Below are positions 1 through 36,442 of a DNA stretch of 36,442 bases, in pieces (within the stretch, counting starts at the first letter, position 1; each line of letters starts with the position of its first letter). Under the pieces are notes generated by a model, which was not told where the DNA came from, did not search any database, and saw nothing but the letters and a program-made list of their open reading frames with translations. This stretch comes from Bacillota bacterium. GTDB taxonomy: Bacteria > Bacillota > Dethiobacteria > DTU022 > UBA8154. The DNA lies in the NCBI GenBank assembly GCA_012520035.1, contig JAAYOY010000140.1, positions 1 through 36,442 of the forward strand. The letters are read 5' to 3'. Position numbers and translations under genes: made by a program.

Positions 1-64
1 CTTCACTACTTACACACACCTTAAATTTTTTCACCAGTATACCAAAAAAATGTAAACAATAAAA

Positions 65-84
65 GCGGCATTAAAATCAGCCGC
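65..84 (-). terminator. Rho-independent terminator-like hairpin after the HAD gene
   Basis: GCGGC/GCCGC stem followed on the minus strand by TTTTATTGTTT; it contains the restored HAD stop codon. Confidence 0.5.
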
Positions 85-554
85 GAAGAGTGGCAATTAA
101 CCGCCGCGGTTTGGTAACCATAGATAGCGCATCATCAATATTATTAACCGATAAATCAGCGCTGCGCAAGGCTTCGGTAGCGCAACTTCCGGTCCCAAAA
201 CTGCGATACCGATAGCAGCCTTCCCCAACATAGCGGTATCGTTTACGCCGTTCCCGATCGCTATTATTTCTCTTTGGCCCAACTTCTGTATATAATATGC
301 CTTGGCAGCGGAAGTATGCTTACCTCGGATAACATGAACTTTTAAATTTAACGGCCGCTGTATCTTCACTGCCAGACCAAGGGTTTCAGCAGTTAAATGT
401 GCACTTCCAGGAAGACTGCAGCTTTTTTTAAAAGAAAAATTGTATTTGCATTTATAATTCCATCAACCGTCAGGGTACCGTTTAAATCAAGTACCAATTT
501 GGTCAGTTTAATACTCCGCCTTTTTCTTCCTGGTATTACTAATTTTAGGGACAT
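77..554 (-). pseudogene. HAD-superfamily hydrolase (soluble P-type-ATPase-like HAD), broken by two 1-nt frameshifts
   Basis: Two ORF pieces encode successive parts of one protein: '...IPGRKRRSIKLTKLVLDLNGTLTVDGII...FLEVHI' and '...QREIIAIGNGVNDTAMLGKAAIGIAVLGPEVA'. Manual reading bridges them as 'LTAETLGLAVKIQRP' after adding one base near 393-397. A second added base near 181-186 gives 'ATEALRSADLSVNNIDDALSMVTKPRRLIATLRG*' ending at TGA (77-79). Confidence 0.75.
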
Positions 555-589
555 TGGCATCACCCTGTTTTTACACAATAGAACCAAAA

Positions 590-793
590 CTATAATATCA
601 ACATCATATTTTCGGTCAAGGCCACAGTCAGGTTTTCAGGCGGTATTTCGTCCGGAGGGATCCCTTTTTGCCATCTTTTTAACCTGCAGGGGGCGGCCGC
701 GCCAACCAGTGTCAGCGCAGCCGCAAGTTCATGGAGCAGAAGCCTAAACAACCCGGCCTGCAAGATATCGGTACAAATTTCAATTATAGTACT
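590..793 (-). other. Open reading-frame remnant without ATG, in the same frame as the preceding DUF5320 gene
   Basis: Manual translation after the DUF5320 TAG: STIIEICTDILQAGLFRLLLHELAAALTLVGAAAPCRLKRWQKGIPPDEIPPENLTVALTENMMLIL*. Composition looks protein-like; family not recognised. Confidence 0.3.
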
Positions 794-1114
794 CTACTCG
801 TCTTCTTTAGACTTGATATTTTTAAGCTCTTCTTCAATCATCTTCAGTTGTTCCCTGAGATACTCCGCCTGCTGTTCAAGATATCCTTTTTCATCTACTG
901 CAACTGCAGCCGGATAAACCGGACCGGGAGCAAAAGCCCTGCGGCAACCCGGCCCGTAATTAAACCATGGGCGTGAGTAGCCAAACCGCCTCCACGCCCT
1001 GCGGCCGGGGAAGAAATTGGCATACCCGGGCATAGGATATCCTCCGCAGTAACCTGCAAACCGGCCGGTACCCGGTCCAAAACCCATCGGCCCAGTACCA
1101 TCTCCTCCAGGCAT
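794..1114 (-). CDS. DUF5320-like Gly/Pro/aromatic-rich small protein with C-terminal coiled coil
   Basis: Starts MPGGDGTGPMGFGPGTGRFAGYCGGYPMPGY, typical of DUF5320; C-terminal EQQAEYLREQLKMIEEELKNIKSKEDE. RBS AAGGAGGTGAAGAAC before the ATG. Confidence 0.8.
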   Translation of the reverse strand: MPGGDGTGPMGFGPGTGRFAGYCGGYPMPGYANFFPGRRAWRRFGYSRPWFNYGPGCRRAFAPGPVYPAAVAVDEKGYLEQQAEYLREQLKMIEEELKNIKSKEDE

Positions 1115-1366
1115 GTTCTTCACCTCCTTTGCATGACGTTTAGAGTTTTTCAGCATCTGAAAACATCCACTTCTTACCGGACTGTTTAATCACTGCCGCG
1201 ACGCCTTCCGCCTCCCGCTCCTCTTCCGTCTCCCATTCCTTTCCCCGCCCCTCTTGATGCTCCCACATCGGGATTGGGAAAGGATTCGGATAAGCAAAAG
1301 CCCGTTTCAGATTTGCATAGATAACCCTGCCCTAAATAAAAATATTATGGGCTTATGTTCAATTCA

Positions 1367-1395
1367 ATTTTATATTTTTAATGAGCATATGTCAA
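1367..1395 (-). promoter_or_regulatory. Sigma-A-type promoter upstream of the DUF5320 gene
   Basis: Minus strand TTGACA (1395-1390), 17-nt spacer, TAAAAT (1372-1367). Confidence 0.6.
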
Positions 1396-1532
1396 ATATC
1401 ATTTTCGGTTATTTTTTGCTTTTTTGAAGCTTAACGGCCTGAAATCTTTGATAATGATAATCCTTCTCTTCGAAATCCGTTCCTGAAAAGCATCCAATAA
1501 TCCAGGATAATAAAATAATAAAGGCTAAAGTA

Positions 1533-1621
1533 GGCAGATGGATAGGCACAGACAGACTAATAGATAATAGATAGATAGATGAATAGACGGGTAGATGGGC
1601 AGATGGATGGATGAATGGATG
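1533..1621. repeat. Degenerate tetranucleotide tandem repeat (GATA/GATG type)
   Basis: cagatggatagg...tagataatagatagatagatgaatagacgggtagatgggcagatggatggatgaatggatg. Confidence 0.7.
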
Positions 1622-1720
1622 TCCCAGGAGATTGGCACGCTAACGCTTTAGCCCTGTGGATGGGGAAGTGGTAGAAGGCAGATTGCAGACAGTAGACGGC
1701 GGAAGGCGGTGTGGTAGGAA

Positions 1721-1797
1721 TGCGACAGAAGAATCGTCCACTGTCGCATTGGCGGCAGATATGCGACAGAAGAACCGTCCCCTGTCGCACTGTCGCA
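1721..1797. repeat. TGCGACAG...CTGTCGCA repeat element, two direct 28-nt units plus a half unit
   Basis: Unit A 1721-1748 TGCGACAGAAGAATCGTCCACTGTCGCA; unit B 1762-1789 TGCGACAGAAGAACCGTCCCCTGTCGCA; half unit CTGTCGCA 1790-1797. Confidence 0.85.
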
Positions 1798-2967
1798 TTA
1801 ATTGGTAATAGTTGAAAAGAGAGGACGGCCGAATTTTTCCCGGCCGAAGCCGGAGATTACTCCCTGCGCTTCTTTCCCCCGCAGCCACCCGGCAAAAAGC
1901 AGCGCATCCTCATAATTAACGGATATCACCCGCTCCGGATTAACCAGGGTTAGGGAAAACACATTGTCCAGCTCCCCCGGCAGAACGTTTCCCTCTTCAG
2001 TGCCGATAAATATTTTCATATTCTTTTCCGCGCTGCGGGATAAAAGGTAAGTAGCCCTGTCTACAAGGGTATAGGCTTTTTTCTCATGGGCAAGATGCAG
2101 GATTCCCAGATTGCCGATAACACCGGAAGAACGGATATAGGATTCCCCTTCCGGAGAAATACCGGCAGACTCCCATATGTTTAGTTCTTTTAAGTGGGTT
2201 CCGGAAAAATCGCTGCGGCTGATAAAAGGCGAGCGGGAAAGAAAGATTTTCCGAAAGGCTTCGATTGCACCTCCGGAAGCAGTAACTCCGGCTATTCCCG
2301 CAGGATCGGAAGCCGGGCCTACCAGGACAAAATCATTGGCCATAATTGGATATTTTGCCTTCCCCCAGCCGTCGTGCATAAATTTCTCTTCCAGCTCAGG
2401 GGCATGGGTCAGTGCCATATCAACGCGTCCGTTTTCGGCCATCTGCAGGGCGCGGCCGCTTCCAAGGGCAATATGCCTTACCAGTACCCCGGAATCCTGG
2501 AAGAACGCTCCCTCCAGAACATCCAGCAACCCGGTTTCCACCGGCTCCATTGTGCTGGCCAGCAGCAGGTGCCTCTGGAAAGTTTTGCCGGCGGTATCAT
2601 CCGCAGAAAGTGGTGGCTGTATCAGGCCGACAGCTTTCTCAACAAAACGGTCTAACTGCGCATCCACTTCCCCTTTAAACTCCCTGTACTGGCCAAGAAG
2701 TTCTCTACCCTCTCTGGTAAGGGTTGTACCCCCGCCTTCATATCCGCCGATCTGCTTTTTTACCAGCACAATACCAAGTGCTTTCTCAGCATTCTGGATC
2801 AACCCCCAGGAGTAGCGGTAAGAAAGACCAATTTCGGTAGATGCGCGGCTGATTGAACCATATCTCTCGATATTCTCCAAAAGGTTAAAGAGGTTGTCAA
2901 CGGAGATACGCTTCTCCCCTTCAAGTTCAACAAAAACCTTAAAATCTTTAGACCGGTCTTTTTTCAT
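1798..2967 (-). CDS. ModE-type HTH regulator fused to a TupA/PBP-like ligand-binding domain
   Basis: N-term 'RISVDNLFNLLENIERYGSISRASTEIGLSYRYSWGLIQNAEKALGIVLVKKQIGGYEGGGTTLTREGRELL' is ModE N-domain-like. C-term 'ASTMEPVETGLLDVLEGAFFQDSGVLVRHIALGSGRALQMAENGRVDMALTHAPELEEKF...NDFVLVGPASDPAGI' is TupA-like. ORF is open to 3033; MKKDRSKDFK is the more likely start. Confidence 0.8.
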   Translation of the reverse strand: MKKDRSKDFKVFVELEGEKRISVDNLFNLLENIERYGSISRASTEIGLSYRYSWGLIQNAEKALGIVLVKKQIGGYEGGGTTLTREGRELLGQYREFKGEVDAQLDRFVEKAVGLIQPPLSADDTAGKTFQRHLLLASTMEPVETGLLDVLEGAFFQDSGVLVRHIALGSGRALQMAENGRVDMALTHAPELEEKFMHDGWGKAKYPIMANDFVLVGPASDPAGIAGVTASGGAIEAFRKIFLSRSPFISRSDFSGTHLKELNIWESAGISPEGESYIRSSGVIGNLGILHLAHEKKAYTLVDRATYLLSRSAEKNMKIFIGTEEGNVLPGELDNVFSLTLVNPERVISVNYEDALLFAGWLRGKEAQGVISGFGREKFGRPLFSTITN

Positions 2968-3062
2968 TTTCTCCACCACACCTGCAAGAAGATTTTTATT
3001 AATGACGGTTATCCCTGCAATACAGTATACCATAAAGGTGTCAAAAACGGAAAACTAAAAAA

Positions 3063-3094
3063 ACAAGGACCTTTCTCATTTGAAAAACCCTTGT
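3063..3094 (-). terminator. Rho-independent terminator of the holin-like gene
   Basis: Minus strand ACAAGGGTTTTTC AAATGA GAAAGGTCCTTGT followed by a T run (A run at 3057-3063 on plus). Confidence 0.75.
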
Positions 3095-3106
3095 CTAAAG
3101 GAGAAC

Positions 3107-3129
3107 ACCTGTTAAGGCCTGTAACAGGT
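3107..3129. other. Perfect 7-bp inverted repeat just after the stop of the 3136-3405 gene
   Basis: ACCTGTT AAGGCCTGT AACAGGT. Confidence 0.5.
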
Positions 3130-3135
3130 ATGTCA

Positions 3136-3405
3136 TTATTTACTTCGGCTGCGAAAAGCATCCACCATTTCCCTGGTGCCGTAACAAACGCCTGTCGCGC
3201 AAAGGCCGAGCATTATTCCGATTACAATTGCTTCGAACCAGGTGGTGTTACCATAATAGTAATAACCAATTGAAGTAAGTAATCCAAAGGCGAGCGCGAT
3301 AAAAGGAAGATACTTTTTATTTAGCCCCAACTTCTGGAGGAACTCCAGCAGCCCGATAATAAAAGCTATTGCAGAGATGCCGCCCACAATTTCCATATCG
3401 ATCAT
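3136..3405 (-). CDS. Small membrane protein, phage-holin-like (A118-type)
   Basis: MIDMEIVGGISAIAFIIGLLEFLQKLGLNKKYLPFIALAFGLLTSIGYYYYGNTTWFEAIVIGIMLGLCATGVCYGTREMVDAFRSRSK; hydrophobic segments; RBS AGGAGGAG upstream of the ATG at 3405. Confidence 0.55.
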   Translation of the reverse strand: MIDMEIVGGISAIAFIIGLLEFLQKLGLNKKYLPFIALAFGLLTSIGYYYYGNTTWFEAIVIGIMLGLCATGVCYGTREMVDAFRSRSK

Positions 3406-3640
3406 GAAACATTTCTCCTCCTGTAAATTTTTTTGGGCATTCCGGCGGCCGGTGCGCAGGAGTCCGGATATCCCGCCCCCATGATGAGCCACCGCCACAT
3501 GCTGCGCCGTTTTATCTTTTATTTTATGAAAAGCGGACTTTTTTTGTTACGCAGGCAGCGGCATTGACGGGAATCAGGAAATTTGCTAATAGGGCAAGAA
3601 GTGTGGATAGATGGATTTATTGTTGGTTGGAAATACAAAA

Positions 3641-3662
3641 GACAGGCTGAGAAATGCCTGTC
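3641..3662 (-). terminator. Terminator-like hairpin downstream of recD2
   Basis: GACAGGC TGAGAAAT GCCTGTC, followed on minus by TTTTGTATTT. Confidence 0.5.
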
Positions 3663-3709
3663 ACCTGGCTGATGTCAAAGGTTGATGCCAAGAAGTTGCT
3701 GCTCTTAAG

Positions 3710-5872
3710 TTATTGCTCAAAATTTAAACGCTCCCCGAGCATGGTGTAGCGTAACTGAGGCTTGTTGTTGCGGATAGCGATGGCCAGCGCTTTTTTGCTG
3801 CCGATCAGGATTACCAGCTTTTTCCCGCGCGTTATCCCGGTATAGATCAGGTTTCTCTGTAGAAGCATATAGTGCTGGATCATCACCGGCATAATTACGG
3901 CGGGGTACTCGCTCCCCTGTGCTTTATGCACACTGATGGCATAAGCGGTGACAAGCTCGTCCAGTTCTGAAAATTCATAACTAACATGCCGGCCTTCAAA
4001 ATCCACGCGGACCAGCTTTTGCTGCTCGTCAATCTCTGTAATAAAACCGATATCGCCGTTGAAAACCTCTTTATCATAGTTATTCACCAGCTGCATCACT
4101 TTATCTCTAACCTTATAAGTCCGGCTGCCGCGGTCAATCCCGTACCCGCCTGCATTAAAGACTCTCTGCAGCTGGACATTGAGATTATCCACCCCTGTGA
4201 TCCCCCTGTACATGGGTGTTAAAACCTGGATGTCGGATACACCATGAAGGCCGAAACGCCGCGGTATGTGGTGTGTGCAGAGTTTTAATATTTTCTCCAC
4301 CACGAGCTGCGGATCATCTTCCACTATAAAGTAAAAATCTGAGCGTTCTCCCGGCGGAAGTGTTTCGTTAAGGGGAAATTTACCGCTGTTTATCCTGTGG
4401 GCGTTAACTACAATGCGGCTTTCCCTGGATTGCCTGAAAATATCAGTAAGCGTCACAACCTCAAACTTTCCCGAAGCGATGATCTCATTCAACACATTTC
4501 CCGGACCTACAGGGGGAAGCTGGTTTACATCGCCTACAAGAATAAAGGACGCGCGCGGAGGCAGGGCATTTACCAGTTGATACATCAATATAATATCGAT
4601 CATCGATGCCTCATCAACAATAACCATATCGGTATCAAGGGGGTTATCCGCGTTACGCTGAAAACTGCCCCTGGCAGGGCTGTACTCAAGCAGGCGGTGT
4701 ATGGTCACAGCCTCGTAACCGGCCGCCTCTTTCATCCTCCTGGCCGCACGGCCTGTCGGGGCAGTCAATAGGCTGCGGAACCCCAGGGTCCTGGAAAGCT
4801 CAAGTATGGCGCGAATGATCGTCGTCTTACCGGTACCCGGCCCCCCGGTAATTACCAGCACCCTGTTTTGGATAGCCTTGAGCACCGCTTCCTTCTGCAT
4901 GGGGGCAAGCCTGATTTGCAGTTTTTTTTCCACCCGGGAGAGCACAGCTTCCAATCCGGTAGGAGGCTGAAAAGGTTTCTTATGCTTGAGAATAAGCAGT
5001 TTTTTCGCCAGGTTCTTTTCAACCGTGTAAAAGGGAGCAAGGTAAACGGCCTTGTTGTTTGGAATAAAAGGCCCCTCCGCGCTGTTGAGATCTTCCAGGA
5101 TCACGCGCCGCTGCTCAAAGAGATTGGCAATCGCCCTGACGACAATTTCTCGTTCCACCTCCAGCAGTTCAACGGTTTTATCCACAAGGGGTTCATAGGG
5201 GTAATATACATGCCCCTCATTCATAAACTCTCTCAAGACAAAAAGCGCACCCTCCTCCGCCCGGATTACGGATGCCGGGTCGATCCCCAGGTTGCGGGCA
5301 ATACGATCCGCCGTAACAAAACCGATGCCGCGGATATCGGCCGCAAGCCGGTAGGGGTTTTCTTTAACTATATTGATAGCTTCATTGCCGTACTGCTTGA
5401 AAATTCTGGCGGAGTGGCTGGCGCTAACCCCGTGCCCCTGGAGAAAAATCATAATCTCTTTGATCTCTTTGTGTTCATCCCAGGCTTTTTTGATCATCTC
5501 GATTCGTTTTTGGCCGATACCTTCCACCTGGGAGAGTTTCTCCGGGGAGTTTTCGATTATATCCAGCGTTTGCAGGCGAAAGGTTTTTACAATGCGCCTG
5601 GCCATGACCGGGCCAATGCCTTTAATCATGCCGGAACCCAGATATTTCTCTAATCCATTCAGCGTGGAGGGAGTTATAATCTCATACTGCTCCACCTGGA
5701 ACTGCTCGCCATATTTTTGATTGTGCACCCATTCTCCGCTGAGTTTAAGTGATTCGCCGGGGGTTATCCCGGCCATCCTCCCCACAATCGTCGTCAGCCC
5801 TTTTTTCCCTTTTTCCTGGAGCCTGGCTACGGTAAAGTTATTCTCTTCGTTGTAGTAGGTGATCCTTTCCAA
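3710..5872 (-). CDS. recD2: RecD2-family ATP-dependent helicase (RecD/TraA type)
   Basis: Walker A 'VITGGPGTGKTTIIRAIL', 'VDEASMID', C-terminal 'AYAISVHKAQGSEYPAVI' and 'LIYTGITRGKKLVILIG'; TTG start likely. Confidence 0.93.
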   Translation of the reverse strand: MERITYYNEENNFTVARLQEKGKKGLTTIVGRMAGITPGESLKLSGEWVHNQKYGEQFQVEQYEIITPSTLNGLEKYLGSGMIKGIGPVMARRIVKTFRLQTLDIIENSPEKLSQVEGIGQKRIEMIKKAWDEHKEIKEIMIFLQGHGVSASHSARIFKQYGNEAINIVKENPYRLAADIRGIGFVTADRIARNLGIDPASVIRAEEGALFVLREFMNEGHVYYPYEPLVDKTVELLEVEREIVVRAIANLFEQRRVILEDLNSAEGPFIPNNKAVYLAPFYTVEKNLAKKLLILKHKKPFQPPTGLEAVLSRVEKKLQIRLAPMQKEAVLKAIQNRVLVITGGPGTGKTTIIRAILELSRTLGFRSLLTAPTGRAARRMKEAAGYEAVTIHRLLEYSPARGSFQRNADNPLDTDMVIVDEASMIDIILMYQLVNALPPRASFILVGDVNQLPPVGPGNVLNEIIASGKFEVVTLTDIFRQSRESRIVVNAHRINSGKFPLNETLPPGERSDFYFIVEDDPQLVVEKILKLCTHHIPRRFGLHGVSDIQVLTPMYRGITGVDNLNVQLQRVFNAGGYGIDRGSRTYKVRDKVMQLVNNYDKEVFNGDIGFITEIDEQQKLVRVDFEGRHVSYEFSELDELVTAYAISVHKAQGSEYPAVIMPVMIQHYMLLQRNLIYTGITRGKKLVILIGSKKALAIAIRNNKPQLRYTMLGERLNFEQ

Positions 5873-5900
5873 AAAACCGTAGATCGAATTCAGCGGTCCC

Positions 5901-6047
5901 TCACCTTCCCTTGCGCTTTCTTTCCCGTTCCTTATCAGCTTTTTGCTCTTCCAGCTCGCAGGCCTGGCATAGAGCCCGGCTGATGCCGCCCTTCCAGATC
6001 ATATAATCCGCATCTGTCCTTTTCCCGCAGCGGAGGCAGGCATGCAT
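5901..6047 (-). CDS. Small zinc-ribbon-like protein of unknown function
   Basis: MHACLRCGKRTDADYMIWKGGISRALCQACELEEQKADKERERKRKGR with paired CxxC motifs; sits between mfd and recD2. ORF is open to 6086. Confidence 0.5.
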   Translation of the reverse strand: MHACLRCGKRTDADYMIWKGGISRALCQACELEEQKADKERERKRKGR

Positions 6048-6092
6048 ATTTAACCATCCTTTCGGGCCAAAAGTAATATTAATCATCTATAT

Positions 6093-9000
6093 TTAGCCGA
6101 CCTGTTCCAGTATTGTTATCAGATACCGGAGATAGTCCTTCTCATCCTGCTGAGAAGCCTTTACTTTCAGAGTAACCCCTTTGCCGGATAAAAGGGAAAG
6201 ATAGCGGCGGTTTTTATTCACAACCTGCCAGAGCTGCTCGCTCTGGAATTGTTTTTCCTTCGAAAATTTGATGATCGTTACGTTTTTTTGATGCTCGATG
6301 GTCTCCACTTCTTTTTCGCGGGCGAGTTGCCGCAAGCGCATTACCAGAAGCAGGTTTTCCACCGGTGGCTGAAGGTGCCCGTAGCGATCCTTCAATTCGG
6401 CGGCCATATCCTGCAGGTCCTCTTTCTTCTCCAGCGCAGCTATACGGCGGTAGAGCTCAATTTTTTGCTGCTGATTTACTATATATGAGGAGGGCAGATA
6501 AGCGTTGATCTTCAAATCGATCCTGGGTTCGGTTTTATGCTGCCCATCAATCTTTTTGCCTTTCATCGTTTCGATTGCCTGCTGCAACAAGCGGCAGTAA
6601 AGCTCGTACCCCACCGCCATCATAGAACCGTGCTGTTCGGGACCCAGGATATTGCCCGCTCCCCTGATTTCCAGATCCCGCAGGGCTATTTTAAATCCCG
6701 ACCCCAGCTCGGTAAACTCCTTGATGGCCTGCAGCCTTTTAACGGCATCCCCGCTCATTACCTTATCCTTCCTGTAAGTAAGGTAGCAGTAGGCAAGGCG
6801 GTTGGAACGTCCGACCCTTCCCCGGAGCTGGTAGAGCTGTGCCAGCCCAAAATGGTCCGCATCATATACTACCATGGTATTTACATTGGGGATGTCGAGA
6901 CCGGCCTCCACAATGGTAGTACTGACAAGAATATCATACTCCCCGAGCAAAAACCTGTGCATGACCTCCGCCAGCTTCTGTTCCGGCATCTGGCCGTGGG
7001 CCACCACAATCCTGGCTCCAGGTACCATCTCCTGCAATTTGGATGCCCATTTCTCGATTGTCTGGATGCGGTTGTAAATAAAATAGACCTGGCCGCCGCG
7101 GTTGAGTTCCCGCTGGAGAGCTTCCTTGATAAGATTCTGAGAGTACTCCACCACGTAAGTTTGTACAGGATAACGGTTCTCAGGCGGCGTATCGATAACG
7201 CTCAGATCCCTGGCTCCCGAGATAGCCATATGCATGGTACGGGGGATGGGGGTAGCCGTCATGCTCAGCACATCGACTTCCTTACGCAGCATTTTAAGCT
7301 TCTCCTTGTGCCGGACGCCAAAACGGTGTTCTTCATCAATAATTAACAGACCCAGATCTTTAAACCCGATATCCTTGGAAAGAAGCCTGTGCGTACCGAT
7401 AACTATATCGGCAACCCCGGCTTTGAGCTCCCCAATAACCCTTTTTTGTTCCTTGGGGCTGCGGAAGCGGCTTAACAGCTCAACCTTCACGGGGAATCCC
7501 TTAAAGCGGTCCAGGAAATTTTCATAATGTTGCTGCGCAAGAATAGTTGTAGGAACCAGAAATGCCACCTGTTTGCCGTCAACTACAGCCTTAAAAGCCG
7601 CCCTTAAAGCCACCTCCGTCTTGCCGTAACCCACGTCCCCGCAAAGCAGGCGATCCATGGGCCGCTCTTTTTCCATATCCGCTTTTACTTCTTCAATGGC
7701 GCGCAGCTGATCCGGCGTTTCTTCAAAGGGAAAACGATCCTCAAATTCCTTCTGCCATGGCTGATCGGGCAAAAAAGCATAGCCCTTCACAGCTTCTCTT
7801 GCCGCATAAAGAGAGAGAAGATCCCTGGCAAGTTCCTGGACGGAAGCCTTGACGCGGCTCTTAACGCGTGCCCATTCCTGCCCTCCGAGAGAGGATACTT
7901 TGGGAGGATGGCCCTCCCCTCCTACATACCTTTGCAGCAGATCAATCTGTTCAACCGGGAGGTAAAGCTTATCTTCCTTAGCGTATTTGATATAAAGGTA
8001 ATCTCGCGTAACACCGTCAACATCCATAGTGCGAATACCCATATATCTTCCAATTCCGTGCTGTTCATGGACAACGAGGTCTCCCATCCTGAGCTCCTGA
8101 AAATCCCTTAGAGCATTTTTGCTTTTGGGAGCAGCCCAGCGCTTCTTTTTTCTATAACCGGGAAGGATCTCCTTATCCACGAGCACCGCCAGTTTTAATG
8201 AAGGCATGACAAACCCGTTTTCCAGCCTTCCGGTGATAATATTAATACTCCTTGATGTTCTTCCCCTTTTCTCTGCCTTCTCCCCGGGGAACGAAATAAT
8301 ATCGCTTCCTTCACTCAACGTCTCCACTTCACTTCTGCTTTTATTAAGCAATACCCGTGAATCCGCCGGGCGCGAAACGCTGAATTCCTGTTCACGAAAG
8401 AGCTTCTCCATTTCACCGGCTCTCTTTTCCCCGTCACAGATCAGGAAAATCTCGTAACCTGAGGACCACCAGTTCTTTATTTCATCTTTCAGCAGTTCTA
8501 AACGCCCCATAAATGAGGGAACGGGACGGGACTGAATATTTAAAGTGCCGGCAACATTTACAAAAGGAAGGCGGCCCGAAAAAGGGGTTAAGGCGACAAT
8601 CTTGAGGGGTTTCCGGTTGAATAATTCTTTAAGCGTCCAGCATATATCAGCCTGACCAGGCAATATATCCCCCTGTAGAAGGAGCCCGGTCTGGAACTCC
8701 CGCAGTTCTTTCAAAAGAGACTCTGCCTGCATGGCAACGCTCTCCGGTTCATCCCAGAGGAGCAGCGCACCCGGCGGCAGGTAATCTACCAGTGCACCGG
8801 GCTCGGGGTAAAAAAAAGATATAAAATGCTCCATCCCTTCAAATGAACCGGAACTTTCCAGTTTTAAGAGACAGTTCTCCACTCTTGTCCTCATCCTGTC
8901 GGCGGCTTCTTCATTTTTTTGTTTCTTAAGCCTGGAGACGCTTTTCTCCATCTCTTCCAGAATAGCTTTGGTTCCCCTCTGCCGGGCAGCTTCATTCAGG

Positions 9001-9707
9001 ATCACTTCCCGGGCAGCCAATACGGAGATAGCGGGGATAGAGTGCAAAGAACGCTGGGTTTCGGCATGATAATATTTGACTCCCTCAACTTCTTCATCAA
9101 AAAAAGATACCCGCACCGGATGAGGGGTATGAAAAGGGAAAATATCGATGATGTCTCCCCTGACGCTGAAATAACCCTCGCTTTCTGTCAGCTCGGTCCT
9201 TTCATAACCCATTTCCACCAATTTTTGCAACAAAAATTTCCATTCGAATCTCTTTCCCGCTTTGAACTCCAGAATGTTTTCCTTCCACAATTTTACCGGA
9301 GTAAGTTTGCTCAGCAGAGCAGCAACGGGAGCGACAACCAGCACCCGCTTCCCCAGTGCGAGCCTTTCCAAAACCCGCAAACGCTGCTGGAGTATCTCCC
9401 TGCTCTGGGTTAAAACCTCTCCCGCATAGAAAAAATCCCTTCCCGGAAGAAGATATACCTCCCCTTCGGGGAGAAAACCCTTGATCTCCTCGTATATTTT
9501 TTCCGCTCTGGCCATGTCACCGGTCAACACAACGGAGGCTGCAGGATTGCCGGCAAAAAGAGCCGCCATAAGATAACTGCGCCCGGAACCTTCCAGGCCG
9601 GTAACCAAATGTGCGCGACTCTCATCCTTTGATTTTTGCAGGTTAATGAAAGAAAGATCTTCTTGCCACTTATTTAGCAAATTATACGGCAATTTATTAC
9701 CTCCCAC
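6093..9707 (-). CDS. mfd: Transcription-repair coupling factor Mfd
   Basis: 1204 aa; 'GDVGYGKTEVALRAAFKAV', 'DEEHRFGVRHKEKLK', 'QLRGRVGRSNRLAYCYL', N-terminal UvrB-like module. Confidence 0.97.
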   Translation of the reverse strand: MGGNKLPYNLLNKWQEDLSFINLQKSKDESRAHLVTGLEGSGRSYLMAALFAGNPAASVVLTGDMARAEKIYEEIKGFLPEGEVYLLPGRDFFYAGEVLTQSREILQQRLRVLERLALGKRVLVVAPVAALLSKLTPVKLWKENILEFKAGKRFEWKFLLQKLVEMGYERTELTESEGYFSVRGDIIDIFPFHTPHPVRVSFFDEEVEGVKYYHAETQRSLHSIPAISVLAAREVILNEAARQRGTKAILEEMEKSVSRLKKQKNEEAADRMRTRVENCLLKLESSGSFEGMEHFISFFYPEPGALVDYLPPGALLLWDEPESVAMQAESLLKELREFQTGLLLQGDILPGQADICWTLKELFNRKPLKIVALTPFSGRLPFVNVAGTLNIQSRPVPSFMGRLELLKDEIKNWWSSGYEIFLICDGEKRAGEMEKLFREQEFSVSRPADSRVLLNKSRSEVETLSEGSDIISFPGEKAEKRGRTSRSINIITGRLENGFVMPSLKLAVLVDKEILPGYRKKKRWAAPKSKNALRDFQELRMGDLVVHEQHGIGRYMGIRTMDVDGVTRDYLYIKYAKEDKLYLPVEQIDLLQRYVGGEGHPPKVSSLGGQEWARVKSRVKASVQELARDLLSLYAAREAVKGYAFLPDQPWQKEFEDRFPFEETPDQLRAIEEVKADMEKERPMDRLLCGDVGYGKTEVALRAAFKAVVDGKQVAFLVPTTILAQQHYENFLDRFKGFPVKVELLSRFRSPKEQKRVIGELKAGVADIVIGTHRLLSKDIGFKDLGLLIIDEEHRFGVRHKEKLKMLRKEVDVLSMTATPIPRTMHMAISGARDLSVIDTPPENRYPVQTYVVEYSQNLIKEALQRELNRGGQVYFIYNRIQTIEKWASKLQEMVPGARIVVAHGQMPEQKLAEVMHRFLLGEYDILVSTTIVEAGLDIPNVNTMVVYDADHFGLAQLYQLRGRVGRSNRLAYCYLTYRKDKVMSGDAVKRLQAIKEFTELGSGFKIALRDLEIRGAGNILGPEQHGSMMAVGYELYCRLLQQAIETMKGKKIDGQHKTEPRIDLKINAYLPSSYIVNQQQKIELYRRIAALEKKEDLQDMAAELKDRYGHLQPPVENLLLVMRLRQLAREKEVETIEHQKNVTIIKFSKEKQFQSEQLWQVVNKNRRYLSLLSGKGVTLKVKASQQDEKDYLRYLITILEQVG

Positions 9708-9881
9708 AAAATAAAACAGAAATAGACTTTATACTTTTAAACCGGGGATAAAAGTAAAAGTCGTTATTATTCTAAATTATATGAAAAATGGCTCATGATA
9801 GTGAAAAAAAGATCATGATACAAAATCGAAAGATAAGCTTTATCCGGGTTAACCTTTCTTGCCCGACTTGTCTGAATTCGG

Positions 9882-10103
9882 TCACTTAAAACTCTCCAGA
9901 ACACCTTCCGGGAGGCTTTCTTCAAAACATGCCGGGCAGAGGGAATAGAGCAAAAGCCCCAGATCTTCACTGTATTTTATTATATCTTCCTTTTCTTCCT
10001 GCGTCAACGTATTGATACCTAGCTTTTCTAGCGTAAGATCATCAATCTCCAGCGTCTCCTGAGGTTTGCCGCAAATATCACAAATGTAACTTACCTTCAT
10101 CAT
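9882..10103 (-). CDS. fin: Fin-like anti-sigma-F factor (YabK/DUF2757 family)
   Basis: MMKVSYICDICGK...LEKLGINTLTQEEKEDIIKYSEDLGLLLYSLCPACFEESLPEG matches the remembered B. subtilis Fin pattern (LG..xLTxEE..D.I.Y.E.G....C..C.E.L) and lies in the pth-fin-mfd order. Confidence 0.75.
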   Translation of the reverse strand: MMKVSYICDICGKPQETLEIDDLTLEKLGINTLTQEEKEDIIKYSEDLGLLLYSLCPACFEESLPEGVLESFK

Positions 10104-10349
10104 ACATTCCCCCTCAAGTTCTTTTGCTGTTCTCAGCCGGGCATATAACACCATCATATGCCTTCAATCATTATTCTGTCTTCCGGAGGGAAAATTATAC
10201 AAAAAAAAAGCTAAATTAAGCACGCTAAATACAGCCCCAATGCAAGACGGTAAAAGATTGGAAGATCATTATACACTATATATTTTCGCTAATTGATATA
10301 TCACAGTTATTAATGATTTGGATAAAACGGTGTCCACAACTTATCAAAA

Positions 10350-10383
10350 AAGAAAGCTTTTTTGATATCAAAAAAGCTTTCTT
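10350..10383 (-). terminator. Perfect 34-bp palindrome; probable terminator after pth
   Basis: AAGAAAGCTTTTTTGATATCAAAAAAGCTTTCTT equals its own reverse complement; on minus the T run continues (CTTTTTTGATAA). Confidence 0.6.
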
Positions 10384-10474
10384 GCCTTATACCGAGACTT
10401 TATCACCACTTTAGCATTTTAAAGAATAAAATGAAGGCTTTTTGCAGCAGGGAAGCACAGGGCCTTTTTCACCA

Positions 10475-11065
10475 TTAGTCTTGTTCGCGGGGAGCAGCGT
10501 TATATCTGTTCATGGCCTCCTCAACTCCACCGGCAAGAAATACCTCAACCGCATCCGCTGCCGTTAACACAAGATCATGCATCTGCTCCTTTTCTTCGGG
10601 AGTAAGGGGTGTAAGCAGAAAATCAGCCTCATCCTGAAAGTCCCCGGATACCCTCCCCACGCCCAGCCGCAGCCTGGAAAAATCTTCACTGCCAAGCTGA
10701 GCGATAATCGAAGCCATTCCTTTGTGCCCGCCGCTCCCGCCTTTGGGGCGAAGGCGAAGCCTCCCCGGCGGAAGATCCATATCATCATAGATCACCAGCA
10801 GATCTTCAATTCCCAGGGGAAAATGCTCCAGGAGAGCCCTAACTGCTAATCCGCTGCGGTTCATAAAGGTCAATGGTTTTGCTAATAGTACATTCTCGCC
10901 TGCCAGAACAGTTTCAGTAATAAAGGCGTTAAATTTAATATCCTTAAATTTTGCCCCGCCCCGGAATGCCAGCTCATCAATAACCCAAAATCCGGCATTA
11001 TGCCTGGTATGAGCATATCTTATCCCGGGGTTTCCCAGGCCTACAAGTAAAAACAAGCCTACCAC
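10475..11065 (-). CDS. pth: Peptidyl-tRNA hydrolase
   Basis: 'LFLLVGLGNPGIRYAHTRHNAGFWVIDELA', 'VIYDDMDLPPGRLRLRPKGGSGGHKGMASI'. Confidence 0.97.
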   Translation of the reverse strand: MVGLFLLVGLGNPGIRYAHTRHNAGFWVIDELAFRGGAKFKDIKFNAFITETVLAGENVLLAKPLTFMNRSGLAVRALLEHFPLGIEDLLVIYDDMDLPPGRLRLRPKGGSGGHKGMASIIAQLGSEDFSRLRLGVGRVSGDFQDEADFLLTPLTPEEKEQMHDLVLTAADAVEVFLAGGVEEAMNRYNAAPREQD

Positions 11066-11095
11066 CTCATTAACCGCTATCTGGCAAAAGGGTTA

Positions 11096-11758
11096 TTATT
11101 CCTGCTGTTCCTCCGCCGGTTTTTCTGCGCCTGCTTCCTCTTCTTCCGCCTCTGCTTCCTCCGGAATCATCTCCTCATGCGGAACCAGAATGGAAGCAAG
11201 GTTCTCCACAGGATCTTCAAGGATTTCGATCCCCTGCGGCAACTTAAGATCGGCTACGGTAAGGACGTCGCCAATACCAAGATCTTCTATCGGAACATCG
11301 ATGACCTGCGGAATATCCCCCGGCATACATCTAATCCCAATTTCCCTCTTTTGAACTTGAAATATTCCTCCCTCTTTTACACCTGCAGCTTCACCGGTAA
11401 AGTTTAAAGGTACCTGCACCTCAATTTTATCCGTCATGGAAATACGAATTAAATCTGCATGAAGAATAAAATCTTTTTGCAGGGGATCCCTCTGCACTTC
11501 TTTTATCATTACTGTCTCCTTTGTCCCGCCATTTTCCCCGCCTATTACCAGATCAAGGAGAACATTAGATCCTGCTGCCGTATTTAATGACTTCTTCAGG
11601 GATCTGCTGTCCAGGCTGATCATTAGCGGTTCGGTTCCCCGGCCGTATACTACTGCAGGCACCATCCCCGCAGCCCTCATTTGGTTCCTGCTGCCTTTAC
11701 TGCCGCTCTTTCTGGGTAAAGCTTCAATTATAAAACGCTCCATACTCTTACCTGGCAT
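11096..11758 (-). CDS. rplY: 50S ribosomal protein L25/Ctc
   Basis: 'RKSGSKGSRNQMRAAGMVPAVVYGRG' N-domain, TL5/Ctc C-domain, acidic tail. Confidence 0.95.
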   Translation of the reverse strand: MPGKSMERFIIEALPRKSGSKGSRNQMRAAGMVPAVVYGRGTEPLMISLDSRSLKKSLNTAAGSNVLLDLVIGGENGGTKETVMIKEVQRDPLQKDFILHADLIRISMTDKIEVQVPLNFTGEAAGVKEGGIFQVQKREIGIRCMPGDIPQVIDVPIEDLGIGDVLTVADLKLPQGIEILEDPVENLASILVPHEEMIPEEAEAEEEEAGAEKPAEEQQE

Positions 11759-11789
11759 AATTTGCCAGGGACACCTCCTTTTACGCTGC

Positions 11790-12752
11790 TTAATCGAATA
11801 AAGCGCTTACCGATAGTTCTCTGTGAATGCTGGAAATTGCATCGCCGATAAGCGAAGCAACAGATAAAACAGTAACTTTTTCCATTAGATTGTTGCTGTT
11901 GTTGAGAGGAATCGTATTTGTAACAACCAGTTCACGGATGGGAGAGCTCAAAATTCGCTCTTTTGCCGGGCCGGATAAAACAGGATGGGTACAGCAAGCA
12001 TATACTGAAACCGCCCCCATCTCCAACAGTTTTTCTGCTCCCAGCGTAATCGTCCCGGCAGTATCAACCAGGTCGTCGATCATAATGGCTTCTTTTCCCT
12101 TTATATCTCCAATAATGTTCATTACCTCCGCCACGTTCGGCTGGGGGCGCCTTTTATCGATAATTGCCAGCGGCAAACCCAAACGCTCGCCGAGTTCTCT
12201 GGCACGGGTTACGCCTCCCAGATCCGGGGAAACAACTACTCCTTTTTTGATATTTTTCTGCCTGAAATAATGCGCCAGTATGGGCATCGCCATCAGATGA
12301 TCCACAGGAATGTTAAAGTAACCCTGAATTTGCCCCGCGTGGAGATCCATACAAATAACACGCTGTGCCCCCGCTGTTGTAAGCAAGTCCGCAACCAGTT
12401 TGGCCGTAATGGGCTCTCGGGCGCGCCTTTTTCGATCCTGCCGGGCGTAGCCATAATAAGGTATTACAGCATTAATTCTTGCAGCGGAAGCCCGCTTCAG
12501 AGCATCGATAAAGATGAGCAGCTCCATCAGGTTATCGTTTACCGGATTGCAAAGAGATTGGATTATAAATACATCGGCCCCTCTGACGCTTTCTCTGATA
12601 TTAACAAATGATTCGCCGTCGCTAAAACGCTGAACTTCTCCCATGCCCAGTGGGATACCGATATAATTCGCCACCTCTTTTGCCAGTGACCGGTTCGCCG
12701 TTCCTGTAAAGATTTTCAGTTCCCGATCTGCTCTCAAGCTTAATTCCTCCAA
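11790..12752 (-). CDS. prs: Ribose-phosphate pyrophosphokinase
   Basis: '[25 protein letters not shown]', '[31 protein letters not shown]', '[13 protein letters not shown]'. Confidence 0.97.
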
Positions 12753-12826
12753 GTCTAATTTTCATATTTTCTTCAAATTAGCTCCGGTTGGTTACATTTC
12801 TCTGCAGGTATTGGTTTCTCCTGCTA

Positions 12827-14200
12827 TTATTCTTTTTTCTTCTGCAAAAACCTTTTACCAAGCCCCTTCTTTATCTCCTGCCCGGGGCGGGAAATCATCA
12901 GCGAACCGGGAGGTACATCGCGGGTAACGGTAGAGCCGGCGGCGATAAACGACTCCTTGCCTATGCTTAAGGGAGCCACCAGGTTGCTGTTACAACCGAT
13001 AAAAGCACCTTCCTCAATAATTGTTTTGTGCTTCCGCCGGCCGTCGTAATTGACCACAATACTGCCGGCGCCCATATTTACACCGGGCCCGATCTCGGCA
13101 TCACCGACGTAACTCAGGTGGGGTACTTTGCTGCCCTGCCCAATGGAGCTATTCTTTATTTCAACAAAATCACCTATTTTTACGGAAGTCCCTATTTTAC
13201 TTCCTGGACGGATATGGGCATAAGGCCCAATATTTACCCCGTTTTCAATAATGCTTTCCCGGACCAATGAATGCCGGCAGAGTACACCATCCCCCACAAG
13301 TGTATCGATCAGATGCGCCCCCGGGCCCAGGCAGCAGTCCTTTCCTACTTTTGTTTTTCCTTCCAGAACAGTCTGGGGGTAGATAACTGTATCGGCCCCA
13401 ACTTCCACACCCGCATCAATATAAGTGGAAGCGGGATCGATGATCGTCACACCCTCAAGCATAAGCCGTTCATTGATCTTTTCACGCATCAGGGCAGCAG
13501 CCCGGGAGAGCTGGAGGCGATCGTTGATCCCCAGCGCCAGACGCGCATCTTCCACAAGGTGGGCTTTCACACCCAAACCCGCTTCTACCAACATGTGAAC
13601 AAGGTCCGTTAGATAATATTCCCCTTTTTCCTCGTTTTTTGGCAAAAGGGGAAGAAAGCTCTTTAAAGCCTGAATGTTAAAACAGTATGTCCCGGTATTT
13701 ATTTCGTTTATTACCCTTTCTTCCGGGGTCAGATGCAGTTCTTCCACTATTTTTAGAATGCCGCCACTTTCATCCCTGACAATGCGCCCGTATCCGGAAG
13801 GATCCTTCATCAGGGAAGTAAGGACAGTAGCCGCCGCCCCGCTCCGGTGGTGTAGAGAAATTAACTCCTGCAGCTCTTCCTTTTCCAGCAGGGGGGTATC
13901 GCCACAGAGAACCAGGGCCAAACCCGCTTCAGGCAGGCAAGGCAGGGATTGCTGGAGAGCATGCCCAGTCCCCAGGCGCTCCCTCTGTTCCAGGTAAAAA
14001 AGCTCTTCTCCGAAATATTCCCTGACCTTTTCAGAGCCGTAACCGGTAATGATAACCTGCCTGCCTGTTACAGCTTTGGCAGACTCCAAAACATGCCAGA
14101 GCATAGGCTTTCCGCACAACCGGTGCAAAACCTTGGGCAGGGATGACTTCATCCGGGTACCTTCCCCGGCAGCCAGAATAACAGCAATAAGCTCTTCCAT
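12827..14200 (-). CDS. glmU: Bifunctional UDP-GlcNAc pyrophosphorylase / GlcN-1-P N-acetyltransferase
   Basis: 'VILAAGEGTRMKSSLPKVLHRLCGKPM' plus left-handed beta-helix hexapeptide C-domain. Confidence 0.97.
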   Translation of the reverse strand: MEELIAVILAAGEGTRMKSSLPKVLHRLCGKPMLWHVLESAKAVTGRQVIITGYGSEKVREYFGEELFYLEQRERLGTGHALQQSLPCLPEAGLALVLCGDTPLLEKEELQELISLHHRSGAAATVLTSLMKDPSGYGRIVRDESGGILKIVEELHLTPEERVINEINTGTYCFNIQALKSFLPLLPKNEEKGEYYLTDLVHMLVEAGLGVKAHLVEDARLALGINDRLQLSRAAALMREKINERLMLEGVTIIDPASTYIDAGVEVGADTVIYPQTVLEGKTKVGKDCCLGPGAHLIDTLVGDGVLCRHSLVRESIIENGVNIGPYAHIRPGSKIGTSVKIGDFVEIKNSSIGQGSKVPHLSYVGDAEIGPGVNMGAGSIVVNYDGRRKHKTIIEEGAFIGCNSNLVAPLSIGKESFIAAGSTVTRDVPPGSLMISRPGQEIKKGLGKRFLQKKKE

Positions 14201-14311
14201 ATTATATCTACATTCCTTTCTTCAGAAACAAAGGATCAGGCAGAATTCTCTCAGGTTTCCTTCCTCACAGTCTTTCTCGTGCAAACTTTTTCTATAATTT
14301 TTTTAAACCAG

Positions 14312-15082
14312 TTACAATCCTTCATTGTTAGAGTCTGCGATATATCTGCGCATCAGCTCCAAATCCTCCGGTTTATCCATGTCAAAACCCAGCTCAGGAT
14401 AATCGCTGATAATCGCCTTTGCCTTTAAATTGAACAACCCGGAAAAACGCTTTTCAAGCTGGGCGATACTAAGCCTCCCAGCCAGACCGCTCAACAAAAA
14501 ACCCGCGCCGAGCATAGAGACCATCTTCAAGGGTTTTTTCCTGGAATCTATAAATTGTTTCAGGATCGGGAGATTGGGCTCGATTATTGTCGAATTTACT
14601 AAAAAAATGTTGCCTCCTGTAAAGCTTCCCTCCTCAAGTTTGACAAAAGTCCGCTTCACGCCGGGAAACGAGTTTTCACATACTTCCTTTCTCACAATAG
14701 GATAATAAAAATCAATATCATAAGGATAGCACTTTTGTAAAAAATCCTCTAACCCTTCGGAAGTAATCAGTGGTATATCCGCCGTCGCGATCAGCAATGG
14801 CTTTTTTGTTTGTAAATAGCGGGTCGCCGCCCCCAGGTTTTCCAGAAGTGAGTTCTCTTCGGGGACGAGCTCCAGAGAATAATCGCCCTTTAAGCATTCA
14901 AACTGTTCCACCGGCCCTGCCAGGACAATCCTTTCTATCTTCTCCACACGCCTGAGGGCTTCAAGAACGTAGCGGATTACCTCTTTATCTCCAATTTTAA
15001 TTAATGCCTTGTTGGGGATTCCTTCAATTTTCTCGAGTTCACCATTTGCCCCCCCGGCAAGGATAACACAATCTACCATCAA
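14312..15082 (-). CDS. MobA/GlmU-like nucleotidyltransferase of unknown substrate
   Basis: 'VDCVILAGGANGELEKIEGIPNKALIKIGDKEVIRYVLEAL', 'LIATADIPLIT'. Confidence 0.8.
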   Translation of the reverse strand: MMVDCVILAGGANGELEKIEGIPNKALIKIGDKEVIRYVLEALRRVEKIERIVLAGPVEQFECLKGDYSLELVPEENSLLENLGAATRYLQTKKPLLIATADIPLITSEGLEDFLQKCYPYDIDFYYPIVRKEVCENSFPGVKRTFVKLEEGSFTGGNIFLVNSTIIEPNLPILKQFIDSRKKPLKMVSMLGAGFLLSGLAGRLSIAQLEKRFSGLFNLKAKAIISDYPELGFDMDKPEDLELMRRYIADSNNEGL

Positions 15083-15088
15083 CGATCA

Positions 15089-16033
15089 CTACCCTCCACC
15101 TTTTTCTTCTATCTCTATTATATCCTCTTTTCCGGTTATTGTCTCTGTTATCATAGTCCAACATCCTTCGCGGGGGAGTTCCCTTTCCAGCTTATATAAT
15201 AGCTGATCATCCCTGGAAAGAATAAAAAGCGTCGGGCCGCTTCCTGAGACGGTTGCTGCCAGGCCTTGCTGCAACAGCTTCTCTTTTAATGATGCGGTGT
15301 CTTTATGCAGTTCAAAAACCGGGGTCTCCAAATGGTTTTGTATCAGTGAAGTCAATGCGTTAAAGTAATCCTTTCCCACACCCGCACCTGCGCCGTCAAC
15401 GTTTTTCTCCAGCAGGCGGACGAACCGGTCAATTTTCGTCATGGAGGATATTTTATCCAGATCCAGGGCGCTGTAAACCTCAGCGGCCGAAAGCTTTGCT
15501 CCATGCACAGCCACCAGCAGCACCTTTGTCCGTGGAAAAAGCGGAAGGGGCTGAATAATTTCACCGCGCCCGCCGGCCAGCGCCGTCCCTCCGGAGATAA
15601 AGAAAGGAACGTCCGAGCCCAGCAGAGATCCCAGCTTCCTCAGGTCATCATCATGCAAAAAAAGCCCCCACAGCCGGTTTAATCCTTTTAATACCGCAGC
15701 GGCATTGCTGCTGCCTCCACCCAGCCCTGCAGCAACCGGAATCCTTTTTTTCAAGCGGATTCTAACTCCCCTAGCGGGGGCATAGGTTGACTGCATGAGC
15801 TGCGCTGCCCTGAAAGCAAGATTCCCTTTGCCGGACGGCAGAGACGGGTCATCACATATAAGTTCCAGCTTCCCGCCGGGGATTTCCTCAAGGTACAGGG
15901 TATCGTGCAGCTCTAGCTCCTGCAAAATCGACCTTAGCTGATGATAACCGTCCTGACGGCGGAACAGAACCTCAAGTATCAGGTTGATTTTTGCGTGAGA
16001 TTTCAACTTCAGCCGCATCACTACAGATAGCAC
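15089..16033 (-). CDS. ispE: 4-diphosphocytidyl-2-C-methyl-D-erythritol kinase
   Basis: 'SHAKINLILEVLFRRQDGYHQLRSILQ', GHMP motif 'PVAAGLGGGSSNAAAVL', 'VSGSGPTLF'. Confidence 0.95.
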   Translation of the reverse strand: MLSVVMRLKLKSHAKINLILEVLFRRQDGYHQLRSILQELELHDTLYLEEIPGGKLELICDDPSLPSGKGNLAFRAAQLMQSTYAPARGVRIRLKKRIPVAAGLGGGSSNAAAVLKGLNRLWGLFLHDDDLRKLGSLLGSDVPFFISGGTALAGGRGEIIQPLPLFPRTKVLLVAVHGAKLSAAEVYSALDLDKISSMTKIDRFVRLLEKNVDGAGAGVGKDYFNALTSLIQNHLETPVFELHKDTASLKEKLLQQGLAATVSGSGPTLFILSRDDQLLYKLERELPREGCWTMITETITGKEDIIEIEEKGGG

Positions 16034-17058
16034 ACCAGCCGTGGATTATCCGTGATCCCGGGTATACGTCCCCTCTTCGCTACGGGTTTGCCGTCAATTT
16101 CCTTTAAATCCATCGTCATATCAATGGGGCGGGCGGAGGAGATGTAGCTGCCGACTCCGAAAGCGTCTGCTCCAGCCTCGACCAGCTGGGGTATCCTTTC
16201 TGCCGTAATACCTCCAGACACAAATATCTGCACATGTGAAAAACCTTGTTGGTCTAAACGCGCGCGAATTTCGCGGACAAGCCCCGGGGTTACGCCTCCT
16301 CTTTCCCCGGGAGTATCAAGCCTTACACCGGAAAGTCTCTCCTTTAAGGCTTCGGCAACGCGCAGCGTTTCTTCTGCTTCATCTTTAAAGGTATCGACAA
16401 GGATAATGCGCGGGGAATCAGAGGGCATCGTTTTATCATAAAGAAGAGCTGTCTCTACAGTGTCGCCGATAATCATCACCGCTGCATGAGGCACTGTTCC
16501 GGTCGGCTCTTTCCCCAGCAGCTTGGCTCCCAATATGCAGCTGCAATTATCTGCACCTCCGACGACAGAAGCCCTTTCCATAACAGGTGCTACAGCGGGA
16601 TGAACATGCCGGGCACCAAAACTAAATACAGGAACACCGCCGGAAGCTTCCTTGCAAGCGCGGGCGGCAGTAGCCCAGCCGCTGGCGCTTGCCAGCATTC
16701 CCAGAAGCGCCGTTTCATACATGCCAAATTCATCGTAAGGGCCTTTAATACGCATAATTACTTCCTTTTGCTGCATCTCTTCCCCTTCGGGAACCGCCCA
16801 AAGGGATACATTTTTATGCTTTAAAAGGTTAAAAACTTCCTCTACGCCCGCCAGCACCCCTTCCCTGCTGCAAAAAATCTCGGCTACTACATCGGTATTT
16901 TCTTTTCCAACCGCAGCCAGAAGCTCTCTTGTACGGACGAAATAAAGATCGGCGGTACCACCATTAATTATTTCTTCATGAGTTGCGCTGTGAAATATCC
17001 GTTCTTGATTATTTATTTTGAAATTCCGAACATCTTCTGCACTCTTCAACTCTTTCAA
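16021..17058 (-). CDS. Nicotinate phosphoribosyltransferase-like protein
   Basis: 'FSFGARHVHPAVAPVMERASVVGGADNCSCILGAKLLGKEPTGTVPHAAVM', 'FVSGGITAERIPQLVEAGADAFGVGSYI'; TTG start with GGAGGG RBS. Confidence 0.85.
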   Translation of the reverse strand: MKELKSAEDVRNFKINNQERIFHSATHEEIINGGTADLYFVRTRELLAAVGKENTDVVAEIFCSREGVLAGVEEVFNLLKHKNVSLWAVPEGEEMQQKEVIMRIKGPYDEFGMYETALLGMLASASGWATAARACKEASGGVPVFSFGARHVHPAVAPVMERASVVGGADNCSCILGAKLLGKEPTGTVPHAAVMIIGDTVETALLYDKTMPSDSPRIILVDTFKDEAEETLRVAEALKERLSGVRLDTPGERGGVTPGLVREIRARLDQQGFSHVQIFVSGGITAERIPQLVEAGADAFGVGSYISSARPIDMTMDLKEIDGKPVAKRGRIPGITDNPRLVCYL

Positions 17059-17175
17059 AAGATACCCTCCCTTGAGCGATCCTTTAATAGCCTGTCCATA
17101 TTTTATAAATCCTTTTTATATATCTTAAAAATATTCTTCGTCTTCCCCGAAAATCCTCTAAAAAAATATATAAAA

Positions 17176-17201
17176 AGGGTATACCGTCTCCGGTATACCC
17201 T
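17176..17201 (-). terminator. Rho-independent terminator after the SASP gene
   Basis: AGGGTATACC GTCTCC GGTATACCCT, perfect 10-bp stem, followed on minus by TTTTTATATATTTTTTT. Confidence 0.85.
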
Positions 17202-17207
17202 GCCACC

Positions 17208-17390
17208 CTACTGTCCAGGAGAGACGGTTTTTTCAGCCCTTTCAATTGCCTTTTTTACAAGATTGCCGCAGTTCCTGGAAGAAACCTCTCCGAAGCCTTC
17301 TCTGCGGGCAATATCACCAACCCCGAGTTCGTCTGCCAGCTCATATTTCAAAGCATCAGACATAACACCCGGCCGTCTTCTTCTTGGCAT
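17208..17390 (-). CDS. Alpha/beta-type small acid-soluble spore protein
   Basis: 60 aa; 'MSDALKYELADELGVGDIARREGFGEVSSRNCGNLVKKAIERAEK' carries the SASP-like K.E.A.E.G and G..VKK.I patterns; good RBS. Confidence 0.85.
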   Translation of the reverse strand: MPRRRRPGVMSDALKYELADELGVGDIARREGFGEVSSRNCGNLVKKAIERAEKTVSPGQ

Positions 17391-17517
17391 AGAACCCTCA
17401 GCTCCTTTATATTTTTTTTCGGATGGCGGTATTATTTTTTACTGCAAAAGATAAAATATAGCTGAAAAAATTAACCTTTTCCCTTTTGGCAAGGCTGGAA
17501 TTTCCAGCGAATAAAAA

Positions 17518-17538
17518 AAGGCTCCTGGAATGAGCCTT
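17518..17538 (-). terminator. Terminator downstream of the MCP gene
   Basis: AAGGCTC CTGGAAT GAGCCTT followed on minus by a T run (plus-strand A run 17512-17519). Confidence 0.75.
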
Positions 17539-17557
17539 GATTGATTTTTACAAAGTT

Positions 17558-19627
17558 TTACATCTTAAACCGTTCAGTCATTGTTTGCAGCTCTTCCGCC
17601 AGGGCATTCAGTTCCGCAACATAGCTGCCAACCTTCTCCAGCACGGCGGTTTGTTCTTCTGTTGACGCCGCTATCTCCTGGGCGGCAGCCGACTGATCCT
17701 GCGCCTTTCCGGCAATATCGTCAATATACTCGCTCAACTCGGTCACCGATTGCAGAATATCATCAAGCCCCTGCTCCACGGACCGCGCTTTTTGATCGCC
17801 TCTGGTTACGATTTCACTCACGCTTTCCATTTTTTCCACCGCTACACTGATACGCTCCTGAATACCCGAAACCAGCTTGGCAATTTCACCTGCCTCGGTT
17901 TCGCTTTGCTCGGCCAGTTTGCGTACTTCGTCCGCAACCACGGCAAAACCTCTTCCGTGTTCACCGGCACGGGCGGCCTCAATGGCGGCATTGAGGGCCA
18001 GCAAATTGGTCTGGCCTGTTATCCCCATTATTGCCTTTACAATCATGTTAATCTTATCGGAAAACTTATCCAGCTCTACGATGGAATTATGTACGTCTTT
18101 TACCGCCAGATCGATCTCCTCCATACCCTGGACGGCTTCCCTTACCGATGAAAAGCCTTCACGTGCCACATTTTCACAATCCTTACCCTTTATCGCCCCT
18201 TGCTCAGATGCATGGGCAATTTCCTGGGCCTTATAAGCGATGCTCTCGCTGGTCGTCTGGGCAATCTCCTCCATGGCCATGTTGCTCTGCTGCACCCCGG
18301 AGGAGAGTTCCCCCGCTGACTCCGCAATTTTTTGCGCGGTAGTACGCAGCGTTTCTACCATTTCCCTTAGTCCGGCGAGCATGGCATTAAAACTGGAACC
18401 GATTTTCCCGATTTCGTCCCCCCGGGTAATATTGACCTCCTGGTTCAGGTTTCCCCCTTCGACCTCCCGCATAATATCAATCATCTGCAAAAGAGGTTTT
18501 GTAAGCTTCTGGCTAAACCCAAAGGCAACCCCCAGGGCAATTATTAAACTCAATCCGCCGATTAACAGAAAGCGATTGCGGTTGGCGTCTTTAATGGCAG
18601 TAAAGGGGGCTTCCGGGACCCCGATATACAGCATGCCAATAACCTCATCCTGATTGTCTCTCAAAGGACTGTAGGCAGTGATATAGCTCTCACCATGCTC
18701 ATAAGCGGTCCCTGAAAAAGGCAGGCCTTCACCCAGGACCTGGGCAGCGATATCCTCCGGTGCTTTTTCACCTACCAACCGTTTTACCGGTGTATCGATA
18801 TTTCCCGTATTTTCATTCGCATTACCTTCATCGGATACTGCTTCCGTATCCTCAGCTTCCGTTATCCCTGTATTTTCAACAATTTCTTCCCCGAAAGCGC
18901 TGGTGGCGATAGCCAGATTATCCAAATAAAAGGCAGCATCTGCATTAAAGGTACTTGAGATATAATTAACTAGAGCGCTGTTATTGTTCAATAGCTTGCC
19001 GCCAACCAGGGTACCCACAATGGCGTCTTTACTGTCACGTACTGGAACGGCGGCGACCAAAGCCAGTGCCCTGACTTCCCCCTCAACCGTTTCTTCCACA
19101 GAGCTTGCTTCCGCACTCCCTGCCAGGGTTGCTTTATCCAGCAAATCTTCACTTTTTAAGAATTCCTCATCGAGAACAACTAATCCGGATACCTCTTCGA
19201 TGGCAACTTTTTTAACTAGCGGCAAGGAAAAAGGTGTTCCTACATTAGTCTCCGCGGTATTAGCTCTGATCATTACCTGTCCTTTATTATTTACATAAGT
19301 TAAAAAATCCAGATCAAATTTTAAACTATCAAGAAATAAAGTAGCTAGAGCAAGGTCATATCGCTCATTGCTGATATAGTTAACAAATTCGTACTTATGT
19401 GCCGCTACATTCACCTGGGTCTCCCGTTCCTGCAGCTGGCGCATTAATATATCTTCGGCGGCTTGTATATCCTTTTCGATTGTTATGCGAGCCTGGCCGC
19501 CAATATTTTCATCAATTGAAGACAACGCCAGGTATCCCGCTACTAACAAGGGCAAGAGGGTAAACAGGATCAAGATAACGAGAAGTTTAGTTCTGAGGGT
19601 TACGGCTATTCGTTTTTGCTTTAACAT
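17558..19627 (-). CDS. Methyl-accepting chemotaxis protein with extracytoplasmic Cache-like sensor
   Basis: N-terminal TM, Cache-like sensor, HAMP, and '[47 protein letters not shown]'. Confidence 0.95.
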
Positions 19628-19680
19628 AAATATTACTCCTTTCTATATGGCATAGCTGGAGGGGGAAATCCCTGTACATT

Positions 19681-20472
19681 TTACCCGGTTACCTTCTGGT
19701 AAATTGTGTTAAAACGTTTTTTCAGCATGTAATTTTCAGGATTGCTGATGTATTCCGCAGAGCCAATAACCAGATAACCTCCCGCTTTTAAAGCACCGCT
19801 AAAACGCTGCAGAAAAAAATCCTGAGTTTCTGCTTTAAAATAAATAAAAACATTGCGGCAAAGAATCATGTGACACCCGTATAGAGGGGTATCGCACAGC
19901 AAATTATGGCGCTTAAAGGTTACAGATTTTCGTATTTTTGGCTTTACGCAGTAATACTCACCCTCCTTAACAAAATATTGCTGTAATAGTTCCGGCGATA
20001 TTTTAACAAGATACCTGGGATGAAATTTCCCTCTTTTCGCTTCCTGAAGCGCTTTTTCATCTATATCCGTCCCTACGATCTGAACCCGGTCCAGGGCTTT
20101 TAAAGTATCAAAAAGAATCGAAACGGTATAGGGTTCTGCCCCGAATGAACAACCGGCGCTCCAAATTGCCAGTTTTTGATCAAAGTTTTTCAAAAGCTCA
20201 GGAAAAACCTCTTCTTTCAGCTTTGCATAAACAATTTGATCGCGAAAAAACTCCGACGTATTTATCGTTATGTAATTTAAAAAGAATTGCATTGCTGGCG
20301 GGTTTTTTGCCAGGTAATTATAAAAATGCTGGAAACCGGGCTGATTTTCTCGCTCCATCAGCTGCCTGATACGCCTCTCCATCTGCTTGTCCTTGTAGCG
20401 ATCAAGTTCAAGTCCGGTTTTGAGATAAAAAGCCGTTTTAAATTTTGCATAATCCCAGGCATGCCTTTCCAT
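19681..20472 (-). CDS. cheR: Chemotaxis protein methyltransferase CheR
   Basis: 'TSEFFRDQ', 'IWSAGCSFGAEPYTVSILF', 'ILCRNVFIYF'; start MERHAWDYAKF preferred over the ORF start at 20511. Confidence 0.93.
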   Translation of the reverse strand: MERHAWDYAKFKTAFYLKTGLELDRYKDKQMERRIRQLMERENQPGFQHFYNYLAKNPPAMQFFLNYITINTSEFFRDQIVYAKLKEEVFPELLKNFDQKLAIWSAGCSFGAEPYTVSILFDTLKALDRVQIVGTDIDEKALQEAKRGKFHPRYLVKISPELLQQYFVKEGEYYCVKPKIRKSVTFKRHNLLCDTPLYGCHMILCRNVFIYFKAETQDFFLQRFSGALKAGGYLVIGSAEYISNPENYMLKKRFNTIYQKVTG

Positions 20473-20485
20473 AAAACCGCTCTCC

Positions 20486-21562
20486 TTATTCCTGGCGTAA
20501 AAACAGGTCAATGGTTTTGGCTATCTGATTAAGAGGGACTATTTTATCCGCCAGTCCTCTTCGTATTACTGCCTCCGGCATACCCGGGATAACAGCAGTG
20601 GCGGGGTCCTGAACGATTGTCCTGCCGCCTTTTTCCTTGATCATGGCCATGCCGTCGCTGCCGTCCCTGCCCATTCCTGTAAGGATAACTCCAACCACCG
20701 ACGATCCATATGCCTCAACCAGGGACTCCATCATGACATCCACTGAAGGCCGGACGTGATTCACAGGTGCTGCTTCACTGAGGGAAACAATCCCTTTTTT
20801 TTCCGCAAGGAGGTGATAACCCCCGGGAGCCAGGTAAACCCGGCTTTCCACTATGTCTTCTCCATGAACAGCTTCTTTAACTTTTATCGGGCAGACCTTA
20901 TCCAGCCTTTCTGCCAGGGAACGTGTAAAACCCGGAGGCATATGCTGCGTAATGAAAGCTGCGGCCGGTAAATCTGCCGGCAGGCCCTTCAACACCATTT
21001 CCAGGGCACGGGGACCGCCGGTGGAAGCCCCTATAGCCACAACAAAGCGGACTGTATGCAAAGGGGAAAGTGAAGGTAAAGGTGTAACATCTTTCCGTTG
21101 TAGTGAAGGGCTGCTTTTTTCAACAGGTACTGTGAAAGGCCGCTCGTGATCCAGGTGCGCCCGTGCCGCATGTGTGATCTTCAGGGGCAACTCGCGTTTG
21201 AACTCCCGGGTAAAATCATCCGTAAACCGGGAGGGCTTTGCTACGAAGTCCACCGCCCCAAGCGCAAGAGCTTCAACCGTTATTTCGCTTCCCTTCCGGG
21301 TATAACTGCTGACCATAATGACAGGCAGGGGGTTTTCCTGCATAATTCTTTTCAGTGTCTCTACCCCATTTAAACGGGGCATCTCCACATCCAGGGTGAC
21401 CACATCCGGTTTATACCTTTTAATTTTGAGCAGCGCGTCCTCTCCATCGCGGGCAGTAGCTACAAGCTCCAGCCCCCTGCTGCCGGCAATTATATCTCCA
21501 AGAAAAAGGCGCATATAAGCGGAATCATCAACAATCAATACCTTCACTTTTCTCTGTTCCAT
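20486..21562 (-). CDS. cheB: Chemotaxis response regulator protein-glutamate methylesterase CheB
   Basis: REC domain 'VLIVDDSAYMRLFL' plus 'AIGASTGGPRALE', 'ITQHMPPGFTRSLAERL', 'GMGRDGSDGMAMI'; RBS GGGGAGG upstream of MEQRKV. Confidence 0.97.
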   Translation of the reverse strand: MEQRKVKVLIVDDSAYMRLFLGDIIAGSRGLELVATARDGEDALLKIKRYKPDVVTLDVEMPRLNGVETLKRIMQENPLPVIMVSSYTRKGSEITVEALALGAVDFVAKPSRFTDDFTREFKRELPLKITHAARAHLDHERPFTVPVEKSSPSLQRKDVTPLPSLSPLHTVRFVVAIGASTGGPRALEMVLKGLPADLPAAAFITQHMPPGFTRSLAERLDKVCPIKVKEAVHGEDIVESRVYLAPGGYHLLAEKKGIVSLSEAAPVNHVRPSVDVMMESLVEAYGSSVVGVILTGMGRDGSDGMAMIKEKGGRTIVQDPATAVIPGMPEAVIRRGLADKIVPLNQIAKTIDLFLRQE

Positions 21563-21652
21563 ATTTGACCTCCCCGGCGTACAAAACAATCCTCCGTCGT
21601 AAACAAAATTAAGTAATAGTAAGCCCTCTTATTTTTGTAATAAAATAAAAGC

Positions 21653-21739
21653 GTCCTGTTCAGGACAGCAACTTAAATTCGGCTGCTTAATATCAGCGCC
21701 ATTCCTTATGGCGCTGAAGTTCTGGTTCTAGTGAACCAG
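21653..21739. other. Cluster of four consecutive stem-loops in the cheD-cheB gap
   Basis: Inverted repeats: GTCCTG-TT-CAGGAC (21653-21666), AGCAAC/GCTGCT (21667-21687), TCAGCGCCAT-TCCTT-ATGGCGCTGA (21693-21717), CTGGTTC-TAGT-GAACCAG (21722-21739). Confidence 0.7.
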
Positions 21740-21791
21740 GAGCGCTGCCTGCCCATGAATTACGGCGAACCTTAAAAACGCTTAGTTTAAA

Positions 21792-21858
21792 TGCGACAGA
21801 GAACCGTCCCCTATCGCACTGTCGCAGTTTTTGCGACAGGGGACGGTTCTCTGTCGCA
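21792..21858. repeat. TGCGACAG...CTGTCGCA repeat element, two inverted 27-nt units
   Basis: 21792-21818 TGCGACAGAGAACCGTCCCCTATCGCA and 21832-21858 TGCGACAGGGGACGGTTCTCTGTCGCA are reverse complements with one mismatch and a 13-nt spacer. Confidence 0.9.
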
Positions 21859-21866
21859 CTGCAACG

Positions 21867-22358
21867 CTAAAGAATCTTTTCAGTTCCACCAACAGTATTA
21901 ATTACTACCCTTCCGGAGTTAACATAAAGACGCATGGTGCGTCCCTGGAAACCGCCGACATCTTCTCCCCTGATGGGAATTTTATATTTATTTAAATAAT
22001 ATTTCACTGCCTGGACATTTTTCATTCCGATGCTGGAACCCAGCTTCTGGAAGGCAAAGAGCTGTCCCCCTCCGGCAATTTTTGCTTTGAGCGAAAACCT
22101 GTTTGCGCCGGCCTTGCCCATTTTTTCCATTAAGAGGGGAATAGCGGTATCGGCAAACTTTGCGGGGTTAAAGGAATTTAAGCTGCTTTTGAACTGGGTG
22201 CTATCCGGCAATAATATATGCGCCAGGCCTCCAATTTTGCTTTCCGGATCATAGAGGGCGATGCCCACGCAAGAACCCAGCCCCACCGTAACCAAAACCC
22301 CCTCGCCCTTAAGAATTGCCAAATCAGAAATTTTTACCTTGATCATTAACTTTTCCAT
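21867..22358 (-). CDS. cheD: Chemoreceptor glutamine deamidase CheD
   Basis: 'VTVGLGSCVGIALYDPESKIGGLAHILLPDS', 'KIAGGGQLFAF...IGMKNVQAVKYYL'. Confidence 0.95.
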   Translation of the reverse strand: MEKLMIKVKISDLAILKGEGVLVTVGLGSCVGIALYDPESKIGGLAHILLPDSTQFKSSLNSFNPAKFADTAIPLLMEKMGKAGANRFSLKAKIAGGGQLFAFQKLGSSIGMKNVQAVKYYLNKYKIPIRGEDVGGFQGRTMRLYVNSGRVVINTVGGTEKIL

Positions 22359-22361
22359 CTT

Positions 22362-22967
22362 TCACCTTATACCCAGCAGAGTAAAAATTGTGTTTAAAGC
22401 TCTGTTATCGGGGAGTATCAATATATGACCTTCAATGCTCTTTTGCATAGATTTTAACGTTGTTTTTATGAGTACAACCTCATCTTCCAGCACGCATTTC
22501 TCAGCAATAACCGTGGAGATAATCGCACCGGACATATCCACGGCTATCTCCGGAGGACTTGGGATTAACAATAAACCGGTCATAAAAGAAAGGGCGTTCA
22601 AGTATGAATTAGTCATAATATTGCCTACTTCAATTAATACTGAGATACCCATTTGATCATTTAACCCTGCCAGCCCCGGTACAAGCGTCAATATCAGATT
22701 AGTACTGCTATCCAGGGAGAGGACAAAAAGAATAGTCAAATCGGCACCTCCGTGCGATTCGATATAAACACCTGCCACAGGAAGCTCCGCCCCGCCCAGC
22801 AGCTCCGGAACATCCTGCAGGTAAACAAGCTCGGCAGAGGGAACATCCATGCTGATTTTTTCTTCATGCAGCATTTGCGAAAGCGAGGTAACGGCGTTAC
22901 CGAATCCTATGTTGGCCAGTTCTTTTAATATGTCGAGTTTCCTTTCATCGATCTGCTGTTTTACCAT
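22362..22967 (-). CDS. cheC: CheY-P phosphatase CheC
   Basis: Two ExxN motifs: 'ILKELANIGFGNAVTSLSQML' and 'LIEVGNIMTNSYLNAL'. Confidence 0.92.
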   Translation of the reverse strand: MVKQQIDERKLDILKELANIGFGNAVTSLSQMLHEEKISMDVPSAELVYLQDVPELLGGAELPVAGVYIESHGGADLTILFVLSLDSSTNLILTLVPGLAGLNDQMGISVLIEVGNIMTNSYLNALSFMTGLLLIPSPPEIAVDMSGAIISTVIAEKCVLEDEVVLIKTTLKSMQKSIEGHILILPDNRALNTIFTLLGIR

Positions 22968-23010
22968 TATTGTTCACTCCACCCTTTCCGTAGCAAGCAA
23001 GCAGGAAAAA

Positions 23011-23394
23011 TTAACCCCCAACTTTTTGTAAGGCTTCCACAATGCGGTCCGGTTGAAAAGGTTTCACAATAAAATCTTTCGCCCCGGAATTTAACGCTTC
23101 GATAACCAGAGCTTTTTGTCCCATGGCGCTCACCACGATGATCTTGGCATCGGGGTCTTTTTGCATTATTCTTTTGATTGCTTCAATACCGTCCATCTTC
23201 GGCATTGTTATATCCATGGTCACCAGATCAGGGTTTACACTCGAGTACATCTCCACAGCCTGAAGCCCGTCTTCCGCTTCTCCAACCACCTCATAACCGT
23301 TCTTTTCCAGAACGTTGCGTAAAGTCATACGCATAAAAGCCGTATCATCGGTTATTAAAATTCGTTTTCCCATACCTAAACCTCCCCTATTCAA
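23011..23394 (-). CDS. cheY: Chemotaxis response regulator CheY
   Basis: 'RILITDDTAFMRMTLRNVLEKNGYEVVGEAEDG', 'DLVTMDITMPKMDG', 'KDFIVKPF'. Confidence 0.95.
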   Translation of the reverse strand: MNRGGLGMGKRILITDDTAFMRMTLRNVLEKNGYEVVGEAEDGLQAVEMYSSVNPDLVTMDITMPKMDGIEAIKRIMQKDPDAKIIVVSAMGQKALVIEALNSGAKDFIVKPFQPDRIVEALQKVGG

Positions 23395-25510
23395 GCAACC
23401 CGGCTACATCCAGGATAAGAGTAACCCTGCCGTCTCCCAGCACCGTAGCACCTGCAATACCTTTAATATCGTTCACAAATTTGCTCAAAGATTTAATCAC
23501 TACCTCCTGCTGGCCCAGAAGTTTATCGACAATAAAGCCTGCTTTCTTATCTCCGGTCTGAACTACCACCACCGGGTATATATCTTGTTCCTCAAACCGC
23601 CCCATGCCCAGTATTTCTTTTAAACAGCAAAGCGGCAGAACTTCTTCCCTGAGGGTAATAACCTTATCTCCCTGGATCGTCTTTATATCGCGCGGTTCTA
23701 TGTAAAGATTTTCCCGAACAGCCTCAATGGGTATGGCGTATACTTCCTTCGCGGATTCAACCATCAGCGTTCTGATAATGGCAAGCGTCAGCGGAAGCCT
23801 GAGCATAAACCTGCAACCCCTCCCCGGTTTGCTCTTTACTTCCACCGTGCCGTTAATGGCTTCAATGGAGGTCTTAACCACATCCATCCCCACCCCCCGG
23901 CCGGAAATATCGGTTACTTCCCGGGATGTGCTGAAACCATTCTTAAAAATAAGGCGCAGGGACTCTTCAAACCCTATCTTATCCATCTCTTCCGCGGTAA
24001 TAATATTCTTCTCCAGCGCTTTAGCCTTGATAGCCTCCGGATCGATACCTCGCCCGTCGTCCTCCACGCTGACCACCACATGACTTCCTTCATGGCGGGC
24101 TTCCAAATAGATTTTGCCCACAGGATCCTTGCCATTACTAATTCTTTCTTCCCTGTCTTCCAGCCCGTGATCGACTGCATTGCGCAGCAGGTGAACCAGG
24201 GGATCGCCGATCTGGTTGACAATCGTGCGATCAAGTTCCGTCTCCTCCCCGGATATAATAAGTTCAATTTCTTTCTGTTTTTCAACGCTCAAATCGCGAA
24301 CCATTCGGGGAAAACGATCAAAAACCTGCTTGATCGGCACCATTCTGAGGGCCATCACGACGCTCTGCAGCTCCGCTGTAATTCTCTCCAGCTGTTCAAG
24401 AGAACCTTCCAGCAGTTCATCGCCTGTTTTCTTTCCCAGCTCAATTACACGTGTACGGTTAATAATCAACTCCCCCACCAGGTTAACCAGGTTATCCAGC
24501 TTGGCTGTTTCCACGCGGATAGTTTTTTCGGTAGAACGGGAAGACAAAGACCTGGCCTTTTTTATTACCTGAGAAATATCTTCCGGAGAATCATCGCTTT
24601 CCTTTAGGGCAAGAGCTATACCGCCGTCCTGCAAAGATAATGCCGTTTGTTCATTTACAGCCTCTGGATGCATAACAGACGTTTTCCGGCCGGGAATACC
24701 GTCCCGGGTGATTTCCCAGGCCTTCGGCTCGCCCTGCTCCACTATTTCAATTATTCCCACATTTTCGACCTCGGCGATCTTCTCCAGCGATTCCTTGAGA
24801 GCTGCAACATCGGGCTTTCCAGTAATTAATAGGAATATTTCCCGATCAAATTTCTCCTCTTCCAGTTCATGTATGGAAGGCAGGGTTTTGATAACCTCCC
24901 CCTGCTTCTCTATGTTTTTTAATACCAAAAAGGCGCGAACGGATTTTAAAAGCGAACCCCGGCGCAGGCAGATATAAATCTGATAAATTTTTTCTCCCCT
25001 GGAAACCGCATCTTTAAGCATTTCTTTTTCAAACTCATTTACCAGACCTTCCCAGGCAATTTGCTTCTGTCCGGCGGCATCCTTTTCTGCCTCCTGCTCA
25101 TCCTCCGCTTCCAACGGCGGCAAATTTTTATGCAGTTCCTTCCGCAGGCCCCAGGCCTGAAGCTTTTTCTCCAGCGCTTTAACTTCTGCGCTAAATTTAT
25201 CCTGGTTTTCCAGATTATCCACCAGGAGCTGCACCAAATCTACAGCATCAAAAAGAAGGTCGATAAACTCTTTTTCAATGGTCGCCTCCCCTGAGCGCAG
25301 TTGATCCAGCAGGCTTTCCATCTCATGGGTTAGCCCTGAAATAAGATCATAGCCCATCGTCCCCGCCATACCTTTCAGGCTGTGAGCAGCGCGAAACATC
25401 TCCGTCAACTGTTCTCCCTGGGGTTCTTTTTCCATCTCCAGGAGGCAGCGGTTAAGGTTTTGCAAATACTCATTAGCCTCTGCCAGGAACAGGTCCCTGT
25501 ATTCTTCCAT
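23387..25510 (-). CDS. cheA: Chemotaxis histidine kinase CheA
   Basis: Hpt 'AHSLKGMAGTMGYDLIS', P2-like region, 'LLRNAVDHGLEDREER', 'GRGVGMDVVKTSIEAI', CheW-like C-domain. Confidence 0.97.
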   Translation of the reverse strand: MEEYRDLFLAEANEYLQNLNRCLLEMEKEPQGEQLTEMFRAAHSLKGMAGTMGYDLISGLTHEMESLLDQLRSGEATIEKEFIDLLFDAVDLVQLLVDNLENQDKFSAEVKALEKKLQAWGLRKELHKNLPPLEAEDEQEAEKDAAGQKQIAWEGLVNEFEKEMLKDAVSRGEKIYQIYICLRRGSLLKSVRAFLVLKNIEKQGEVIKTLPSIHELEEEKFDREIFLLITGKPDVAALKESLEKIAEVENVGIIEIVEQGEPKAWEITRDGIPGRKTSVMHPEAVNEQTALSLQDGGIALALKESDDSPEDISQVIKKARSLSSRSTEKTIRVETAKLDNLVNLVGELIINRTRVIELGKKTGDELLEGSLEQLERITAELQSVVMALRMVPIKQVFDRFPRMVRDLSVEKQKEIELIISGEETELDRTIVNQIGDPLVHLLRNAVDHGLEDREERISNGKDPVGKIYLEARHEGSHVVVSVEDDGRGIDPEAIKAKALEKNIITAEEMDKIGFEESLRLIFKNGFSTSREVTDISGRGVGMDVVKTSIEAINGTVEVKSKPGRGCRFMLRLPLTLAIIRTLMVESAKEVYAIPIEAVRENLYIEPRDIKTIQGDKVITLREEVLPLCCLKEILGMGRFEEQDIYPVVVVQTGDKKAGFIVDKLLGQQEVVIKSLSKFVNDIKGIAGATVLGDGRVTLILDVAGLLE

Positions 25511-25554
25511 TCTCTTTTCTCCTTTCTATATCGGCCACGGAAAAATACTATTGC

Positions 25555-26049
25555 TTAAACCCCCGCGTTTTCTCCAAGGGTTACCTCTTCCAGGGCAATT
25601 TTTTCTTGTGTGGTAAGTATCCGATCCAGTTCAAGAACAATCAGCAAACGATCGGATATTTTCCCCACTCCTTTAATGAGGTCGGTACGGGTCCCTGCCA
25701 CTTTCGCCGGAGGCGGTTGTATAACCTCGGAGGAAAGGCGCATTACTTCTGTAACGGAATCTACAATTAAACCCACATTACTGTCTTGAATTTCCACGAT
25801 AATAATCCTGGTTTGGTCATTCCTTTCCCCAGACGAAAGCTCAAAGCGCCGCCGCAGATCTACGACGGGGATTATCTCCCCTCTTAAATTGATTATCCCC
25901 TCGATAAAATGTGCCGACTGGGGCAAAGGCGTCACCTGCGTCATCCTTAACACTTCACGAACCTTTTGGATATTTACGGCAAATTCTTCATTTTCAAGCT
26001 TGAAAGCAACCAGTTGAACTTCGAAAACAGTATCCTTATTGTCAGCCAT
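25555..26049 (-). CDS. cheW: Chemotaxis coupling protein CheW
   Basis: 'LVAFKLENEEFAVNIQKVREVLRMTQVTPLPQSAHFIEGIINLRGEIIPVVDLRRRF'. Confidence 0.96.
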   Translation of the reverse strand: MADNKDTVFEVQLVAFKLENEEFAVNIQKVREVLRMTQVTPLPQSAHFIEGIINLRGEIIPVVDLRRRFELSSGERNDQTRIIIVEIQDSNVGLIVDSVTEVMRLSSEVIQPPPAKVAGTRTDLIKGVGKISDRLLIVLELDRILTTQEKIALEEVTLGENAGV

Positions 26050-26068
26050 ATAATGTCATTCACTCCCT

Positions 26069-27121
26069 CTAATCAGATCCTGAACGAATCATTTCGGTTA
26101 TTTTAACTCCAAATTGCCCGTTAACCAGAACTACCTCCCCCCTGGCCACCAGCCTTTCGTTTACAAAAAGATCCAGGGGCTCTCCCAGCTGGCGTTCAAG
26201 GGCAATTGTTTCTCCAGGATTCAAAGAAAAAACTTCACGTAAAGAAAGCTTCTTCTTGCCAAATACCGCAATAATCTCAAGCGGTATATCTCTGATTAAA
26301 CTAATTTTTTCCGAATCCTCATACCCATTAAAAAAATGATTGTTCTGAGTATCCGGCAGGTTGGTAAAAAACGGGTCCTTTTCAAGTGGTTCCGAAAAAG
26401 TTTCAATGGAGGGATCCTCTTCTAAAGGTGAAACCGCATCCGTTTCTTCCTTTGCGTAATCCTCCTGTTTTTCTTTTATCAGCATATTTTCCATATTTTC
26501 TATTTCGGCTTCATCCTTTGAAAGGCCGGCGAGAAGAAAAGAGGCTAATTCACCGCCGTGTTCAATCGGTATCAGTTGCAATAGTTCACTGTCCAGAATA
26601 TCCTCGATCATCATCCGAAAGGCTACCTGGATCAGGGGAGCACGATCGCTGGAAAGATCTATGTCTTCCTTCTGTAAATCTTTATACTCCACCTGGGGGG
26701 GAGAAATCTCGACCGGGCGATAGAAAAAATCTGCCATCGCCGTTGCAGCAGAACCCATCATCTGGTTCATGGCTTCACTTACGGCAGATAGCTCCATTTC
26801 CCCCAAATCATCGGGTTTCTCAGGGGGAAACATCCCCATCATCATCCCCACGATAAAAAGAGCATCTTTTTCACTGACAATAAAAACATTTTCACCGGTT
26901 AGCCCTTTTACGTATTTAACGGTAACAATTACGCAGGGCTTGGGAAAACTTGCCTGCACATCGCTGATGTTTACAAGAGATACCCTGGGAGCGGTAATCT
27001 GCACTTTTTTGTTCACCAGCTGTGAAAGCGCGGTAGCTGCAGCCCCCATTGAAATATTTCCCACTTCGGCCAGGGCGTCCTTTTGCTGATCATCCAGGTT
27101 AAATGAGTCCATTTTTCTCAC
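26069..27121 (-). CDS. fliY: Flagellar switch phosphatase FliY (CheC-like + FliN domain)
   Basis: ExxN motifs 'LAEVGNISMGAAATALSQL' and 'VSEAMNQMMGSAATAMAD'; C-terminal SpoA 'SLNPGETIALERQLGEPLDLFVNERLVARGEVVLVNGQFGVKITEM'. Confidence 0.92.
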   Translation of the reverse strand: MRKMDSFNLDDQQKDALAEVGNISMGAAATALSQLVNKKVQITAPRVSLVNISDVQASFPKPCVIVTVKYVKGLTGENVFIVSEKDALFIVGMMMGMFPPEKPDDLGEMELSAVSEAMNQMMGSAATAMADFFYRPVEISPPQVEYKDLQKEDIDLSSDRAPLIQVAFRMMIEDILDSELLQLIPIEHGGELASFLLAGLSKDEAEIENMENMLIKEKQEDYAKEETDAVSPLEEDPSIETFSEPLEKDPFFTNLPDTQNNHFFNGYEDSEKISLIRDIPLEIIAVFGKKKLSLREVFSLNPGETIALERQLGEPLDLFVNERLVARGEVVLVNGQFGVKITEMIRSGSD

Positions 27122-27519
27122 CTTAGTTTATTAATTCTGTCAACGGGGTCAATGATACCTGTTATCTTAATGCCAAAATGCTCCTGTATAACCACAACTT
27201 CGCCACGGGCTATCGGCTTATCACCAACATATATTTCCAATGAGTCATTGACGGGGTGATCAAGTTCCAGGACCATCCCGGGCATCATCCTGCGGATTTC
27301 TTTTATGCTTTTTTTAACTTCCCCCAGGCGAACAGATATAACAAGAGGAAAGTCAAGAATTAAATCCAGATTGCGATATTCCTCATCCTGATCAAATTTC
27401 AAAGATACCTTTTCTTTAAAAGAAGAATATTCTTCGGACTGTTCCTTCTTGCCGAGAAGGGCGTCGATCTCCTCCTGGGTTAAAAAACTATCGTTAGACA
27501 AATTTCCCTTCCTCCTCAT
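27118..27519 (-). CDS. fliN: Flagellar motor switch protein FliN (short form)
   Basis: 'DLILDFPLVISVRLGEVKKSIKEIRRMMPGMVLELDHPVNDSLEIYVGDKPIARGEVVVIQEHFGIKITGI'; start MRRKGNL preferred; ORF open to 27546. Confidence 0.9.
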   Translation of the reverse strand: MRRKGNLSNDSFLTQEEIDALLGKKEQSEEYSSFKEKVSLKFDQDEEYRNLDLILDFPLVISVRLGEVKKSIKEIRRMMPGMVLELDHPVNDSLEIYVGDKPIARGEVVVIQEHFGIKITGIIDPVDRINKLR

Positions 27520-28483
27520 CAACCCATCCAGTGATTTGTAAAGCAAGGTTCTGACCCTGAGCTCCAGGCTGCCCTTTAAAAAGAAGTTCCCCTTCTACAA
27601 AGACCTCCAGATCTTCTCCTTCCCGCCGTGATAACGGGATAATATCACCCTCCTGAAATTGCAAGAAATCTTCCAGGGTAATGGTCGTACGCCCTAAAAT
27701 TGCGCTTAACTCAACATTTACTTTCTCAAGCTGTTTGATGATTGTGTAGTCACTAAATTCACCGGTATTTTGTGTCTGCCCCCTGAACCAGAACTGCGCG
27801 GTTAGCTTGGGCATAATCTTTTCCAGGGTAATAAAAGGAAAACACAAGTTTATAAAACCCTGGTTTTCCTTAATCTGTACAGAAAAGGAAAGAAGGGCAA
27901 CGGTTTCCGTAGAAGCAAACATCTGGTTAAATTGAGGGTTGGTATCCATATTTTCCACATGGGGTTTTAAAGGAGCGATATCTTCCCAAACATAGCTGAG
28001 ATTTTGCAGCAATTTATTATTTATCTGCTGCATGACAGTAAGCTCTATATCCGTTAATTCTCTTGTTTTTTTCAGCTGGCGCCCTTCCCCTCCGAAAACA
28101 AGGTCAATAATCGGAAAAACAAAAGAAGGGTTGGTCTCCAGCATGGCGCTGCCCAGCTCTGCGCTCATATTGAAAACAGTTAGCAGTGTGGGGACCGGAA
28201 GAGAGAAAACAAATTCCTCATAGGTCACCTGGCTTACAGAAACCAGCTGAATCTGCACGGGAACTCTAAGATATGCCGATAAAAAGTTCCCCAGTATGCG
28301 GGCATAATTCTCATGAATGACCTGCAGTGTGCGGATCTGCTCTTTGGAAAACTTGCTTGGTCTCCGAAAATCATAGCTCTGGTGTTCATCACTATTCGTA
28401 CCGCTCTCCTCTTCTTCGATTTTTCCGCTTCCAAGTGCAGAAATAAGAGAATCAATTTCAGATTGAGACAGGATATCCTTCAC
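27494..28483 (-). CDS. fliM: Flagellar motor switch protein FliM
   Basis: 'MKDILSQSEIDSLISAL', 'YDFRRPSKFSKEQIRTLQVIHENYARILGNFLSAYLR', C-terminal SpoA. Confidence 0.96.
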   Translation of the reverse strand: MKDILSQSEIDSLISALGSGKIEEEESGTNSDEHQSYDFRRPSKFSKEQIRTLQVIHENYARILGNFLSAYLRVPVQIQLVSVSQVTYEEFVFSLPVPTLLTVFNMSAELGSAMLETNPSFVFPIIDLVFGGEGRQLKKTRELTDIELTVMQQINNKLLQNLSYVWEDIAPLKPHVENMDTNPQFNQMFASTETVALLSFSVQIKENQGFINLCFPFITLEKIMPKLTAQFWFRGQTQNTGEFSDYTIIKQLEKVNVELSAILGRTTITLEDFLQFQEGDIIPLSRREGEDLEVFVEGELLFKGQPGAQGQNLALQITGWVDEEEGKFV

Positions 28484-28544
28484 CGGTGTTCACCGCCCCC
28501 TTTCAATAATTACTGCTACAGACAGATTTCTCCGCTTAATTTTC

Positions 28545-29384
28545 TTATCCCGATTGCATCTGGAGGGTTAACGCCCATAATTCATCCGCCGCGGTGAGGG
28601 TTCTTGCTGAAGCCTGCAGCGACCTTTGCCCGCGTATGAGCATGGCCATCTGCCGCCCCATATCCACATTGGAGCTTTCAAGAAAACCCTGCCTGATAGA
28701 ACCGAAACCCTCCTCCCCCGCTTCTCCTTCGCGGGGAGGCCCGCTGTTTGCCGAAGGTATAAATAAGTTATGTCCCAGCCCCGTGAGGCCCTGGGGATTG
28801 GTGAAGCGATAAATCTTAAGGGAACCGAGTTCAACTGTTCCCGGAGCCACTCCCTCCTGGCCTTGCTCCGAAGAAGAATTGGTTCCGTTTTCTTCGCGCA
28901 CCATGATCCGGCCCTCCGGAGTTACCACAAGTGATGAAAGGTCAACTGCTCCCTCCCTGCCCTTCTGGTTCAGCGTAATATCAAGCCGCTCTCCCCCGGG
29001 CAAAACTATGTTTCCCTGCGCATCGGGGCGAAAATTACCGCTGCGTGTGTAAGCATAGCTGCCGTCTTCCCTGATAACCCTGAAAAAACCCTCGCCTTCA
29101 ATAGCCAGATCCAGCTTGTAATCGGTAAAAACAGGGGGACCCCCTTCCTGTGATGGAACTATGCTTCCAATAACTGTTCCCTTCCCCCCGAGCGGAACCG
29201 CCACGCGGCCTCCTGAAAGCGGCAAACGGCGTTCCGCCAGGGCCCTGTAGGGCAACTCCTGAAAAGATACAGTTCTCTCCTTGTAAGCGGTAGTATTAAC
29301 GTTAGCCAGATTATTTGCAACTACCTCCAGCATCTGCTGGCAGCCGCGAATACCCGTAAAGCTACCGGAGATAGATTTCAGCAT
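28545..29384 (-). CDS. flgG: Flagellar hook-basal body protein (FlgG/FlhP-like)
   Basis: 'GCQQMLEVVANNLANVNTTAYKER', 'LDLAIEGEGFFRVI..DGSYAYTRSGNF', C-terminal 'GFLESSNVDMGRQMAMLIRGQRSLQASART'. Confidence 0.85.
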   Translation of the reverse strand: MLKSISGSFTGIRGCQQMLEVVANNLANVNTTAYKERTVSFQELPYRALAERRLPLSGGRVAVPLGGKGTVIGSIVPSQEGGPPVFTDYKLDLAIEGEGFFRVIREDGSYAYTRSGNFRPDAQGNIVLPGGERLDITLNQKGREGAVDLSSLVVTPEGRIMVREENGTNSSSEQGQEGVAPGTVELGSLKIYRFTNPQGLTGLGHNLFIPSANSGPPREGEAGEEGFGSIRQGFLESSNVDMGRQMAMLIRGQRSLQASARTLTAADELWALTLQMQSG

Positions 29385-29441
29385 TCAAACACCTCCCGTG
29401 TCAGGCTTGCATTATTGCAATATTTGGTTGCCTCTTTCCTT

Positions 29442-30197
29442 TTATTTCAGGGAACCCAGCTCGTTAGCCGCCCTCGAAAGCAGGCGATCGTAAACCTGGG
29501 CTATTTTCTGCGCCGCTTCGTAGCTGCGGCGGACCTTAATTAAATCGGTCATCTGCCGGGAAAGATCCGTATTGGAATCCTCCAGGTAACCCTGGAAAAC
29601 TACAGTCGTTTCAGATGAAACCGGTATTGTATCTCCGGCTGCCTGAAAAAGGTTGTAACCCTCTTTCCGGAGAACCTCTTCTGTAAACTCCACTATCCGG
29701 AGACGGCCAATCCTTTCTCCATTTTCATAAATATTTCCCTGGCAATCCACTTCCGGCTGATCACTTTGCAGCACCAATGTTCCCGTCTCACACAGCACCG
29801 GGTACCCCTGAGAATTAACCAGCACCCCTTCCCCGTTGACCCCAAAATGACCGTCCCTGGTATAACGCACCCCGCGGGGGGTCTCCAGCGCAAAAAACCC
29901 GGGTCCCTGAAGCGCCAGATCCAGTTTCCTCTCCGTCAAATTGAGTCCTCCGTCTGAACTTGCAAAAATGGTATCGTCAATGGCAACGTTTTGCGCCAGC
30001 AGCCCAACAGGCAGGGAGGATTTCTTACCTTCTTGATTATTTTCAATACAGTACAGCAGAGTATCCGCAAATGCCCTTACCAGCGTCTCGCTTCGCTTAA
30101 ACCCGGGGGTATTCAGGTTTGATATATTATTGCTGATGTTTTCCAAACGAACCTGGTTAACCAGCATGGAGCCTGAAGCATTGTACAGCCCTCGCAC
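29442..30197 (-). CDS. flgF: Flagellar hook-basal body protein (FlgF/FlhO-like)
   Basis: 'NQVRLENISNNISNLNTPGFKRSE', 'LDLALQGPGFFALETPRGVRYTRDGHF', 'GYLEDSNTDLSRQMTDLIKVRRSYEAAQKI'. Confidence 0.85.
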   Translation of the reverse strand: MRGLYNASGSMLVNQVRLENISNNISNLNTPGFKRSETLVRAFADTLLYCIENNQEGKKSSLPVGLLAQNVAIDDTIFASSDGGLNLTERKLDLALQGPGFFALETPRGVRYTRDGHFGVNGEGVLVNSQGYPVLCETGTLVLQSDQPEVDCQGNIYENGERIGRLRIVEFTEEVLRKEGYNLFQAAGDTIPVSSETTVVFQGYLEDSNTDLSRQMTDLIKVRRSYEAAQKIAQVYDRLLSRAANELGSLK

Positions 30198-30252
30198 ATA
30201 ATCCCTCCTCGTGACAATTGCTAAAATCTATATCGGCTTTATTTCCTTTCTT

Positions 30253-30675
30253 TTAACCCTTTAGATCAATTGCCCGGGAAGGTTTACTTTCAAGAGAAAG
30301 CGCAAACTCTACCTCTCCCTTGCCCAGCTTTAGCCGCCGGGCAATATCATCAGTGGAAAATCCCTCCTTAAAAAGACGGAGAATTTCTGTCCCACGATCC
30401 GGTTCTTTGGCAATCAGCTTTTCTTTCCCGCCGATCAGCGCTACTTTTTTCTGCAACTCCTGCAGCTCCATGTCCATCCGCTGGACCTGCTGGAAAAGGT
30501 CGTTCACTTTTGTCTGCAGTTCGTGCTGCATAAGCCGCCCGTTAAGACGCGCGGATCTTCTTTCTAAATTTAAAAAATGTAAAAAAAACGGTTCCGGCGG
30601 AGGCCCCTTCCCGGCAAAATACCAGGCAAACAAAAAACCGGCTGTTAAACCTATAATAATGCCAAGAAACAACAT
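30253..30675 (-). CDS. DUF6115/SwrB-like membrane-anchored protein with C-terminal HTH-like motif
   Basis: N-terminal TM 'LFLGIIIGLTAGFLFAWYFAG', coiled coil, 'EILRLFKEGFSTDDIARRLKLGKGEVEFALSL'; lies directly after fliA, as swrB follows sigD in Bacillus. Confidence 0.65.
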   Translation of the reverse strand: MLFLGIIIGLTAGFLFAWYFAGKGPPPEPFFLHFLNLERRSARLNGRLMQHELQTKVNDLFQQVQRMDMELQELQKKVALIGGKEKLIAKEPDRGTEILRLFKEGFSTDDIARRLKLGKGEVEFALSLESKPSRAIDLKG

Positions 30676-30714
30676 GCCATCCTGAACCCCCTAATATTGG
30701 TCAACCCCCGCTTA

Positions 30715-31485
30715 TTAATCCGGAAAACCTTCTCCATAGCCTTCCCCCTGAAGTTTCTCCCGCAATTTCAACATAATCCCGGCATGAATCTGGGAAACAC
30801 GGGCAGTAGAAATCTTCAGCACCTGGCCGATCTCCTTTAAGGTCAACTCTTCTTTATAATAGAGGGCCAGAATTAACTTTTCCCTTTCGGAAAGCCCTTC
30901 AATGGCCTTGCTTAGAGCCTCGCGCCGTTCGCTTTTCTCCAGGCTCTCCTCAGGGGTAATAAACGGACCGCTGCCGGAAAAAGTTTCCTCCGGCTGTTCA
31001 TTGGAAAAAGAAGGGGCAAAAAGCAGCGATTCCAGGGATACCAGTGAACAACAGTTCATCTGGGTATAAACCTGAGCCACCTCTTCCGGCGACCATTGAA
31101 GCTCATTTGCCAGCTCAACCTGGGAAGGTTCCCTTCCAAGTCTGTGGCTCATTTCCTGCTCAACCTTTTGAAGCTGGCGCAAACGCCCGTATAATGAGCG
31201 GGGCATCCAGGTTACTCTCCGCAACTCATCCAGCATGGCGCCGCGAATACGCCAGGTGGCAAATGTTTTAAAACCGGCTTCAGAAGAAGGATCGTAACGT
31301 TCCAGAGCTTCAAGCAAACCCACAACCCCGCTTGCCACAAGCTCTTCTTCTTCCACATGCGCAGGCAAACCCATGGAAAGGCGCCCGGCAATCTTTTTAA
31401 CAAGAGGCAGGTGCTCTTGGATTATTGCATCCCTTAATTGTACATCTCTGCTCTGAAAATATTTATGCCAAAGATCTTCCGCCAT
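30715..31485 (-). CDS. fliA: Flagellar sigma factor FliA/SigD
   Basis: 'LVKKIAGRLSMGLPAHVEEEELVASGVVGLLEALERYDP', 'FKTFATWRIRGAMLDELRRVTWMPRSL', 'LALYYKEELTLKEIGQVLKISTARVSQIH'. Confidence 0.95.
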   Translation of the reverse strand: MAEDLWHKYFQSRDVQLRDAIIQEHLPLVKKIAGRLSMGLPAHVEEEELVASGVVGLLEALERYDPSSEAGFKTFATWRIRGAMLDELRRVTWMPRSLYGRLRQLQKVEQEMSHRLGREPSQVELANELQWSPEEVAQVYTQMNCCSLVSLESLLFAPSFSNEQPEETFSGSGPFITPEESLEKSERREALSKAIEGLSEREKLILALYYKEELTLKEIGQVLKISTARVSQIHAGIMLKLREKLQGEGYGEGFPD

Positions 31486-31495
31486 CTTTTTCCTC

Positions 31496-32290
31496 CTAGC
31501 GAATCCTTTCCCTTGATCCGGCAAAGATAAAACCTATAATTTCGTCCCTCGTCTTTTCGTCAATCTCCAGAAACTTTACCCCGGACCGGTAACGCTTCAG
31601 TTCCCCAATGTTGAAAGAAGCGGCACGCGATACTTCTCCTTTAACCATTATTTCTTTGTTATTCCGATATTCTTTATTATCCCGTCCGCTGCCAAGAAAA
31701 AGCTTCATTAGAAGCCTGTCCCCGGGCGACAGCCTGCGATCCGTAGCCAGCAGCAGCCCGCCCCCGCTGATATTGACCGTTTCCGCCTTTTCAGGCTCGC
31801 CCATATTTTTAGCCTTTTCCAGGAGCAATTGCTGCATATCCCCACCGGCCTGGCGCTGGGCCTTCTCCGCATTACTCTTTTTAATATTACCTGTATCCCC
31901 GGCAAGACTTCCTTTGGTTGCAGGCTCACCCTCGGGGCCGCTGTCTTCAGGCAGAAGCCAGTAATGAACATCTAACATGCAGAAAAAGCGGAAAAACTGC
32001 CTTCTCTGCTGCCTTTGCACCTCCTCGGGCAGGGAGATAAGGTAAAGCAACACCTGGCCGCTCTTTTTAGTCCCGATAACCTTGCTTTTAAAATAATAGA
32101 GGGCATCACGGGCATTAAGTCTGAAAACCAGGCTCTCACCCTCCGGCAAAATAGCAAGATCCCTCTTCTTCATGGGTATTCCGATAGCAAGATCTTCCTC
32201 ATTTACCTCCTGGACAATACTTTTATAATAAGCATTTTTGCTTTTAATAAATACTTCCAGGAGCATATTTTCTCGAAAAAGGCCTTTCAT
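31496..32290 (-). CDS. PilZ-domain flagellar protein (YcgR/YpfA-like)
   Basis: RRQFFR (RxxxR) and 'VNISGGGLLL' (NxSxxG) motifs; start MKGLFREN preferred, which removes overlap with flhG. Confidence 0.8.
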   Translation of the reverse strand: MKGLFRENMLLEVFIKSKNAYYKSIVQEVNEEDLAIGIPMKKRDLAILPEGESLVFRLNARDALYYFKSKVIGTKKSGQVLLYLISLPEEVQRQQRRQFFRFFCMLDVHYWLLPEDSGPEGEPATKGSLAGDTGNIKKSNAEKAQRQAGGDMQQLLLEKAKNMGEPEKAETVNISGGGLLLATDRRLSPGDRLLMKLFLGSGRDNKEYRNNKEIMVKGEVSRAASFNIGELKRYRSGVKFLEIDEKTRDEIIGFIFAGSRERIR

Positions 32291-32295
32291 AACAG

Positions 32296-33177
32296 CTACC
32301 TCCACATGCGGATCAGGCGTTTGAGAAAACCTTCTTCCTTCTTCGGTGCCGGAGAATACCCGCCTCCGCCTGCAAGAAGGCGCTGGGCAATATCGCGGGT
32401 ACACTGTGAGACCCGCGAGTTAGGATACTTCAGGACATAGGGGGAACAATCCAGTACAGCCTTACGCACGACAAGGTCATATTCGATGGCCCCAAGAAAA
32501 TACAGATTAATATCTAGATAATTCCGGCATACATTTTCCAGCCGCCCGTAGACATTTTCAGCTTCTTTCATACCGTGAGCCATATTCACCACAAGGTTTA
32601 CCCGGGATTTCAACCCACAGTTGTTCACGATTTTTATAATACTGTAAACATCCGTAAGCGCCGTCGGCTCCGGAGTAGTGACTACTACCAGCTCATCGGC
32701 CGCTGCAATAAAACTGAGAATATCGCGTGATAAACCTGCCGCACAATCGATCAGAAGAATATCTCCTTTCTCTTCCAGGTAGGAAAGGCGGGAAATAAGC
32801 TGCTCACGCTGGTGATTGTCCAGGTTTACCATTTCTGAAAAACCGGAGCCGCCGGGAACAATCTCTACATTATAGGGCCCCCGTAAAATAACTTCACTCA
32901 ATTCTTTCTTGCCCTTGATAACGTCCACCAGCGTATAACCGGGTTTAAGATTCAAAAGAACATCTACATTGGCCATACCGACATCCGTATCCAGGATAAT
33001 TATCTTTCGTCCCAGCTGTCCGAAAACAATGGCCAGGTTGACGACAATATTGCTCTTGCCCACTCCACCCTTGCCGCTGGCCACAACAATTATCCGGGAT
33101 AGACCCCGCTTCCGCGGCGCTCCCGATATCCGGTGCTGATGAAACAAGGCTCTTAGATGCTCTGCCTGGTCAGCCAT
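32296..33177 (-). CDS. flhG: MinD-like ATPase FlhG/YlxH
   Basis: 'IIVVASGKGGVGKSNIVVNLAIVFGQLGRKIIILDTDVGMANVDVLL', 'DILLIDCAAGLSRDIL'. Confidence 0.95.
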   Translation of the reverse strand: MADQAEHLRALFHQHRISGAPRKRGLSRIIVVASGKGGVGKSNIVVNLAIVFGQLGRKIIILDTDVGMANVDVLLNLKPGYTLVDVIKGKKELSEVILRGPYNVEIVPGGSGFSEMVNLDNHQREQLISRLSYLEEKGDILLIDCAAGLSRDILSFIAAADELVVVTTPEPTALTDVYSIIKIVNNCGLKSRVNLVVNMAHGMKEAENVYGRLENVCRNYLDINLYFLGAIEYDLVVRKAVLDCSPYVLKYPNSRVSQCTRDIAQRLLAGGGGYSPAPKKEEGFLKRLIRMWR

Positions 33178-34259
33178 TATTCTTCCTCCCCCAGAATTAA
33201 TGAACTTATTTTATCCTTATCTGCCAGGCAGATATCATCCGGGACATTTTGCCCTGTTGAAAGATAGATTACCGGCAACCCGGTGAGGTAAACCCCATTC
33301 AGCAGGATACCGAAAGAATCAGTTTCATCCAGCTTTGTAAAGATGAGACGGTTATAATTCATGCAACGAAAATTGTTGCAAATAAGTTTTAAATCCCGCG
33401 CTTTGGTGGTAGCGCTGATCACCATGAATATTTCCGCCGGGGGAAGGTGCCCCAGATAATTGGCCAGTTCCTGTATATGTGCGAGGTTAAGTGTACTTCG
33501 CCCCGCGGTATCAATGAGAATTCTCTGGCAGTAGCTCAGCTTTTCTATGGCCTGCAACAGCTCTTTAGGGGTCATGACCACCTCCAGGGGAAGGCCGGTA
33601 ATATCCGCATAGGTCCGCAGCTGTTCAACTGCTCCGATACGATAATGATCAATGGTGATAATCCCGACTTTTTCACCCTGGTAAAGGGCATAACGAACCG
33701 CCATTTTAGCCAGCGTGGTTGTCTTTCCCACGCCCGTGGGCCCAATCAGTACCTGGATAGAAGAGCTTTTTTCCGGCGCTGTTTTCAGCCGCTTACGCAG
33801 CTTATTATGCAAAATCAACCCGATAACCTCCTCCGTAAGCTGTACCTCACCGAGAAGGCTTTGTTTGATCTCCTCTATTAATTCATCGATCAGCTCGTCA
33901 AACAGCCCCTGCTGCTGCAGCTGCTGCCGCCAGTGCTCCAGCTCTGCACGCTCTCTTTCCCGTATTTCACCGGGCAAAGACTCCCGTGCCAGCAGGCGGT
34001 TTACTACCACCCGCAGCTGCCCCAGTTCCTCCTGAATCTTCTCCCCAAGTTCAATTCCATAAGGGGTCTGCTGCTCTTTGAAACGTGAATTATTCTCGAC
34101 CGCAGCGGTAATCTCCATTTTACGGGGGGCAAAAAAGCCTTTTAAACCTTTCAGGCGTACCTTGCGGCTTTGAATAATAACCGCTTCCGGGCCGAGATCT
34201 TCCCTGATACGCAACAATCCTTCCTTCATATCCCGCACGTAATATTTTCTAATTTTCAT
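33177..34259 (-). CDS. flhF: Flagellar SRP-like GTPase FlhF
   Basis: 'VLIGPTGVGKTTTLAKMAVRYALYQGEKVGIITIDHYRIGAVEQLRTYADI', 'ILIDTAGRS', 'LIFTKLDETDSFG'. Confidence 0.97.
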   Translation of the reverse strand: MKIRKYYVRDMKEGLLRIREDLGPEAVIIQSRKVRLKGLKGFFAPRKMEITAAVENNSRFKEQQTPYGIELGEKIQEELGQLRVVVNRLLARESLPGEIRERERAELEHWRQQLQQQGLFDELIDELIEEIKQSLLGEVQLTEEVIGLILHNKLRKRLKTAPEKSSSIQVLIGPTGVGKTTTLAKMAVRYALYQGEKVGIITIDHYRIGAVEQLRTYADITGLPLEVVMTPKELLQAIEKLSYCQRILIDTAGRSTLNLAHIQELANYLGHLPPAEIFMVISATTKARDLKLICNNFRCMNYNRLIFTKLDETDSFGILLNGVYLTGLPVIYLSTGQNVPDDICLADKDKISSLILGEEE

Positions 34260-36321
34260 CTTCTTTCAACACCCCCACCGATTCGACTTCTAGCTGGGGT
34301 AATATTTCATTAAAAGATAATACGGTAAGATCGGGGAGATAACGTTCCACCATCCGCCGAAAAGGAAGCCTGATCCGGGGTGAAGTGAGAACTACCGGGG
34401 ATATCCCTTTACCCCGCAGCTTTTCAACGAGGCCTGATACACCCTGCAGGATACGCTGGGCCGTCTCGGGCTCAAGCACCGGATAAGTTCCGTGGATGGT
34501 CTGCTGCAACGAATCGGCAATACGCTTCTCCAGCAAGGGATCCAGGGTAATTACGCTGAGTTTGCCGCCTTCCGCATAACGCGAACTGATCGTCCGTACC
34601 AGTGACTGCCGGACATAATCGGTTAAAATATCTGTATCCTTTGTTGAAGGGGCAAAATCAGCCAGGGTTTCCAAAATCGTCGGTAAATCCTGCAGGGGAA
34701 TATTTTCCCGCAGCAGATTCTGTAAAATCTTCTGGAGCTCTCCGATACTCATCAAATCGGGTATGAGCTCGTCCACCACCGCCGGGTGGGTCTCCTTGAC
34801 CATATTGACCATTTCCCTAACTTCCTGCCTCCCCATAAGCTCATGGGCATGGCCCTTGATAACCTCGGACAGATGGGTAATCAGCACTGTATTCACATCC
34901 ACCACTGTGCAGCCCCTGAGCTCGGCATCCTGTTTCTGCGCGGGGGATATCCAGATCGCCGGGAGGTTGAAAGTGGGCTCTGTGGTAGGGATGCCCCCGA
35001 GCTCTCCGGCGGGAATCTCTTCCGGGTTCAAAGCCATCAGATAACCGGGACGCAGCTCTCCGCGGGCTATCTCGTTCCCCTTGAGCTTGATCAGGTAGGC
35101 ATTGGGATGAAGCTGGAGGTTGTCCCTGATGCGAATAGGCCTGATGAGCATACCCAGCTCTGCAGCAAGGCTTTTCCTGCAGGCGGTTATCCGCTGCAGA
35201 AGGTCACCCTTTTCTTTCTTTTCCGTGAGTGAAACCAGGTTATATCCTATTTCTATCTCCATCAGGTCGGTTTTCATCAGAGAACGCAGATCGTCCTCCG
35301 GCAAAGGTGTCTCCTGTTCCGGTTTTTTAAGTTCTTCCATTTTTGCTCCGGTCTTCACCTGCTCCTCTTTAAAAAGAAGAAAAGCTCCATAACCGCAGGC
35401 TACCGCCAGGATGGAAAAAGGTAAAAGAGGCAATGGGGTAAAAAGTCCCAAAATAAACAGTACGAAAGCCGTAATGCCCAGAACCCGGGAGAGCGTAAAA
35501 AATTGGGAGACAAAATCTTCCCCGAACCCCTTTTCCCCAGTAGAGCGGGTAACCAGCATGCCGGCGGCGGTTGATACAAGCAGGGCGGGTATCTGCGCAA
35601 CCAGACCGTCCCCCACTGTAAGGATGGTATAGGTCTGCGCCGCAGTATAAAAATCCATCCCCTTCTGGACCATCCCGATAGCCAGGCCTCCCAGGATATT
35701 TATCAGGACAATCACTATCCCGGCGATGGCATCCCCGCGGACAAACTTGCTCGCACCGTCCATGGCACCGTAAAAATCGGCCTCCCGCTGCAAATTTTTC
35801 CGCTTGAGGCGGGCCTCATCCTCATTGATCAGGCCGGCATTAAAATCAGCATCTATACTCATCTGCTTCCCGGGCATGGCATCCAGCGTAAACCGCGCCG
35901 CCACCTCGGCAATACGCCCGGCACCGCTGGTAATTACCACAAACTGCACCACGGTAATAATGATAAAGATAATCAGCCCGACAACATAATTGCCCCCGAC
36001 TACAAACTGGCCAAAAGCATTGATTACCTCGCCGGCACGCGCCTCGGAAAGAATAAGCCGGGTAGAAGAAATATTTAAGGCCAGGCGAAACAGGGTAGCA
36101 ATAAGAAGCACTGAGGGAAAAGTAGCCAGCCGCAGAACCTCTGTAACGAAAAGAGTTCCCAGGATGATCACCAGGGAAAAGGCAATGTTAAAAACAAGAA
36201 GTATATCCAGGAGCAACGGGGGTACAGGGATAATAATAATAGCAATAATCAGAATTACAGCTAAAGCGATAATAATATCCATATTTTTAAAAAAGTTGGT
36301 TAAAACCGTACGTAGGGCCAA
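34249..36321 (-). CDS. flhA: Flagellar biosynthesis protein FlhA
   Basis: 'FPSVLLIATLFRLALNISSTRLIL', 'FTLDAMPGKQMSIDADFNAGLINEDEARLKRKNLQREADFYGAMDGASKFVRGDA'. Confidence 0.97.
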   Translation of the reverse strand: MALRTVLTNFFKNMDIIIALAVILIIAIIIIPVPPLLLDILLVFNIAFSLVIILGTLFVTEVLRLATFPSVLLIATLFRLALNISSTRLILSEARAGEVINAFGQFVVGGNYVVGLIIFIIITVVQFVVITSGAGRIAEVAARFTLDAMPGKQMSIDADFNAGLINEDEARLKRKNLQREADFYGAMDGASKFVRGDAIAGIVIVLINILGGLAIGMVQKGMDFYTAAQTYTILTVGDGLVAQIPALLVSTAAGMLVTRSTGEKGFGEDFVSQFFTLSRVLGITAFVLFILGLFTPLPLLPFSILAVACGYGAFLLFKEEQVKTGAKMEELKKPEQETPLPEDDLRSLMKTDLMEIEIGYNLVSLTEKKEKGDLLQRITACRKSLAAELGMLIRPIRIRDNLQLHPNAYLIKLKGNEIARGELRPGYLMALNPEEIPAGELGGIPTTEPTFNLPAIWISPAQKQDAELRGCTVVDVNTVLITHLSEVIKGHAHELMGRQEVREMVNMVKETHPAVVDELIPDLMSIGELQKILQNLLRENIPLQDLPTILETLADFAPSTKDTDILTDYVRQSLVRTISSRYAEGGKLSVITLDPLLEKRIADSLQQTIHGTYPVLEPETAQRILQGVSGLVEKLRGKGISPVVLTSPRIRLPFRRMVERYLPDLTVLSFNEILPQLEVESVGVLKEDEN

Positions 36322-36371
36322 AGAAAAAAAAGCACCCCGTTTCCAATAAAAAATATGTAATATTTGCTAAT

Positions 36372-36400
36372 ATTATATTGCTTTGATCCATATTTTGCAA
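36372..36400 (-). promoter_or_regulatory. Sigma-A-type promoter upstream of flhA
   Basis: Minus strand TTGCAA (36400-36395), 17-nt spacer, TATAAT (36377-36372). Confidence 0.6.
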
Positions 36401-36442
36401 GTGCCTGTCGAGAAGGAGAAAACTCAAGCCTTCGAACGCTGC

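Follow-up and report, generated by a model that had tools for sequence, protein, structure and literature searches.

Finding and anatomy of the hairpin gap

The gap between cheD and cheB in this Bacillota genome raises the question of what four contiguous stem-loops, packed into 87 nt (21653-21739), might be doing inside a chemotaxis operon, as they could represent a regulatory RNA, a transcription stop or mRNA-processing site, a repeat element, or simply an insertion with no function in expression. The stretch of DNA analysed here (36,442 nt, hereafter the window) carries this operon on its minus strand in the order FliN-like, CheC/FliN fusion, CheW, CheA, CheY, CheC, CheD, gap, CheB, CheR and MCP, such that co-directional che genes lie on both sides of the hairpins. 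The bordering genes, and a palindrome that shares the gap with the hairpins, are as follows:

21867-22358, minus strand: cheD (PF03975), upstream of the gap
21785-21865, unstranded: inverted REP pair (REPIN-like palindrome), core GAGAACCGTCCCC, 34-nt arms
20486-21565, minus strand: cheB (PF00072 + PF01339), downstream of the gap, with its ATG at 21563-21565 and GGGGAGG before the ATG

Between the cheD stop (21867) and the cheB ATG the gap measures ~304 nt (277 nt if counted to the first upstream TTG), and ~80 nt of it is the REP palindrome. A preliminary description of this DNA had called that length anomalous, and comparison bears this out, as none of the 40 named relatives with a measured cheD-to-cheB gap reaches it (overlap to 160 nt); cheD loci were confirmed with an alignment of CheD proteins, a single CheD protein as query having confirmed none. 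Within the gap we found no sigma-70-like promoter, no sigma-28-like promoter at 10 or more of 12 matches, and, as small ORFs, only short frames that overlap either the REP pair or the start of cheB.

All four hairpins lie where the preliminary description had placed them, including its perfect 10-bp stem, and on the minus strand they lead into a U-rich tract that itself can pair:

21722-21739, minus strand: hairpin 1, 7 bp (CTGGTTC/GAACCAG), 4-nt loop
21693-21717, minus strand: hairpin 2, perfect 10-bp stem (TCAGCGCCAT/ATGGCGCTGA), 5-nt loop
21667-21687, minus strand: hairpin 3, 6 bp (AGCAGC/GTTGCT, including one G-U), 9-nt loop, with an A.C mismatch on the plus strand
21653-21666, minus strand: hairpin 4, terminator-like, GTCCT-GAAC-AGGAC, 5 bp, 4-nt loop
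21639-21650, minus strand: U-rich tract TTTTATTTTATT, 3' of hairpin 4
about 21626-21651, minus strand: fifth, AU-rich hairpin formed by the U tract, which it would sequester

The minus-strand tail that had been claimed after the last hairpin, GCTTTTATTTTATT, does come after hairpin 4. In hairpin 3 and the fifth hairpin the sole imperfect position is a G-U on the minus strand and an A.C on the plus strand, an asymmetry that points slightly towards the minus-strand RNA as the form that matters.

Folding strength against the genomic background

Folding of the minus-strand RNA at 21625-21745, a stretch that includes the fifth hairpin, gave a minimum free energy of -46.4 kcal/mol versus -24.0 +/- 3.4 for 200 dinucleotide shuffles (z -6.6, with 0/200 shuffles as stable), while the plus strand folded less stably (z -5.2) and the 93-nt core, folded as single-stranded DNA, reached z -6.0. 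We also folded 586 intergenic windows, each no longer than 110 nt, taken from 280 kb of the source genome, a background that is not a random draw because its stretches were picked partly for REP copies. Only three of them contain four hairpins with stems of 5 bp or more: the cheD-cheB locus accounts for two (z -5.5 and -4.5), and the other has z +0.35. No other four-hairpin cluster in the 280 kb sampled is significantly stable, and as a structure the array is more than chance. Folding strength alone is not exceptional, as several other sampled loci, mostly single long hairpins and REPs, show similar or more extreme z values, and owing to such elements strongly folding intergenic windows are common in this genome.

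Search for relatives of the array

Searching the whole window against Rfam 15 returned 0 matches at gathering score, so the array is not an Rfam family member, and the earlier statement that it is not a named RNA family holds for this release. Relaxed thresholds yielded nothing credible: microRNA-family matches reflected only the long REP palindrome, and the best subthreshold match in the array region was RF03050 (RAGATH-25), at 23.7 bits versus a gathering score of 49. Here the hairpin-4 region is weakly similar on the plus strand (GUUCAGG loop, A-rich linker), but comparable matches arise in unrelated sequence, 12/14 control genomes also give matches at E <= 1, and two places in relatives with similar scores resemble unrelated sequence; we accordingly rejected this identity.

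Sequence searches with the array itself were equally barren. BLASTN returned one copy, itself, in its own genome (of which roughly 10% is missing), no homologue in 100 relatives (two chance-level matches of 20-22 nt) or in 399 genomes of the phylum, and no related sequence in plasmids and phages. A covariance model likewise detected no second copy in the own genome and no homologue across 98 genomes of the class, though distant homologues could escape it because it was built on the array's one sequence. Its best match outside the window (G017, 24.9 bits) resembles one hairpin only and, lying inside a long ORF on the other strand, is taken as chance. Among viral contigs, two hairpin patterns had no match at all, and four contigs matched the 18-base pattern of hairpin 1, a short pattern match. 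As judged from these searches, the array appears to be a single, unconserved instance found in one genome only. They supplied no homologue to align for covariation in the stems, and the lack of further copies is among the outcomes that the preliminary description had named as counting against its idea.

A REP pair beside the array, and RAYT-type genes in the same genome

The palindrome at 21785-21865, which went unmentioned in the preliminary description, consists of TGCGACAG-AGAACCGTCCCC-TATCGCA plus a near reverse complement of the same, and it attracted nearly all of the 69 matches obtained when most of the gap was searched against its own genome. Its exact core GAGAACCGTCCCC occurs 63 times in the source genome and 20 times in the same-genus genome and is present in 22/30 genomes searched (a reversed control pattern: 0 occurrences), and the REP family with this core and outer stem TGCGACA is widespread in the taxonomic family. 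Two intact-looking Y1 transposase genes of RAYT type are encoded in the source genome, one scoring 86.3 bits against the NCBIfam NF047646 cut-off of 80 and the other just below it at 79.2, and both have REPs on both sides in opposite orientation:

L075 1465-2250 (G000:C229): RAYT-type gene, flanking REP variant with outer stem TGCGACA
L074 1048-1878 (G000:C87): RAYT-type gene, flanking REP variant with outer stem GCAAG
window 1719-1797: further REP of the core-GAGAACCGTCCCC family

The variants at these two genes have the core GGGACGGTTC in common, which points to two REP subfamilies that each have a dedicated transposase. REPINs have been defined elsewhere (PMC3116915), and 21785-21865 displays the corresponding features, being an inverted doublet that forms a long hairpin, multi-copy, with a RAYT flanked by the same REP; by that definition it is, from its sequence, a REPIN-like pair accompanied by a RAYT gene in the source genome. 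Set against RAYT-associated REPs and REPINs generally (PMC3116915, PMC2817692), this neighbour is alike, whereas the four hairpins differ in being single copy and having no sequence in common with the REP. A text search for the core sequence in a limited literature collection found no paper on this bacterial REP family.

These observations divide the earlier suggestion of a non-autonomous repeat, which fits the adjacent palindrome and fails for the four hairpins. That the hairpins might form their own repeat family (MITE or REP-like) could be entertained given that they adjoin a bona fide REP pair in a genome with two RAYT-type genes, but the paralogous copies for which the preliminary description had looked to BLASTN are absent from the own genome, the covariance model extends the single-copy result to relatives, and phages, plasmids and (for two hairpin patterns) viral contigs add none, such that this idea is largely refuted and we regard it as barely credible. 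The RAYT-linked REP family in this Bacillota lineage is the better-supported by-product of the analysis, and it accounts for part of the intergenic turnover.

A weak terminator or mRNA-processing site as the favoured reading

An intrinsic-terminator scan listed hairpin 4 (21667-21652, tail CTTTTATTTT) as the only minus-strand site within 19500-24000, although the scan as a whole, with 9 sites found versus 5.1 +/- 2.6 expected from shuffles, was not convincingly above background. Hairpin 4 matches the pattern of an intrinsic terminator (GC-containing hairpin, U-rich tract within 0-2 nt), but the predicted terminator is weak, with a short 5-bp stem, a 2-nt spacer (GC) before the U tract, and the competing fifth hairpin that would mask that tract. 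An extended, bulged form of its stem (-7.9 kcal/mol) abuts UUUUAUUUUAUU and shares bases with hairpin 3, making the two mutually exclusive. The earlier proposal of a structured RNA ending in a terminator is therefore compatible with the anatomy, in that the scan lists hairpin 4 and the G-U pairs fall on the minus strand, even if the terminator itself is predicted to be weak.

Precedents exist for such an arrangement. Clusters of hairpins separated by less than 15 nt have been put forward as intrinsic termination units, and almost all of these lie no more than 80 nt after a stop codon (PMC8355165); in E. coli intercistronic hairpins without U tracts protect operon segments (PMC5927463). The array resembles the former in its short hairpins less than 15 nt apart past a stop codon, with U residues after the last, but sits within what appears to be an operon instead of between two operons, at 128-214 nt from the cheD stop, and termination here is putative. 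Like the protecting hairpins, for example those of malE-malF (PMC5927463), it offers stable hairpins between two genes of one operon, but it has a U tract and is unconserved, and protection here is likewise putative. The distance from the stop arises because the REP pair intervenes; without those ~81 nt the array would start ~46 nt after the cheD stop, and this position, together with the published termination units, leads us to favour a weak internal terminator or 3'-end protection.

Our leading reading, held tentatively and at slightly less than an even chance, is thus a lineage-specific hairpin cluster with a weak U-tract terminator that causes partial termination or 3'-end protection between cheD and cheB-cheR-MCP; the strong minus-strand fold, the intact stems and the setting between co-directional che genes argue for it alongside the features above. 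If the cluster does anything, an ordinary partial transcription stop or mRNA-processing site is most likely. As RNA polymerase leaves cheD, the REP-pair hairpin would fold first, then hairpins 1-3, after which hairpin 4 and the U tract would provide weak intrinsic termination of the polycistronic che mRNA (minus strand); transcription would stop in part, or 3' ends left by cleavage would be protected at the array, and the cheB-cheR-MCP message would be made or kept at a lower level than the upstream che message. We infer transcription through the gap, partial termination and an effect on cheB expression from the arrangement of these elements. Should the array terminate or process the message, it would offer a simple case in which an operon gains differential expression of adaptation genes via a lineage-specific intergenic structure. 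Intergenic hairpin clusters and REPINs are both known kinds of element, the array being a new single instance, and neither it nor the REP family alters the understanding of a known system.

Two more elaborate readings draw on the same structure. One holds that it is a structured regulatory RNA, either a riboswitch-like or protein-binding cheB leader or an sRNA, in which hairpins 3 and 4 alternate, and their mutual exclusivity and a fold that is strong for its composition would suit this, but the alternative pairing is ~4 kcal/mol less stable (-7.9 vs -12.1), and the Rfam and covariance-model results given above yielded no relative; we consider it very unlikely, and a riboswitch or sRNA class for the array is not supported. 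The other, in which a lineage-specific multi-hairpin attenuator has newly evolved in a gap also entered by a REP pair and sets how much of the adaptation module (CheB/CheR/MCP) is made relative to the upstream one (CheA/W/Y/C/D), seems to us similarly improbable.

Comparison with a same-genus genome

Turning to conservation, the cheD-cheB gap of the same-genus relative is 124 nt, lacks the array and is not clearly alignable to the source gap, with the blocks flanking the gap at ~78-79% nucleotide identity between the two species, and the array is likewise absent from the orthologous gaps of every other relative examined. Since it is unconserved even within the genus, there is no evidence of selection on the array, which also counts against the weak-terminator reading. 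Because it was found neither in this gap nor in the searched genomes, it is unlikely to be a conserved class of riboswitch, leader or sRNA, and the leader of cheB-cheR-MCP that the preliminary description had suggested finds no support as a conserved element. Across the 32-kb syntenic block that holds the locus, several further gaps also vary in length by 100-400 nt, some longer in one species and some in the other, and in some cases due to REP-like palindromes, so intergenic turnover is ordinary in this lineage.

These patterns are consistent with neutral intergenic debris: a lineage-specific insertion that plays no part in expression, derived perhaps from a palindrome-rich segment of a mobile element, in a gap that a REP pair has entered as well. 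The unalignable gap between well-aligned flanks, the other variable gaps and the 63 exact REP cores in the source genome all favour it, but the stems are essentially perfect and decayed debris would not long retain them, and a mobile element would tend to have a second copy, of which none was detected in the own genome or relatives. We judge such an insertion a serious possibility, if short of an even chance and, because nothing shows selection, almost as likely as the terminator reading.

Other intergenic differences between the two genomes were also seen. In the same-genus genome (G001), the palindrome GTGGGACAAGGGACCTGTCCCCTTGTCCCAC, possibly a third REP-like family, occupies L101 16633-16738, between two alignable blocks that nearly abut in the window genome. 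Upstream of the MCP gene block in G001, 483 nt at L101 14692-15174 do not align and include two REP copies in tandem, GGGACGGTTCTTTTTCTTGC; the corresponding stretch measures 75 nt in the window genome. At about 10230-10400 of the window, within a 394-nt stretch unalignable to the same-genus genome, lies a long perfect AT-rich hairpin, GAAAGCTTTTTTGATATCAAAAAAGCTTTC, which is a probable terminator.
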